Assembly: GCA_947643715.1 (NCBI GenBank)
Contig: CANRXB010000005.1
Span: 1 to 64,000 of the forward strand
Source: an uncultured bacterium
GTDB taxonomy: Bacteria > Bacillota > Clostridia > Oscillospirales > Oscillospiraceae
Reading direction: 5' to 3'
Length of the DNA: 64,000 nucleotides
Each line of letters begins with the position of its first letter. Within the stretch, counting starts at the first letter, position 1. Of the stretch, positions 1 to 64,000 are shown one piece after another. The position numbers and the translations under genes were made by a program. Below the pieces are notes generated by a model. It was not told the origin of the DNA. It saw nothing but the letters and a program-made list of their open reading frames with translations, and made no database searches.

Positions 1-71
1 TCATGATCCGGCGACCACCGAGATCTACCCAGAATTGGACACTCTTCCCCCACCCGACGATATCCCGATCT
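1..71 (+). other. Degraded Illumina P5/TruSeq adapter with i5 index (non-biological contig end)
   Basis: Aligns by eye to AATGATACGGCGACCACCGAGATCTACAC-[8 nt]-ACACTCTTTCCCTACACGACGCTCTTCCGATCT with a few substitutions; putative index AGAATTGG. Confidence 0.93.
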
Positions 72-91
72 AATGTCACGGCGGGGGGTGA

Positions 92-129
92 CCGCGGGGG
101 CGGCCGCGGGCCCCCCGCGGCGCTTTTTT
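92..129 (+). terminator. Rho-independent terminator-like hairpin
   Basis: CCGCGGGGG...CCCCCGCGG stem followed by cgcTTTTTT. Confidence 0.55.
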
Positions 130-249
130 GCGCTGGAGGGGCCGGTCCTGAGGGTACAAAAAATGGAACGATCGGAGCTTTTTGGTATAGATTCGCCTCA
201 AAAACCCCGGATGTGACAGCTTTGTTGTGAAAGATTTTTGATAAAACGG

Positions 250-278
250 TTGCTTTGATGAGAAAAATGGGGTATAAT
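250..278 (+). promoter_or_regulatory. Sigma-70/SigA-type promoter upstream of carD-like gene
   Basis: TTGCTT - 17 nt - TATAAT. Confidence 0.65.
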
Positions 279-316
279 ATTTATGGAAAGATATACATAT
301 TTTGGGGGTGAGAGGT

Positions 317-796
317 TTGTTCCAGATCGGAGATAAGGTGGTACACCCCATGCACGGGGCAGGCGTGATCGATTCTATCGTGCAGCGTAAGGTAGCGGGG
401 CATGTCCAGGAATATTATCAGCTCAGGCTCTCGGTGGGCAATATGGTGGTCATGGTCCCCACGGACAACACCGGAGAGATCGGGATGCGTCCCGTCGTGT
501 CTGGGCAGCGGGCCGAGGAGCTCATGAGCGCCATGGAGGGCATCGAGGTGGACATGACCCAGAATTGGAACCGCCGCTATCGGGAGAACCTGGTACGCCT
601 GAAGAGCGGCGATCTGCTGGAGGTCGCCCGGGTGGTCAAGGGCCTGCGGCGGCGGGAGAGCCAGCGCGGCCTGTCCAACGGCGAGCGGAAGATGCTCCAC
701 ACAGCCAGGCAGATCCTCATCTCCGAGCTGGTACTGGCCCAAAGCCTGCCCTACGAGACGGTGGAGACCAGCATCGACCGGGTGCTCAGCCATTGA
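317..796 (+). CDS. CarD/CdnL-family transcriptional regulator
   Basis: FQIGDKVVHPMHGAGVI... start typical of CarD-TRCF domain; TTG start at 317 after GGGGGTGAGAG. Confidence 0.88.
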   Translation: MFQIGDKVVHPMHGAGVIDSIVQRKVAGHVQEYYQLRLSVGNMVVMVPTDNTGEIGMRPVVSGQRAEELMSAMEGIEVDMTQNWNRRYRENLVRLKSGDLLEVARVVKGLRRRESQRGLSNGERKMLHTARQILISELVLAQSLPYETVETSIDRVLSH

Positions 797-867
797 GCGG
801 GAGGCAGAGGCGGGATCGTTGAGCGAGAGGGGCCGGAAGGCTCCTTTTTGCGCGGGAGGTCAAGAGG

Positions 868-1587
868 ATGGGATTGTTTCGCAAGCGGAAGAAAGAGACC
901 GGCCCCGTCTGTTCGGTGGTGGTGGCGGCGGCAGGGGCCTCCACCCGGATGGGGCTCGACAAACAGATGGCGGACGTGGGCGGCCTGCCGGTGATCGTGC
1001 GCTGTCTGCAAAGCTTCCAGCGCGCGCCCAGCGTGACGGAGATCGTGGTGGTCACCCGGACGGATCTGGTGCCGGGGATCGCCCGGTTTTGCCAGGACTA
1101 TGGGTTGGGCAAGGTGACCAAGGTCGTCCGGGGCGGGGAGGACCGCACCCGGTCCGCCCGGCTGGGCACGCTGGAGTGCGATCCAAAGGCCCCGCTGATC
1201 GCCATCCACGACGGGGCGCGGCCCTTCGTGACGGTGGAGGTCATCGAGGCCGCCATCGCCCAAGCGGCGGCAGGCGGGGCGGCGGCCCCGGCCGTGCCGG
1301 TGAAGGACACGCTCAAGCAGGCCCGTGGCGGTATCGTGGAGCAGACCTTGGAGCGTGACGTCCTATATGCCGTCCAAACGCCCCAGGTGTTCGACGCGGA
1401 CCTTATCCGGGCGGCGCTGCAAAAAGCTCTGGACGACGGTGTGGCCCTCACCGACGACTGCGCGGCAGTGGAGCGGTTGGGCATGAAGGTGGTGCTCACC
1501 CCTGGGGACGAGCGGAACATCAAGCTCACCACGCCTACGGATCTGCTCATCGGGGAGATCTTGGCGGAGGAGGTGTCTGCGCTGTGA
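868..1587 (+). CDS. ispD: 2-C-methyl-D-erythritol 4-phosphate cytidylyltransferase
   Basis: [17 protein letters not shown]...IHDGARPFV...[10 protein letters not shown] motifs; next to ispF. Confidence 0.95.
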
Positions 1588-2057
1588 GGATCGGACACGG
1601 CTATGACGTGCACCGCCTGGTGGAAGGGCGCAGGCTGATCCTGGGCGGGGTAGAGGTCCCGTTCGAGAAGGGGCTGTTGGGCCATTCCGATGCCGACGTG
1701 CTGGCCCACGCGGTCATGGACGCCCTGCTGGGGGCGGCGGCCCTGGGGGACATCGGCAAGCTGTTCCCGGACAGCGACCCGGCCTACGAGGGGGCGGACA
1801 GCCTGGCGCTCCTGTGCCGGGTGGCGCAGATACTGGGGGAGCACGGCTATACGATAGGGAACGTGGATGCTACCGTGCTGGCCCAGCGGCCCAAGCTGGC
1901 CCCTCACATCATGGAGATGCGGGCGCGGCTGGCCGATGCCATGGGGACGGACCCCGGCCGGGTGAGCATCAAGGCCACCACCGAAGAGGGTCTGGGCTTC
2001 ACCGGCGCAGGGGAGGGCATAGCCGCCCACGCCGTGGCCCTGATCGAAGAAAGCTGA
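1584..2057 (+). CDS. ispF: 2-C-methyl-D-erythritol 2,4-cyclodiphosphate synthase
   Basis: [21 protein letters not shown]...[34 protein letters not shown] start overlapping ispD stop. Confidence 0.96.
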
Positions 2058-2073
2058 TACTGTGTGTGCACCC

Positions 2074-2113
2074 ACGCTCCTCTCAGGGCATATGATGTCC
2101 TTGAGAGGAGCGT
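2074..2113 (+). terminator. Hairpin terminator-like sequence after ispF
   Basis: ACGCTCCTCTCA ... TGAGAGGAGCGT perfect 12-bp inverted repeat followed by TTTCC. Confidence 0.5.
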
Positions 2114-2166
2114 TTCCACGTTCCTCTGCGGGCAAATCAGACACAGGGGAAAGGAATGGTGGGCCC

Positions 2167-2182
2167 ATGGTTCATTATCTGA
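2167..2182 (+). pseudogene. 5' fragment of DUF3343 gene split by the integrated element
   Basis: ATGGTTCATTATCTGA (MVHYL-) joins across the repeat with 23683 onward to give MVHYLIICRSLTYAQR... Confidence 0.85.
2175..2182 (+). repeat. Left attachment core (putative attL)
   Basis: TTATCTGA, identical to 23675-23682. Confidence 0.82.
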
Positions 2183-2244
2183 ATATACCACCACAGTTCC
2201 CAAAAGCGCAGTATGACAGGCTTCTCAGAGCCTTGAGGGGTAGA

Positions 2245-2264
2245 TTTACGCCAGGTTTACGCCA
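2245..2264 (+). repeat. Putative integrase arm-type binding repeats, left end
   Basis: Two copies of TTTACGCCA with 11-bp period (2245, 2256). Confidence 0.65.
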
Positions 2265-2276
2265 TAAAATCATTTA

Positions 2277-2879
2277 GAATCTGTACTGATTAGGCTAGAA
2301 TCTTTTAAACAGAGTGCGAAAAGCGGCAATAGTGCAGACCGCCTGAGCAGAACAGACAGATATTTCATGATCTTTGGAAAGGCGGCGGGAGTCGTTGAGC
2401 CACGCCAAAGAACGCTCAACGATCCACCGCTTGGGCAGGACCTCCCATTCAGGCTTGATGCGTACAGAAATATCGACGCCAAGCCCCAGTTCACTGGAAA
2501 CGTTCTGCTCAAAAGTTTTACGGTGACCTGCGTCCTTCTGCGGCGGAGGTGGTTTTTACGCTTTGCGAGTCGATAATTGTATAGCTGGGGCCTGCATTTC
2601 GGCCTGCGTCTGTCCTCACCCGTTCCACCAATGCCGCACGGATCTTTTCCCAGAGCCCGCTTTGGATCGCGGCGTAATAAAAGTTGGCCACTGTCGTGTA
2701 TGGTGGAAAATCGTGGGGTAGATCTCGCCATTTGCATCCGTTATCTACGAAATACAGCACCGCATCTACCAATTCTCGCTTTTCCCATTTGCCCTGTTTC
2801 CTGCCCGGGGAAACTGCGTCTCTCATTTTTCTGTATCATGCATCCATTATAGCATCCTTCTTTCTATTGGTACAGCTTC
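2277..2879 (-). mobile_element. Internally deleted IS5-type insertion sequence (MITE-like derivative)
   Basis: Terminal inverted repeats GAATCTGTACTGAT / ATTGGTACAGCTTC (11 of 14 match); flanked by TA; contains both ends of a transposase. Confidence 0.75.
2288..2826 (-). pseudogene. IS5-family transposase, internal deletion plus frameshift
   Basis: N-part ...LPHDFPPYTTVANFYYAAIQSGLWEKI...[16 protein letters not shown] and C-part [12 protein letters not shown]...[24 protein letters not shown] in different frames, with the catalytic middle missing. Confidence 0.88.
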
Positions 2880-3130
2880 TAATAAGTTATGATCTATTGT
2901 CTAAAAAAGTCTATATATAGCATTTGTTTTGTTCGCCTTGATGAATCTGCCCAAATCAGCAGTTACGTGAGGGTGATGTGAGGGAGCCGTCCACTATAGT
3001 TTGCGGTGCACCGATGTGCGATCCTATCTTCACAAACTAGCAGATCAAGAAAGGTGTTTTGAAAAAGAGTTCAACAATGATCTACTAGTCCTATGAGGAT
3101 TCATGCACCATGGAATATGTAGCATAGTAA

Positions 3131-3538
3131 ATGGGTTGTGTGTGTTTAGAAAGCAAGATTATAATACTTTGCTATGGCTACGCTAGGTATCTTCCTGGTT
3201 TCGATAAACCCATGATATGCTTTGGTGATGGATTTGCCGAATTTGTGAAAGAACGGGCAGCACAAAATTTCGCAAATAAACATGGACCTGTTCTTCCTTC
3301 TAACGCCCCTGCAACATATGATCCCATGGACAGCTTTGACCGCAGGGAGTTGACCAAGAATGAGTTCGCTAAACTTACCACTGAACTTGCCGCCAAATAT
3401 GATCCGGTCAATATGGCACAAGAGGAATATGATTCCTGCCCCTACCTGTTTTTATGGTATGTTCTCGATAGGCATCTCAAAATGAAAACAGCAGCTTTTG
3501 CGGATGATCTATGCCATAAGCCCTGGTATACTTGCTGA
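3131..3538 (+). CDS. Hypothetical protein
   Basis: 135-aa ORF in the AT-richer left part of the island; start may be downstream (e.g. 3210). Confidence 0.4.
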   Translation: MGCVCLESKIIILCYGYARYLPGFDKPMICFGDGFAEFVKERAAQNFANKHGPVLPSNAPATYDPMDSFDRRELTKNEFAKLTTELAAKYDPVNMAQEEYDSCPYLFLWYVLDRHLKMKTAAFADDLCHKPWYTC

Positions 3539-3591
3539 ACACAGGCCTCCTGCTATGATTTGGGCAGGTGGCCTGTGTTTTGAAATTCACC

Positions 3592-4050
3592 TTATGGTCT
3601 GCTGGACTTGAGCCCGTAATATCGGCGCATGATGGCGCAAACGTCGTCATAGACTGCGTCGATGGCGGCCCTACGCGGTGCTCCGGTCGGGATGCTTTGA
3701 GTATCTAAGAAATGATAGGCAAAGCGACGCATTGCGCCAGCAGGGGATGACCCTTGTCCTCCTGGCCAGATAGACAGGACTGCACACCGAACAGGTAACC
3801 GTCCTCTGGGGGACGGTTTTTCTTTTCGATATTCCATGCGGGGGACAAGGTATGGCCTGCGGGCGGTCCTTCCCGGGTAGCGTCGAGGCCAGCCGCTCTG
3901 GGGCGAAGAACGTCTCTAGGCAGTCCGATCGTTCCAGTGCAGGCAGCAGTTCCAGGGCCAGGCACTCTGCGATCCGGTCCAGATGTTCACTGGCCTTCTT
4001 CTGGGAGGCTTCAGGTCTGCTGACCCAATCAGTTGCGGTTTTATATCCCC
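3592..4050 (-). pseudogene. Degenerate coding remnant
   Basis: Coding-like stretches in different minus-strand frames: ASEHLDRIAECLALELLPALERSDCLETFFAPERLA... and RRFAYHFLDTQSIPTGAPRRAAIDAVYDDVCAIMRRYYGLKSSRP. Confidence 0.4.
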
Positions 4051-4405
4051 CAATTCGGATATTGGCTCATGGCCAGATACCGAGGGGTATGATAGGCAGA
4101 GGAGGGAAGATCATTGGTGCAGCCAAACCCGATGCTGGTGATGTAAAGGGGACAGGTGTAGAGCTGCATACTCTCGTATCCTCCGCCCTGGAAATAGCCG
4201 ATGAACCGAAGGACAGTGACCAGGCCGGCCCGCTCCCGGATAAATGTGTTGGGCCGAACCTGCTTCATGCAGGCATTCCCATTCAGGGCCTGTCACTGTT
4301 CCGATGACAGGAGCACCTATCGTCTGCCTGTATACTAAAAGAGAAACCGACAGCAGCAACGCCATACCGCAGTAAAGGACAGTTTTCTTTTTCAAAGCGA
4401 TGCCT
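4041..4405 (-). pseudogene. Frameshifted small secreted/membrane protein gene
   Basis: KKKTVLYCGMALLLSVSLLVYRQTIGAPVIGTVTGPEWE continues only in another frame as CMKQVRPNTFIRERAGLVTVLRFIGYFQGGGYESMQLYTCPLYITSIGFG... Confidence 0.5.
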
Positions 4406-4524
4406 TCTAAGCAAGCCAGCACATACCACATGCGATCCCTGATGCAGTGGATTCTCATACACATTTTTAATAGTCATGTGTCCTTGACAAAGGCTTTTGG
4501 GACATATATCTTTATAGAAGATGG

Positions 4525-4920
4525 ATGGGATTTTGTTCCACAGAAGGATGCCATGGAGACACAGAGAAAATGCGGGATCACTGCCTCGGACATCGACGCC
4601 ATGACCGGCGAGGAGCTGCTGGAGCTGGCAAAAGCACAGGGGACAGTATGTGGGCCAGAGGCTGCCAACGCAGGAGGCGGAAGGGGTCTATTCCCCGGTG
4701 CTGGACGCTCCCCGCTTTTTGCGCCGGTCCTACTAGGCGCACCCTAAGAAGTTTTCTCAAATGCTTGAAAAGCTGCGTTACCTGGACGCCGCCCACTGGG
4801 GCGCCGTCGCGCTCTCGCAAGGGCTTGAACTCCAGGATTTGACCGTTCTGGAGCGTCAGTTTCCCTCTACGCCGGCTCGCTGGGAGGAAAAGACCATGCA
4901 GGGTCCCAAAGGCCCTGGAC
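4525..4920 (+). pseudogene. Frameshifted remnant(s)
   Basis: TASDIDAMTGEELLELAKAQ in one frame, QEAEGVYSPVLDAPRFLRRSY and MLEKLRYLDAAHWGAVALSQGLELQDLTVLERQFPSTPARWEEK in others. Confidence 0.45.
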
Positions 4921-4926
4921 GATGAC

Positions 4927-5517
4927 TTGGAATACTCCTCTTCCCTGGATCTTGCACTTCTGTTGGAGGTACGCGACGCGGCCCGGCGGCTTTTGGCAGG
5001 TCAATACCCGCAATACTATTTCCAGAAAACCAGGTGCGACCAACCGATGTCTGGGTGGGCCTGGCGGCAACCACAGAGCTGGATTAAGAAGCAGTTTGCC
5101 TTGTGGAAGAAGCGCAGGAAAGCTGCGGGCGAAAAGCCGCTGATCCGCCAACTGTCCATCCAGGCCCAGCCTCCGGCCTTTGAGGATGTCGGGGGCCGGA
5201 ACACGAAGCAGAGCACCATCTACACAGTAGCCGGGAAATGGGGGCTGGACATGGGCGACCTGTCTGTCCACCGTCGGGCGGATCTGCTGGACCCCATCCA
5301 TGGCTATGGGGCGCGGGTCACCTTCGACCACGTCAACAACGGCCCGGAGTACAATAACGACATCGTGATGCTCCACGGCGCTGCTGGTTACCGCCTGGGC
5401 GGGATGCCCTTCGGGGACTACCTGACCCAGCGTGCCATTGTCGCGCCGGAGGAGCTTCTGGCCCGGTTCGCGTCCATGGCCGGGGCGGCTTTCAAGCAGA
5501 TGGCGGGCTTGAGATAG
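4927..5517 (+). CDS. Hypothetical protein
   Basis: 196-aa ORF; may be the downstream part of the preceding disrupted gene. Confidence 0.45.
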   Translation: MEYSSSLDLALLLEVRDAARRLLAGQYPQYYFQKTRCDQPMSGWAWRQPQSWIKKQFALWKKRRKAAGEKPLIRQLSIQAQPPAFEDVGGRNTKQSTIYTVAGKWGLDMGDLSVHRRADLLDPIHGYGARVTFDHVNNGPEYNNDIVMLHGAAGYRLGGMPFGDYLTQRAIVAPEELLARFASMAGAAFKQMAGLR

Positions 5518-5597
5518 TGGATCAGGGGGGATCCTCCACCGACTGGGCGGTGATGAAGACCTGAGGGGACAGCTTTTGACGCGGGGGTGAAGCATAT

Positions 5598-6953
5598 ATG
5601 ACTCGAAAAAAGTGTATCGCGCTCCTTTTCGTGATGACTGCGCTGCTTGGAATGGCGCTGTCCGGGTGCGGCGTGATCGAGTTCCAGATGGACAAATGGG
5701 AGATGCGGCAGAATGCGTCGAAGCTGGCGCTGGCCTATGCCAACGAGACCTATGGCGGCAGGGCCAAGGTGGTAAAGGTCGAGGTGGGTGTGAACGTGGC
5801 GGTGTTCCGCGGCTATTTGAGCGGCGACGCCCTGGTCACCCTGGCCCTGGACGGGGAGGAGTTTCAGGTCTATGTGGTGGGGGACTCCTGCAGGGACAAC
5901 CGGGACGGCCTGGCGCTGGTCAAGGTGCTGGACGAGTACTTCCGAGGGCTCTACGGCCTGCCCCCTGCGCTGGAGTACGACATCAACGTCTACTTTGAGC
6001 GCAAGGGATTCTTCGCGTCCCATCCGTCGGAGCTCGGGTATGAGTATAATTTCCTGGATTTCGACTATCACGGCCAGCCGCTGGAGGAGGTCCTGCCGCT
6101 GCTGGACAGCATCCACTTTGACTACCGGTATTATGTGGACGGCGGCGTCAGCCTGGACGGGATCGAGTTCCGGGCGGAGGACTGGGGCGGCGACCTGGAG
6201 CGCCTGGGAAGGGTATGGATCAGCTGTTTCCGCTGCTACGACGAGGACAGTGAAGTCCCACTGGGCATACAGTTGGTCAAGGGCCGGCCGGTCCTGATGG
6301 CGGAGGGGATGGAGTTTTCCCATAGTGAGCTCCAATACGCGGATCTGGACAAGATCGCCTATGATATCCCCTATCTCTCCCTGCGGGAGAGGCTGAGGTT
6401 TTCAGGCAGAGAGATCAGCCGGGAGCGCTATACCGTCACCCGCATGGGGAACTTCTGGGTCAGCACCCAGGAGGGCTGGGATGCGGGGGAGTGCTTTGAA
6501 CTGCGGCCCTGCGAGCCGGACTGGGCAGATCCTATTGATCTGTTGTCTGAACCCTACGGGGTGTTCTACACCAAAGAGGAACTGGAGGGCGATACGGAGA
6601 TGGACATCATCACCAGAAAGGCTCTGCTGCCCTTTGTGGACGCCCGGTTCGAGACGGTAGGAGAGAAGCTGTGCCTGCGGGACGGCGTGGCGGAACGTAT
6701 CCAGGATTGGGGAAAGCCGTACAGCTCGGCCCCGGGCCCGGTCCAGGTGACGGTCATCCCCTCCCTGATCTACAAGTCTGACGCGCAGATGGCCATGGGC
6801 AAGATCCGGGAGGAGGAGGACGGGCCCCATCATGCTGCTAAGCTCTTTACATACTATCTGGACAATAAGAGCTACTGGATGAACGGACTTTCGTCTCTAT
6901 CGTTTTCTGCTTCCTATCACAATGAGCTTGTCCTGCTGCGTGTCATGGAGTAG
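5598..6953 (+). CDS. Putative lipoprotein, unknown function
   Basis: MTRKKCIALLFVMTALLGMALSGCG lipobox; 451 aa. Confidence 0.75.
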   Translation: MTRKKCIALLFVMTALLGMALSGCGVIEFQMDKWEMRQNASKLALAYANETYGGRAKVVKVEVGVNVAVFRGYLSGDALVTLALDGEEFQVYVVGDSCRDNRDGLALVKVLDEYFRGLYGLPPALEYDINVYFERKGFFASHPSELGYEYNFLDFDYHGQPLEEVLPLLDSIHFDYRYYVDGGVSLDGIEFRAEDWGGDLERLGRVWISCFRCYDEDSEVPLGIQLVKGRPVLMAEGMEFSHSELQYADLDKIAYDIPYLSLRERLRFSGREISRERYTVTRMGNFWVSTQEGWDAGECFELRPCEPDWADPIDLLSEPYGVFYTKEELEGDTEMDIITRKALLPFVDARFETVGEKLCLRDGVAERIQDWGKPYSSAPGPVQVTVIPSLIYKSDAQMAMGKIREEEDGPHHAAKLFTYYLDNKSYWMNGLSSLSFSASYHNELVLLRVME

Positions 6954-6981
6954 ATGCGGCAGGAGGATCGGAGGGCTATCG

Positions 6982-7188
6982 ATGGGACTGGGCTATTTCT
7001 TTATCTTTCTCACCATATTGGGCGCGGGAGCGCTGGCGGCCGTCCTGCTGAAGGCAGCGTGGAAGCTCTGGAACAGCCCAAAGTGGAGGGCCCTGGCGGT
7101 GCTGCCGTTCCTGCTGGCGCTGCCCTGCGCGTTTGCCGCCATCTACTTCATGGTGGTGATCTTGCGGGAGGGCTTTTATTCTTTCTGA
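6982..7188 (+). CDS. Small two-helix membrane protein
   Basis: MGLGYFFIFLTILGAGALAAVLLKAAWKLW...ALAVLPFLLALPCAFAAIYFMVVIL. Confidence 0.6.
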   Translation: MGLGYFFIFLTILGAGALAAVLLKAAWKLWNSPKWRALAVLPFLLALPCAFAAIYFMVVILREGFYSF

Positions 7189-7218
7189 AGGCTGCCGAAG
7201 CATATCGGTGAGGAGGCC

Positions 7219-8382
7219 ATGCCAATGAGAGGCGTAAAACGGATCGCGCATATGTTGGCCGCAGCGATAGGGCTGGCGGTACTGCTCCTGCTGTCCGGCT
7301 GCAACGAGGGACCCTGGCTGTTCACCACCGAGCAGGCCCGGGAGCATTTGGAGGACCGGTATCCCGGGGAAGAGATCGAGATGCGGGCCGACGGTCTGAA
7401 CACCTGGCTGTGCTGGTTCAAGGATCTGCCAGAAGCCAAATTCCGGGTGGAGATGGTGACCCGGGGCGGCGACCCGGTGCCGTACTACCATAACAGGCTG
7501 GACTCCAACGCCCCGGACGCGGTGTGGACCTACTACCTGGACACCTACCGGGAGGAGGGCGGCTGCCTGGACGCTTGGGAGATCGGCAAAGCGAAATGGG
7601 CCGACGAGACCTGTATGGAGCTGGAGTATACCTCCATGGCCCAGGTGCGGGAGGCGGCGGAGCAGCTGTGGGCCTTCTACGGCTGGACGGAGGGCAGGCC
7701 CTACAGGGAGTTTTTGGCCAAGGGACGGTATTACTATATTTTTTCCGGCGCGCTCCCCTGGCAGACCAGCCTGTCGGAGAAGATCGATGTATGCACCCAG
7801 GGCCCGGAGGATAGTTTGGACGATGTGCTCGACCAGTGTGCCGGGGCGCTGATGGAGTATCACGCCTTTTACAACCTGCCCTGTGACGATTTCACGGCGG
7901 AGGAGTTGGCCGAGTTCGCCCGGGAGCGCTGGGACTGGGTGACCATGTCCGGCTGTCCTGAGGTGCGGGACGGGGAGGAACGACTCCCGGGGGAGCTGTT
8001 CGCGGGGATCGGCGCGGACCATCTGCACATCAGCTATGGCGGGCTGTATGAGCTGCTGGTCCGGCTGGACATGGCGGTGGAGGGCACGCCGGAGCACTTT
8101 TGGGTCACGGGCGCGGACGGCGCGGGATACGAATTCTCCTATGACTTCCACCGCGAGGCGCATTCCAAAGAGGATGAGACCCATATCATCTGGTATTTCC
8201 TGCGGAACGGGTACATGGTGGACACCTCCCATGAGTCCGCCTGGTATCTCAGTTGGTGGGATTATGGGCCGCTTCTGAGGCTGGATATGGGCCAGCACTA
8301 TCAGATCGACGAGAACCATTTCAGGTGGGATACCATCCCGGAGCTGATCACAGGGCTGAGTTTCAGGAGAAGCGCCCCATGA
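7219..8382 (+). CDS. Putative lipoprotein, unknown function
   Basis: IAHMLAAAIGLAVLLLLSGCNEG lipobox; 387 aa. Confidence 0.75.
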   Translation: MPMRGVKRIAHMLAAAIGLAVLLLLSGCNEGPWLFTTEQAREHLEDRYPGEEIEMRADGLNTWLCWFKDLPEAKFRVEMVTRGGDPVPYYHNRLDSNAPDAVWTYYLDTYREEGGCLDAWEIGKAKWADETCMELEYTSMAQVREAAEQLWAFYGWTEGRPYREFLAKGRYYYIFSGALPWQTSLSEKIDVCTQGPEDSLDDVLDQCAGALMEYHAFYNLPCDDFTAEELAEFARERWDWVTMSGCPEVRDGEERLPGELFAGIGADHLHISYGGLYELLVRLDMAVEGTPEHFWVTGADGAGYEFSYDFHREAHSKEDETHIIWYFLRNGYMVDTSHESAWYLSWWDYGPLLRLDMGQHYQIDENHFRWDTIPELITGLSFRRSAP

Positions 8383-8561
8383 AGGAGTCCCCGTTTTGGA
8401 AGTTCTTTTTTGCCGGTCTGACGGGCTTTGTGGTGTTGGTCCTCTGTTTGGCCTGCCTGGAGGGGGAGCTGGCTGCGGATTGCTTCGATGAGATGTTTTG
8501 GGGCGGCGGGCAGGAGGACGATGTAGAAGACGCGCCGGACGGCGGTGAAGAGGAGCAGTAA
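8379..8561 (+). CDS. Small membrane-anchored protein with acidic tail
   Basis: MKESPFWKFFFAGLTGFVVLVLCLACLEG...GGGQEDDVEDAPDGGEEEQ; overlaps upstream stop. Confidence 0.5.
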   Translation: MKESPFWKFFFAGLTGFVVLVLCLACLEGELAADCFDEMFWGGGQEDDVEDAPDGGEEEQ

Positions 8562-8694
8562 AACGGAGCTGTATCAAGATGAAGGCTGACCAGAACGCCA
8601 TGAAGTTCATGATCGTTCAGCATATAGCGGATATATCCCGGGAAAACAACGGGTGGAAAGTGGTGCGCAGTCTGCGGCAAAAAACGGAGGGATG

Positions 8695-11600
8695 ATGATG
8701 GTCGATCATTGGAGCATTTTAGGGCTGGAGGAGCCCACCCAGGACGTGTCCTCCATTCGGCGGGCCTACGCCGTGAAGACGCGGGAATGCCACCCGGAGG
8801 AGGACCCGGAGGGCTTCCTGCGCCTGCGGGAAGCTTACCAGGCGGCGCTGGCCTATGCGGAGCGGGGCGCCTGCCCTCCGCCCCCGGCCCCGGCGGCGTC
8901 CGCCGGGGAGGAGGACTGGGGACCGGACGTGGACGGGGAAGCGGAGCGGCCGGGGTTCCAGGGCTGGGTCATCCCCGAGCAGGAGCCGGAGGACAGGCCC
9001 GACCCCTATGCGGACAGCGAGGCTATCCGGAAGTTTGAGGAACTGTATACCAAGAAGCAGCGCAAAGACCCAAAGCTGTGGATGGACTACTTCACCTCGA
9101 ATATCTTCCTGGATGTGGCCTGGGAGCCGGAGTTCACCCAGCTCATGCTGGAGAAGGTGACGCAGGTGGAGCGGGAGCTTCCCCCGGGGAAGGAGTTCCT
9201 GACCTGGCTGTATATCGCCTACCAGTTCTCGGCGGTGGAAAAGTCGGTGCTGGACCGGGAGGCTATGCGGGTGGAAAAGTACCCGCGGGAGGTGACGCTG
9301 GGGCCGGGGGCGGACTTCGAGGGTATGGAGTCCATCCTCCGCATCGCGGCCAAGGGTGCCATCCCCAAAGCGCCCCGGGGCAACGAGTTCGCCATCGGCC
9401 AGAGCTTTGCCGATCACAGGCACCTGGCCCGTCTGGCAAAAGGCGGCGCGTGGAGTGAGCAGGCGGTGACGGAATTCAAATACGTCGTACGCCGCTATGT
9501 GTCTGCCTACATCAAGGAGCGCTGTGAACAGCGGGTGGCGTCCGACCTGGAGCGGCACCCCGCCGGACTGCGGGTGTTCACCCATTTCTTCAAGGCCTAC
9601 CAGATTCCGGAGGAGCTGTACCGCCATGTGTGGCAGGACCTGGGGCTGAAGATGGCCATCATGGGCCGGGCCAAGGTGCTGTACGGCGATCTGCGGGAGA
9701 TCGTGGCGGAGCGGGTGCCCGGCATCGATGGGGAGATCCAGGAGAACTTTTTGCAGCTCAACCGGGCGCTGGACAGCTATCTGGCCCGGATCAAGGGAGC
9801 GCCGGAGCGGGAAGAGGAGGAGTCCGCCGCGTTCTTCGCCCGGGAAGACCTGCAAAAGGCCCTGCGCAGCCCCCGGTTCATTGAGAAAGAGCTGCTCACC
9901 TACTCCAAGTGGCGGCGGGACGAGATCGGCTCGGGGCTTTTGAGACGCATCCTGGACTTCTACCGGGCGCATCCCGAGGTCTCGGGGGCGGACCGCGTGG
10001 TGGAGGAGGTCGGAAAGGACTTGGACAGGCGGGCCGTCAAGCTGCGGGATGAAGAGGACGCCAAGGCGGAGGGAGTGGCCTATTATGAGCGGCTGACACT
10101 GGCCTACCGGCCCTTCTTCCGGCATTGGCTGAACACAGCGTGGTTTGATGGCGTGGATCTGGACGGCGGGACCTACCTGCTGGATCATCTGAGGGAGCGT
10201 CTGCCTTACCAGGTGGAATGGAGCCGGCGTTTTCTGCAAAAAGAGGATGGGACCATCCGCTCCCGGACGGTTGCGGCCTGTATGGGCGAGGTGGAGGTGG
10301 ACTTCCACCTGCGGCATATGGAGTTCCGGGTGAAGGGCAGCCCGGTCTACCGTCCCTGTTTGGCCTGGGAACAGACGGTGATCGAGGGTGGTGACTGGTT
10401 TTTCTATCTGCTGCCTATCACTGCGGCTTCCTATGAGCAGTACGACGAGGTACATATGGAGATCCTGCGCCGTCTGCCCATCACAGCCGCGCCGGAGGAG
10501 GATCGGGGGCTGATATCGGAATGCCTGGCCTGCGCCGTATGCAGCCTGCCCCTGGACGAGTATACGGGAAAAGCCATCCCACCGGAAGAAGCCCTGCCGC
10601 TGAAGCGTTATGTGGAGGACAGGGATCGGCTGTACGGGTGCGTGTGGAGGGAGGAAAACCGGCTGGTGACCCTGTTCGAGCAGACTACCGACGGGCAGCG
10701 GGTGCGGAGGAGGTACGAGCTGGCAGCCGGTGAAGACGCTGCGGAGGCGGCCCAGCGGCTGCTGCGCGAGGCGGTGAGCCACAGCGATTTTGATCTGCAC
10801 CTGATGAAAGGTCTGCCCCTTGAAGTGTATGTCTTGCCGCCTGACGGGCCGGAATATGTGCTGAAGCAAGAGGGCGTCCGGGAAATGGAGGCGGAAATGG
10901 ATCTGCACTGGCCGGAGCTCGACCGGGGGGAACTGGTCACGATGGAGGCCCTGATGGAACTGCTTGCCTGGTTCGAAAAGGGGGAGTTGCGGCGGCTGGA
11001 GCTGCACTGGTGTGAGGGAAGCCTGGTGTTTTGCCGGTGGAGCGTGGGATATGCCTGTTTCTATTTTGAACAGTCGCTGACCCATCATACCTGGTATGCC
11101 ATGCTGTCCAAGCCGGAGGTCTACCGGGTGGTGGAGAGCGATGATGTGGTCTATGTGCCCTTCGGCATGGGAACGCTGCCGGACTATGTCATCCACGACA
11201 GCCCGGCCTCCATTCTGAAAAACCTGGACCGGGTGTTCTGGCAGCTTTGCCAGGGGCGGCCCCAGGCCCAGGGGGCGGGCGGCTGGCTGTGGGACTCCAA
11301 CACGAGCCAGATGAACGGAGAACACAAGCGGCACATGGCCCAGCAGAAGGTGGGCGGGTTCCCGCCCCACCGGGGTCGGAACCGTCTGGCGGCCAGGTTT
11401 GTCATGAACAAGTACCCGGTGGAGCTGGAGCAGGTGGGGCTGGACGGCGAGCGGACGATGACAGCCATCAAGAGCGGCAGCTATGGCCGGGCCGCCGACG
11501 CGCTTTCTCAGTTTATGAAGGAAAAATTGGGCAGACTGCGGCTGAGCTGGGAGTTCAAAACGCCGGAGGGCGGGGCGTTCCGGCGGCACCTGGTACTGCT

Positions 11601-11889
11601 GCAGGATGATGGCCGGTTCATGATGGCCTGGCTTCAGGACGATAAGGATCGGGCGCAGTATCATATCGCGGAACGGTCCGGGGAGGATGACGGCACGGAT
11701 GTCTTTCTGGGCCGATCGGTTCCGGCGCGACTGGTGCACCATGATTTGAAGGGGATCCGCAACTGTGTGGATCTGATCCTGGACGATATGGACAATACCG
11801 ATCCTGTGACGGAACGGCCGGAGGGATTTGAGACGGCGCAGGAGCCCTATGAGGCCGTCTGGGCGGATCTGGTGGACGGCGGGGAGTGA
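8695..11889 (+). CDS. Large J-domain-like protein (HPE instead of HPD)
   Basis: N-terminal DHWSILGLEEPTQDVSSIRRAYAVKTRECHPEEDPEGFLRLREAYQAAL; about 1060 aa; start near the MMMVDHW cluster. Confidence 0.72.
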   Translation: MMVDHWSILGLEEPTQDVSSIRRAYAVKTRECHPEEDPEGFLRLREAYQAALAYAERGACPPPPAPAASAGEEDWGPDVDGEAERPGFQGWVIPEQEPEDRPDPYADSEAIRKFEELYTKKQRKDPKLWMDYFTSNIFLDVAWEPEFTQLMLEKVTQVERELPPGKEFLTWLYIAYQFSAVEKSVLDREAMRVEKYPREVTLGPGADFEGMESILRIAAKGAIPKAPRGNEFAIGQSFADHRHLARLAKGGAWSEQAVTEFKYVVRRYVSAYIKERCEQRVASDLERHPAGLRVFTHFFKAYQIPEELYRHVWQDLGLKMAIMGRAKVLYGDLREIVAERVPGIDGEIQENFLQLNRALDSYLARIKGAPEREEEESAAFFAREDLQKALRSPRFIEKELLTYSKWRRDEIGSGLLRRILDFYRAHPEVSGADRVVEEVGKDLDRRAVKLRDEEDAKAEGVAYYERLTLAYRPFFRHWLNTAWFDGVDLDGGTYLLDHLRERLPYQVEWSRRFLQKEDGTIRSRTVAACMGEVEVDFHLRHMEFRVKGSPVYRPCLAWEQTVIEGGDWFFYLLPITAASYEQYDEVHMEILRRLPITAAPEEDRGLISECLACAVCSLPLDEYTGKAIPPEEALPLKRYVEDRDRLYGCVWREENRLVTLFEQTTDGQRVRRRYELAAGEDAAEAAQRLLREAVSHSDFDLHLMKGLPLEVYVLPPDGPEYVLKQEGVREMEAEMDLHWPELDRGELVTMEALMELLAWFEKGELRRLELHWCEGSLVFCRWSVGYACFYFEQSLTHHTWYAMLSKPEVYRVVESDDVVYVPFGMGTLPDYVIHDSPASILKNLDRVFWQLCQGRPQAQGAGGWLWDSNTSQMNGEHKRHMAQQKVGGFPPHRGRNRLAARFVMNKYPVELEQVGLDGERTMTAIKSGSYGRAADALSQFMKEKLGRLRLSWEFKTPEGGAFRRHLVLLQDDGRFMMAWLQDDKDRAQYHIAERSGEDDGTDVFLGRSVPARLVHHDLKGIRNCVDLILDDMDNTDPVTERPEGFETAQEPYEAVWADLVDGGE

Positions 11890-11900
11890 GCATGAGGGAA

Positions 11901-11935
11901 AAGGAGGCCCGCACGCATCGCGTGTGGGCCTCCTT
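11901..11935. terminator. Bidirectional terminator between convergent genes
   Basis: AAGGAGGCCCGCACGC-atc-GCGTGTGGGCCTCCTT. Confidence 0.75.
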
Positions 11936-11937
11936 GG

Positions 11938-12846
11938 TCATTCGTAGATGGAGTCGATGATCTGTTTCAGCTCGTCCATAGTGATGTCGCCGATGATGGA
12001 TCCCTCCACAGGGCCGTTGACCCAGAGGGCGATGGGCCGTCCGGCGTTGGTGGACAGCAAATGGGTGATACCGCCCGCCTCATAAGGGATGGGATCCCCT
12101 TCGTCCTTCTGAAAATCGCCGTAGCCCCCGTTGCCCCCATCGTCCCGGGTAAGGAAAATATGAAGGTTTATGAGGAGGACAGTGTCGTTCCCATGGTAAC
12201 AGGACACAAAGACCAGTGAGTTTGGATCGCTGGTGTCCACGATCAGTTCTATCAGTTCCAAGCCCTCCGGCACCCAGTTAGGGGCGACGGGCAGGGTCAG
12301 ACCACAGTCGTCCAGTGCATCCTGGAGGCTGGCGTATTCCGTGCCCTCCTCGGGTATGCGTATTTCATCTGGGTCTATCCGGGTGACTTGGCCCGGAGCG
12401 ATGCTGATCACCTCGTCCGTCCACCGGGCCAGCAGCTCCCACAGGCCACGTCCGGAGGCGGCCACCGCCACGGAGACGGACAGCAGCAGGAGGGCCAGCG
12501 CTGCGGCGGCCAGCATCCCGCGCACGCTCCATTTTCGGAAATGGGATCGACGCCGACCTAGGTCAGCGTATGAGGACGGTACCGCACCGTCCTCATAACG
12601 GGCGCTGTGGGCTTCAGCGAAAGGGAGGTATTTCTCCTGGAAATCCGCCCAGGCCCGGTCTGCGGAAACGTTAGAGTCAGGGGTCCGCTCCGCCAGAAGC
12701 TGGGCGGCATAGTAGAGCTGTTCCATACGGTCCTCGCTGCTCTCCGGGTCCTGGAAGTCCTGGAGAAGCAGTTTCTCAAGCCCCGCCGTACTCATCCGCT
12801 CCAGGTCGGCGGGCTTTAGATGCTCCCATCGTTCCGATTTTCCCAT
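11938..12846 (-). CDS. Anti-sigma-like membrane protein with DUF4367-type C-terminus
   Basis: Cytosolic N-part, one TM (GMLAAAALALLLLSVSVAVAA), extracellular domain ending in GRPIALWVNGPVEGSIIGDITMDELKQIIDSIYE; next to sigma factor gene. Confidence 0.75.
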   Translation of the reverse strand: MGKSERWEHLKPADLERMSTAGLEKLLLQDFQDPESSEDRMEQLYYAAQLLAERTPDSNVSADRAWADFQEKYLPFAEAHSARYEDGAVPSSYADLGRRRSHFRKWSVRGMLAAAALALLLLSVSVAVAASGRGLWELLARWTDEVISIAPGQVTRIDPDEIRIPEEGTEYASLQDALDDCGLTLPVAPNWVPEGLELIELIVDTSDPNSLVFVSCYHGNDTVLLINLHIFLTRDDGGNGGYGDFQKDEGDPIPYEAGGITHLLSTNAGRPIALWVNGPVEGSIIGDITMDELKQIIDSIYE

Positions 12847-12873
12847 ACAGCTTCCCCCTTTCATTGGGCGTCC

Positions 12874-13503
12874 TCAAACCTTCAGCTTCTTTTGCAGCCG
12901 CTTTCGGGCCCGCTGTACCCGCTTTTTACAGGCTTCCGCAGAGATGCCCAGGTCCTGGGCCAGCTCTGCCATGGTACACTGTTCTAAGGCGATTCGTTTG
13001 AGGAGGCGGAAGTCTTCGCTGTCCGATACGTTGCCGAACAGCACGTCCACGTCCAGCAGCTCGGGGCCCTCCATGGGCTGCTCCTCACCGGCGGTCAGGA
13101 AGAGCAGATGCTGAAGCTTCCTCTGGGTTCGGAGCATGTTCTGCATCACGTGCTTCAGGGTCATCATGATCCAGCCCCTGGGCTTGGGGTTGGACAGGAC
13201 CTGCTCCCGCTTGGCGCAGGCGATGCAGAAAGCGTCCTGGATGGCCTCCTCCGCCAGAGCGTGGTTCTTCAAGATCCGCAGGGCGTAGGCGTAGAGGGTC
13301 GGATACATCTCCTGATACATTTGTTCCAAATCTGACTGCCACGGTTCGCTGGAGCCCACCCGATCACCTCCTGCCTGGGGTCGGCACGGACGCCTCCCCC
13401 AAGAAAGTATCCCCGAAAAAGCCGCAGGTCGATCCCCGTGGCTCTTTCGGCATTCCACTTTATATAAATGCAATGTCAGAACCGGGATGGTTGGGGACAG
13501 CAT
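12874..13503 (-). CDS. ECF-type RNA polymerase sigma-70 factor (start likely internal)
   Basis: MYPTLYAYALRILKNHALAEEAIQDAF...PRGWIMMTLKHVMQNMLR...CTMAELAQDLGISAEACKKRVQRARKRLQKKLK. Confidence 0.85.
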   Translation of the reverse strand: MLSPTIPVLTLHLYKVECRKSHGDRPAAFSGILSWGRRPCRPQAGGDRVGSSEPWQSDLEQMYQEMYPTLYAYALRILKNHALAEEAIQDAFCIACAKREQVLSNPKPRGWIMMTLKHVMQNMLRTQRKLQHLLFLTAGEEQPMEGPELLDVDVLFGNVSDSEDFRLLKRIALEQCTMAELAQDLGISAEACKKRVQRARKRLQKKLKV

Positions 13504-13528
13504 AATAGGCGGATGGGCGAGAAATATT

Positions 13529-13864
13529 TTAGAAATCGAAATATGGAAGCGATCTATATCCTGTGGGGATGCCTGTATCCGACTCGGTCCAGCCCAAGTT
13601 CAGAACGAGGATAGACTTTTGCTCTGGGGATTTGTATGTGTTGAGATAGTCGATGAGATCCCTTTGCGTGTAACAGACCGATCCGTTCTTTCTGTATTTT
13701 GCGGCATCAGGACTGTTCCAAAGCCATCTACAGCAAAACTCGGAGCAGTATTCTTCTGATCGATCTGCGACGACATCCGGAACGGAATATATGATGCTGT
13801 CCCCATCCGCGCTCAGTATGAGGATCAGCAGAAAGGCGGCGATGAGGGACAGCGTTCGTTTCAT
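13529..13864 (-). CDS. Hypothetical secreted protein
   Basis: MKRTLSLIAAFLLILILSADG signal-like start. Confidence 0.4.
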   Translation of the reverse strand: MKRTLSLIAAFLLILILSADGDSIIYSVPDVVADRSEEYCSEFCCRWLWNSPDAAKYRKNGSVCYTQRDLIDYLNTYKSPEQKSILVLNLGWTESDTGIPTGYRSLPYFDF

Positions 13865-14373
13865 TTGGTGGGGCCTGACGCCCCTGTTTGGGTCAGTCCG
13901 GCCCTTATAGCGGCTGTGCCGGGCCGCGCTGGCTGGCCTATATCATTATATTGTTGAGATCAGGATGTTTAGGGACTGCAAAATGATCATGGGAAAGTTG
14001 ATCCTGTTTTATTGAGGTCGAAACGTCTCTAGCCTTGATGTGAGAAGCGTTTTGTAGCAGCCCATTTCCTCGGCCCATTACGCAAATCATATCATAAGAT
14101 CTACGAAGAATCAAAGCAGCGACTCTCAGCGGCATGATGATGCAGTGGGAAACTGAAGTGTGAGTAGGATCGAAGAATAGATGGGGAACGACTATGATGA
14201 GATGTGGTGGTTAGATGGACCGCCACATCTGATGCCTGTCCCTTTTCTGATTGGACATGACATAAAAAATTTGAGGTGTTTTGATATGAGGACGCGGGGA
14301 TCCCTCCCTTTTTGGCCTATCGGGTGCTGCCCAGGCAGGTGCCGAAACCGGGGCGACCGGGCGGTATCGCCGC

Positions 14374-14736
14374 ATGGATCCCACGAGGACAGTATACATG
14401 GTCCACTATCTGGCCACCGACGGCAGCGGTCATCAGTGCTCTGAACAGGTCATGTCCCGTGATCCTGGTCAGGACATGGTGGTGGAGATGGAACGCCGGG
14501 TGCTCCGCATCCCAGCCGATGGCACCTATATCACAGTAGCGGCGGATCAGCCCATGGAGAGCTACACCGTAGGCTTACGGCAAAGGTGTGTCTGGGCGCT
14601 GGTCCCGTCGGGAGCTTATATATGCTGTATCTGCTGGTGAAGATCGTCCTCTTGGCCAGACGGAACAGAGCGGAGGAAACGGGAGCCTGCGCTGGTTCTT
14701 GCGGAAAACCTTGAACATGGAAGAGTGGGAGTAGCG
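14374..14736 (+). pseudogene. Frameshifted hypothetical membrane protein gene
   Basis: TVYMVHYLATDGSGHQCSEQV...MESYTVGLRQRCVWALVPSGA then YMLYLLVKIVLLARRNRAEETGACAGSCGKTLNMEEWE in another frame. Confidence 0.45.
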
Positions 14737-14770
14737 TGACCGGCCATATCCTGAAGGAGGGGGCAGTGCG

Positions 14771-15289
14771 TTGAAGAAGGAATGGGACGATATGCAGGGG
14801 TGGATGACGCAGCAGGACAACCGCGCCGAACCCTTTTTCTATACCTATCCAGAATTGCCTCCACGCTTTCACCGCTGGCGCAGTATCAGCAGGTTCCTCT
14901 GCTTAGCAAGGCTTTGGGTCGGTAACGCAGCATTGCTTGGGCTGCTGGCGGTGGGGGCGCTGCACTGGCTGTTTGGCCGGCCGATCTCCGATGGGACGCT
15001 GGCCGTGTTTGTCCTGCTGTTCGGCCTGTCGTTCATTCTGTGGTGGGTATTTCGGCTGCTCCAGATGACTCCAAGACTGTATTGGCACTGTCCGGTCTGC
15101 CGCGAAAGGTTCCCCTACTACAAGCCTGTCCGGTACAGCGATCGTCTGGTAGGGGAGGACTGTTTGAGAGAGCTGAAGTTCCGCCGTATTCCATACATCC
15201 AGCCCAAGTCCTGCTCCCTGATCCTACCATCTGAATGCCCATATTGCGGGAAGAAGTTCTTTGTGTATAGGAAAGAGGAAAAAGAGTGA
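14771..15289 (+). CDS. Membrane protein with cysteine-pair motifs
   Basis: Two TM helices, then CPVCRERFPYY...CPYCGKKFFVYRKEE (possible zinc ribbon). Confidence 0.55.
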   Translation: MKKEWDDMQGWMTQQDNRAEPFFYTYPELPPRFHRWRSISRFLCLARLWVGNAALLGLLAVGALHWLFGRPISDGTLAVFVLLFGLSFILWWVFRLLQMTPRLYWHCPVCRERFPYYKPVRYSDRLVGEDCLRELKFRRIPYIQPKSCSLILPSECPYCGKKFFVYRKEEKE

Positions 15290-15573
15290 GGCGAAAAGCG
15301 TGGCTTTTGGGGGTGGTATGGACGTTGACCAGATCACGATGAGGGAGAAGCGGGCAGCGGCGCTATGCAGAGCGCCTGAATAGGGACAGGATGGGCAAAA
15401 CGGAAACCTCTGTGTTCGATAGAACTTATTTTAGGGGGAATGATCGCCGATATGTAAATATAATGACCTGTTTTTTGCTTTGTGAAGCAGCCGCCGGGAG
15501 GGTGCGCCCATGTTCATCGAGGATTGAACTATCACGATAATAGAATGAAATGTTATCAAGAGGAGGCCCACAA

Positions 15574-15929
15574 CATGGACCGCTTACACAAGATCAAGTC
15601 CCTTTGCGTTCTGCTCCTGACCCTGTGCCCGGTGCTGTCCGGCTGCGACGGCGGGCCTGCCCGCTGGCGTGTCCAACACCGAGATCGATAAAAGTTGTCC
15701 CCCGCTGATGACGTTTGAACATAATCAAATACAAGGTGATATTGCGTTCTGCGCTGACATCCGTGCCTTCCTGATGGACAGCGATAGCAGACACGATCAT
15801 TTCCCTGAGCGAGAAGGCATTTTGTGCCGTGTGGTCACACATATGGCAAAAATGCCTTCTTTTTTCGCTCTCCTGTGTTGGATTACGAAACGACAAAAAT
15901 GCTATGAAATCGAGGAGGCAGGATCATGA
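15574..15929 (+). pseudogene. Frameshifted lipoprotein gene
   Basis: MDRLHKIKSLCVLLLTLCPVLSGCDGGPA... continues as GVSNTEIDKSCPPLMTFEHNQIQGDIAFCADIRAFL... in another frame. Confidence 0.45.
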
Positions 15930-16363
15930 CGATCACACAGATGGTGCAGGACCAACAGCGGCAGCGCATTGCCGAACTAGGCCAGCAACGGCGGGGCAAG
16001 CCCCATGCCAACCCCTACGGCACGCCCGGTATGAGCCTGAACGACGCTGGCGACTATCGAAAGATCGTCCCCGTGGACGAGGGCGTGGTGCGGCAGGTCA
16101 GGCAGATCGCGTTCGACCACATGAAAAACGGATACGGGGTCAGTGACGGCGAGGACATCAGCAAAGCCATCCGGGACTACACCATGTCCCTGGCACCGGA
16201 GAAGCGGCTCAGCGCGTCCTGGACGCTGAATGAGATCTTCCACAGCGAGGCTACCCGGCTGGGGGAGTACGTCCACCAGCGTGTCCCCGGCTGGGACTGG
16301 GGCGAGCCCTTTGACACCAGCATCCTGGACGGTTACCGGCAGGGTGTGGATGTGGACGCATAG
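15926..16363 (+). CDS. Hypothetical protein
   Basis: 145-aa ORF with an AGGAGG-type RBS just upstream. Confidence 0.55.
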   Translation: MTITQMVQDQQRQRIAELGQQRRGKPHANPYGTPGMSLNDAGDYRKIVPVDEGVVRQVRQIAFDHMKNGYGVSDGEDISKAIRDYTMSLAPEKRLSASWTLNEIFHSEATRLGEYVHQRVPGWDWGEPFDTSILDGYRQGVDVDA

Positions 16364-16526
16364 ACAGACGACCCAAGAACACGAACTTCGGAGGTATGAA
16401 CGATGCCTTTGATGGGGGAGCAGACCAAGGCGGAGATCAAAGCGTACATGGACGGTCAGATGGACAACTGCCGCTTTAGGCGGATGACATAGAAAAACAA
16501 ACTTTGAAAAAGGAGAGAGATCGATC

Positions 16527-17348
16527 ATGGAGTATTTGCCTTCCATCGTTTTGTGGGCGGCGATCATCGGGTATCTGGTGTACACGCTGGTCATCAAGAA
16601 GAACAAAAACCGCCGGGAGGCGGAGGACGGCGGGGACAGAGAGCGGTATCAGAGCGCTGTGAAGGCCATGCTGAAGGAGCCTGAGAGCTTCCGGCTGGCC
16701 TACGCCCACTGGGAGGAACAGGAGTCCTATGGCCGCACCGTCAAGACCACTTATCACCGCTACGGTCTGGCGTTCAAAGACCAGATGCTGTGCGTGTTCC
16801 CCCTGGGCATCGACAAAAAGACCCGGGAGGTCCAGGCGGCCAGGCCCGTGGTGCTGACCCCGGAGAACCTGGGCAAGGTGAGGGTGAAGGCGAAGGAGAA
16901 GGACGGCACGCCGGAGCGGCTGGAGATCTGGCTGGGGGACAAGAAAGGGCATGTCATCCAGGAGTTGACGGTAGACGGGGAAAACCTGCGGAAAAACCGC
17001 TGGTTCCCTGTGAACATCCTCCAACGGGAGGAGTGCGGGGCCCTCCGGCGCTTTATCGACGGGCTGGCCCAGCAGGTAGAGCGGGAGAACCCGGAGGTGG
17101 ACGCGCTGATCCAGGCCGAGAGCAACGAGGGCATCGGCGTGATCGGCGCCGTCGTGTCAGGCATCGGTGCGGTGTTCAGCCTCTTTTTCCCGCCGGCCGG
17201 GCTGGCCATGTGCCTGATCGGGCTGGTGATGGCCCTGGTGAGCAAGCTGAAGGGGACCACCACCAAGAAATGGCTGCTCATCAGCGGAGCGTGCATGGTG
17301 TTTGCCTTGGGCTTCAGTTGGTTCTATCTCAAGTACATTTTTGTGTGA
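16527..17348 (+). CDS. Hypothetical membrane protein
   Basis: N-terminal TM, middle soluble domain, C-terminal TM pair. Confidence 0.6.
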   Translation: MEYLPSIVLWAAIIGYLVYTLVIKKNKNRREAEDGGDRERYQSAVKAMLKEPESFRLAYAHWEEQESYGRTVKTTYHRYGLAFKDQMLCVFPLGIDKKTREVQAARPVVLTPENLGKVRVKAKEKDGTPERLEIWLGDKKGHVIQELTVDGENLRKNRWFPVNILQREECGALRRFIDGLAQQVERENPEVDALIQAESNEGIGVIGAVVSGIGAVFSLFFPPAGLAMCLIGLVMALVSKLKGTTTKKWLLISGACMVFALGFSWFYLKYIFV

Positions 17349-17361
17349 GGACGATACGGAT

Positions 17362-18084
17362 ATGATGCAGACAGACCGTTTTTCAAAATACCAGTCTTGG
17401 TTTGAGTCTGAGATGGAATGCGCGAATGGGGTCCGCAAGCGAAAACAGCTTGTTTTCTGGAAAACCATAGGCATCCTTTTGGCCGTATTTGTGTCGATCC
17501 TGCTGATATGCTTTGTGGTGGACATGGCCTCCGACGAAGAGATCCTTGCAATGGCTGTCGCTCTTGTGGCTGTGTTTTATCCGATCATCGTTTTGATCAC
17601 GCTTTTTTGCATGCTGCCCGGCTTTTTCAAAGGCAGATACGCGAGGAAGATCGACAAGGCGATCGAACGGCAGGGGTTCAACGACGCCCAGCGGGAACGG
17701 TTCGCCCAGGAGCAGATGGCGGTCCGGAACGACCTGTCCAAAAGCGTGTCGCTTGTGATCACCGACGGGCAGGACCATATGCCGGCCCAGTTTACCTTGA
17801 GCGAGCACTATGCCTGCTTTACCGGAGGTACGGGCTTTGGACCGTATATCATAGAGGTGGATGGCACAGAGGCGATCCGGGTCACCACGAATACCATGAC
17901 GCTCCCCGCGCTTACCAGGGCCGCCTTTCTCATCATCAAAGTCGATTACAGCACGACAACGCATACCATCCAGTTCATTGGTCACGGCAAAGAGCAGGGG
18001 CGGCTGCAGTTCGGCGATACGGCGGTGTGTGAGAAGGTGTTGCATATCCTTCGTCGGCGGTTTCCGGAAGCGGCCGGCAGGTGA
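17362..18084 (+). CDS. Hypothetical membrane protein
   Basis: MMQTDRFSKYQSWFESEM..., two TM helices and a soluble C-terminal domain. Confidence 0.6.
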   Translation: MMQTDRFSKYQSWFESEMECANGVRKRKQLVFWKTIGILLAVFVSILLICFVVDMASDEEILAMAVALVAVFYPIIVLITLFCMLPGFFKGRYARKIDKAIERQGFNDAQRERFAQEQMAVRNDLSKSVSLVITDGQDHMPAQFTLSEHYACFTGGTGFGPYIIEVDGTEAIRVTTNTMTLPALTRAAFLIIKVDYSTTTHTIQFIGHGKEQGRLQFGDTAVCEKVLHILRRRFPEAAGR

Positions 18085-18137
18085 ACGCGGAATGGATCGA
18101 GCCGCAAAATCAATCGAACACGTTGGAGGACAGCAGG

Positions 18138-18634
18138 ATGTCGTTTGAAGTCCGTATGGTGGACAACGGCTATCTGGCCTTCCTGGTGCTGATGGGCGTG
18201 TTCGTCCTGCTCTTTGCCTACTCCTTCTACGCCCAGAGCCGCCCACGCGTCGAGGTGGATGGCCAGGACGTCACCTTCTATCCATTGTGGCGGCCGTCCA
18301 GGAGGGCGGTCTTTTCGGAGATCGCCGGCCGTAAGGAAAAGCCGGACTACTTTGGAAGCGGCTGGCGCAATGGGTCATAGGCGGCGGTTCCTATGACCGA
18401 TACTATTTGATGGAGCTGGGAGACAACTCCTGGCTCTGTGTCTAGTTCGATGACTACCTGGCGCTGACGGGGGCGGATACCTACCCCACCGGCTACGTCC
18501 GCGATACTACCACCGAGGAGCGGCGGATGCTGGATCTGGGGCTGCGGCTGGTGTTGGTGGTCGTGATTGCAGCAATGACACTTCATGACCTATGGAAAAA
18601 ACGGAGGATCGTGACACAAGATGCGGGGGGATAG
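18138..18634 (+). pseudogene. Membrane protein gene with frameshift and in-frame amber codon
   Basis: MSFEVRMVDNGYLAFLVLMGVFVLLFAYSFYAQ...DYFG then KRLAQWVIGGGSYDRYYLMELGDNSWLCV*FDDYLALTGADTYPTGYVRDTTTEERRMLDLGLRLVLVVVIAAMTLHDLWKK in another frame. Confidence 0.65.
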
Positions 18635-18637
18635 AAC

Positions 18638-19036
18638 ATGGACAGCAGGCTTATCCAAAAACCAGAAACCAGTGAAAAACTGAAAGCAAAGCAGTATGGC
18701 GCGGCGGGCCTACTCTTTATCTTAGCTGTTATCGTCATGACAGTCATCCGCTTGGCATGGGGAAATATCGTGTTTGGGAGCGGTGGGGATAAAATTTCTT
18801 TAGGTCTAGTCATTTTTTATGTGCGCAACGTCTTGCTATCATTCGGAGCCATAGATATCATTTCTGCGATCTATCATTTCGTGATTTGGCACCGAAACGG
18901 GCGGCAGCCCATGGAGGATGACAACGACAGCCTATTTTCCGACTGGAAAAGCGGGGAGCGTTCTCCGGTCAAAATTTCGCTGGTGCTTATGGCTGGTATC
19001 ATAGCGCTTTCGTTGGTGGTTGTTGTGCAGGCATAA
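18638..19036 (+). CDS. Hypothetical membrane protein
   Basis: 132 aa with three hydrophobic helices. Confidence 0.5.
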   Translation: MDSRLIQKPETSEKLKAKQYGAAGLLFILAVIVMTVIRLAWGNIVFGSGGDKISLGLVIFYVRNVLLSFGAIDIISAIYHFVIWHRNGRQPMEDDNDSLFSDWKSGERSPVKISLVLMAGIIALSLVVVVQA

Positions 19037-19134
19037 AGATGTTCTTGCTGTATCATGACAGGACGATCGCTGCGGAGGAATGTTGTGCGTTCAAAAATCC
19101 TATATACAGCCGGCTCCATATTCAGGAGGTACTT

Positions 19135-19971
19135 ATGCAAAGAATAAAATCGCTTTTTTTTGCAGTGTGTATGCTGTCCCTTCTGGCTGGATGTGACATG
19201 GATCAGCCGCCGCCGGACAATGGATCGATCCAGTGGGTGCTCGGACAGGCAAACAGCGCTCTGGAGGATATCAACGAAAAGTACGGCGATGACATTATGC
19301 GGGCCATTGACGGCCTGCGTGAAGCGGACCACCCAGGAGGCCCGTTTGAAAATGATCTGGACTCTGCCCGGGCATATCTTTTAGGGCAGATGCGGGAGAA
19401 GTATGGGATCGAGTTCGCCGTTGTCGGCAGGGAGGACCTGGACAACTATGGGCCCTTTGCCGGGGCCACCTACACCTGCCAGGTCGCGCCGGTGGACGCG
19501 CCGGAGCAGGTGGCTACCGCGCTCGTCTCCCAGACGCTGTACCAGAAGGTCCGGGACGATTTTGCAGTCTATTATTTCAAAGAGGCTGCGGAGGCCCCGG
19601 TTTTGGCGCTGTGCGAAGCAAAAGACTATGTGCTGGACCAGCGTATTTCTTTGGAGATGCCCGGGACCGCTCTGACCTGGACGGCTGATGACAGCTTGGA
19701 GAAGTTCCTTGTCCAAAGCGGGGCGTATGTCAAGGTGACGCTTCGGCTTGCGGATGATTTGGATACCAAGGTCTATGCGGGGCAGATCTTGGATCTTCTC
19801 AACAGCATCGATCAGCTTGACTGCAATTTGTCACTCCAGGCGAGAGCAAATAAAACCTACATATTCTTTTCGGAGATTAAGGTTTTGGAGGGCTTCGACG
19901 CCGGCAGCTATACGCTTGAGGAGCTCGAGGATATGATAGAGCACCGGCTCAAGATAGGCGATCCCCAATAA
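19135..19971 (+). CDS. Putative lipoprotein
   Basis: MQRIKSLFFAVCMLSLLAGCDMDQ lipobox; RBS AGGAGG. Confidence 0.7.
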   Translation: MQRIKSLFFAVCMLSLLAGCDMDQPPPDNGSIQWVLGQANSALEDINEKYGDDIMRAIDGLREADHPGGPFENDLDSARAYLLGQMREKYGIEFAVVGREDLDNYGPFAGATYTCQVAPVDAPEQVATALVSQTLYQKVRDDFAVYYFKEAAEAPVLALCEAKDYVLDQRISLEMPGTALTWTADDSLEKFLVQSGAYVKVTLRLADDLDTKVYAGQILDLLNSIDQLDCNLSLQARANKTYIFFSEIKVLEGFDAGSYTLEELEDMIEHRLKIGDPQ

Positions 19972-20137
19972 ATACAGGATGAAAAATGTGAGATGGAAGC
20001 ATGAAAATATGTTGTGATAAGGAAGGGGCATCATTGCCAAACGGGTTTTGAAGCTGGATGTCGGGAAGGTGTGCAAGACCTGTGGCAGGTCCGGGTATGT
20101 GCCCAAACAGCATTGAAGTGAAAGAAAGACCGCGATC

Positions 20138-20410
20138 ATGGTGAAAGGGAAAAGACGATCGCGGAAGGGGACTGCGCTTGCCCTGATATCCTTGCTCATG
20201 TTCGGCTCGCTGGCGGGCTGCGAGGGGAAACGGCAGGAGGAAAGGGGCAATGGGGGCATATCCGATGCGGGCGTTCCAACAAGCTCGTATACGCCCCTAG
20301 TAAATGGAGCTGGGTACGTCGTTGTCACGATGCCCATTACGCTTTCCGGCGGAAATACAGCAAAGGAATCAGAGGAGCAGCACCAGAAGAACATATTTGG
20401 AAAGAGCTGA
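20138..20410 (+). CDS. Short lipoprotein, possibly truncated
   Basis: TALALISLLMFGSLAGCEGK lipobox; coding potential appears to continue in another frame. Confidence 0.4.
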   Translation: MVKGKRRSRKGTALALISLLMFGSLAGCEGKRQEERGNGGISDAGVPTSSYTPLVNGAGYVVVTMPITLSGGNTAKESEEQHQKNIFGKS

Positions 20411-20780
20411 GCTCTGCGGGCAACGATGTGGACCGATGGCTCAGGATTCGGTCGAAGGCAAGGGAGAGCTTCGTAAGGCCATCGAAATATTGGCCGAGGA
20501 CCTGAGCCATCAGTTGACTTATCACAGCGCTACAGCCAACGAGGCGGTTTGGCAGCATGGCTTGTTATCGCTGATAGGCGGTGAAATGATCGTGCCGGTC
20601 CTTCCTCTCGTTTATGGTGTTGGAGTTTGCCCAGAATGCGGAAGGTGGGAGCCGTACTGGACTTGGATGGATCGGTTTGTAGAAGATTATTGACAAGTGC
20701 CTGGCTCACTCAATCGTATCTGGCATTTTAGAAACGATTTAGTTTGAAAGTTTATGATCCAAAGAAAGGACAGCAGCATC

Positions 20781-21242
20781 ATGGAAGATTTTCTTTTTGA
20801 GATTGCGCATCCTGCTGCAACGGGACCGGAAATCGCTGTGCTGGAAAACCGATTCCATTTTCATATGCCTAGGGATATCCGCCAGTTTTACCTGAAGCAC
20901 AATGGGGTGATATTTCTTCCCAACGCTCGATCAAATCCAGAGAATTGTGAGTTGCGGTATTTTTATTCAGTTGGGCGGCAGTTTGAGGATCATATCCCGA
21001 CCATCGATCAACTGCTAGGATGGCAAGCAAAAGATCGACTGATCCCAATGTACTATATCCCATTCTGTTCGGACGAGGCAGGCGACAGCTATTATGTTCG
21101 TGTGGATGAAGAGGGATACGGAGAGATCTATTACTTTGTAGATTTCCTTGATGATCCGAACGTTGAGGGAGCGGGGCTGATTGCTGAGAGCTTTACAGAT
21201 TTTTTAGCGCAAATAGAGGTTCCGACCCCAAAGGGGCGATGA
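20781..21242 (+). CDS. SMI1/KNR4 (SUKH) family protein
   Basis: EIAVLENRFHFHMPRDIRQFYLKHNGV...GDSYYVRVDEEGYGEIYYFVDFLDDP...AESFTDFLAQI. Confidence 0.82.
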   Translation: MEDFLFEIAHPAATGPEIAVLENRFHFHMPRDIRQFYLKHNGVIFLPNARSNPENCELRYFYSVGRQFEDHIPTIDQLLGWQAKDRLIPMYYIPFCSDEAGDSYYVRVDEEGYGEIYYFVDFLDDPNVEGAGLIAESFTDFLAQIEVPTPKGR

Positions 21243-21257
21243 AGGGAGCAGGCGGTT

Positions 21258-21584
21258 GTGGCAAATATCCAGCTTAGAGCAGGCGAAGTGCTGATCGGGC
21301 AGGGGATGATGGCCTATTGGGAGCCAGTGCTGGGGAGTTCATGTCAGACATGGCGCGGCACGATCTTTGTCACGAATCAAAGAGTGTGCTTCTATATTTC
21401 CTGGCTCAGCCATCCGGAATTTGAGCTTGAACTTGCGAAGATCAAGGGCTTCACGGTCGGCAGGCATTTGTTTTTCACGAAGGTGACTTTACACAGCAGC
21501 GCAGGCGAAAAACTTACTTTTACTGGGTTCCCTGCAAAAAAGCTACAGGAATGGCTGCGGCAAGCGGGCATTCAAAAATTGTAG
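21258..21584 (+). CDS. GRAM-like domain protein
   Basis: WRGTIFVTNQRVCFYISWL...LELAKIKGFTVGRHLFFTKVTLHSSAGEKLTFTGF. Confidence 0.5.
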   Translation: MANIQLRAGEVLIGQGMMAYWEPVLGSSCQTWRGTIFVTNQRVCFYISWLSHPEFELELAKIKGFTVGRHLFFTKVTLHSSAGEKLTFTGFPAKKLQEWLRQAGIQKL

Positions 21585-21749
21585 GCCAGGGGGGAGGTAC
21601 ACGCATTTTATGGTCACGATGTACTTGGGAGGAGTATTTTCTGCAAAGTCAGATGCCCCAAGGGACACAGCCAAAAAGTTGAGAGAACCGTCCCTGAGCG
21701 GATCCGGCTTGGGGGATATGCTGAATGATTTGACCGTCTTCGATCGATA

Positions 21750-21788
21750 GAGAGTGGCTTCTGCAATGCTGCAGGGGCCACTCTTAAA
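21750..21788 (+). terminator. Terminator-like hairpin
   Basis: AGAGTGGC...GCCACTCT with inner CTGCA/TGCAG, followed by TTAAATT. Confidence 0.4.
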
Positions 21789-22010
21789 TTCTCCCAAATA
21801 TTTAGCATGATTTGAAATCCTGTGCAGGATAAGGAGTGAAGGCGATGAGGTCCTTGGGGAAGGCATCCCGATCGAACCTTGACGAACAGGCCATATGGTC
21901 TCATAAGAGCCAACGCTTATTAGGGAATCGATGACCTGGCCTTGTAAGGTTTGATTTGCCTGATCGACATATGACTATGATCCAGAACGTAAAATGCGAA
22001 GGAAAGGAGT

Positions 22011-22232
22011 GTGCTTGATCCGATGAAGGACGGGAGTCTAAGTGTACCGCCATGGGAAAAATCCAATTTGACGCTTGCGGAAGCATCAGAGTATTTCAAT
22101 ATCGGGATCAATAAACTGAGAGAGATCACAAACGAAAGAGAATGTGAACATTGTGTATTATATATAGGAAACAGGCGGTTGATCAAAAGGAAAAAGTTTG
22201 AAGAGTATCTGTCGGAGGTGTATTCGATCTAA
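22011..22232 (+). CDS. Excisionase-like (Tn916 Xis type) DNA-binding protein
   Basis: LTLAEASEYFNIGINKLREITNERECEHCVLYIGNRRLIKRKKFEEYLSEVYSI; directly upstream of int. Confidence 0.85.
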   Translation: MLDPMKDGSLSVPPWEKSNLTLAEASEYFNIGINKLREITNERECEHCVLYIGNRRLIKRKKFEEYLSEVYSI

Positions 22233-22306
22233 TGTTTGGAATCAAATCAAAATGTGATGAGATCGTAACATCATGTTGAGCGCTTTTCTCGAAAGGAAGA
22301 TCATGT

Positions 22307-23485
22307 ATGGCGGAAAAGCGCAAGGACAACAAAGGAAGGGTTTTGAAGGACGGAGAGAGTCAGCGGAAAAATGGCAGCTATGAATACCGCTATTTCGACA
22401 TACGGAAGAAGCGTCATAGCGTGTATGCAAGATCGTTGGCTGAGCTGAGGGAAAAGGAGCGTGATATTCAGCGTGATATCGATGACGGGATCGACTATGC
22501 GGCGGGAAGGATCACAGTCCTTGAACTTGTGGAACGGTATCTTTCACAAAAACGTCCAGAAAAACATAACACAGCGGTAAACTACAATTTTGTAAAAAAT
22601 TTGCTGAAAAAAGAGGAGTTCTGCAGCCGAAAGATCTATACTGTGAAGTCATCTGATGGGAAAGCCTTTTTTTTGAAGCTGCATGATGATGGGTATTCAT
22701 TTTCGACGATCCATACGATCCGCAGTGTGTTGAAGCCGGCATTTGAATTAGCGGCAGAAGATGATGCAGTGAGAAGAAACCCATTTGCTTTTGCTCTGAA
22801 TGGTGTCATATCTAATGATCCTGAAAAAAGAAAAGCACTTTCAGCAGAAGAAAAGAAGCGGTTACTTACGTTTTTAGAGAATGATGAGTGCGGGCGAAAG
22901 TATTACGATGTCGTTGTGATCCTGCTGGGCACTGGTCTACGCATCTCAGAATTGTGCGGCCTCACGAAAGCCGATGTCGATTTTGAAGCTGGGCGGATCC
23001 AGGTGAACAAGCAATTGCTGCGCGGAAGGATGTCTGGCGTTAGCCGCTTGATACTCGAAACGCCAAAGTCAGAGTGCGGTGTGAGGTATATCCCGATGCT
23101 GGACAGTGCGGTGATCGAGGCGTTCTATCATGTCATACAGGCAAGGCGGTCGCCAAAGGTCGAACATATTGTGGGCGGTCATTCTGAGTTCCTTTTTTTG
23201 GACAAAAACGGAACGCCGAAAACAGCCGTCGCTTTTGAACACGCTCTGTCCCGCCTTATGAGAAAATATAATCGACTCCATGATGATGTGTTGAACGTGA
23301 CGCCTCATATACTACGGCATACATTTTGTACGGAGCTGATCTCGGCAGGGATGGAGATCTCTTCTGTGTCATACCTCATGGGCCACTCAAATGCGTCCAC
23401 GACCCTTGGCGTATACACACATGGGCGATATGAGACAGCAGAAAAAGCGTTTGCAGGCATAGTCGAGAGGAGAGCCTTTTCCTAG
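22307..23485 (+). CDS. Tn916-type tyrosine recombinase/integrase
   Basis: N-terminal KDNKGRVLKDGESQRKNGSYEYRY arm-binding-like domain; catalytic GTGLRISE, HILRHTFCT, LMGHSNASTTLGVYTH. Confidence 0.95.
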   Translation: MAEKRKDNKGRVLKDGESQRKNGSYEYRYFDIRKKRHSVYARSLAELREKERDIQRDIDDGIDYAAGRITVLELVERYLSQKRPEKHNTAVNYNFVKNLLKKEEFCSRKIYTVKSSDGKAFFLKLHDDGYSFSTIHTIRSVLKPAFELAAEDDAVRRNPFAFALNGVISNDPEKRKALSAEEKKRLLTFLENDECGRKYYDVVVILLGTGLRISELCGLTKADVDFEAGRIQVNKQLLRGRMSGVSRLILETPKSECGVRYIPMLDSAVIEAFYHVIQARRSPKVEHIVGGHSEFLFLDKNGTPKTAVAFEHALSRLMRKYNRLHDDVLNVTPHILRHTFCTELISAGMEISSVSYLMGHSNASTTLGVYTHGRYETAEKAFAGIVERRAFS

Positions 23486-23491
23486 GTGTGT

Positions 23492-23524
23492 CTTGCGCCA
23501 GGACTTACGCCAGAGTTTACGCCA
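23492..23524 (+). repeat. Putative integrase arm-type binding repeats, right end
   Basis: CTTGCGCCA / CTTACGCCA / TTTACGCCA at exact 12-bp period (23492, 23504, 23516). Confidence 0.65.
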
Positions 23525-23674
23525 TTTAACAGTAGATTTGTGGAGGTGTACGTGACGATGCGGATCCTGATCATAAAATAGATAGAGATCGAAACGAACG
23601 AAATGCAGTAAAAAGTGGATGCTTTGATAACTTTTTCGGAAAATTTTAGAAGCTGAGACGCTGCGCTCGATTTG

Positions 23675-23682
23675 TTATCTGA
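23675..23682 (+). repeat. Right attachment core (putative attR)
   Basis: TTATCTGA, identical to 2175-2182. Confidence 0.82.
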
Positions 23683-23921
23683 TCATCTGCCGCTCGCTCA
23701 CCTATGCCCAGCGCACCGCCCAGGTGCTGGAGCGGGTAGGGATCTCCAGCGCTGTCCAGCGCTCGCCCAAGATCATATCCAAGGAGGGCTGCGGCTATTG
23801 CGTGCGCATCCCGGAGCGGCGGCTCACCGACGCGCTGACCGTCCTGCGCAGGGAGGGCATGGCCCCCAAGCAGGTGTTCCTCCAGACGGCGGAGGGGGAG
23901 TACAGCGAGGTGAAGCCATGA
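23675..23921 (+). pseudogene. 3' part of DUF3343 gene, separated from its start by the island
   Basis: YLIICRSLTYAQRTAQVLERVGISSAVQRSPKIISKEGCGYCVRIPERRLTDALTVLRREGMAPKQVF...; stop overlaps next ATG. Confidence 0.83.
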
Positions 23922-25045
23922 TCTATTTCGACAGTGCCGCTACCACGCTGGAAAAACCGCAGCAGGTCCCCCGTGCCACTGCCTGGGCCATGACCCATCT
24001 GGCCAGCCCTGGCCGGGGCGGCCATGCCCCAGGCATGAAGGCGGCGGACGTGATGTACCGGATGCGGGAGCAGGCCGCGATGCTCTTCCACGTCGGCGAC
24101 CCGGAGCGGGTGGTGCTGACCTGTAACGCCACCCACGGCCTGAACTTGGCGATCCGTTCCCTGGTGAAGCCAGGGGGGACGGTGGTGATCTCAGGCTATG
24201 AGCACAACGCCGTCACCCGGCCCCTCTACGCCATCCCTGGCGTGAAGGTGAAGGTCGCGGCGGGCGCGCTGTTCGACGCCGAGGGAGTGTATACCGCCTT
24301 CGAGCGGGAGATCACTCCGGAGGTGGACGTGGTGGTGTGCGATCATGTGTCCAACGTGTTCGGCTTCATCCAGCCGGTGGAGCGCATCGCCGAACTTTGC
24401 CGGGAGCGGGGCGTGCCCCTCATCGTGGACGCGTCCCAATCCGCCGGCGTGCTGAACGTGGACCTGGAGGGCTGGGGCGCGGCCTTCGTGGCCATGCCGG
24501 GACATAAAGGGCTGTACGGGCCCCAGGGCACCGGTCTGCTGCTGTGCGCAGGGGAGGCCCAGCCGCTGATCTTTGGCGGGACGGGGAGCCTGTCCGCCCG
24601 GCAGGAGATGCCGGCCTTCCTGCCCGACCGGCTGGAGGCGGGCACCCACAACGTATGCGGCGCGGCGGGACTGCTGGCCGGGATGAGGTTCGTCAGCCGG
24701 ACCGGGACCGCCCGGATCCACCGCCATGAACGCTGCTTGGCCAAACGCATGATGGACCGGCTGGCGTGTGTCCCCGGCGTGACCGTGTTCCGGGGGGGCG
24801 AGGAGCAGAGCGGCCTGTGTTCCGTGGTCGTGGACGGCATGGACTGCGAGGATCTGGGCGCAGCGCTGGCGCAGCGCGGCGTGGCGGTGCGGGCAGGACT
24901 GCACTGTGCCCCGCTGGCCCACCGGACGGCGGGCACGCAGGACACCGGGACCGTCCGTTTCAGCTTTTCCGCCTTCAACCGCCCGGACCAGGTGGACCGG
25001 GTGGCGGCGATCGTTCGGGAGCTGGCCGGCGCGGCAAAGAGCTGA
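23918..25045 (+). CDS. Aminotransferase class V / cysteine desulfurase family protein
   Basis: MIYFDSAATTLEKPQ...GYEHNAVTRPLY...VDASQSAGVLNVDLE...MPGHKGLYGPQGTGLLL. Confidence 0.9.
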   Translation: MIYFDSAATTLEKPQQVPRATAWAMTHLASPGRGGHAPGMKAADVMYRMREQAAMLFHVGDPERVVLTCNATHGLNLAIRSLVKPGGTVVISGYEHNAVTRPLYAIPGVKVKVAAGALFDAEGVYTAFEREITPEVDVVVCDHVSNVFGFIQPVERIAELCRERGVPLIVDASQSAGVLNVDLEGWGAAFVAMPGHKGLYGPQGTGLLLCAGEAQPLIFGGTGSLSARQEMPAFLPDRLEAGTHNVCGAAGLLAGMRFVSRTGTARIHRHERCLAKRMMDRLACVPGVTVFRGGEEQSGLCSVVVDGMDCEDLGAALAQRGVAVRAGLHCAPLAHRTAGTQDTGTVRFSFSAFNRPDQVDRVAAIVRELAGAAKS

Positions 25046-25140
25046 GGCGAGAGCCTTCGTGCGGGGGCGCGGTATTGGCCGCGCCCCCGCTCCTTGTCCC
25101 GCGGCCCCCGTGAATTTTCTCTTAATTCTGATCGATCCAC

Positions 25141-25169
25141 TTGCCAATCCTGGCTGGATAGGCTATAAT
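25141..25169 (+). promoter_or_regulatory. Sigma-70-type promoter upstream of cdaA
   Basis: TTGCCA - 17 nt - TATAAT. Confidence 0.75.
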
Positions 25170-25308
25170 ATCCTCTGCATAGACGATGGTGTGCCGATCG
25201 TACCGTCCTGGACGAGCGGGAGGACGGGGCACGTTGGCGGCATGTCCGCTGTCGGCCGTGGCCTTATGCTGCGGATCGGCCCTTTGGTGGGAAAAGGAGT
25301 GGGCGCAC

Positions 25309-26199
25309 ATGGAAACGATAATGCAGACGCTGCTGCTGGCGCCGGAATACCTTAGGCTCATCGGGTTCACCGATATCCTGGACATGGCCATCATCGCCTT
25401 CGGGGTCTATCACCTGTTCCGTTTCGTGCGCCGCAGCCGGTCCGGGCAGGTGGTGAAGGCCATCGTGTTCATCGTGGCGGCTATGGCCTTGGCCAACCTG
25501 CTCCATCTGCGGGTCATCCGTGCGGTGCTGAACAACGCGGTGGAGCTGGGCGTGATCGCCCTCATCATCCTGTTCCAGCCGGAGCTGCGCCGTTTCCTGG
25601 AACAGATGGGCAGCGGTAAGATCAAGGAGCTGTTCGTGGCGGAGAGCTATAGCAACGACCTGGAGAGCGCCATCCTGGAGACGGTGGAAGCGTACACGTC
25701 CCTGTCCAAAGACAAGGTGGGGGCGCTGATGGTGTTCGAACGGCGCACCCTGCTGGACGATGTGCTCAAGACGGGCACTGCGTTGGAATGCCAGGTGTCC
25801 GCCGAGCTGCTGAAGAACCTGTTTTGGAACAAAGCGCCGCTCCACGACGGGGCGGTCATCGTGCGCAACGGACGCATCGTGGGGGCAGGCTGTATGCTGC
25901 CTCTGTCCGGCAACGTGAACCTCAGCCGGGACCTTGGGATGCGCCACCGGGCGGGCATCGGGGTCAGTGAGAACTCGGACGCGGTGGTGGCCATCGTGTC
26001 CGAGGAGACGGGCTCCATCTCGGTGGCCGTCAACGGGATGCTCAAACGACATCTGTCGCCGGAGACGCTGGAGCGGCTGCTGCGCCTGGAGCTCATGCCC
26101 GCTGCCGGGGAGGAGGGCAAGTCCACTGCCGCGGCCCGGATCACCAGTGTGCTCAGGAGCATCAAGGGAGATGATTCCAATGGGAAAGAAGATTCTTGA
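25309..26199 (+). CDS. cdaA: Diadenylate cyclase CdaA (DAC domain)
   Basis: Three N-terminal TM helices; ...LHDGAVIVRNGRIVGAGCMLPLS...LGMRHRAGIGVSENSDAVVAIVSEETGSISVAVNG. Confidence 0.95.
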   Translation: METIMQTLLLAPEYLRLIGFTDILDMAIIAFGVYHLFRFVRRSRSGQVVKAIVFIVAAMALANLLHLRVIRAVLNNAVELGVIALIILFQPELRRFLEQMGSGKIKELFVAESYSNDLESAILETVEAYTSLSKDKVGALMVFERRTLLDDVLKTGTALECQVSAELLKNLFWNKAPLHDGAVIVRNGRIVGAGCMLPLSGNVNLSRDLGMRHRAGIGVSENSDAVVAIVSEETGSISVAVNGMLKRHLSPETLERLLRLELMPAAGEEGKSTAAARITSVLRSIKGDDSNGKEDS

Positions 26200-27454
26200 C
26201 AGCAAGGCCCTTTATGTGATACTGTCCATCATCATCTCCTTTTCGGCCTGGCTGTTCGTGACGTCGAAGGACGGGATGAAGGACAGCGCGCCGTTCCGCA
26301 ACATCCCTGTCACCTTCGCTGGGACGGAGATCCTGGAGGGCCGGGGATTGATGATCGTCAATGATGATGCGACGGCCAGCATCACGATGCAGGCCGCGCC
26401 CATGGTATTGGCCAATCTGAGCAACGATCCCCCCACCCTCACCGCCGATGTGTCCAACATCACGGCGGAGGGCAGTCATACGCTGAGCCTGACGGTTGGT
26501 CTGCCCACCGGCGTGAGCCGGAACGACGTGGATGTCATCAGCGGCCTCAGCGGCAACGTGGTCACGGTGCAGGTGGCCCGATACCTGCGCCGTGAGGTGC
26601 CGGTGCAGGGCCATTTCCAGGGCAAGACGGCCCAGGGCTATCTGGCCGGGGACAAGGACGATTTCCTGTTCTCTCCGGCCACCGTGTGGGTCAGCGGCCA
26701 GGCGGAGCTGGTGAACCAGGTGTCCCACGCGCTGGTGACCATCAATGGAGAGGAGCTCACCGACACGGTGAGCGACAAGTTCTCCTTCCAGCTCATCGGC
26801 GCCAGCGGCGATCCGCTGGAGGGGCTGGATGTGGCCTGTGACGTGGACATGGTGTACGCGACCTTCCCGATCCGGGCCACGGCGGAGATCCCCCTGGAGG
26901 TGAAGCTGATCCAGGGAGGCGGACTGAGCGAGAGCGATGTGCGGATCTCCATGAGCATCGACTCCATCATGGTGGCGGGGAGCCGGGAGGCGGTGGCCGC
27001 TTTGGCGGGCGAAGGTGCTGTGACGCTGGCCATCATCGACCTGGCGTCTATCCGCGATGGGGACGAGCTGACGTTCCCGATCGCCCTCACGGACGAATTG
27101 GAGAACCTGAGCGGCGTCACAGAGGTGAAGGTCAAGGTGGACGTGCGCAAACGGGTGGAGAGCAGGACGTTCGAGGTGACCAGCCACATCAGCACCATCC
27201 ACGAGCCGGAGGGATGGCATGCGGAGATCATCACCCAGGCCCTCCAGGTGGAGATCCGGGGGAACCGCGCCCTGCTGGACGAGCTCACTGAGGAGAACAT
27301 CCGGGTGGTGGCCGATTTGCAGGACATCAACCAGGCTGCGGGACAATACACGGTGTCCGCCAGCATCTATCTGGACAGCACGGGCTCGGTGTCCGACATC
27401 GGCGTGATGAACGGGAACTATACGGTGGTGGTCTCCCTGGTCCGGGACGGCTGA
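26180..27454 (+). CDS. YbbR-domain protein (CdaR-like)
   Basis: Single N-terminal TM, repeated YbbR-like domains, next to cdaA. Confidence 0.88.
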   Translation: MGKKILDSKALYVILSIIISFSAWLFVTSKDGMKDSAPFRNIPVTFAGTEILEGRGLMIVNDDATASITMQAAPMVLANLSNDPPTLTADVSNITAEGSHTLSLTVGLPTGVSRNDVDVISGLSGNVVTVQVARYLRREVPVQGHFQGKTAQGYLAGDKDDFLFSPATVWVSGQAELVNQVSHALVTINGEELTDTVSDKFSFQLIGASGDPLEGLDVACDVDMVYATFPIRATAEIPLEVKLIQGGGLSESDVRISMSIDSIMVAGSREAVAALAGEGAVTLAIIDLASIRDGDELTFPIALTDELENLSGVTEVKVKVDVRKRVESRTFEVTSHISTIHEPEGWHAEIITQALQVEIRGNRALLDELTEENIRVVADLQDINQAAGQYTVSASIYLDSTGSVSDIGVMNGNYTVVVSLVRDG

Positions 27455-27456
27455 TC

Positions 27457-28362
27457 GTGTTCGGCTATGTACGTCCTGCCCTGGACCGGATGGGCGAGGA
27501 GCAGCGGGACGCTTATCAGAGCGCCTACTGCGGGCTGTGCCATGCGTTGGGGGAACGCCACGGCTGGCTGGCCCGGCTCACGCTGCGATATGATTTCACG
27601 TTTCTGGCCATCGTGCTGGCTGCGGGGGGGCAGGGAGAGGGCATGTCCTGCCGGAAATGTCCGATCCATCCCTTCCGGGAGTCCCGGCCCTGCCTCGAAG
27701 GGGCCGGGCTTGCTGCGGCAGCCGACCAGAGCATCATCCTCACATGGCACAAGCTGTCGGACGATGTGGACGACCACGGCTTTTTCGCCGGCCTGCCTTA
27801 CCGATCGATGCGCCGGGCGTTCCGGCGGGCCTGCCGCCGGGCGGCACAGGCCCAGCCTGAGTTCGACGCTCAGGTACGGGAGGGGCTGGCGCGCCTGCGG
27901 GCCTTGGAGCAGGCCCGCTCGCCTGAGCTGGACCGGGCGGCGGACGCGTTCGCGTGCATACTGGCTCGTTCGGCGCAGGCGGTCCCGAAAGAGAGGGACC
28001 GGCGGGCCTTGGGCCAACTCCTCTACCATTTGGGCCGGTGGATCTATCTGATGGACGCCTGGGACGATCTGGACGAGGACGAGAAGAAGGGGCGCTATAA
28101 TCCGCTGGACGCCCGCTTCGGCGGCCGGGCGCGGGAGGAACGAGCCTACCTGGAGGCGACCGCCACACATTCCCTGCGTCTGGCAGGGTCGGCGGCGAAC
28201 CTGCTGGAGCTGGGCCGGTGGGCGCCGGTCGTGGAGAACGTGCTGTATTCCGGCCTCCCCGCAGTGCAGAGCGCTGTGCTGGACGGCAGGTGGAAAGAAA
28301 TGAGAGATACAAGGAGGATCCCACATGAGAGATCCCTACGAGGTGCTGGGCGTCGGCCCTGA
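27457..28362 (+). CDS. DUF5685-like protein
   Basis: [54 protein letters not shown]...CRKCPIHPF. Confidence 0.8.
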
Positions 28363-28942
28363 TGCCAGCGACGACGAGATCAAACGGACCTATCGGGACC
28401 TGGCCCGGAAATACCATCCGGACAACTATCAGAACAATCCTCTGGCCGATCTGGCGGAGGAGAAGATGAAGGAGATCAACGAGGCATACGACGCGATCGT
28501 CAAGACGCGCTCCGCCGGCGCTTCCGGCTCTTATGGAGGGGGGAGCGCCGCTCAGGGCGGGTATGCCTATGGCTACGGCTCCGGATATCAACAGCAGAGC
28601 CAGGGCAGCCGGAGCTCGGTGTTCGTCCAAGCCCGGCAGGCGATCCACGCCAACGATCTGGCAGGGGCGGAGCAGATCCTCCAGGGGGCGTCCCGGAACG
28701 GGGAGTGGTATTTCCTCATGGGTTCCATCGCCTACCGTCGGGGCTGGCTGGACGAGGCGCGCCAGAACTATCAGATCGCCGTGCAGATGGATCCGAACAA
28801 TATGGAGTACCGCCAGGCCCTGGGGATGATGCGGCAGGGGGGCTACGGCTATCAGCCGGATATGGGGGGAGCGCAGTGCGACGGGTTCGACTGCTGCACC
28901 ACCATGCTGTGCATGAACTGCTTGTGCAACGGCTGCCGCTGA
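28325..28942 (+). CDS. J-domain protein
   Basis: [39 protein letters not shown]; canonical HPD. Confidence 0.9.
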
Positions 28943-28943
28943 T

Positions 28944-29465
28944 ATGAGGAAGAAGAGCGCGGCCTCCAAGGTGGCCTATCCCGCGATCCTGGCGGCGCTG
29001 GCGGTGGCGTTGGTCTATCTGGCGTCCATCGTGCCCACTGGGAGCTGGGGGATCGTGGCCGCAGCGGGGCTGCTCCCTGCGGCGGCGGTGATCTCGGTGG
29101 GGACGAAGGCAGGGGCCTTGTGCTGGGCGGGGGCGTCCATCCTGGCCTTGCTGGTGGCGCCGGACAAATTCTGCGCGCTGCTGTTCACGGTCCTATTCGG
29201 GCCGTACCCCATCGTGAAGTCCCTGGCGGAAGGGCCCAGGAAGAAGCTGCTGGAGTATGCAGTGAAGCTGGCGTTCTTCAATGCCGTGCTCACTGTGCTG
29301 TATCTGACCATGACGGGGGCGATGCTCGCCGCCCTGCCCCAGATGCTGGGGGGAGCGGTGTGGCTGCTCTATCTGGTGGGCAACATAGTGTTCCTTGCAT
29401 ATGACCATGGATCGAGCCGGCTGATCGCGGTATATATCCGCCGGATCGACGGAGCGGTCCACTGA
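28944..29465 (+). CDS. Hypothetical integral membrane protein
   Basis: Multiple TM helices; 173 aa. Confidence 0.65.
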   Translation: MRKKSAASKVAYPAILAALAVALVYLASIVPTGSWGIVAAAGLLPAAAVISVGTKAGALCWAGASILALLVAPDKFCALLFTVLFGPYPIVKSLAEGPRKKLLEYAVKLAFFNAVLTVLYLTMTGAMLAALPQMLGGAVWLLYLVGNIVFLAYDHGSSRLIAVYIRRIDGAVH

Positions 29466-29481
29466 AAGGCGGAGAGTGAAC

Positions 29482-30366
29482 ATGGTGAAGAGCATGACCG
29501 GCTACGGCCGGGGAGAGCAGGATCTTGACCGATCCCAGGTCACTGTGGAAGTGCGGGCGGTGAACAACCGGTATCTGGACTGCACGGTGAAGATGCCCAG
29601 GGCGTATATCTTCGCGGAGGACGCGATGAAGGCGAAGGTGCAGGCCGCAGCGGCCCGGGGAAAGGTGGACGTTTTCGTCACCATCGCCCGCACCGCCGGG
29701 GACGATATGGTGGTCACGGTGGACGAAGAACTGGCGCGCAGCTATATCCAGGCTTTGGGCAGGCTCCACGAGCTGGGCGGCGGCGCGGTCAAGGGGAGGT
29801 TCAGCGCCGCGGAGCTGGCCAGGTTCCCCGACGTGCTCACGGTAGAGAAGCGGGCGGAGGATCTGGAGGAGGCGAAGGAGCGGCTGCTCGCCGTGCTCGA
29901 CCAGGCATTGGAGGACTTCGACGCTATGCGGATCCGGGAGGGCGCGCGGCTGGCGCAGGACATCTCGGAGCGGGCGGACACCATCGAGCGGCTGCTGGGA
30001 GAGATCGAGGAGCGTTCTCCCCAAACGGTGTCGGACTATCGCGCCCGGCTGGAGGCAAAGATGCGGGACGTGCTCCAGAACACCCAGATCGACGAGGGAC
30101 GGCTGCTCACCGAGGCGGCGATCTTTGCCGATAAGGTGGCGGTGGACGAGGAGACCGTCCGCCTCCACAGCCATTTGGGCCAGCTTCGGGATCTGCTGGC
30201 CGCCGGCGGTGCGGTGGGCCGGAAGCTGGACTTCCTCATCCAGGAGTTCAACCGGGAGGCCAACACCATCGGCTCCAAGTGCAACGATATCGAGATCACC
30301 CGGCGGGTGGTGGATATGAAAGCGGAGATCGAAAAGATCCGGGAGCAGGTCCAGAACCTGGAGTGA
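29482..30366 (+). CDS. YicC/YloC family protein
   Basis: [13 protein letters not shown]...[21 protein letters not shown]...[40 protein letters not shown]. Confidence 0.93.
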
Positions 30367-30373
30367 TGAGAAG

Positions 30374-30634
30374 ATGAGACTGATCGACATCGGATTCGGC
30401 AACTTGGTCTCCGCTCAGAGAGTGGTGGCCATCGTCAGCCCGGAGTCCGCCCCGGTGAAGCGCTTGGGGCAGGAGGCCAGGGAGCGGGGCGTGCTCATCG
30501 ACGCCAGCTTCGGCCGCAAGACGCGCTCGGTGCTGGTGATGGACAGCGGCCATGTGATCTGGTCGTCCCTGCCCACGGACCAGGTGTATGCCCGGTTCGG
30601 GAGCGGCGAGGAAGCAGAGGAGGGAACGCTATGA
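30374..30634 (+). CDS. remA: RemA/DUF370 family regulator
   Basis: [31 protein letters not shown]...[20 protein letters not shown]. Confidence 0.92.
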
Positions 30635-31254
30635 GCGTATCGAAGAAGAAACGAGGGGAGCTCATCGTATTGTCCGGCCCCTCGGGAGTGGGGAAGAGCA
30701 CCGTCATCTCGGAGCTGCTCAGCAGCAGGCGGGACATCCACTTTTCCGTGTCCTTCACCACCCGGCAGCCCCGTACCGGGGAAGAGGACGGGGTGAACTA
30801 CAATTTCGTCTCCCGGGAGGAGTTCGAGCGGATGATCGCCGACCAGGAGCTGCTGGAGTATGCCGAGTACGTCGGGAACTACTACGGCACCTCGCTGAAG
30901 GTCATCCGCGACAAGCTGGAGCAGGGGGTGGACGTGCTGCTGGACATCGAGGTGCAGGGCGCGGCCAAGGTGCAGGAGCGCTGCCCGGAGGCGGTGCTCA
31001 TCTTCCTCATCCCCCCGTCCATCGAAGAGCTGTCCCGCCGCCTGCACCGGCGCAACACGGATGCGGAAGAGGTCATCCAGCTTCGTCTGGAGAAGGCCCG
31101 GCAGGAATGCCGGGAGTGCGTGCACTATGACTATCTTGTGGTGAACGACACCGTGATGGACGCCGCCCAGGAGATCTTGTCCATCCTCCAAGCGGAGCTT
31201 TGCCGCACGCAGAACCGCCTCCACCTGGCCCAGAGCATCATCGGGCAGGACTGA
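30631..31254 (+). CDS. gmk: Guanylate kinase
   Basis: [22 protein letters not shown]...[21 protein letters not shown]. Confidence 0.96.
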
Positions 31255-31283
31255 CTCCTCATATCAGAAAGGAATGGTATTCA

Positions 31284-31525
31284 TGTTGCTCTATCCCCCC
31301 ATCAAGGACCTGCTGGCCCAAGTGCCCAGCCGTTATATGTTGGTGAATCTGGTTGCCGGCCGGGCCCGGAAGCTTTCCAGCGAGGCGGAGGTATCCGGTG
31401 AGCCGCTGGAGGAGAAGGCGGTGTCCCTGGCCATCCAGGAGGTGGCCGACGGTGTGCTGACCCTCGAAGCGGAGGAAGAGGCCATGGAAGCGCCCGCCGG
31501 GGACGGCGAGGAAGCAGTTTGCTGA
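31284..31525 (+). CDS. rpoZ: DNA-directed RNA polymerase omega subunit
   Basis: LLAQVPSRYMLVNLVAGRARKL; between gmk and priA. Confidence 0.82.
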
Positions 31526-31621
31526 TGAAGGATCGAAAAGGGCAAGCGGGCGATCTGCTTGCCCTTTGGACATTGTCGAAAGCGCGCTGCTGAGTATTCG
31601 GCGGGAGGAGGGGTGGGACAG

Positions 31622-34087
31622 GTGGCCAACATCGCGAAGATCGCCGTGTCCGCAGCCACTTATGCCATCGACCGGCCCTACGACTATTTGGTGCCCGCTG
31701 CGCTGGAAGGCACGCTGCGGCCGGGGATGCGGGCGGCAGTGCCTTTTGGGAAGGGCAACCGGGTGAGCGATGGCATCGTACTGGCCTTGGGGGAGCGGGA
31801 GGACGCGGCAAAGCTCAAGTCCATCCTGGCCCTGTTGGACGAGGAACCCCTGCTGGACGCCGCCGCGATCCAGCTCGCCCTCTGGATGAGGGAGCGCTGC
31901 TTCTGCACGGTCTACGACGCCATGCGGGCGATGCTCCCCGCGGGGCTGTGGTTCTCATTGAAAGATTGCTGGCGTATCGCTCCGGGGGTGGACCGGGAAG
32001 AGGCTCATGAAGCGGCAGGAGGGTCCCCAAAGGCGAAGAAGTTGGTGGAGCTGCTGTTCGCCAATGGCGGCTGGGCGGAGTTGGGTAAGATCCGGACCGC
32101 TTTCGGTCTGGCCGACCCCGGCCCCGCCCTGCGTATGCTGGAGGAGAAGAAGATCGTCGTGAAGGAAGCCAGCGCGATGCGGGGAGTGAACGACAAGCTC
32201 GAGCAGATCGCGACCTTGGCTATGGACGCCAACGATGCCATGGCTCTGCTGACGCCCAAACGTCGTCGTGCGCCCCTCCAGTATGCGGCGGGGGAGGCGA
32301 TCTGCGCGGCAGGGGAGACCTCCGCGAAGGAGCTCTGCTACTTCACCGGCGCGTCCATGGCGACCCTAAAGGGTCTGGAACGGCTGGGCGTGCTGAAGCT
32401 CTCGAAGCGAGAGGCGTACCGCCGGCCCCAGTTGCCCGTGTTCGAGCAGGCCGCTCCGGTCCAGCTCAATGAGCAGCAGCAGACGGTCTATGAGGGGCTG
32501 CTGGCCCTGGCGGAGCAGGGGAAGGCCGAGGCGCTGCTGTATGGGGTGACCGGAAGCGGCAAGACCCAGGTGTATCTGAAGCTCATCCACACGCTGCTGG
32601 AACGGGGCAGGACGGTGCTGATGATGGTGCCGGAGATCGCTCTCACCCCGCAGCTCATGCGCATCTTCACGTCCCACTTCGGCCGGGAGGTCGCCATCCT
32701 GCACAGCTCGTTGTCTGCGGGGGAACGGTGCGACGAGTGGAAACGGGCCCGCCGGGGAGAGGCCCGGGTGGTAGTGGGGACCCGGTCCGCCGTGTTCGCG
32801 CCGCTGCCGGGGCTCGGGGCCATCATCCTGGATGAAGAACAGGAACCGTCCTACAAGTCGGAGCAGAACCCCCGCTATCATGCCCGGGACGTGGCACGTT
32901 ACCGCTGCTATAAGGCGGGAGCGCTGCTGCTGCTGGGCTCTGCGACCCCATCTGTGGAGTCCATGTACCGGGCCCGGCAGGGAGGATGCCATCTGTTCCA
33001 GCTCAGCCGCCGGTTCAATGAGCAGGTGCTGCCTCAGGTCACGGTGGTGGACATGAAGGAGGAGCTGCGCCAGGGGAGCGGCGGGGCCATCAGCGCCATA
33101 TTGGCGCGGAAGCTCTGGGAGACCGTGGATCGGGGGGAGCAGGCCATCCTGTTCCTCAACCGCCGGGGGGCCAACCGGATGGTGACCTGCGGCGAATGCG
33201 GCGAGAGCCCCACATGCCCCCGGTGCTCCGTCCACCTCACCTATCATTCCGCGAACCGGCGGCTGATGTGCCATTACTGCGGATATTCTCAGCCCTTGCC
33301 GGAGTGGTGCCCCGCGTGCGGCGGCCTGTTGGACTTCGTGGGGACGGGCACGCAGAAGGTGGAGGAGGAGCTGCACATGCTGCTGCCCGGCGTGGGCGTG
33401 CTGCGTATGGACGCGGACACCGTGTCCGCCGCCCACAGCCATGAAGCTATCCTGGAGAAGTTCCGAAAGGAGCGGGTCCCCATCCTCCTCGGGACACAGA
33501 TGGTGGCAAAGGGGCTGGATTTCGAGAACGTCACCCTGGTGGGGGCGATATCGGCGGACCAGCTTTTGTATACGGGCGATATCTATGCCGCTGAGCGGGC
33601 GTTCTCCCTGCTCACTCAGGTGGTGGGCAGGGCGGGCCGGGGAGAGAAGGCGGGCCAGGCGGTGATCCAGACCTTCACGCCGGACAACGACGTGATCCGG
33701 TTCGCGGCCCGCCAGGACTACGACAGCTTTTTTGCCCAGGAGATCCGGATCCGAGAGCTGCGGGAGCTGCCTCCCTGCGGGGACCTGTTCGTGCTGTGCG
33801 CCTCGGGGCCGGAGGAGACGGCGGTGCTGCGTGCCCTGCTGCGTCTGCGGGAGGCGATGGGCGCGGCCTTGAGCCGGGCGCCCTATGCGGGCGTCCCACA
33901 CCGTCTGCTGGGGCCTGCCCCGGAGGCGGTGGTGAAGGTGAACGACCGCTATCGTTACCGGCTGGTCCTGGGCGCTCAGGACACCAAGGACATGCGGCTG
34001 CTGGTGGCGCATCTGCTCCGCCAGGCGCAAAACGATAAACAAAACCGGGGGGTGGCGTTGTTCGCCGAATTGGACCCACTGGATTGA
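31622..34087 (+). CDS. priA: Primosomal protein N' (PriA helicase)
   Basis: LLYGVTGSGKTQVYL...ILDEEQEPSYKSEQ...CGECGESPTCPRCSVHLTYH...MVAKGLDFENVTLVG; GTG start after GGAGGAGGGG. Confidence 0.94.
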   Translation: MANIAKIAVSAATYAIDRPYDYLVPAALEGTLRPGMRAAVPFGKGNRVSDGIVLALGEREDAAKLKSILALLDEEPLLDAAAIQLALWMRERCFCTVYDAMRAMLPAGLWFSLKDCWRIAPGVDREEAHEAAGGSPKAKKLVELLFANGGWAELGKIRTAFGLADPGPALRMLEEKKIVVKEASAMRGVNDKLEQIATLAMDANDAMALLTPKRRRAPLQYAAGEAICAAGETSAKELCYFTGASMATLKGLERLGVLKLSKREAYRRPQLPVFEQAAPVQLNEQQQTVYEGLLALAEQGKAEALLYGVTGSGKTQVYLKLIHTLLERGRTVLMMVPEIALTPQLMRIFTSHFGREVAILHSSLSAGERCDEWKRARRGEARVVVGTRSAVFAPLPGLGAIILDEEQEPSYKSEQNPRYHARDVARYRCYKAGALLLLGSATPSVESMYRARQGGCHLFQLSRRFNEQVLPQVTVVDMKEELRQGSGGAISAILARKLWETVDRGEQAILFLNRRGANRMVTCGECGESPTCPRCSVHLTYHSANRRLMCHYCGYSQPLPEWCPACGGLLDFVGTGTQKVEEELHMLLPGVGVLRMDADTVSAAHSHEAILEKFRKERVPILLGTQMVAKGLDFENVTLVGAISADQLLYTGDIYAAERAFSLLTQVVGRAGRGEKAGQAVIQTFTPDNDVIRFAARQDYDSFFAQEIRIRELRELPPCGDLFVLCASGPEETAVLRALLRLREAMGAALSRAPYAGVPHRLLGPAPEAVVKVNDRYRYRLVLGAQDTKDMRLLVAHLLRQAQNDKQNRGVALFAELDPLD

Positions 34088-34104
34088 TAAGGAGGAACCT
34101 GATA

Positions 34105-34599
34105 ATGGCACTGAGGAAGATCCTGACCATGGGCGATCCGGCGCTGTCCAAGTGCTGCCGCCCCGTGGAGAGATTCGATCAAAAGCTCCACGACCTGCTG
34201 GACGACCTGAAAGAGACGCTGGCCCGGGCCGAAGGCGTGGGGCTGGCCGCGCCGCAGATCGGCATCCTGCGCCGGGTAGTGATCGTAGTGGACGCGGAGG
34301 AGAACATGATAGAGCTGGTCAACCCGGTGATCGTCAGCCAGTCCGGAGAGCAGGAAGGCATGGAGGGCTGCCTCAGCGTCCCGGGGAAATGGGGCAAGGT
34401 GGTGCGCCCCAACATCGTGACGGTGCGGGCCCAGGACCGGAACGGCGACTTCTTCGAGACGACCGGAGAAGAGCTGGTGGCCCGCTGCTTCTGTCATGAG
34501 CTGGAGCACCTGGACGGACACCTTTTCGTGGAGCACACCAGCCAGTTGTATACGGCGGAGGAGCTGGACGAGATGGAGGCCAGGGGGGAGGAGCCCTGA
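34105..34599 (+). CDS. def: Peptide deformylase
   Basis: EGVGLAAPQIG...EGCLSVPGKWG...CHELEHLDGHLF. Confidence 0.95.
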   Translation: MALRKILTMGDPALSKCCRPVERFDQKLHDLLDDLKETLARAEGVGLAAPQIGILRRVVIVVDAEENMIELVNPVIVSQSGEQEGMEGCLSVPGKWGKVVRPNIVTVRAQDRNGDFFETTGEELVARCFCHELEHLDGHLFVEHTSQLYTAEELDEMEARGEEP

Positions 34600-35540
34600 T
34601 GCGGATCGTGTTCATGGGCACGCCGGACTTCGCCGTGCCGTCGCTGCGGGCTCTGGTGGACGCGGGACATGAGATCTGCGGCGTGTTCACCCAGCCGGAC
34701 AAGCCGAAGGACCGGGGGATGAAGCTCCAGCAGTCCCCGGTGAAGGAGTACGCGCTGTCCATCGGGGCGAAGGTGTACCAGCCCTCGAAGATGAGGGACG
34801 GGGAGGCGCTGAGCATAGTGCGGGAGCTGGAGCCGGAGCTCGTCGTGGTAGCGGCGTATGGGAAGCTGCTGCCGCCGGACATCCTCGCTGTGCCCCGGCT
34901 CGGCTGCATCAACGTCCATTCGTCTCTGCTGCCGAAGTACCGGGGCGCGGCGCCCATCAACTGGGCCATCCTCAACGGGGAGGACCGGACCGGCGTCACC
35001 ATCATGTATATGGCGGAGGGAATGGACACCGGGGACATATTGTCCCAGGCCGCGATCCCCATCGATCTGGACGAGGACGCCCTCCGGCTTTTCGGCCGGC
35101 TAGCGGAGCTGGGGGCGGAGCTGCTGGTCGAAACGATCGGTCGGTTGGAGGCGGGGACGATCGAGGCCGTCCCCCAGGACGAGAGCCGTTCCAGCCATGC
35201 CCCCATGCTGTCCCGGGAGCTGTCCCCGATGGATTGGAGCAGGACCGCCCGGCAGCTCCACGATCAGGTCCGGGGCCTGCGCCCCTGGCCCGGAGCGGCG
35301 GCGGTGCTGAACGGAGCACGGTGCAAGATCCTGCGCACGGCGCTGGCGGCGGAGACCACGAAAGAAGTGCCGGGGACCGTCGTGCAAGCGGACAAGAAGG
35401 GGATGAAGGTGGCCTGCGGGGACGGCGGAGTGTTGGAGCTCCTGGAGCTCCAGCCCGACGGCAAGAAGGCCATGACGGCGGCCGCTTTCTTGATGGGCCG
35501 TCCCATCCCCGTGGGAACAGTGTTGACGAAACAGGAGTGA
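34599..35540 (+). CDS. fmt: Methionyl-tRNA formyltransferase
   Basis: MRIVFMGTPDFAVPSLRAL...NVHSSLLPKYRGAAPINWAI. Confidence 0.96.
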   Translation: MRIVFMGTPDFAVPSLRALVDAGHEICGVFTQPDKPKDRGMKLQQSPVKEYALSIGAKVYQPSKMRDGEALSIVRELEPELVVVAAYGKLLPPDILAVPRLGCINVHSSLLPKYRGAAPINWAILNGEDRTGVTIMYMAEGMDTGDILSQAAIPIDLDEDALRLFGRLAELGAELLVETIGRLEAGTIEAVPQDESRSSHAPMLSRELSPMDWSRTARQLHDQVRGLRPWPGAAAVLNGARCKILRTALAAETTKEVPGTVVQADKKGMKVACGDGGVLELLELQPDGKKAMTAAAFLMGRPIPVGTVLTKQE

Positions 35541-35544
35541 TCGG

Positions 35545-36870
35545 ATGGGTCCGGCCAGAGAGACGGCGGTGCTGACCTTAGCCGCCTGCGAGCGTCAGGG
35601 GGCATGGTCAGAAGGCCACCTGAAACGAGCCATCCGGGAACGGGGGCTGGACCGCCGGGACGCGGCGCTGGCCACCCGGTTGTGCTTTGGAGTGCTGCAA
35701 AACAAGCTGCTGTTGGACTGGCGGCTGGCCCAGGTGTGCTCCATGAAGCTGGAGAAGCTGGACGTCAAGATCCTGTGCGATCTGCGGGTGGCCGCGTACC
35801 AGCTTCTGTTCCTGGACAAGATCCCGCCCAGCGCCGCAGTGAACGAGGCGGTAGAACTGGCCAAGAAGCATAGCCGGAACCCTCGGGCGGCGGGGCTGGT
35901 GAACGGTGTGCTGCGCGCCTTGCTTCGGCAGGGGGAGGGGGCGGAGATCCGGGGGCGCGATCGGATCGAGACCCTCTCCATCCGGTACAGCCACCCGCGC
36001 TGGCTGGTGGAGAAGTTCGTGGAACTGCTCGGGCTGGAAGGGGCCCAGGACCTGATGGAAGCGAACGGCCGGCAGCCGCCCACGACGGTCCAGGTGAACA
36101 CGTTGCGGACCACGCCGGAACGGCTGGCGGACGGACTGCGGGCACAAGGCGTCGAGGTGGAGCCCCATCCCTGGCTGTCCGGTTGCCTGCTGCTGACGGG
36201 GACCGGGGACCTGGAGCGGCTGGACGCGTTCCGCCGGGGGGAGTTCTACGTCCAGGACGCAGCCTCCAGGCTTGCGGTGATGGCGTCAGGAGCGGGGCCC
36301 GGGACCCGGGTGCTGGACTGTTGCGCCGCACCGGGGGGGAAGTCGTTCGCTGCGGCGATCGCGATGGAGGATCGGGGCGAGCTCGTCTCCTGCGATATCC
36401 ATCCCCATAAGATCAAGCTGCTGGAGGCGGGGAGGGACAGGCTCGGTCTGTCCGTCATGGTCCCATGCTTACAGGACGCTGCCAAGACCCGGGAGGACTG
36501 GGTGGGCCGGTTCGACACAGTGCTCATCGATGTTCCCTGTTCCGGACTTGGCATCATACGCAAGAAGCCGGACATACGCTATAAGGATCCGGAGCCGCTG
36601 GGAGGTCTGCCGGAGGTCCAGCGGAGGATCCTGGACAACTGTGCCCAGTATGTCCGTCCCGGCGGGACGCTGGTGTATTCTACGTGCACTCTTTTGGAGG
36701 CGGAGAACGGCGGCGTGGTGGACGGCTTTTTGAGGGACCATGGGCAGTTCGAGCCGGCTGCGTTCGATTTGCCCCGTTTCGGTCCCCAGCCGGGCGGCCG
36801 GATGACCTTCTGGCCCCATATACACGGTACAGACGGCTTTTTCGTGGCTCGGCTGCACAGGAAAGGGTGA
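35545..36870 (+). CDS. rsmB: 16S rRNA m5C967 methyltransferase
   Basis: N-terminal NusB-like domain; VLDCCAAPGGKSFAAA...DVPCSGLGIIRKKPDIRY. Confidence 0.93.
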   Translation: MGPARETAVLTLAACERQGAWSEGHLKRAIRERGLDRRDAALATRLCFGVLQNKLLLDWRLAQVCSMKLEKLDVKILCDLRVAAYQLLFLDKIPPSAAVNEAVELAKKHSRNPRAAGLVNGVLRALLRQGEGAEIRGRDRIETLSIRYSHPRWLVEKFVELLGLEGAQDLMEANGRQPPTTVQVNTLRTTPERLADGLRAQGVEVEPHPWLSGCLLLTGTGDLERLDAFRRGEFYVQDAASRLAVMASGAGPGTRVLDCCAAPGGKSFAAAIAMEDRGELVSCDIHPHKIKLLEAGRDRLGLSVMVPCLQDAAKTREDWVGRFDTVLIDVPCSGLGIIRKKPDIRYKDPEPLGGLPEVQRRILDNCAQYVRPGGTLVYSTCTLLEAENGGVVDGFLRDHGQFEPAAFDLPRFGPQPGGRMTFWPHIHGTDGFFVARLHRKG

Positions 36871-36875
36871 TCTCC

Positions 36876-37928
36876 ATGACCGACTTGAAGTCCATGCTCC
36901 CGGAGGAGCTGGAGGACTATCTCAAAGAGCTGGGCCAGCCCAAGTTCCGGGCCATGCAGGTGTTCCGCTGGCTCCATCAAGGGGCGGAGTCCTTCGACGA
37001 GATGACGGACCTGCCCAAAGCGCTGCGGGAAAAGCTGAAGGAGCAGTGTATGCTCACGGTCCCCCAAGTGGAGCGCAAGCAGGTCTCCCGGATGGACGGG
37101 ACCGTGAAGTACCTGTGGCGGCTGTGGGACGGAAATTGTGTGGAAACGGTTTTGATGCGCTATAAGCATGGGAATACTGTATGTGTGTCCAGCCAGGTGG
37201 GGTGCAACATGGGCTGTGCGTTCTGTGCCTCCACCCTGGGGGGGAAGGTACGGGACCTGGCTCCGGGGGAGATCTTGGACCAGGTAATATTTACTAGAAA
37301 GGACAGCGGCGAGGCCGTTTCCAACATCGTGATGATGGGGATCGGCGAACCACTGGACAATTTCGATCATGTTTTGAGGTTTTTGACCCTGGTGAACCAC
37401 CCGGAAGGGGCAAATATCGGGATGCGCCACATCTCTGTGTCCACCTGTGGGCTGGTCGAGAAAATTGACAAACTGGCCCGTCTTGGGTTACAATTGACAT
37501 TGAGCGTCTCTCTCCACGCTCCTGACGACAGCGTCCGTTCCAGGCTGATGCCCGTGAACCGGGCCGTGGGAGTAGAGACCTTGATGGACGCCTGCCGCCG
37601 GTACTTCGAGACCACCGGGAGGCGGATTTCCTACGAGTATGCGATGATCGACGGCGTGAACGACAGCGACGAACAGGCCGACCGGCTGGCAAAGCTCCTG
37701 CGGGGCCAGCCCGGGCACGTGAACCTCATCCCGCTCAACGAGGTGGCGGAGTCGCCGCTGAAGCCCAGCCGCCGGGTGCGGCAGTTCCAGCAGCGGCTGG
37801 AGGGCCACGGCGTCACAGCTACGGTCCGGAGAAGGCTGGGGAGCGACATCGATGCCGCCTGCGGCCAGCTTCGCCGGCGGCGGATCGTGGAGGGAGAGAC
37901 CCAAATCCCAGAGGAGGGATCGAATTGA
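36876..37928 (+). CDS. rlmN: 23S rRNA A2503 methyltransferase
   Basis: SSQVGCNMGCAFCASTLGGKVRDL radical-SAM CxxxCxxC. Confidence 0.96.
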   Translation: MTDLKSMLPEELEDYLKELGQPKFRAMQVFRWLHQGAESFDEMTDLPKALREKLKEQCMLTVPQVERKQVSRMDGTVKYLWRLWDGNCVETVLMRYKHGNTVCVSSQVGCNMGCAFCASTLGGKVRDLAPGEILDQVIFTRKDSGEAVSNIVMMGIGEPLDNFDHVLRFLTLVNHPEGANIGMRHISVSTCGLVEKIDKLARLGLQLTLSVSLHAPDDSVRSRLMPVNRAVGVETLMDACRRYFETTGRRISYEYAMIDGVNDSDEQADRLAKLLRGQPGHVNLIPLNEVAESPLKPSRRVRQFQQRLEGHGVTATVRRRLGSDIDAACGQLRRRRIVEGETQIPEEGSN

Positions 37929-38662
37929 GAGTATGTGGCATGACGGACGTGGGCCGTATGAGAAGGGACAATCAGGACAGCTTCGCCCTGCGCAGGCTGG
38001 AGGACGGCACGGCCTTGCTGGTGGTGTGCGACGGCATGGGCGGCGCCCAGGCGGGGAGCGTCGCCAGTTCAGTGGCGGTGGAAGCGTTCACCGCTACGAT
38101 GGAGGCGGCTCTGGCGGGCGGCATACGGGAAGGGCCGAAGGAGCAGGAGCAGATGCTGGCGGCTGCTTGCCGGGAAGCCAATGAGAGGGTGTACCGCCTC
38201 AGCCGGGAGAATCGGGAGTACGAGGGCATGGGCACCACTTTGGTGGCGGCGCTGGTGCGGCCGCAAGGCGTTTGTGTAGCGAACATCGGGGACAGCCGCG
38301 GCTACTTGCTGGAAAATGATTCCATCCGCCAGATCACGGTGGACCATTCCCTGGTGCAGATCCTGGTGGACCGGGGAGAGATCACGCCCGGCGAGGCGCG
38401 GGTACATCCGAAGAAGAACCTGATCACCCGTGCGTTGGGTGTGGACAGCCAAGTGGAGTGCGATCTGACGTGGCTGGAGCCGGGAGAGGGCAGCCGGTTG
38501 CTGCTGTGCAGCGACGGGCTCACCAATGTGTTGGACGACGAGACGATCCTGGGTCTGAGCGGCCGGGAGGCGGGACCGGAAGAGTTCTGCAGGGCGCTGC
38601 TCGGCCTGACGCTGGAACGGGGTGCGCCGGACAACGTGACTGTTGTGCTGGCGCAGATGTGA
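37925..38662 (+). CDS. PP2C-family serine/threonine phosphatase (PrpC/Stp)
   Basis: GRMRRDNQDSFAL...VVCDGMGGAQAGSVAS...NIGDSRGYLL. Confidence 0.94.
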   Translation: MRVCGMTDVGRMRRDNQDSFALRRLEDGTALLVVCDGMGGAQAGSVASSVAVEAFTATMEAALAGGIREGPKEQEQMLAAACREANERVYRLSRENREYEGMGTTLVAALVRPQGVCVANIGDSRGYLLENDSIRQITVDHSLVQILVDRGEITPGEARVHPKKNLITRALGVDSQVECDLTWLEPGEGSRLLLCSDGLTNVLDDETILGLSGREAGPEEFCRALLGLTLERGAPDNVTVVLAQM

Positions 38663-38680
38663 ACGAGGAGGACTTTTACC

Positions 38681-40759
38681 ATGGATCGATACATAGGTAA
38701 AATGCTCGACAATCGATATGAGATCCTGGAGTGCATCGGCACCGGCGGCATGGCTGTGGTGTACAAGGCTCGGTGCCACCGGCTCAACCGGCTGGTGGCC
38801 ATCAAGATATTGAAGCCGGAGCTGGCCAGTGACGCGGACTTCCGCCGCCGCTTCCATGACGAATCCCAGGCAGTGGCCATGCTGTCCCACGCCAACATCG
38901 TGTCGGTGTACGATGTGAGCCGTTCCGATGGGCTGGACTATATCGTCATGGAGCTGGTGGATGGGCTGACCCTCAAGCAGTATATGCAGCGGCGGGGCAC
39001 GCCGCTGAACTGGCGGGAGGCCCAGCACTTCATCACTCAGATCGTTCGGGCATTGAGCCATGCGCACGGCAGGGGCATCATCCACCGGGACATCAAGCCC
39101 CATAACATCATGGTGCTCCGGGACGGCAGCGTGAAAGTCACGGACTTCGGCATCGCCCAGTTGGCCAGCGCGGCCCAGAACACGATGACGCAGGAGGCCA
39201 TCGGATCTGTCCACTATATCTCGCCGGAGCAGGCGAAGGGCAGCCATGTGGATTGCCGGACAGATCTGTATTCCGCCGGTGTGGTGCTGTATGAGATGCT
39301 GACCGGGCGCCTCCCCTTCGAGGGGGACACCCCGGTGGCGGTGGCCATCCAGCACATCAAGTCCATCCCGGTCTCTCCGCGCGATCTGAACCCGGACGTA
39401 CCGAAAGCATTGGAGGCGATCACCATGAAAGCGATGGCGCCGGAACTGAGTCAGCGGTATGCTTCCGCCGACGATATGCTGAAGGATCTGATGGAGTTCC
39501 GGAAGAACCCGGATTATGAGCCGGCCCCTTGCACTGGGCCGATGTCGGAGGACGAGCCGACCATGGTCGTGCCGGCCTCGGCCATCACCGCGTCCGTGCG
39601 GGTGCCGGTGGAGCGCCGGAAGCTGGAGCGGCCCCAGGAAGAGCATCGGGAGCGCCGCCGCCGGGAGCCGGACCCGGACGATTACGACTATGATGACGAG
39701 CCGCCCCGCCGCGGCGGCGTTGCCGCAGCTTTTGTGGCGGTGTTCCTCATCCTGGCCTTCATCGGCTGTATGGGCTATTTCCTCTGGAACTTTTTCATCC
39801 GGGACCTGCTGTTCGCCGAGGCCCCGGAGTTCGAGGTGCCCAACCTGTTGGGCTATACCTTGGAGCAATTGGAGAAGGACAAGACCATCCAGGGCGATTT
39901 CATCGTGGTAGAGGGTCCCACCCGCTATAGCGCCACCTATCCGCAGGGGCAGATCTGCGCCCAGGATCCCGTTGCCGGTACGAAGGTACGGGAAGGGAAC
40001 AAGACCATCACCGTGAACATCAGCGGCGGTGAGGACAATATGTATATGGTGGACGTGACCGGATGGGACGCCCGCAGGGCCTTGGATAAGCTGCAAAATG
40101 AGATGGGGCTGAAGGTCCGGCAGGAGGACGACTATTCCGAGACGATCACGCAGGGCTATGTCATCTCCTATACGCCGATGCAGGACACGCTGGTGGAAAA
40201 GGGCGACGAGGTCACCATCGTCATCAGCAAGGGGCCGGAGCAGAAGCAGGTGACGGTGCCGCCCTTCCTCAAGGCCCCGGTCGAGGACGTGGAGGCCCAG
40301 ATCAAGCAGCTTGGGCTGAGAGTGGGCCGTGTGACAGAGCACTACAGCGACGAGTACGCCGTGGGCCGTGTGATGTGGCAGAGCGTCGAGGCGGGCGCTC
40401 AGGTGGACAAGGACACCGCCATCGATCTGTGGGTGAGCAAAGGTCCGGAACCTGTCCCCACGCCGGAGCCGACCCCTTCGGAAAGCGAACCGCTGGTAGA
40501 AGAGAGCGATCCGCCGGCCGTGGAGCCTACGCAGGACGTGATGGCGAACACCAGCACTCAGACCATCACGGTGGATCTCAGCAACTATACCGGTTCGGTG
40601 AACGTGCGTATCGTGGTGGGGGACGTGACCCACTTCGACGGCGCGGTGGATGCCGACATGAGCAACAGCCTCAGCCGGAACGTGACCAGCGCTGGCCTCC
40701 AAATGGTGTTCATCTATATCAATGGGGCGCTGGTGAGCAGCTATCCCATCAAGTTCTGA
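38681..40759 (+). CDS. PASTA-domain Ser/Thr protein kinase (PrkC-like)
   Basis: Kinase HRDIKPHNIMV...DFGIA; TM; PASTA repeats; next to PP2C. Confidence 0.95.
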   Translation: MDRYIGKMLDNRYEILECIGTGGMAVVYKARCHRLNRLVAIKILKPELASDADFRRRFHDESQAVAMLSHANIVSVYDVSRSDGLDYIVMELVDGLTLKQYMQRRGTPLNWREAQHFITQIVRALSHAHGRGIIHRDIKPHNIMVLRDGSVKVTDFGIAQLASAAQNTMTQEAIGSVHYISPEQAKGSHVDCRTDLYSAGVVLYEMLTGRLPFEGDTPVAVAIQHIKSIPVSPRDLNPDVPKALEAITMKAMAPELSQRYASADDMLKDLMEFRKNPDYEPAPCTGPMSEDEPTMVVPASAITASVRVPVERRKLERPQEEHRERRRREPDPDDYDYDDEPPRRGGVAAAFVAVFLILAFIGCMGYFLWNFFIRDLLFAEAPEFEVPNLLGYTLEQLEKDKTIQGDFIVVEGPTRYSATYPQGQICAQDPVAGTKVREGNKTITVNISGGEDNMYMVDVTGWDARRALDKLQNEMGLKVRQEDDYSETITQGYVISYTPMQDTLVEKGDEVTIVISKGPEQKQVTVPPFLKAPVEDVEAQIKQLGLRVGRVTEHYSDEYAVGRVMWQSVEAGAQVDKDTAIDLWVSKGPEPVPTPEPTPSESEPLVEESDPPAVEPTQDVMANTSTQTITVDLSNYTGSVNVRIVVGDVTHFDGAVDADMSNSLSRNVTSAGLQMVFIYINGALVSSYPIKF

Positions 40760-40763
40760 CGGT

Positions 40764-41651
40764 ATGGAGGGACAGATCGTCAAGGCTCTGAGCGGTTTCT
40801 ATTACGTGGGCGTGGAGGATGGGCATACGGTCCCCTGCCGTGGCAGAGGCAAGCTCCGGCACCAGAAGCTCGCCCCTTTGGTGGGGGACCGGGTGGAGAT
40901 TACCCGGTCGGAGGACGGCACAGGCATGGTGGACGCAGTCCTGCCTCGAAAGAACCAGTTCAGCCGCCCGGCGGTGGCCAATATCGATCTGCTGGTCATC
41001 GTATGTTCCGGGGCCCTTCCGGTCACCGACCCGTTCCTCATCGACCGCATGGCGGCCATGGCGGAGTGGAAAGGGTGCGAGCCCCTCATCTGCTTCAACA
41101 AGTGCGACCTCGACCGGGCAGAGGAGCTGGTCCGGGTCTATCGGGAGGCGGGCTTCCCCACGCTCCAGGTGAGCGCGGAGACGGGGGAAGGCGTGGCGGA
41201 GCTGGCTGCGGCGATCGTGGGGAAGGTGTCCGCCTTCACAGGGAACTCGGGGGTGGGCAAGTCCAGTATCCTGAATGCCCTCCAGCCGGGGTTCGGGCTC
41301 CAGGTCGGCGAGGTGAGCGAAAAGCTGGGCCGGGGCCGTCATACCACCCGCCATGTGGAGCTGTTCCCGGTGGCGGGGGGGCTGGTGGCGGATACGCCGG
41401 GCTTCTCCTCCTTCGACGTGGACCTGCTGGAGACCATCCCCAAAGGGGAGCTGGCCACCGCGTTCCGGGAGTTCGTCCCCTATTTGGAGCATTGCCGCTT
41501 TCAGGGCTGTGCCCATGTGAAGGAGCGGGGCTGCGCCGTGCGGGAGGCGCTGGCGGAGGGGAAGATCGCGCCCAGCCGCCACAAGAGCTATGTCCGCCTC
41601 TATGAGCAGGCGAAGGAGATCCCCGCGTGGGAACTGGCAAAAAACAAATGA
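40764..41651 (+). CDS. rsgA: Ribosome small subunit-dependent GTPase A
   Basis: FTGNSGVGKSSILNAL...GRGRHTTRHVELF...DTPGFSSFD; C-terminal zinc-binding region. Confidence 0.95.
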   Translation: MEGQIVKALSGFYYVGVEDGHTVPCRGRGKLRHQKLAPLVGDRVEITRSEDGTGMVDAVLPRKNQFSRPAVANIDLLVIVCSGALPVTDPFLIDRMAAMAEWKGCEPLICFNKCDLDRAEELVRVYREAGFPTLQVSAETGEGVAELAAAIVGKVSAFTGNSGVGKSSILNALQPGFGLQVGEVSEKLGRGRHTTRHVELFPVAGGLVADTPGFSSFDVDLLETIPKGELATAFREFVPYLEHCRFQGCAHVKERGCAVREALAEGKIAPSRHKSYVRLYEQAKEIPAWELAKNK

Positions 41652-41686
41652 TTTGTAGGATCTTCAAAAGATAACGAACAGGACAG

Positions 41687-41733
41687 CCCCTTCTCTCATA
41701 TGCTGGATTATCATCCGGCGGCGAGAGAGGGGG
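41687..41733 (+). promoter_or_regulatory. Hairpin overlapping the spoVM ribosome-binding site
   Basis: CCCCTTCTCTC..GCTGGAT-tatc-ATCCGGC..GAGAGAGGGGG; 3' arm is the SD 8 nt before ATG. Confidence 0.6.
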
Positions 41734-41741
41734 TTGTTTCC

Positions 41742-41813
41742 ATGCGGGTGGTCGTGGTGAAGTTTCCCAAGGCGCTGTGCGGCCTGATGCGCAAGATATT
41801 CCATATGGATTGA
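41742..41813 (+). CDS. spoVM: Stage V sporulation protein M (23 aa)
   Basis: MRVVVVKFPKALCGLMRKIFHMD resembles the amphipathic SpoVM peptide; downstream of rsgA and upstream of sipL/spoIVA. Confidence 0.88.
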   Translation: MRVVVVKFPKALCGLMRKIFHMD

Positions 41814-41918
41814 AACAAGACGTCGAAACTGAGCGGAGCGCCATGTCCCGGGCTTTGGCATATCGGAGCGGTCCACTTCATATAGTGGACCAGAATACGT
41901 GCAAGGAGAGGAAAGCCT

Positions 41919-43430
41919 ATGGATATGGAGCTGCAGCGCGTCACGCTGGAGGGCTATCGCAGCGCGGCGCATATGATGTTCACGCAGGAGGAGACGCTGG
42001 AGAGCATCGTGCCTGACGCATTCCCTGATATCGCCCGCATCGTTTCGGCGTCAGGCAAAGTGTTGCTCAAAGACAAGGAAGCGGGGGAGGGCACACTCAG
42101 GCTCACCGGAAGCGCCCGGGTGACAGTGCTGTACATACCGGAAGGGGAGGAGCTGCCCCGGGCGCTGGAGGTGTCCATCCCGTTCCAGTGCGTCCGGGAC
42201 GACCCCCGATTCCACGCCGGCTGTCCGGTGCTGGCCGATATCCAGGCGCCGTCGGCGGACGCCAGGACCATCAATCCCCGAAAGATGCTGGTGCGGGTGG
42301 AGCTTTCCGCGTGGACGGCGGCTTACGAGCGGGAGCGCCGGGAGCTGTCCGCAGACCTCACTGGAGGCGAGGGGGAAGGGCTGCAAAAGCTGATCGTTTC
42401 CAAAAAGTGCTGTGTCATACCGGACGTTTCGGAAAAGACCTTCACCTTTTCCGATGTGCTGCGTCCTCCCGCGTCCCGGCCGGAGGTGGAGGAGCTGCTC
42501 TCCTACCGGGCGGAGCTGGGGGCTTCGGACGCGAAATCCATCGGCAAGAAGCTGGTTCTCAAGGGAGATGTACAGCTCTGTGTGGTATATCGTTCTGGGG
42601 ATGGAGTGAACCAGGCCCGGTTCGAGCTGCCGTATTCTCAGATCCTGGACATCGGCGAGCTGCCCGATGAGGCGGAGCCCGAGGTGACGGTGACGCTGAA
42701 GAGCGTGGACTGTCAGGCGCGGGAAGGGGAGCTGGAGGTGGCGCTGGAGGTGCTGGCCCAGGCGGCGGTGTGGGAGCGGCGGTCGATCGCGCTCATCAGC
42801 GATGCGTACTGTGTGGGCCAGCCCATCGACGTAGAGCGTGCGCCGGTACGGTTGTGCACGGTGCTGGAGCGGTCCGCCAGACGGGAGCTGGGCCGGAGGC
42901 TGTGTGAGTCGGGCATACCGGCGAAGCAGGTGCTGGATTGCGCCGCGGTGGTGTCCTCCATGGCGGGAGCGCCCGCAGAGGGAGGGATGGAGTTCACCGC
43001 TCAGGTGAAGGTCGCGGTCCTCTATCTCAGTGAGGACGATGCCTTGTGCGGCGTGGAGACAGATGTCCCCGTGACCTGCCGGGTGGAGTTGCCGGAGGGG
43101 TGTGACTGCTCCTGCCGGTGCCGCCCGGTGGGAGAGGCCACTGCGGTCCCTGTCACGGGCGGGCTGGAGGTGCGCTTTGAAGCGGAGTTCACCTGGACCC
43201 TCACGAAAGAGGAACAGATGAACTGTGTCGCAGAGGTGAAGCCCAGCAATGTGCAGGACATCGGAGTGCGTCCCTCGGTGGTCATCCGACGGGTAGAGCG
43301 GGGAGAGGCGCTGTGGGACATCGCGAAAGCCTGCGGTTCCACCGTGTCCGATATCTGTTCCGCCAACGACCTGCCTGCGGATGAGGCGGCGGTGGGCGCG
43401 CTGCTGCTCATCCCGACCAGGAGGACTTGA
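41919..43430 (+). CDS. sipL: SipL-like protein (DUF3794 repeats + LysM), SpoIVA partner
   Basis: Repeated DUF3794-type domains and C-terminal LysM RRVERGEALWDIAKACGSTVSDICSANDL; directly upstream of spoIVA. Confidence 0.87.
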   Translation: MDMELQRVTLEGYRSAAHMMFTQEETLESIVPDAFPDIARIVSASGKVLLKDKEAGEGTLRLTGSARVTVLYIPEGEELPRALEVSIPFQCVRDDPRFHAGCPVLADIQAPSADARTINPRKMLVRVELSAWTAAYERERRELSADLTGGEGEGLQKLIVSKKCCVIPDVSEKTFTFSDVLRPPASRPEVEELLSYRAELGASDAKSIGKKLVLKGDVQLCVVYRSGDGVNQARFELPYSQILDIGELPDEAEPEVTVTLKSVDCQAREGELEVALEVLAQAAVWERRSIALISDAYCVGQPIDVERAPVRLCTVLERSARRELGRRLCESGIPAKQVLDCAAVVSSMAGAPAEGGMEFTAQVKVAVLYLSEDDALCGVETDVPVTCRVELPEGCDCSCRCRPVGEATAVPVTGGLEVRFEAEFTWTLTKEEQMNCVAEVKPSNVQDIGVRPSVVIRRVERGEALWDIAKACGSTVSDICSANDLPADEAAVGALLLIPTRRT

Positions 43431-43435
43431 ACGAC

Positions 43436-43468
43436 GGGAGCGGCGTGGACGAATTCCACGCCGCTCCC
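43436..43468 (+). terminator. Hairpin between sipL and spoIVA
   Basis: GGGAGCGGCGTGGA-cgaat-TCCACGCCGCTCCC. Confidence 0.6.
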
Positions 43469-43470
43469 TG

Positions 43471-43500
43471 TCATATTCTTCGGTCAAGTTCCATAGAAAT
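43471..43500 (+). promoter_or_regulatory. Putative sigma-E-type promoter for spoIVA
   Basis: TCATATT - 14 nt - CATAGAAA compared with KMATATT-N14-CATACAMT. Confidence 0.5.
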
Positions 43501-43530
43501 GGAGTGAGTATGCGTGAGGAGGGTTCAGCT

Positions 43531-45006
43531 TTGGAAAACAAACTGTATGAGGATATCGCCCAGCGCACCCAAGGCGATATCTATATCGGCGTGGTGGGGC
43601 CGGTCCGCACGGGGAAGTCCACCTTCATCAAGCGGTTCATGGAGACACTGGTCTTGCCCAAGATCGAGAACAGCTATATCAGGGACAGGGCGCGAGACGA
43701 GTTGCCGCAGAGCGGCTCCGGTCGGGTGGTGATGACCGCTGAGCCCAAGTTCGTTCCCGAGGACGCTGTGGAGATGGCTATGGACGACGGCGGGGTGTTC
43801 TCCGTCCGGCTGATCGACTGCGTGGGTTATATGGTGCCCAGTGCCCTGGGCCAGTTGGATGGAGAGCAGCCGCGGATGGTCACGACCCCTTGGTTCGACC
43901 ACGAGATCCCCATGACCCAGGCGGCGGAATATGGTACGCAGAAAGTCATCACCGACCATTCCACCATCGGCATCGTGGTCACTACGGACGGTACGGTCAC
44001 CGATATCCCCCGGGAGGACTACCTGGAGGCGGAGGAACGGGTGATCGGCGAACTGAAAGGACTGGGGAAGCCTTTCATGGTGCTGCTCAACTCGGCCCAG
44101 CCCTACGGCGAGCGGGCGCAGACCCTCCAGGCGGACATCGCCGAGCGATATGATGTGACGTGCCTGGCTGCGAACTGCCTCACCTTGGACGAGGGAGCGG
44201 TGAGTGAGATCATCCGAGCCGTGCTCCACGAGTTCCCGCTCAAGCAAATGGACCTGTTCCTGCCTCCGTGGGTGGACGTCCTGCCTTTCGACCATCCCAT
44301 AAAGAGCGGACTGTATGCCATGATCCGGGAGGAGACTGCGGGCCTCCAGCGGCTGCGGGATGCGGAGGGCGCGGTGTTCTCCATGGGGGACCGGGAAGAG
44401 GTGAGCTCCGCCGTACTGGAGCGCATGGATATGGGCAGCGGGGTCGTGACCGCTACGTTAGAGCTGCCGCGAGGGCTGTTCTACTCTACCGTGTCCGAAC
44501 GGTGCGGGCTGGAGATCCGGGATGACGGCGATCTGATCGATCAGCTCACCCAGATGGCGGCCATGAAGCGCAGCTATGAGAAGGTGGAGGGGGCGCTGGC
44601 CCAGGTGGAAGCCACCGGATATGGCATCGTCATGCCCGACCCGGAGGAGATGACGCTGGAGGAGCCGGAGATCGTGAAGCAGGGAGGCCGGTACGGGGTG
44701 AGACTGAAAGCGTCTGCTCCGTCCATCCATATGATGCGGGCAGATATCAAGACCGAGGTGTCTCCCATCATGGGCACAGAGAAGCAGTCGGAAGAGATGG
44801 TGGATTATCTGCTCCGGCAATTTGAGGGAGATACGGGGCGGATCTGGGACTCCAACATCTTTGGAAGATCCTTCCACGAGCTGGTGGGGGAGGACCTGAA
44901 CGGAAAGCTGAAGCGGATGCCGGAAGAGGCCCGGGAAAAGCTGAGGGAGACGCTCCAACGTATCATCAACGAAGGATCTGGTGGACTCATCTGCATCATC
45001 CTATAA
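43531..45006 (+). CDS. spoIVA: Stage IV sporulation protein A
   Basis: LENKLYEDIAQRTQGDIYIGVVGPVRTGKSTFIKRFMETLVLP...; TTG start after GAGGAGG. Confidence 0.96.
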   Translation: MENKLYEDIAQRTQGDIYIGVVGPVRTGKSTFIKRFMETLVLPKIENSYIRDRARDELPQSGSGRVVMTAEPKFVPEDAVEMAMDDGGVFSVRLIDCVGYMVPSALGQLDGEQPRMVTTPWFDHEIPMTQAAEYGTQKVITDHSTIGIVVTTDGTVTDIPREDYLEAEERVIGELKGLGKPFMVLLNSAQPYGERAQTLQADIAERYDVTCLAANCLTLDEGAVSEIIRAVLHEFPLKQMDLFLPPWVDVLPFDHPIKSGLYAMIREETAGLQRLRDAEGAVFSMGDREEVSSAVLERMDMGSGVVTATLELPRGLFYSTVSERCGLEIRDDGDLIDQLTQMAAMKRSYEKVEGALAQVEATGYGIVMPDPEEMTLEEPEIVKQGGRYGVRLKASAPSIHMMRADIKTEVSPIMGTEKQSEEMVDYLLRQFEGDTGRIWDSNIFGRSFHELVGEDLNGKLKRMPEEAREKLRETLQRIINEGSGGLICIIL

Positions 45007-45007
45007 A

Positions 45008-45040
45008 AAGTGCCGCCCGGCCAATGGCTGGGCGGCACTT
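45008..45040 (+). terminator. Rho-independent-like terminator after spoIVA
   Basis: AAGTGCCGCCC...GGGCGGCACTT. Confidence 0.7.
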
Positions 45041-45130
45041 CCTGCGCAGATATAGATCGCGCTGCGTCTATTTTCAGATCAGTGCTGCCGAGAGCCGTTT
45101 CACAAAAACGTTCGTCAAAATATCCAAAGC

Positions 45131-45160
45131 GGGCAGCTACCCACGGATGGGTGGCTGCCC
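45131..45160. terminator. Second strong hairpin in the convergent spoIVA/NUDIX gap
   Basis: GGGCAGCTACCCA-cgga-TGGGTGGCTGCCC. Confidence 0.5.
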
Positions 45161-45181
45161 TATAGATCGGAAGCTTCATGA

Positions 45182-45658
45182 TCACTCGTATTCTGTCCGG
45201 ATAGTGAAATGCTCGGGAAGATCGAAAATGCTTGTTTTCAGGAATACGGGATAGAAATGCTCATCCTGTAAACGTTCAAAGGCAAGCCATTCAAAATCAT
45301 GTATATGGTGTCCTTCGCGAAGTGTGAACCGGTCTCCTTTTTCCAATAGTCTTGTTCCCGAAATATCCATCAGATAATAGATACAGATCTCATGATAGTT
45401 CAGTTTGTCGATGTCCTCTGTGAAAAAGCTTTGATTTAGCCATAGGGGACGAACGATCTCAGGCGTGATATCCAGCTCTTCTTCTACCTCCCTGACCACT
45501 GCGTGTTCTGCGGTCTCTCCCATCTGGACCCTGCCTCCAGGCAGATAAAAGTATGGAGAACGTTCGTCGTGCATCGCCAAGATCTTATTGTTGGCGATCA
45601 TTACAGCACAGACCCTATAGTTGAACTTTTCCTGCTCAACGGCATAAGTGATATCCAT
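45182..45658 (-). CDS. NUDIX hydrolase
   Basis: GGRVQMGETAEHAVVREVEEELDI Nudix box. Confidence 0.92.
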   Translation of the reverse strand: MDITYAVEQEKFNYRVCAVMIANNKILAMHDERSPYFYLPGGRVQMGETAEHAVVREVEEELDITPEIVRPLWLNQSFFTEDIDKLNYHEICIYYLMDISGTRLLEKGDRFTLREGHHIHDFEWLAFERLQDEHFYPVFLKTSIFDLPEHFTIRTEYE

Positions 45659-45882
45659 CGATCTTCCCTCCGAACTGCCGGGCTGTTGGAGCGATCATAG
45701 CACAGGATCCCGGTCATGTCAATGCGCTTTTGTGGAGATCGCCGAAGTCATAGTTCGGAAACTCTCTTTTTGAAAGCGATGACGGAGATGCCCTCTTGCT
45801 TTTTTTCTGAAAATATGATATATATCTCTAAATACCTCTTCACAGGTATATCATTACTTATATTGGGAGTTGATCCGTCCTC

Positions 45883-47142
45883 ATGGACACAGACAGTATG
45901 ATACTGTTGGCTGTGCTGGTGCTAATGGTAGTCATGTCCGGCTACTTTTCCGCCACCGAGACGGCCTTTACCTCGCTCAACCGGATCCGGTTGAAAAGCC
46001 GGGCAGACAATGGAGACAAAAAGGCGGAAAGGACCTTGGCCTTGGCGGAGGACTATGACCGTTTGCTTTCCACGATCCTCATCGGCAACAACATCGTGAA
46101 CAACGTGGCCACCACTTTGTCCACCCTGCTGTTCATCACATGGCTCGGCCAGACCACTGGTCCGGCAGTGTCTACGATCGTACTCACCGTGGTCGTGCTC
46201 ATCTTCGGTGAGATCTCGCCCAAAAGCTTGGCAAAGGAGTCCCCGGAAACCTTCGCTATGTTTTCCGCCCCCTTGCTGCGCCTGTTCATGACGGTGCTCA
46301 CCCCGCTCAACTTCCTGTTCGGCTTGTGGAAGAAGCTCCTGACGAAGCTGTTCCACAAGGAAGAGGACGAAGGCATCACCGATGAGGAGCTTGTCACTAT
46401 GGTGTCCGAGGCGGAAGACCAGGGCGGCCTGGACCGGGAAGAGAGCCAGCTCATCCGTTCCGCCATCCGTTTCGACGATCTGGAGGCTGGCGATATCCTC
46501 ACGCCGCGGGTGGACGTAGTGGCGGTGGAGGATACCTCCTCCTTGGCGGACGTAGCGGCGGTGTTCGCTGCGGAGGGTTATTCCCGTCTGCCGGTGTACC
46601 ACGAGAGCATCGACGATGTGGTGGGAGTGATCCACCAGAAGGATCTGTTCTCCGCCCGGTATCATGGCCGGGACCAGCTCTCGCCGTTGGTGCGCCCGGT
46701 GCTCCACATCACCGCAGCGACCAAGATCGACGATCTGATGCGCCAATTCCAGCGGACCAAGACCCAGCTCGCGGTGGTGGTGGACGAGTACGGCGGCACC
46801 GAGGGCATCCTCACCATGGAGGACATCGTGGAAGAGCTGGTAGGAGAGATCTGGGACGAGCATGACGAAGTGGTGGAGCAATTTCGGAAGCAGCCGGATG
46901 ACAGCTATCTCATCTCCTGCTCCGCCGACCTCGACGACCTGTACGATTTGTTTTCCGTCACAGGCTCATGTGATGCGGCCACTGTGTCCGGGTGGGTGCT
47001 GGAGCAGCTCGGCCGCGTGCCCGAGGTCGGGGACCGTTTCGTGTGGGAGGACCTGGACGTCACCGTGACCCGGGCCGAGCACCACCGGGTCCTGGAGATC
47101 CGGGTGGTGGTCCTGCCGCCCAGTGAGGAAGAAGAAGCATGA
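45883..47142 (+). CDS. CNNM/CBS-domain transporter (HlyC/CorC family)
   Basis: [32 protein letters not shown]21 TM domain, CBS pair, CorC_HlyC domain. Confidence 0.93.
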
Positions 47143-47144
47143 AG

Positions 47145-47178
47145 GACGGCCCTTGGCGTATCGCCAGGGGCCGTTTTC
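47145..47178. terminator. Terminator in convergent gap
   Basis: ACGGCCCTTGGCG-tat-CGCCAGGGGCCGT-TTT. Confidence 0.7.
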
Positions 47179-47195
47179 CATGCTTTTTTCCGGTT

Positions 47196-47360
47196 TCATG
47201 CGGGAGAGAAGGCATCCTTGCCCAGCAGGCATACGGGGCACACCCAATCGTCCGGGATGTCCGAGAAGGGCGTGCCGGGGGCGATGCCGCCGTCGGGATC
47301 GCCTACTTCCGGGTCATACACGTAGCCGCATATGCAGAGATACTTGTCCATTTTTCCCAT
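47196..47360 (-). CDS. Rubredoxin
   Basis: [48 protein letters not shown]; paired CxxCG/CPxC. Confidence 0.94.
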
Positions 47361-47517
47361 CTTGCGCAGCCTCCTTTTTGATGATGGCAAGGAAAGTATA
47401 TCCAGATCCTCGCTGTTCCACACAAGAAAAGCGGGACGACTTTATTTTTCCACGCATAGGACCGGCTGTTTTTTCACATCCTGCACCCATAAGTCAAATG
47501 GAAAAGAGGTTCACGCC

Positions 47518-48651
47518 ATGAAACGAATCACCGCCCTGGGGCTGGCGCTGCTGTGCCTGCTGCCCGTTCGGGCTTACGCCGTCCCTGCGGAGGTATCCGC
47601 CCCCTCTGCGATCCTCATGGAAAAGACCACCGGCTCGATCCTGTGTGAGCAAGCTTCCAAGACTCGGTACGAGCCCGCTTCCGTCACCAAGGTGATGACC
47701 CTGCTGCTGGTGATGGAGGCCATCGATTCCGGTACTTTGGGTTGGGACGACATGGTCACCGCTTCCCCCCACGCCATCTCCATGGGAGGCTCCCAGATCT
47801 GGCTGAAGGAGAACGAGCAGATGTCCGTGCGGGACATGGTGAAGGCGGTCACGGTGGTGTCCGCCAACGATTGCGCCGTGGCCTTGGCCGAGCATGTGGC
47901 GGGCAGCGAGACCGCCTTCGTGGAGCGCATGAACCAGCGCGCCGCCGAGCTGGGGATGCAGGACACCACGTTCAAGAACTGTACCGGACTGCCCGCAGAA
48001 GGGCATCTCACCTGCGCTTACGACATCGCGCTGATGAGCCGGGAACTGATCTTGAACCATCCCTCCATCCGGGAGTTCACCACCATTTGGATGGATACTC
48101 TGCGGGACGGTTCGTTCCAGCTTTCCAACACGAACCGCCTCATCTTTTACTATGAAGGCGCCACAGGGCTAAAGACCGGCTTTACCGACACCGCGTTGTA
48201 CTGCCTGTCCGCCACTGCGGAGCGGGACGGTATGGAGCTCATCGCCGTAGTGATGCACGCGCCGACGTCCAACGACAGGTTCGAGAGCTGCAAGACCCTG
48301 CTCAATTATGGCTTCGCCAACTATGCCATCACCCCCGTCTATCCGAGCGAGGCCATCCCTCCGGTGGAAGTGCTGCTGGGGGAGCAGGACACCGTACAGC
48401 CTGTCACGGCGCGGGAGTGTTCCGTACTGATAGAGAAGAGCAAGGCTGGTGCCATCACGACCCAGCTAGAACTCGCTCAACAGGTGGAGGCTCCGGTGGA
48501 GCAGGGCCAGAAGCTGGGCGAGCTGAAGGTGATGGTGGACGGAGTGCAGGTAGACGCCATCGACCTGGTAGCGGCACAGGGCGTGCCCAGGCTGAGCATC
48601 GGCGGTATCTTCAAGCGGATGCTGGATACGCTGCTGCTCCAGAAAGGCTGA
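47518..48651 (+). CDS. D-alanyl-D-alanine carboxypeptidase (PBP5/DacF type)
   Basis: YEPASVTKVMTLLLVMEAI (SxxK), SANDCAVALAEH (SxN), LKTGFTDTA (KTG). Confidence 0.94.
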   Translation: MKRITALGLALLCLLPVRAYAVPAEVSAPSAILMEKTTGSILCEQASKTRYEPASVTKVMTLLLVMEAIDSGTLGWDDMVTASPHAISMGGSQIWLKENEQMSVRDMVKAVTVVSANDCAVALAEHVAGSETAFVERMNQRAAELGMQDTTFKNCTGLPAEGHLTCAYDIALMSRELILNHPSIREFTTIWMDTLRDGSFQLSNTNRLIFYYEGATGLKTGFTDTALYCLSATAERDGMELIAVVMHAPTSNDRFESCKTLLNYGFANYAITPVYPSEAIPPVEVLLGEQDTVQPVTARECSVLIEKSKAGAITTQLELAQQVEAPVEQGQKLGELKVMVDGVQVDAIDLVAAQGVPRLSIGGIFKRMLDTLLLQKG

Positions 48652-48661
48652 AAGACGAAAC

Positions 48662-48699
48662 ACAGCGGACCGTACCATATGCGGTCCGCTGTGTTTTTT
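48662..48699 (+). terminator. Rho-independent terminator
   Basis: ACAGCGGACCG...CGGTCCGCTGT-GTTTTTT. Confidence 0.85.
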
Positions 48700-48704
48700 C
48701 GAGC

Positions 48705-49811
48705 TCAATCCAGTCTCAGGTCGCCGTCCTTGATCCAGCCCATGTTGCGCAGGAGCTGGCCGAACACCCAGCATAGCACGGCCGGAAGGATGAAGGAGAT
48801 CATGATCAGACCGAGCCAGTCCATGGCTCCGGGGACGATGGCGGCTGCCCCGTTGGCGATGGCTTTTTCGCTGGGGGAGAGCCAACCTGTCCACACGCCG
48901 ATCTGGCCCACCAGTCCGCAGGTCCCCATGCCGGCGGACACGGGAGGCCCGTTCATCTCCAGTCGGAACAGGCAGGTGGCGATGGGGCCGGTGATGGCAG
49001 AGGTGAGGATGGCTGGCAGCCATATCTTTGGGTTCTTCACGATGTTGCCCATTTGGAGCATGGACGTGCCGATGCCTTGGCTCACCAGCCCGCCCCAGCG
49101 GTTCTCATTGAAGGAGAGCACAGCGAAGCCCACCATGTTGGCACAGCACCCGGCTACTGCCGCGCCTCCGGCCAGCCCGGTAAGGCCGAAGGCGGCACAG
49201 ATGGCGGCGGAAGAGATGGGCAGGGTGAGAGCCATGCCCATGAGGACGCTGACGATGATGCCCATGAAGAAGGGCTGGAGGTCGGTGGCCCACATGATGA
49301 CGTTGCCGATGGCGGTGGCGGCGGTCCCGATGGCGGGAGCGGTCAAGGCCGACAGCCCAACGCCGACGAGTATCGTCACCAGGGGCGTGACGAGGATATC
49401 CACTCTCGTCTCTTTCGAGACCGCCTTTCCGCATTCAGCGGAGATGATGGCGATGAACAGCACCGCCAACGGGCCTCCGGCACCTGTCTGGCCGGGGATC
49501 AGGCTGGTGCTGCCCAGAGCGTTGGCGGCATAGCCCACCGTAGCCAAAGAGAACAGCACCATGGGCGGCGCCTTCAGCGCCCAGCCGATGGCCACCGCCA
49601 TGGCGGCGCCGCTCATCGCGCAGGCGTAGTTACCGATGTCCACCAGGAACGTCAGGCTGGTCTGTTCCCCCAAGGTCTTGATGATGGTCCCGATGAGCAA
49701 AGAGCAGAACAGGCCCTGAGCCATAGCGCCCAGCGCGTCGATCCCATAGCGCTTGCCGGAGATCACGATATCCTTGCGTTTCAAGAACGATCCGATCGAT
49801 TCCATTTCCAT
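48705..49811 (-). CDS. PTS sugar transporter subunit IIC-like membrane protein
   Basis: Multi-TM PTS_EIIC_2-type protein; GTIIKTLGEQTSLTFLVDIGNYACAMSGAAMAVAIGWALKAPPMVLFS. Confidence 0.8.
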   Translation of the reverse strand: MEMESIGSFLKRKDIVISGKRYGIDALGAMAQGLFCSLLIGTIIKTLGEQTSLTFLVDIGNYACAMSGAAMAVAIGWALKAPPMVLFSLATVGYAANALGSTSLIPGQTGAGGPLAVLFIAIISAECGKAVSKETRVDILVTPLVTILVGVGLSALTAPAIGTAATAIGNVIMWATDLQPFFMGIIVSVLMGMALTLPISSAAICAAFGLTGLAGGAAVAGCCANMVGFAVLSFNENRWGGLVSQGIGTSMLQMGNIVKNPKIWLPAILTSAITGPIATCLFRLEMNGPPVSAGMGTCGLVGQIGVWTGWLSPSEKAIANGAAAIVPGAMDWLGLIMISFILPAVLCWVFGQLLRNMGWIKDGDLRLD

Positions 49812-49828
49812 CCCTCACAGTATGTATG

Positions 49829-49866
49829 ATAGTCCGCACAGATGTCTTGACACCTGTACGGACTAT
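49829..49866. promoter_or_regulatory. 38-bp near-perfect palindrome (putative operator) at the PTS IIC promoter
   Basis: ATAGTCCGCACAGATGTC-TT-GACACCTGTACGGACTAT; two mismatched pairs plus centre. Confidence 0.78.
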
Positions 49867-49892
49867 TATATCCCATGGAAGAAAATTGTCAA
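49865..49892 (-). promoter_or_regulatory. Consensus promoter for PTS IIC gene
   Basis: Minus strand TTGACA - 16 nt - TATAAT. Confidence 0.8.
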
Positions 49893-50256
49893 TCGATTTT
49901 TTGTCTCCTCCATCCACTCCTGCGTTCAGGCCGATCTATGCCCGAGCAGCAGATCTGCGCTGTTGTGGAGATCGCAGGTGGATCGTCCCTGCTTGGACGC
50001 GGTACGGATACGGACCCCATCCAAATATATTTTAGGGGTATAGAAGTATACGCCCCTGTCTACATAGATATGGATACATGGATATCGGACAGAGACGGTG
50101 TCTCAAAAGAGCATTTGTCAGAGTGATTTTCATTTTACCTAAAACAACAAACATAAGTTGTATAGTTCTATATGCAAAAATAGAATTAAATATTTTAAAC
50201 TCTATATTGACAATTAAAAAACTTTGCGTTACTATGGTAGGCAAGGAGTTGATTTT

Positions 50257-51045
50257 ATGTTGAAGGTGATTCCAGAATGCCCTGCTTGTGGCACAAAACT
50301 AAGAATTACATCTTTGCGATGTACAGGTTGTGGGATGGAACTGCGAAATGATTTTGAATTAAGTCCCTTTGACTCGCTGACCTCAGAACAAATAGGTTTC
50401 CTTATTACCTTTATAAAACAGCGAGGTAATATGAGCTCAGTACAAAACGAATTGGGGATTTCCTATCCGACCGCTAAAAAGAGGCTTGATGATTTGCTTT
50501 CGGCATTGAGTTTAGTCGAAAACGATCAGCAAAATTCGCAACAATCCAAGGACGAAAGGAGTATCGATATGACAACATGGTGTGTTCAGGAGAACAGTAA
50601 AAAGGCATCGGATATCATAAAAAGGAAACTGATAGAGAATAACGGAAGAGTAATCGTCCATACAGCAAGAGGACTTCCGTGCGAGATTCGTGCTGCTCCA
50701 GATGGTGTTTCTTTTCTTAGCGACAAACTTCCGATCAACCCACCCTATCGATATGAAGTGTTTGATGTCATTGTTAATCTCCTGGTTTCACAGGGAGGAC
50801 GGGCGAAAAAAGGAAACGGGCGAAACCATCGGCTCGGCGAACCAGAATGTAATGAAGCAACGGTTGTCGGAGCGATAGGCTATCGATATGCCCATGCTGA
50901 AAGTGGAAAATCTGTTTATGATCCTGTGTTTGTGTTGGCGGCAGTGCTCGAATGGGCTGACATTGCAAGCAACGAACGTGGGGAATTAGTTCTGACTACT
51001 CATTATCAGGAAGTCTGCGATTCGTGGATGGGAGATGATTGCTGA
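50257..51045 (+). CDS. DUF2089-like protein
   Basis: CPACGTKLRITSLRCTGCGMELRNDFELSPFDSLTSEQIGFLITFIKQRGNMSSVQNELGISYPTAKKRLDDLL. Confidence 0.75.
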   Translation: MLKVIPECPACGTKLRITSLRCTGCGMELRNDFELSPFDSLTSEQIGFLITFIKQRGNMSSVQNELGISYPTAKKRLDDLLSALSLVENDQQNSQQSKDERSIDMTTWCVQENSKKASDIIKRKLIENNGRVIVHTARGLPCEIRAAPDGVSFLSDKLPINPPYRYEVFDVIVNLLVSQGGRAKKGNGRNHRLGEPECNEATVVGAIGYRYAHAESGKSVYDPVFVLAAVLEWADIASNERGELVLTTHYQEVCDSWMGDDC

Positions 51046-51484
51046 ATGTTGAAATTTGTGTTGGGCTTCTTTTTCGGATTTTTTCGTGGTTTGCTAAAGA
51101 ACAAGTTTTAGAATCGCTTTGAGAGAGGCACGATAATAGTGAGCAATACACCGGTAGGTGGCCGACAGTCCCCAAGCCTCCAGCGCATCGACGCAGCGGC
51201 ATCCGATGCACGAGCCGCCAGCGGCGATGGTGAGTAAGTGCGCTCTTCGAGAGGGCCGACAAAGAGAATGGAGCGCCCAGGTCACCCCCGGACGCTCCCG
51301 CTTCGCTTCCTTCTTGCTGGTCGATCACCGTCCTCCAGCCTGTGCCACTCTGCCACAAATGGACCCGCCAGCCATGTAATGTATTCAGTAGTGAGATCAC
51401 CTTTTATACATCACAGTTCAGCAGACTGGACAAGGTCGGAAGTCTGTGGTATCATACTCGGAAATGTGGACCAGGAGGAATCAT

Positions 51485-52855
51485 ATGGATAAACGATGGA
51501 AAACAGATCTGGCGCCGGTCTGCGCCGGGCTGGGGATCCTCATGCTGGTGGCCAGCGCGGCCGTGTGCCTGATGCTGGAGCAGGGGGGATGGCTGGACCG
51601 GACGGGGATCGCGGTGGTGCTGGCGGTCTTGGCGGCGGTATCGCTGTTCTTGCTGCGCCTGGAGGGAGCCGACCGGGAGGAACTGTGGATCATGCTGTTG
51701 CCGATCGGGGCGGCTATGCTGGTCCGGGCGCTGAGCATGGATCATATCAGCGGCGATTATGTCTCGTTCTTGCGAAATTGGGCCGCGTTTTTCCGGACCT
51801 ACGGCGGATTCTCCGCTTTGGCCAACAGCGTGGGGAATTATAATATGCCGTATCTCTATTACGTCGCGTTCATGTCCTATATCGATGTGCCGGACCTATA
51901 TATGTACAAGCTGTTTTCGATCTTGTTCGACGTGGTGCTGGCATGGGGGTGTTTGCGGCTGGTCCGGTGCCTGGTCAGAGGTCATCGCGGGAGCGAAGCG
52001 CCTCTGGTCGCTTTTGCAGGAGCCCTATTGTTGCCGGTGGTGGTGCTCAACGGGGCCTATTGGGGCCAGTGTGACGTCATCTATGGCGCACTGTGCATCC
52101 ATGCCGTGGTCGCTGTGATGGAGGGGAAGAACAAGACCTCCGTGGCGTTGATGGCGGTGGCGTTCTCGTTCAAGCTCCAGGCGGTGTTCGTGCTCCCATT
52201 ATGGGGGGTACTGTGGCTGGCGAAAAAGGTCAAGTTCTGGGAGCTGTGGGTGTTCCCGCTGACCTATCTGGCCACCATCCTGCCGGCGATGGTCATGGGG
52301 AAGCCGTTGATGGACATCTTAGGCATCTATTTTGGTCAAATGATGGAGGTCCCGAATCTCGTCCTCAACGCAGCCAGTATGTATCAGTTCATCCCCGCCG
52401 ATCTCCACGCGCAGTTGGCCGAGGGTGGTCTGGCGTCCGCTGTAGGCATCGCAGCGGCGGCGGCCTTGGTACTGGTCCTGATGGCGCTGGGCTTCCGGCT
52501 CGGGGAGCGGCTGGACCGGGACGTCACCATGACCATGGCGGTGGTGCTGGCGATCGGAGTGCCCTTTTTCCTGCCCCACATGCACGAGCGGTATTTCTTC
52601 TTGGCGGACGTGTTCACCCTTTGCTGGGCCTGTGCCAATGTCCGCCGTCTGCCGGTGGCGGTGCTGGCGGGAGGCGCGTCGCTGGCCGGTTATATGGTCT
52701 ACCTGCGGCAGCGGTATAACTTCGTCCTGCGATTGGGGGGCGCCCGGTTCGGGATGCCGCTGGAGGCTCTGGCCATGCTGGCGGCGCTGATCGTTTCGAT
52801 CTGTGTGCTGACGGAGCAACTGCGCGGGGCAAAAAGTCGGGAGGGACTGACATGA
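51485..52855 (+). CDS. Polytopic membrane protein, glycosyltransferase-like
   Basis: Many TM helices; DHISGDYVSFLRNWAAFF and LNGAYWGQCDVIYG motifs reminiscent of Gpi18/DUF2029-type mannosyltransferases. Confidence 0.7.
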   Translation: MDKRWKTDLAPVCAGLGILMLVASAAVCLMLEQGGWLDRTGIAVVLAVLAAVSLFLLRLEGADREELWIMLLPIGAAMLVRALSMDHISGDYVSFLRNWAAFFRTYGGFSALANSVGNYNMPYLYYVAFMSYIDVPDLYMYKLFSILFDVVLAWGCLRLVRCLVRGHRGSEAPLVAFAGALLLPVVVLNGAYWGQCDVIYGALCIHAVVAVMEGKNKTSVALMAVAFSFKLQAVFVLPLWGVLWLAKKVKFWELWVFPLTYLATILPAMVMGKPLMDILGIYFGQMMEVPNLVLNAASMYQFIPADLHAQLAEGGLASAVGIAAAAALVLVLMALGFRLGERLDRDVTMTMAVVLAIGVPFFLPHMHERYFFLADVFTLCWACANVRRLPVAVLAGGASLAGYMVYLRQRYNFVLRLGGARFGMPLEALAMLAALIVSICVLTEQLRGAKSREGLT

Positions 52856-53604
52856 AATTCGTCTCATGGAACGTGAACGGTCTGCGGGCCTGCATGAAAA
52901 AGGGGTTCGTAGAGTCTATCCTGGCGTTGGACGCCGACTTCATCTGTTTGCAGGAGACCAAGATGGAGCGCGGGCAGGCGGAGGTAGAGCTGCCCGGTTA
53001 CCATGAGTATTGGAACTCGGCAGACAAGAAAGGCTATTCCGGCACCGCCATCTTTGCCCGTCAGGAGCCTTTGGCTGTGGGCTACGGCATGGACATGGAC
53101 AAGCACGATCATGAAGGGCGGCTCATCACGCTGGAGTATCCGGATCTCTGGCTGGTGGACTGCTACACGCCCAACGCTCAGAACGAGCTGGCCCGCATCG
53201 GCTATCGCATGGAGTGGGAGGAGGATCTGCGGGACTATCTCATGAGCCTGGACAAGACCAAGCCTGTGGTGTACTGTGGGGATCTGAACGTGGCTCATGA
53301 GGAGATCGACCTGAAGAACCCCAAGACCAACCGGGGGAACGCGGGCTTTTCCGACCAGGAGCGTGCCGCTATGACCCGTCTGTTGGGGTCTGGGTTCATC
53401 GACACGTTCCGTTTGCTCCATCCGGAGGAGACGGGAGCATATTCTTGGTGGAGCTACCGCTTCAAGGCCCGGGAGAAGAACGCTGGTTGGCGTATCGATT
53501 ATTTCATCGTCTCCGACCGGCTGAAGGAACGGGTGGAGCAGGCCGCGATCCACCCGGAGATCCAGGGCAGCGACCATTGTCCGGTGTCGCTGGTCTTGAA
53601 ATAG
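52852..53604 (+). CDS. xth: Exodeoxyribonuclease III
   Basis: MKFVSWNVNGLRACMKKGF...DFICLQETKME...GDLNVAHEEIDL...GSDHCPVSL. Confidence 0.95.
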   Translation: MKFVSWNVNGLRACMKKGFVESILALDADFICLQETKMERGQAEVELPGYHEYWNSADKKGYSGTAIFARQEPLAVGYGMDMDKHDHEGRLITLEYPDLWLVDCYTPNAQNELARIGYRMEWEEDLRDYLMSLDKTKPVVYCGDLNVAHEEIDLKNPKTNRGNAGFSDQERAAMTRLLGSGFIDTFRLLHPEETGAYSWWSYRFKAREKNAGWRIDYFIVSDRLKERVEQAAIHPEIQGSDHCPVSLVLK

Positions 53605-53673
53605 TTTCCAGTCAGGATCTTCACTCATTTGCGAAAAAATGGGCAAGCTAGATCGGCGAAGGAGTGATGAGAC

Positions 53674-53853
53674 ATGAGACTGGACAAAAGAGCGGTCCTC
53701 CCCATCGCTGGGGCGACCATGGCGGCGGGCGCCGCTATCGGCATGATGATGATGCCCAAAAAGAAGAAGCACTCCGCTCAGAGAGCGGCGGGCAAAGCCA
53801 TCAAGGCCGTGGGCGAGGTCGTGGAGAATTTCAGCGGCTCGCTGAAGATGTGA
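53674..53853 (+). CDS. Small basic protein with hydrophobic segment (59 aa)
   Basis: MRLDKRAVLPIAGATMAAGAAIGMMMMPKKKKHSAQRAAGKAIKAVGEVVENFSGSLKM; RBS GGAG; followed by terminator. Confidence 0.65.
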   Translation: MRLDKRAVLPIAGATMAAGAAIGMMMMPKKKKHSAQRAAGKAIKAVGEVVENFSGSLKM

Positions 53854-53859
53854 GGGAAA

Positions 53860-53884
53860 GCCCCGCCGATCCGGCGGGGCTTTT
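53860..53884. terminator. Terminator
   Basis: GCCCCGCCG-at-CCGGCGGGGC-TTTT. Confidence 0.75.
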
Positions 53885-54423
53885 CACATGGTGAAATGTA
53901 TGGCCACCGATTCCGGCTGGGCAGGGTCCAGCAGGAGGATCTCACGCTTTTTGTCCATAGCATAGTTGAGTGTGTATTGAGTGCCGCCGGGCGTACCGTT
54001 GAACACCGCCAGCACAGCGGCGGAGCGGTCCACCATGTATCGGTCCCGGCGGAGCATACAGTATCGGTCGTAGTTCTGCTGCACGACGGTCTCCAGGTCG
54101 CATCGGTCCAATATGGCCCGCCAGCGGCGGCGCATAGGCTCCGGCCAGCGGGCGGCTTGGGCGGGGTAGGGGACGGCGCCCTCTACGATCAAGTCCGGGC
54201 ACCTCTTGCGCAGGGACAGCGCAGCTTCGGCGAAATAGAGGTCACAGCCCATGGCCATGCCCGAGATGAAATGCCGGAACCCCCGGCGGTAGGACTCCTC
54301 CAGTTCCCGAAGCAGACTGCGCTTCAGTGCGGCGCAGCGGGGATCCTCCTCGTGCGCTCCCCAAGGCAGCTTGTCCGGCCGGTGGCCGGTAAAGCAGCAG
54401 GTATGTTCCTGGTCCGGCGCCAT
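53884..54423 (-). CDS. SLOG/DUF1273-family protein (YpsA-like)
   Basis: CCFTGHRPDKLPWG...FISGMAMGCDLYFAEAAL...MVDRSAAVLAVFNGTPGGTQYTLNYA. Confidence 0.88.
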   Translation of the reverse strand: MAPDQEHTCCFTGHRPDKLPWGAHEEDPRCAALKRSLLRELEESYRRGFRHFISGMAMGCDLYFAEAALSLRKRCPDLIVEGAVPYPAQAARWPEPMRRRWRAILDRCDLETVVQQNYDRYCMLRRDRYMVDRSAAVLAVFNGTPGGTQYTLNYAMDKKREILLLDPAQPESVAIHFTM

Positions 54424-54532
54424 AGCACGCCCTCCTTTCGGATCGATCGATATGATCGTACTATAATTTTGGCGATCCGTCAAGAGCGATAAAATACCCG
54501 TTCAAAGCAAAGAGAGATCCAGCAAAAAAGAG

Positions 54533-54561
54533 TTGAATCCCCGGGGTATATGTCATATAAT
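54533..54561 (+). promoter_or_regulatory. Promoter for FMN riboswitch transcript
   Basis: TTGAAT - 17 nt - TATAAT. Confidence 0.7.
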
Positions 54562-54584
54562 GATGGCGGAACAAGTGAATGGAT

Positions 54585-54711
54585 GTCTTCAGGGCGGGGT
54601 GAGATCCCCCACTGGCGGTAAAGGAGGAGGACCTCCTGAGTCCGCGACCCGCGAAAGCGGTCGACCCGGTGAGATCCCGGGACCAACGGTATAGTCCGGA
54701 TGGAAGAAGAC
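54585..54711 (+). ncRNA. FMN riboswitch (RFN element)
   Basis: GTCTTCAGGGCGGGGTGAGATCCCCCACTGGCGGTAAA...GGTGAGATCCCGGGACCAACGGTATAGTCCGGATGGAAGAAGAC; P1 closes. Confidence 0.97.
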
Positions 54712-54794
54712 GTGCGACCCTCCTGTGGAAGTAGTGTTGCGTCTGGAAGACAGTCTTTTCAGGCGTTTCATACTTATTTTAGGAGGGATTTTTT

Positions 54795-55385
54795 ATGCGC
54801 AAGGAACAGATCAAAAAGCTGGTCGTCATGGCCATGCTGGCGGCCCTGTCGGTGGTGCTCATCGCCGCCATCCACCTGCCGCTCATCCCTGCGGTGGCTT
54901 TTTTGGAGTATGACCCCGCCGACATCCCAATCCTCATCGGAGCCATGGCATACGGTCCGGCCGCTGGACTGGTGCTCACGGTGGTAGCCGCAGTCATCCA
55001 GGGCACGTTCATCAGCACCACCGGCCCTTGGGGCATCCTCATGCACATCATCGCCACCGGGGCGATGTCCTTCGTGGCCAGCACCATCTATAAGTACCGC
55101 CGCACCCGTTCGGGAGCGGCGATCGGCCTGGTGTGCGGCACCCTGGTCCGGGGCCTGGTGATGGTCCCCGCGAACCATTTCATCACGCCTGTCTGGATGG
55201 GCGCGCCCACCGAGGCGGTGGATTCGCTGATGCTGTCCGGGATCCTGCCGTTCAACCTGTTGGTGGGAGCCATCAATTCGGCGGTCACGTTCCTGGTGTA
55301 CAAAACGGTGTCCCGTTTCATCATCCATGGCGAGCCCATCTCTGCGAGGCGGTCCGGTGTGGTGGAGGCCACCGGAGAGTCCTGA
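54795..55385 (+). CDS. ribU: ECF transporter S component, riboflavin-type (RibU-like)
   Basis: Six-TM ECF S protein directly downstream of FMN riboswitch. Confidence 0.9.
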   Translation: MRKEQIKKLVVMAMLAALSVVLIAAIHLPLIPAVAFLEYDPADIPILIGAMAYGPAAGLVLTVVAAVIQGTFISTTGPWGILMHIIATGAMSFVASTIYKYRRTRSGAAIGLVCGTLVRGLVMVPANHFITPVWMGAPTEAVDSLMLSGILPFNLLVGAINSAVTFLVYKTVSRFIIHGEPISARRSGVVEATGES

Positions 55386-55414
55386 GCGGTGACATCGAAA
55401 GCATAGATGCCCCA

Positions 55415-55449
55415 GAGGCGGCGTGGTTCGAGCCACGCCGCCTCTTTTT
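55415..55449 (+). terminator. Rho-independent terminator
   Basis: GAGGCGGCGTGG-ttcgag-CCACGCCGCCTC-TTTTT. Confidence 0.88.
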
Positions 55450-55684
55450 CGTGGCCCATTTGGACAGATCTCGTGTCCGCGGACTTTTGAAGAGACCGTC
55501 CCCTGTACCGCAGCATATGATAGAGTGGCTGCCGGAGTATGGGACGAGCGCATGAGAACGAAGCTGTGACGACGAAGAGCGGCCCCATCTTACTGGCGGC
55601 TGGTCGTTTTGAGCATGTCCATCTGCAAAAAACACCCTTAGTTCCGCCTGGAATCCTGCGGGCGGTAGAAAAGAGGGATCTTAT

Positions 55685-56590
55685 ATGCAGCGATTTCAAT
55701 GGCAGGATCGCTTCAGTATCGGCGTGGATATCGTGGACCAGGCGCACCGCAGGCTCTTTTCCATCGTGCAGAAGATCATGGAACTCTATGTCGAAAAGCA
55801 TGAGAGCAAGTTCGCCTGCGTGGAAGGGATCAAATATTTCAAAGCCTACACCCTCAAGCATTTTGCGGAGGAGGAGGCTTATATGCGTGAGATCGGATAT
55901 CCTGGCTATCTGGTCCACAAGAAGATACACGACAGGATGAGACGGGAGACGCTCCCGGCCCTGGAGCGGGAGCTTTATGCCACCGATTTTTCCATCGAGG
56001 CAGTGCAGCACTTTATCGGTGTCTGCATCGGGTGGCTGACCGGGCATATCATGATCGAAGATCGGGCCCTGACCGGAAAGACGGCTGTCGGGCCGGTCCC
56101 ACTAGAGATGAGCGATGAACTGTCCATGATCCACACGCTGATCGTCCACCCCTTACAGGAGATATTGGGACTCAGCGTCCAGTTCGTAGGGGAATATTCC
56201 AGCAATGACATGATCGTGGACGCACAATATTATGAACTGACCTATTGCGGCAAACAAGGGCAAAAGCTGCGGTTCCTCCTGATCATCGGGGAAGAGCCGC
56301 TGCTGCGTGCGGCCGGGCTGATGTTCGGAGTCGAGTTCTACTCGATGGACGAGATCGCCCGATTCGCCATCCGTGAGATCGCCCACAACCTGCTGCAGCG
56401 GGCGGCGGCCCATTTCGGAGAGGATCCGAATGGATATCAACTGGAAAGGGATCGTTTTTTGGACTCCGAGGGATACCGCGAAGAGTTCGGAGAGCATGTC
56501 CCGCAGTACAGCTTGATGTTCTGTGTAAAGCGGGACTGCTTCGCCCTTTGCATCGACCAGACCCCAGGGGATACCGAAGCAGGGCACTGA
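55685..56590 (+). CDS. Bacteriohemerythrin domain fused to CheC/CheX-like C-terminal domain
   Basis: N-term GVDIVDQAHRRLF...HFAEEEAYM...HKKIHD...HIMIEDRAL; about 150-aa C-terminal extension. Confidence 0.72.
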   Translation: MQRFQWQDRFSIGVDIVDQAHRRLFSIVQKIMELYVEKHESKFACVEGIKYFKAYTLKHFAEEEAYMREIGYPGYLVHKKIHDRMRRETLPALERELYATDFSIEAVQHFIGVCIGWLTGHIMIEDRALTGKTAVGPVPLEMSDELSMIHTLIVHPLQEILGLSVQFVGEYSSNDMIVDAQYYELTYCGKQGQKLRFLLIIGEEPLLRAAGLMFGVEFYSMDEIARFAIREIAHNLLQRAAAHFGEDPNGYQLERDRFLDSEGYREEFGEHVPQYSLMFCVKRDCFALCIDQTPGDTEAGH

Positions 56591-56681
56591 GGCCAGACGA
56601 TACGATCCGGACCCAGCTCCGTTTGGAGGTCGGTTCCGGATCGTCGCTTGTTCGTGTCATATCGTTTTGGACGGTCGCCGC

Positions 56682-57572
56682 TCAGTGGAACGGCCGGTTG
56701 AAATCCCTGGGCATCTTGGCCTTGAACACGACCGGCTCTCCCGTCGCGGGGTGGGTGAAGGCCAGCTCGTTGGCGTGGAGGCATAACCGGCCGATGGGAT
56801 TGGTGCGGGAGCCATATTGTTTGTCTCCGGCCACAGGACAGCCCAGCTCCTTCATGTGGACGCGGATCTGATTCTTGCGGCCTGTTTCGATGGTGATGTC
56901 CAACAGGGCGTACCCGCTGCCGGCCTTGACCACCTGGTAGCTGGTGACGGCCTCTTTCGCCCCTGGGCCGGGCTGGCCGGAAAAAACGAGATGGGTGTCA
57001 GTCTCCACCAACCAGGAGCGGATGGTGTCCCGTTCCGGCTTGGGTACTCCCTCCACCACCGCCAGATAGCCCCGGCGGACGATCATATCGTTCCAGTGGG
57101 CCTGGAACAGCTCTTTGGTCTCCGGGTCCCGGGCGAACATGAGCACGCCCGAGGTGTCCCGGTCCAGCCGGTGCAGGACATAGATGCGATCGTCTATCCG
57201 TTTGCTCTTCACATAGTCGGTGACCATGTGATAGGCGGTGCGGAGCTTTTCCTTCTCATTGGCCACGCTGAGCAGCTTGGCGGGTTTGTTCACCACGATG
57301 AGGTGTTCGTCTTCATAGAGGATGGGGAAGGGGAGGGCGTCCGCGCGGGGAGCGGAGGAGGGAAGGATGGTCACCTTCTGTCCGGGGAGGAGGGGCGTGT
57401 CGAACCGGGAGACAGGGACTCCGTCCACGGCCACCAGCCGCCGGGAGAGCAGGGATTTCACGTTGTTGCGGCTCTTGCCCTTCACGCTGGCGAGCAGGAA
57501 GGGGAGCAGAGTGGTGGGTCCGTCCACCGGGAAAACGGGGGCTTCGCCCCGTCGTTTGTCATTGTGTTCCAT
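56682..57572 (-). CDS. RluA-family pseudouridine synthase
   Basis: S4-like N-term; VLHRLDRDTSGVLMFARD...GRKNQIRVHMKELGCPVAGDKQYG. Confidence 0.94.
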   Translation of the reverse strand: MEHNDKRRGEAPVFPVDGPTTLLPFLLASVKGKSRNNVKSLLSRRLVAVDGVPVSRFDTPLLPGQKVTILPSSAPRADALPFPILYEDEHLIVVNKPAKLLSVANEKEKLRTAYHMVTDYVKSKRIDDRIYVLHRLDRDTSGVLMFARDPETKELFQAHWNDMIVRRGYLAVVEGVPKPERDTIRSWLVETDTHLVFSGQPGPGAKEAVTSYQVVKAGSGYALLDITIETGRKNQIRVHMKELGCPVAGDKQYGSRTNPIGRLCLHANELAFTHPATGEPVVFKAKMPRDFNRPFH

Positions 57573-57721
57573 AAAGACCGCCTTTCCAGGTCTTCTCCCG
57601 GCCTTGCGGCGGAGAAAACTGCTGCTGTATGGGTATTGTATCACAGCCGGAAGGAAAAGTCCATGAAATTCCAGAGGACAAGCAAGACGGGGCGATCTTC
57701 GTCATAAGCTTTCCAGAGGTG

Positions 57722-58003
57722 ATGAACGTGGGTGAAAAAGACGGCCTGCTGCTTCGGGCGTCCCGATTGTTCGATCTGCCCGCCGACGCCCTGGCAGGCG
57801 CGCCGCGAGTAGAGGTGGTCGGAGACGGAGAGCTGCGCATGGGCCCTCATCGGGGGATCTTGGCCTATGGGCCGGAGGAGATCCACATTTCCGGCGGCAG
57901 CATGGTGATACTGGTGCGGGGCGCCGGTTTGGAGCTGCGGGCCATGACGCCGGAGGAGCTGCTCATCACAGGGACCATCACGGCTGTGGAATTCATGAGG
58001 TGA
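57722..58003 (+). CDS. yqfC: Sporulation protein YqfC
   Basis: 93 aa; RVEVVGDGELRMGPHRGILAYGPEEIHISGG; followed by yqfD. Confidence 0.87.
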   Translation: MNVGEKDGLLLRASRLFDLPADALAGAPRVEVVGDGELRMGPHRGILAYGPEEIHISGGSMVILVRGAGLELRAMTPEELLITGTITAVEFMR

Positions 58004-58007
58004 CGGC

Positions 58008-59231
58008 ATGAAAAAGCTCATCAACCTGCTGCGAGGTTATGTGGAGATCGAGGCCATCGGGGCTTTCCCGGAACGGCTGCTGAATCTGTGCGCCCAGAAC
58101 AGACTGCAATTTTGGAAGCTGTGCTGGATCGATGCGACCAGCTTCACCTTCCGCATCGCCTTGTCGGACCGCAAACGGTTGGACGAGTTGGCGCAGCGTT
58201 CCATGTGCCGGCTCACCGAGCGGGGCCGCCGAGGGGCGGCGGCGGTAGCGCAGGGCATCCTCCAACGGCGGTGGGGCTTCGTGGCAGGCGTGGTGTTCTG
58301 CTTCGTAGCGGTGAGCTTCCTGTCTCAGTTCCTGCTGGTCATAGAGGTGACGGGCAATGAGACCACCCCCACCGCCGTCATCCTCTCCCAGCTCCAGCGG
58401 GTGGGGGTCCGCCCTGGGGCCTATGGCCCGTCCATCCCGGAAAAAGAGGCCGCGAACGCTGCCCTGCTGGGCCTGCCGGAGCTTTCCTATATGGCGATCA
58501 ACATCTATGGGACTCGGGCGGAGGTGGTGGTGCATGAAGCGGAAAAAAAGCCGAAGCTGCTGGATGAAAGCACGCCGGCGGATATCGTGGCGGAGGTGGA
58601 CGGTATCATCGAGGACATTCAGGCAGAGGCGGGGCGCCCTATGTTCCAGGATGGAGATATCGTAGCCAAAGGGGAGGTGCTCATCACCGGAGACCTGGAC
58701 CTGAAGGAGCCGGAAGGGGGCACGGTGGACCTGGGCCACCTCATCGTCCGCGCCGTTGGCTCCGTGACTGCCCGGACGTGGCGCACATTGGAGGAGACGA
58801 TCCCCCTCACATGTCAGGTGAAGGCATACACCGGGGAGGAGCGCACCGGGTATGGCGTGAAGATCTTGTGGTTCGACGTGGATTTTTTTCAAAACAGTAG
58901 CATTTCTGATGGGAGATATGATAAAATAACCAAGACTGAACAGCTCGTCCTATTTGGCCGCGCGTTCCCCGTCTGGCTGACCACCACCACGCTGCGTGGG
59001 TATACGCTGGAAGAACGGCCGCTCGACCAGGAGCAGGCGTCCGTCCGGCTGGAACAGGCCCTGGCAGCCCGGCTGGACGGACTGCTGGAAGCGAACCAGG
59101 GCGAGGTGCTCCGCGCCGATTTCACGGCGAAGGAAGAGGACGGGCGGCTCACCGTCACGCTGTTGGCGGAATGCCGGGAGAAGATCGGCCGTACCATAGA
59201 ACGTCCCGGGGAGACGGGCCGGCACTTTTGA
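58008..59231 (+). CDS. yqfD: Sporulation protein YqfD
   Basis: YVEIEAIGAFPERLLNLCAQNRLQFWKLCWIDATSFTFRI; followed by phoH. Confidence 0.9.
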   Translation: MKKLINLLRGYVEIEAIGAFPERLLNLCAQNRLQFWKLCWIDATSFTFRIALSDRKRLDELAQRSMCRLTERGRRGAAAVAQGILQRRWGFVAGVVFCFVAVSFLSQFLLVIEVTGNETTPTAVILSQLQRVGVRPGAYGPSIPEKEAANAALLGLPELSYMAINIYGTRAEVVVHEAEKKPKLLDESTPADIVAEVDGIIEDIQAEAGRPMFQDGDIVAKGEVLITGDLDLKEPEGGTVDLGHLIVRAVGSVTARTWRTLEETIPLTCQVKAYTGEERTGYGVKILWFDVDFFQNSSISDGRYDKITKTEQLVLFGRAFPVWLTTTTLRGYTLEERPLDQEQASVRLEQALAARLDGLLEANQGEVLRADFTAKEEDGRLTVTLLAECREKIGRTIERPGETGRHF

Positions 59232-59315
59232 GCCGATGACGCCGGCCGGATCGTGGCGGCGGACCGGGAGACACGAAGGACAGCGGATGAAGGACCGCGT
59301 GAAGGAGAAATACCA

Positions 59316-60293
59316 ATGATAGAGCAGAGCATCAGTATCGAGCGCATGGAGGAAGCCGTCGATTTGTTCGGTATGTTCGACGAAAATATCCGCCTCATCG
59401 AGCAGGAGCTGGACGTGTTGGTGGTGAACCGGGAGTCCGCGCTGAAGATCAGCGGTGAGGGCGAGAACGTCATGCTGGCGGTGAAGGCCATCCAGGGGCT
59501 GCTCACCCTGTCCGCGAAGGGGGAGACCATCGGCCAGCAGAACGTGCGGTATATCATCGAACTGGTGCGTTCGGGCAACGAGAGCAAGATCGCCAAGCTC
59601 GCGGGGGACGTGGTGTGTGTCACCGCCAAGGGCAAGCCCATCAAGGCCAAGACCATCGGCCAGCAGCGATATGTGGACGCCATCAAGAACGACACCATCA
59701 CGATCGGCGTGGGTCCTGCCGGGACCGGAAAGACCTATCTCGCGGTGGCGGCGGCGGTGGCGGCTTTTCGGGAAAAGCAGATCAACCGAATCATCCTCAC
59801 CCGCCCCGCAGTGGAGGCGGGTGAGCGGCTCGGTTTCCTTCCTGGCGACCTGCAATCCAAGGTGGATCCGTACCTGCGGCCTTTGTACGATGCGCTGTTC
59901 GATATGCTGGGGGCGGAGACCTATCAGAAATATCTGGAGCGGGGGAACATCGAGGTGGCTCCGCTGGCCTACATGCGAGGGCGGACGCTGGACGACAGCT
60001 TCATCATCTTGGACGAGGCCCAGAACACCAGCAGGGAACAGATGAAGATGTTCCTCACCCGGCTGGGCTTCGGCTCCAAAATCGTCATCACAGGAGACGC
60101 AACGCAGGTCGATCTGCCCGCTGACAAGGTCTCCGGCTTGAAAGAGGCCATGCGGGTGCTGAAAGGCGTAGAGGACATCGCCATCTGCCAGCTCACTGGA
60201 GCGGACGTGGTGCGGCATGTCATCGTCCAGCGCATCATAAAAGCGTATGAGGACGATGAGAAGCGCCGCGCAGCCAAGCGGGACAAGCGTTGA
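59316..60293 (+). CDS. PhoH-family ATPase
   Basis: GVGPAGTGKTYLAVAAAV...LTRPAVEAGERLGFLPGDLQSKVDPYLRPLYDAL...FIILDEAQNTS. Confidence 0.96.
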   Translation: MIEQSISIERMEEAVDLFGMFDENIRLIEQELDVLVVNRESALKISGEGENVMLAVKAIQGLLTLSAKGETIGQQNVRYIIELVRSGNESKIAKLAGDVVCVTAKGKPIKAKTIGQQRYVDAIKNDTITIGVGPAGTGKTYLAVAAAVAAFREKQINRIILTRPAVEAGERLGFLPGDLQSKVDPYLRPLYDALFDMLGAETYQKYLERGNIEVAPLAYMRGRTLDDSFIILDEAQNTSREQMKMFLTRLGFGSKIVITGDATQVDLPADKVSGLKEAMRVLKGVEDIAICQLTGADVVRHVIVQRIIKAYEDDEKRRAAKRDKR

Positions 60294-60357
60294 GGGATGC
60301 AGGAGGACAGGCGTGGTATCAAGAAAAGGGCTGCTTGTATATAGAGGGGGTATCGAT

Positions 60358-60846
60358 ATGCCGAAGCATGATATCAATATTTCCGCCGATGTGTCCGAAG
60401 TGGACGAGAGCCTGTGCGCTTTGCTGAGCGAGGCGATCGGTGCAGCTTTGGACGAAGAGGGGGTGAGCGTGCCCTGTGAGATCGACGTCCTGGTGACGGA
60501 TGACGAGGGCATCCATCAGGTCAATCTGGAGATGCGAGGGGTGGACGCACCTACCGATGTGTTGTCGTTCCCCATGTTCGATCTCGCTCCGGGGGACAAG
60601 CCTGGAAAAACGCAGGCCGATCCCGCTACCGGCCTGGTGCCGTTAGGGGACATGTGCATCTCTCTGGAGCGGGCGAGGGCCCAGGCCGAGGAGTATGGCC
60701 ATCCCGATCGTCGAGAGCTGGCGTATCTGGCGGTCCACTCCGTCCTGCACCTGCTGGGCTACGACCATTTGGATGAAGGCCCCATGAAAGCTCAGATGAG
60801 GGCGCGAGAAGAGGCCATCATGGCCGTTCTTGGGGTCGAGCGGTAA
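60358..60846 (+). CDS. ybeY: Endoribonuclease YbeY
   Basis: TDVLSFPMF...GDMCISLERA...LAVHSVLHLLGYDHLDEG. Confidence 0.96.
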   Translation: MPKHDINISADVSEVDESLCALLSEAIGAALDEEGVSVPCEIDVLVTDDEGIHQVNLEMRGVDAPTDVLSFPMFDLAPGDKPGKTQADPATGLVPLGDMCISLERARAQAEEYGHPDRRELAYLAVHSVLHLLGYDHLDEGPMKAQMRAREEAIMAVLGVER

Positions 60847-60905
60847 AAACTGTGCGGTGCGGCCATGTTCGATGCCGCAATGAAAAGAAAGTCGAGGATC
60901 TTCTT

Positions 60906-61799
60906 ATGGAAATCAAAAGATCGGGCATCATCACGATATGCGGACGGCCCAACGTGGGCAAATCCACTTTGACGAACACCTTGGCGGGAGAGAAGGTGGC
61001 CATCGTCTCCCCGAAGCCTCAGACCACCCGGAACCGGATCTGTGCTGTGCTGGACCGGGAGGACAGCCAATTCGTGTTCGTGGACACCCCAGGGCTGCAC
61101 CGTGCCCGCACCCGCCTGGGAGACTACATGGTAAAAGTCGTGCGCCAGTCTGTGGCGGACGTGGACGGCGTGATGCTGCTGGTAGAGCCGGTGGACCACA
61201 TCGGCGGCCCGGAGGAGGAGCTGATCTCCCGCATCAAGACGCTGGGAGTACCGGCCGCGCTGGTCATCAACAAGATCGATACGGTGGAAAAAGAGAAGCT
61301 GCTCAGTGTGATGGCAGTATACGGCGCAGCCCATGACTGGGATGCGGTGGTGCCCATCTCGGCCAAAACTGGAGACGGGGTGGATGAGCTGCTGGAGATA
61401 CTGGGCGCGTGGCTGCCTGAAGGACCCAGGCTCTTTCCGGAAGGGGCAGTCACCGACCAGCCGGAGCGGCAGATCATGGCGGAGATCGTCCGCGAGAAAC
61501 TTCTGCGGGAGCTGGACCAGGAGATCCCGCACGGGACTGCCGTAGAGGTGACGAGGTTCTCTCAGCGGGACGACGACATCATCGATTGCCATGTGACGAT
61601 CTATTGTGAGAAGGCATCTCACAAAGGCATCATCATCGGTAAGGGTGGGGCCATGCTGAAGAAGATCAGCACTCAGGCCCGACAGGATATGGAGGCGTTC
61701 ATGGGAGCCAAGGTATACTTGGAGACGTGGGTCAAGGTGAAGGAGAGCTGGCGGAACGATCCTACTGCCATCCAGAACTTCGGCTATACGGAGGATTGA
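60906..61799 (+). CDS. era: GTPase Era
   Basis: GRPNVGKSTLTNTLAGEKVAIVSPKPQTTRNRI...DTPGLHRAR; C-terminal KH domain. Confidence 0.97.
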   Translation: MEIKRSGIITICGRPNVGKSTLTNTLAGEKVAIVSPKPQTTRNRICAVLDREDSQFVFVDTPGLHRARTRLGDYMVKVVRQSVADVDGVMLLVEPVDHIGGPEEELISRIKTLGVPAALVINKIDTVEKEKLLSVMAVYGAAHDWDAVVPISAKTGDGVDELLEILGAWLPEGPRLFPEGAVTDQPERQIMAEIVREKLLRELDQEIPHGTAVEVTRFSQRDDDIIDCHVTIYCEKASHKGIIIGKGGAMLKKISTQARQDMEAFMGAKVYLETWVKVKESWRNDPTAIQNFGYTED

Positions 61800-62531
61800 G
61801 TGGTGCTGGATATCGAAAAATGGATGGCGCGGCTCACGGGTGAGCTGTTGGAGCGATTCGGCTCCCGGCTGCTGTTCCTGGGGCTCCAGGGCAGCTATGG
61901 CCGGGGCGAGGCCGGGGAGGACAGCGACATCGATGTGGTGACGGTGCTGGATCGGGTGGGACGTTCCGACCTGGATGCTTACCGGGCCATCGTGTCCGCT
62001 ATGCCCGAGGGAGAGAAAGCCTGTGGCTTCCTGTGTGGGGCGGATGGGTTGAAGAGCTGGCCGCGGTACGATTTATACCAATTGGCAGGAGACACCCGGG
62101 CCTATCACGGTGAGCTCGCGCCGCTCCTTCCCGCTCTGGGTCGGAACGATCTGGCAGACGCTGCCGCTATCGGTGCGTCAGGGCTGTACCATGCCACATG
62201 CCATACATACCTTTATGGAGCCCAGAAGGATCGGTCCGGCTTTTTGAAGCAGGCGCACAAAGGATCGTTTTTTGTCCTGCGGGCGCTCCATGAACTGAGG
62301 ACCGGTGACGATGTGCGCACGAAAAGAGGACTGTATCCCTTGCTCACTGGAGACGAGCGGGAGATCTTGGGATGCGGGCTGGGTGAGGAGAGCTTGACTC
62401 TGGAGGAGGCATTCGAGCGCCTTCTGCGCTGGTCCGCTGCGGCGATGACCGAGGCCCAGGCCCAAAAGGACCGATGCGTTTTGACTGGGTCGAGAAAGGA
62501 AGAAAGGTATGAGGAAAGAAAAAGAACGTAG
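61800..62531 (+). CDS. Nucleotidyltransferase-domain protein
   Basis: LGLQGSYGRGEAGEDSDIDVVTVLD. Confidence 0.82.
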   Translation: MVLDIEKWMARLTGELLERFGSRLLFLGLQGSYGRGEAGEDSDIDVVTVLDRVGRSDLDAYRAIVSAMPEGEKACGFLCGADGLKSWPRYDLYQLAGDTRAYHGELAPLLPALGRNDLADAAAIGASGLYHATCHTYLYGAQKDRSGFLKQAHKGSFFVLRALHELRTGDDVRTKRGLYPLLTGDEREILGCGLGEESLTLEEAFERLLRWSAAAMTEAQAQKDRCVLTGSRKEERYEERKRT

Positions 62532-63153
62532 ATTGACTGATGCCGAACGGAGGCGGAAAGAACGCTTCGAGATGCTGAAGGCCGATCTGGAACGGGAGGG
62601 CTTCGTTGCGCAGGAGATGACCATCGATATCGTGAAGGCGAACATCATGGCGATCGTTGTGGTGCTCCCCTTCATCATTGTATTGGCTGTCTGGTATGTA
62701 TGGGTGAACGGCGATCTTGGGGCCGAGCTGTCTTTGGCGGGGCTGTTCCTGCTGCTGGTGTTGTCGATCGTATCGATAGTGGTCCACGAACTGATCCATG
62801 GTGCGGTGTGGGGATATCATGTGCCGAGCCATTTCAAAGCCATCGAGTTCGGTGTGATTTGGTCGGCGCTCTCACCCTACTGTACCTGCGCCGAGCCGAT
62901 GAAGAAGTGGCAGTACATCTTGGGTTCAGCTATGCCGACCCTGGTCCTGGGGCTTGGGCTGGGGCTCGTCTCCATCTATACAGGACAGAACCTTGTGCTG
63001 TACCTGTCCCTGTTGATGACCTTGGGTGGAGGAGGGGATCTCTGCATCATCCTGAAGCTCTTGCGGCACAAGACGCAGGGCGAAGCGGTGTATTGTGACC
63101 ACCCTTATGAGCTCGGCTTGGTGGTCTTTGAGCGGCCTATACAGGCTCGGTAG
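62509..63153 (+). CDS. DUF3267-type putative zinc metalloprotease
   Basis: IVSIVVHELIHGAVWGYHVP HExxH motif in membrane protein. Confidence 0.85.
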   Translation: MRKEKERRLTDAERRRKERFEMLKADLEREGFVAQEMTIDIVKANIMAIVVVLPFIIVLAVWYVWVNGDLGAELSLAGLFLLLVLSIVSIVVHELIHGAVWGYHVPSHFKAIEFGVIWSALSPYCTCAEPMKKWQYILGSAMPTLVLGLGLGLVSIYTGQNLVLYLSLLMTLGGGGDLCIILKLLRHKTQGEAVYCDHPYELGLVVFERPIQAR

Positions 63154-63226
63154 GCAAAGACGCAAAATTTCCCTGACATATTTGTCCCGCCGCCGTCCAT
63201 GCTAGGTAAGACAGGAGGGACGGCGG

Positions 63227-63424
63227 ATGATGTACAAGCAATATTGGGACCTGTTCTGGACCACTGGGATGCCGGAAGCATGGCTGATGAGCCGGGATAG
63301 GAAAGACCTGTCCCAGAACGGGCCCAGGCGGCTGGCCGGAGACGGCCAGGGAGCCGGGCCTCTGGCCGATTTCCAGCCCCGGCTGACGGACAATGTCGCC
63401 GGCGGTCCACGGGGCCTCATTTGA
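63227..63424 (+). CDS. yqzL: YqzL-like small protein with C-terminal extension
   Basis: YKQYWDLFWTTGMPEAWLMSRD; located between era region and recO. Confidence 0.65.
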   Translation: MMYKQYWDLFWTTGMPEAWLMSRDRKDLSQNGPRRLAGDGQGAGPLADFQPRLTDNVAGGPRGLI

Positions 63425-63465
63425 ATCGGAGCCGCCCCGCTGGGGCGGTACATAGGAGCTGTATC

Positions 63466-64000
63466 ATGCACCTGACGACCAATGCCCTCGTATTGCGCGA
63501 GGTGGACTACAAAGAATCGGACAAGATACTCACATTGCTCACACAAAGCGAGGGGAAGATCGCTGCATCCGCCCGAGGGTGCCGGAAAAAGGGAAGTCCC
63601 ATCTCCTCCGCTTGCCAGCTCTTGACCTGGGGAGAGTTCACCCTTTACGAGTTCAAGGGGCGGTGGTCCGTGAAAGAGACCGCATCGGAAAGACTGTTCG
63701 ACGGCGTGCGTGCTGATCTGGACAAGTTGGCCTTGGCCAGCTATATCGCGGAGGTCACCGAGTCCCTGGCAGAAGAGGGCCAACCGGAACCGGCATTGCT
63801 GTCGGTGACATTGAACTGCCTCCATGCGCTGGATAAGCTGGATACGCCTTTGGCTCAGGTGAAAACTGCTTTTGAGTGGCGTACCATGGCGCTTGCGGGA
63901 TATGAGCCCCAGATCGAGCGCTGTGGGATCTGCCTGCGGGAGCAGCCCGAAAGGCCCCATATCCATCTGGGAGAGGGGATGCTCCACTGTGCTGCCTGTC
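63466..64000 (+). CDS. recO: DNA repair protein RecO (truncated by window end)
   Basis: TTNALVLREVDYKESDKILTLLTQSEGKIAASARGCRK...CGICL; absent from ORF track because no stop in window. Confidence 0.94.
   Translation, partial: MHLTTNALVLREVDYKESDKILTLLTQSEGKIAASARGCRKKGSPISSACQLLTWGEFTLYEFKGRWSVKETASERLFDGVRADLDKLALASYIAEVTESLAEEGQPEPALLSVTLNCLHALDKLDTPLAQVKTAFEWRTMALAGYEPQIERCGICLREQPERPHIHLGEGMLHCAAC

Follow-up and report, generated by a model that had tools for sequence, protein, structure and literature searches.

A lipoprotein and giant J-protein gene run of an uncultured Oscillospiraceae bacterium is probably a deleted copy of an HscC-type chaperone operon

The draft genome of an uncultured bacterium of the family Oscillospiraceae (GCA_947643715.1; G000, 2.6 Mb in 93 contigs) contains a run of five closely packed genes that raises the question of whether it represents an envelope system of its own or a part of another genetic unit. 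The DNA stretch analysed here, referred to as the window, comprises 64,000 nucleotides of contig CANRXB010000005.1 (C5). An original prediction from the sequence had described five tightly spaced same-strand genes as a candidate for an uncharacterised envelope system, and all five open reading frames are indeed present on the forward strand at positions 5598-11889, with gaps of 28, 36, -4 and 136 bases. The locus was compared with the sister genomes G002, G014 (84% complete), G015, G047 and G049 of the same genus, and the search for orthologues took in 42 congeners. The dN/dS values, which are averages over whole orthologue pairs and not per branch, amounted to 0.18-0.26 for the lipoprotein genes and to 0.22-0.40 for the J-protein gene. 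Since these values are well below 1, the respective reading frames are considered as real genes under purifying selection in the compared pairs and not as chance open reading frames.

The first gene of the run (5598-6953) encodes lipoprotein 1 of 451 aa with the lipobox LSGC ending at C24, and the third gene (7225-8382) encodes lipoprotein 2 of 385 aa, likewise with LSGC. In both proteins the lipobox follows a single hydrophobic segment, so that lipidation is predicted. The two lipoproteins had been claimed to lack recognizable domains, and searches of Pfam, NCBIfam and PADLOC returned no known family for them or for the small membrane proteins of the run; a relationship of the two lipoproteins to each other was not detectable either. 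The only other copy of lipoprotein 1 among the 42 congeners is located in G047 (92% amino acid identity, pairwise dN/dS 0.18). Orthologues of lipoprotein 2 are encoded in G047, G049 and G014 (84-91% amino acid identity, pairwise dN/dS 0.18-0.26) and a pseudogene is present on contig C29 of the own genome, whereas a search of 394 genomes of the order yielded no copy beyond the genus; the gene is thus genus-restricted. Lipoprotein 2 is intact in G047 and in the incompletely sequenced G014, yet neither HscC nor the J protein was detected there, which suggests that it can do without the chaperone in these genomes. In both of them (G047:C10, L037; G014:C33, L039) the gene lies near a VWA-CoxE/SWIM/DUF4132 cluster and recombinases, in a genomic place different from that in the window, and G047:C10 additionally carries a lipoprotein 2 paralogue of 34% identity. 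The small TM protein 1 (6982-7188; 68 aa, two hydrophobic segments) separates the two lipoprotein genes. Its paralogue on contig C49 of the own genome (76% nucleotide and 60% amino acid identity) is situated between a promoter element and an HscC gene; in G047 the gene is deleted and in G014 a remnant is left.

The last and largest gene of the run (8698-11889) encodes the giant J protein J1, for which a size of about 1060 aa with an N-terminal J-like domain had been announced. The best start is at 8698, with GGAGG directly before the ATG, and the deduced protein of 1063 aa contains no TM segment. J1 consists of a J domain with an HPE motif (residues ~1-57), a helical region (~105-460) and a beta-rich C-terminal region (~520-1060), as deduced from an AlphaFold model with a mean pLDDT of 56. 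The Pfam match to the DnaJ domain remained below the threshold (E 0.011), and searches of Pfam, NCBIfam, PADLOC and, with J1 only, the sequences of the PDB provided only weak J-domain matches. The J domain itself is 48-51% identical to those of E. coli DjlC/DjlB over ~54 aa and shares with them the motif HPE, which reads HPD in DnaJ. The models of lipoprotein 2 (mean pLDDT 53) and J1 are of low confidence, and a Foldseek comparison of the two with the PDB yielded no match at E<=0.001; the best hit (6anz, E 0.11) was left unused. J1 has a paralogue, J2, on contig C49, which is also devoid of a TM segment that could serve as a C-terminal membrane anchor. Its orthologues in G002 (87% amino acid identity, pairwise dN/dS 0.22) and G049 (71%, 0.40) both follow genes for HscC and a DUF4261 protein. 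A plasmid search with J1 detected Rahnella genes only; the one inspected adjoins an annotated HscC gene, and because its J motif is RPD, HPE is not universal among such neighbours of HscC. Viral contigs scanned with J1 and lipoprotein 2 contained no relative. A DUF4261 gene followed by a giant J relative of 750 aa without a J domain was observed in Lawsonibacter (L019, JAAVYL010000048.1, 4613-7842), with neither HscC nor the promoter element alongside. As this relative persists without a J domain, the C-terminal part of the giant J proteins possibly fulfils a separate function.

The original prediction of a small membrane protein behind each lipoprotein held for small TM protein 1 but not for its presumed counterpart behind lipoprotein 2. 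The putative small TM protein 2 (8379-8561; 60 aa, one hydrophobic segment) overlaps the lipoprotein 2 gene by 4 bases and is a chimera: residues 1 to ~33 are derived from a membrane protein designated X, and the remainder corresponds to the acidic C-terminal tail of a deleted HscC-type Hsp70. Positions 8379-8479 align with the beginning of the X gene of G049 and positions 8457-8546 with the HscC tail, and the overlap at 8457-8479 is a microhomology common to both, GAGCTGnCnGCGGA. Positions 8448-8546 of the window were also detected independently when the genus was searched with the full-length Hsp70 (residues 552-583, E 4e-5). As its halves align to the X start and the Hsp70 tail, small TM protein 2 is, judged by these alignments, an in-frame junction left by the deletion of the Hsp70 gene and no ancestral gene. 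Its candidacy as a true partner of lipoprotein 2 was dropped, as the halves map to two different genes.

Upstream of the run, a promoter element, P (4480-4523), was recognised by a sigma-70-type match, TTGACA-17 bp-TATCTT, within the conserved block CTTGACAAAGGCTTTTGGGACATATATCTTT (4483-4513). Transcription is likely to begin immediately behind positions 4484-4512, some 1.1 kb ahead of the lipoprotein 1 start. The intervening DNA (4525-5517) is occupied by a first gene decayed by frameshifts and stops. It is collinear with the region behind P in G049, which is just as broken, and gave no family match in Pfam and NCBIfam profile searches; the 196-aa reading frame at 4927-5517 is a fragment of this gene. 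When up to 3 mismatches were allowed, the block CTTGACAAAGGCTTTnnnGACATATATCTTT was found four times in the own genome, on C5, C49, C15 and C29 and nowhere else, each time ahead of an operon piece. G002, G049 and G047 each have a single copy, which likewise precedes this operon, and the reversed block, used as a control, gave 0 matches. The copies on C5 and C49 are free of mismatches, and those on C15 and C29 have 3 each. On C49, P is followed by the small TM protein 1 paralogue, the Hsp70 gene and J2, on C15 by a DUF4261 gene and on C29 by the lipoprotein 2 pseudogene. The last lipoprotein 1 codons (LLRVTG-stop) are retained on C49 before the small TM protein 1 gene, which precedes HscC and J2. 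From their composition, the four P loci are deduced to be products of duplication and reciprocal gene loss. The divergence between the small TM proteins 1 of C5 and C49 exceeds that of most between-species orthologues; the copies are therefore old, or one of them has been replaced.

The fullest form of the operon is present on contig C59 of G049, where P, the decayed first gene, lipoprotein 2, the membrane-anchored X, an HscC-type Hsp70, a DUF4261 protein, J1 and J2 follow each other in one run. The corresponding region of G002 (C20) has the order P-HscC-DUF4261-J1-J2 without lipoproteins. In G047, P, lipoprotein 1, lipoprotein 2 and the start of X are followed by two HscC fragments of ~50 bp and a J1 fragment of 32 bp; on comparison, this loss of HscC and J1 is regarded as independent of that in the window. 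G014 contains traces of lipoprotein 1 and small TM protein 1 before lipoprotein 2 and, directly after it, the sigma/anti-sigma gene pair which, in the window, comes after J1. The position of lipoprotein 1 and small TM protein 1 between P and lipoprotein 2 is given by the window, G047 and G014. Comparison of these sequences establishes the deduced ancestral order P - first gene - lipoprotein 1 - small TM protein 1 - lipoprotein 2 - X - Hsp70 - DUF4261 - J1 - J2, the complete form of which was found in no single genome examined; the joins from P to lipoprotein 2 are reproduced in independent assemblies. A conservation of the neighbourhood was thus confirmed in part (P-lipoprotein 1-lipoprotein 2 in G047, P to J2 with lipoprotein 2 and X in G049), with the run itself being an operon fragment. 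The DUF4261 protein of the operon comprises 319 aa with a full match to PF14080 (E 3e-22).

The Hsp70 of the operon groups with E. coli HscC, with a 100/100 split from DnaK/HscA in a tree of 12 proteins with long branches, which was rebuilt after removal of the mis-called antisense reading frame L079 from a first version. A review of the family states the missing GrpE-signature loop and an L1,2 insertion as features of HscC (PMC8215388). The GrpE-signature loop (DnaK ~290-295) is absent from the Hsp70, with the same 6-residue gap as in E. coli HscC, and present in the DnaK proteins of the genus. The alignment also revealed the L1,2 insertion of 4-8 residues in the substrate-binding domain (GVATYSYRGDKTPHMAV versus GIETMG------GVMT). 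A deletion in the nucleotide-binding domain at DnaK 76-101 is present in the Hsp70 but also in the DnaK proteins of this genus. With 586 aa in G049 and 582 aa in G002, the proteins are slightly longer than the 550-580 aa of HscC, and the pairwise dN/dS of the N-terminal part is 0.20. At the window locus, the gene is missing except for the tail at 8457-8546, and the sole HscC-type Hsp70 gene of the genome is located on C49. Relative to G002 and G049, this copy is frameshifted after about residue 500 (L007, ~13442-13540, reverse strand), which reduces it to 524 aa; most of the lid is lost, and the remaining lid sequence runs in another frame. The frameshift may reflect real decay or a sequence error.

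Downstream of J1, a strong hairpin (11901-11935; -36.6 kcal/mol when folded with its flanks, z -6.6) is located between convergent genes. The hairpin bears out the predicted strong terminator in its fold, but it lacks a T-run on the forward strand and was not called by a terminator scan; on the reverse strand it is followed by TTTT, and it is probably a terminator shared by two convergent transcripts. The reverse-strand genes encode a DUF4367-like anti-sigma protein (11938-12846; one TM segment, weak Pfam match) and an ECF-type sigma factor paired with it (12874-13359; Sigma70_r2, E 1e-11). The anti-sigma gene, an ancestral downstream neighbour, occupies the same position in G014 and, in degenerate form, on C15; the sigma factor has an orthologue in G014 (pairwise dN/dS 0.13). 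Other ECF sigma/anti-sigma pairs lie beside operon copies in G000 (C49, 15708-17268) and G002 (C20, 6981-11688). A short reverse-strand reading frame at 13529-13864, starting MKRTLSLIAAFLLILILSA, resembles a remnant of a gene for a 577-aa DUF4352 lipoprotein that adjoins the locus in G047 and G014. Further along in the window, the island, which has ispF on one side and an aminotransferase gene on the other, contains a SUKH (SMI1/KNR4) immunity-type gene (20781-21242) and a Tn916-type integrase gene (22307-23485).

The question raised by the locus can hence be answered to the effect that the run represents an HscC-type Hsp70/J-protein operon copy that has suffered deletion, and an independent envelope system is not supported; a membrane connection appears plausible, a self-standing system does not, and the original prediction is, at the sequence level, supported in part. 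We favour, with somewhat better than even confidence, a model in which a single chaperone operon gave rise to four scattered pieces, each with deletions of its own, of which the run is one; J1 would serve the HscC of C49, and the lipoproteins would be envelope partners or clients. In this copy, the greater part of X and of the Hsp70 gene was lost by a deletion at short homology, which fused the membrane helix of X to the Hsp70 tail; DUF4261 is gone as well. According to the model, J1 would be a targeting factor in the cytosol and would use its HPE-type J domain to recruit and trigger the C49-encoded Hsp70, its large C-terminal part would select or bind the client, and the shared promoter P would keep J1 and HscC in step. 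The proposed pairing of J1 and HscC across the two loci is well motivated and their co-expression is presumed, while a client role of the lipoproteins, suggested by linkage, is a guess. Co-expressed lipoproteins 1 and 2 and small TM protein 1, together with X elsewhere, may be envelope-side partners, accessories or clients, and the whole might serve a purpose in membrane stress. More tentatively, and with considerable doubt, we envisage a membrane-spanning HscC machine in which each of two loci supplies one giant J protein of the HPE type and the pair directs the Hsp70 to both lipoproteins, X and small TM protein 1, so that the split operon would be held together only by its duplicated promoter.

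The favoured model has to be weighed against the intact lipoprotein 2 genes of G047 and G014 without HscC or J protein and the HscC-J genes of G002 without lipoproteins. The same distribution, together with the intact lipoprotein 1 of G047 and the pairwise dN/dS values of 0.18-0.23 for the G047 and G014 lipoprotein pairs, would fit an independent envelope module of the lipoproteins with small TM protein 1, whose shared transcript with the chaperone genes is historical and from which J1 now works separately. We consider this rather unlikely, as the connection with the HscC operon is preserved or can still be traced in G000, G047 and G049, and recent decay accounts equally well for the losses on both sides. 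The frameshifted HscC on C49, the absence of an anchor in J1 unlike in DjlB/DjlC and the draft state of the assembly in 93 contigs likewise count against the favoured model.

Decay and draft status would also fit a locus that is largely a dead relic or an assembly artefact without present function: the first gene is decayed, small TM protein 2 is a scar, the HscC gene on C49 is frameshifted, and the lipoprotein 2 copy on C29 is a pseudogene. However, lipoprotein 1, lipoprotein 2 and the 1063 codons of J1 are intact with pairwise dN/dS values well below 1, P is unmutated on C5 and C49 and eroded at the decayed C29 copy, and the recurrence of the joins from P to lipoprotein 2 in independent assemblies speaks against an artefact, which renders this explanation highly improbable. 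Somewhat less remote, although still improbable, is a fast-turnover array for interbacterial conflict, with the chaperone, DUF4261 and lipoprotein genes as immunity-type or defence genes. The genes are genus-restricted, duplicated and pseudogenised, a SUKH gene and an integrase gene share the island, a DUF4261 gene of G239 (L062) is surrounded by small immunity-like genes, and Sel1-repeat genes occur in the E. coli hscC region. On the other hand, PADLOC returned no match, a toxin gene was not recognised beside any copy, the viral contigs scanned carried no copy, and the core consists of an ATPase chaperone and its J protein.

The favoured descent from a chaperone operon ties the poorly understood HscC family to two lipoproteins, which are named here as candidate clients for testing, and places specific lipoprotein and membrane genes of a Gram-positive gut lineage behind one promoter, together with those for two giant J proteins and an Hsp70 of the HscC type. 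The locus also illustrates how duplication together with reciprocal gene loss can take an operon apart, and how a small 'new gene' that is a deletion scar can become an annotation trap. Leads on the role of HscC come from E. coli only, namely sensitivity to cadmium and UV and membrane-anchored J partners (PMC8215388), and no function was found in the literature for DUF4261 and DUF1266. Most other DUF4261 (PF14080) genes seen in Clostridia are not located beside HscC or a giant J protein.

The closest known counterpart is the E. coli HscC-DjlC-DjlB locus with its DUF1266 genes ybeU/ybeR. Both systems comprise an Hsp70 of the HscC class (36% identity to E. coli HscC) and two paralogous J proteins with HPE in place of HPD. 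Unlike DjlB and DjlC, the J proteins described here measure ~1060-1090 aa and are devoid of a membrane anchor; DUF4261 replaces DUF1266, the operon includes lipoprotein, small TM protein and X genes, and it is split over four loci in the own genome. The E. coli arrangement is encountered within the same genus in G015, where HscC (45% identical) is followed by a J protein of 567 aa with an adjoining HPE J domain and one TM segment and by DUF1266, whereas lipoproteins, DUF4261 and the P element are absent. Accordingly, what is new in the locus is not the chaperone class, which is known, but an operon variant that combines giant J proteins devoid of an anchor with DUF4261 and lineage-specific lipoproteins and that has a split layout.
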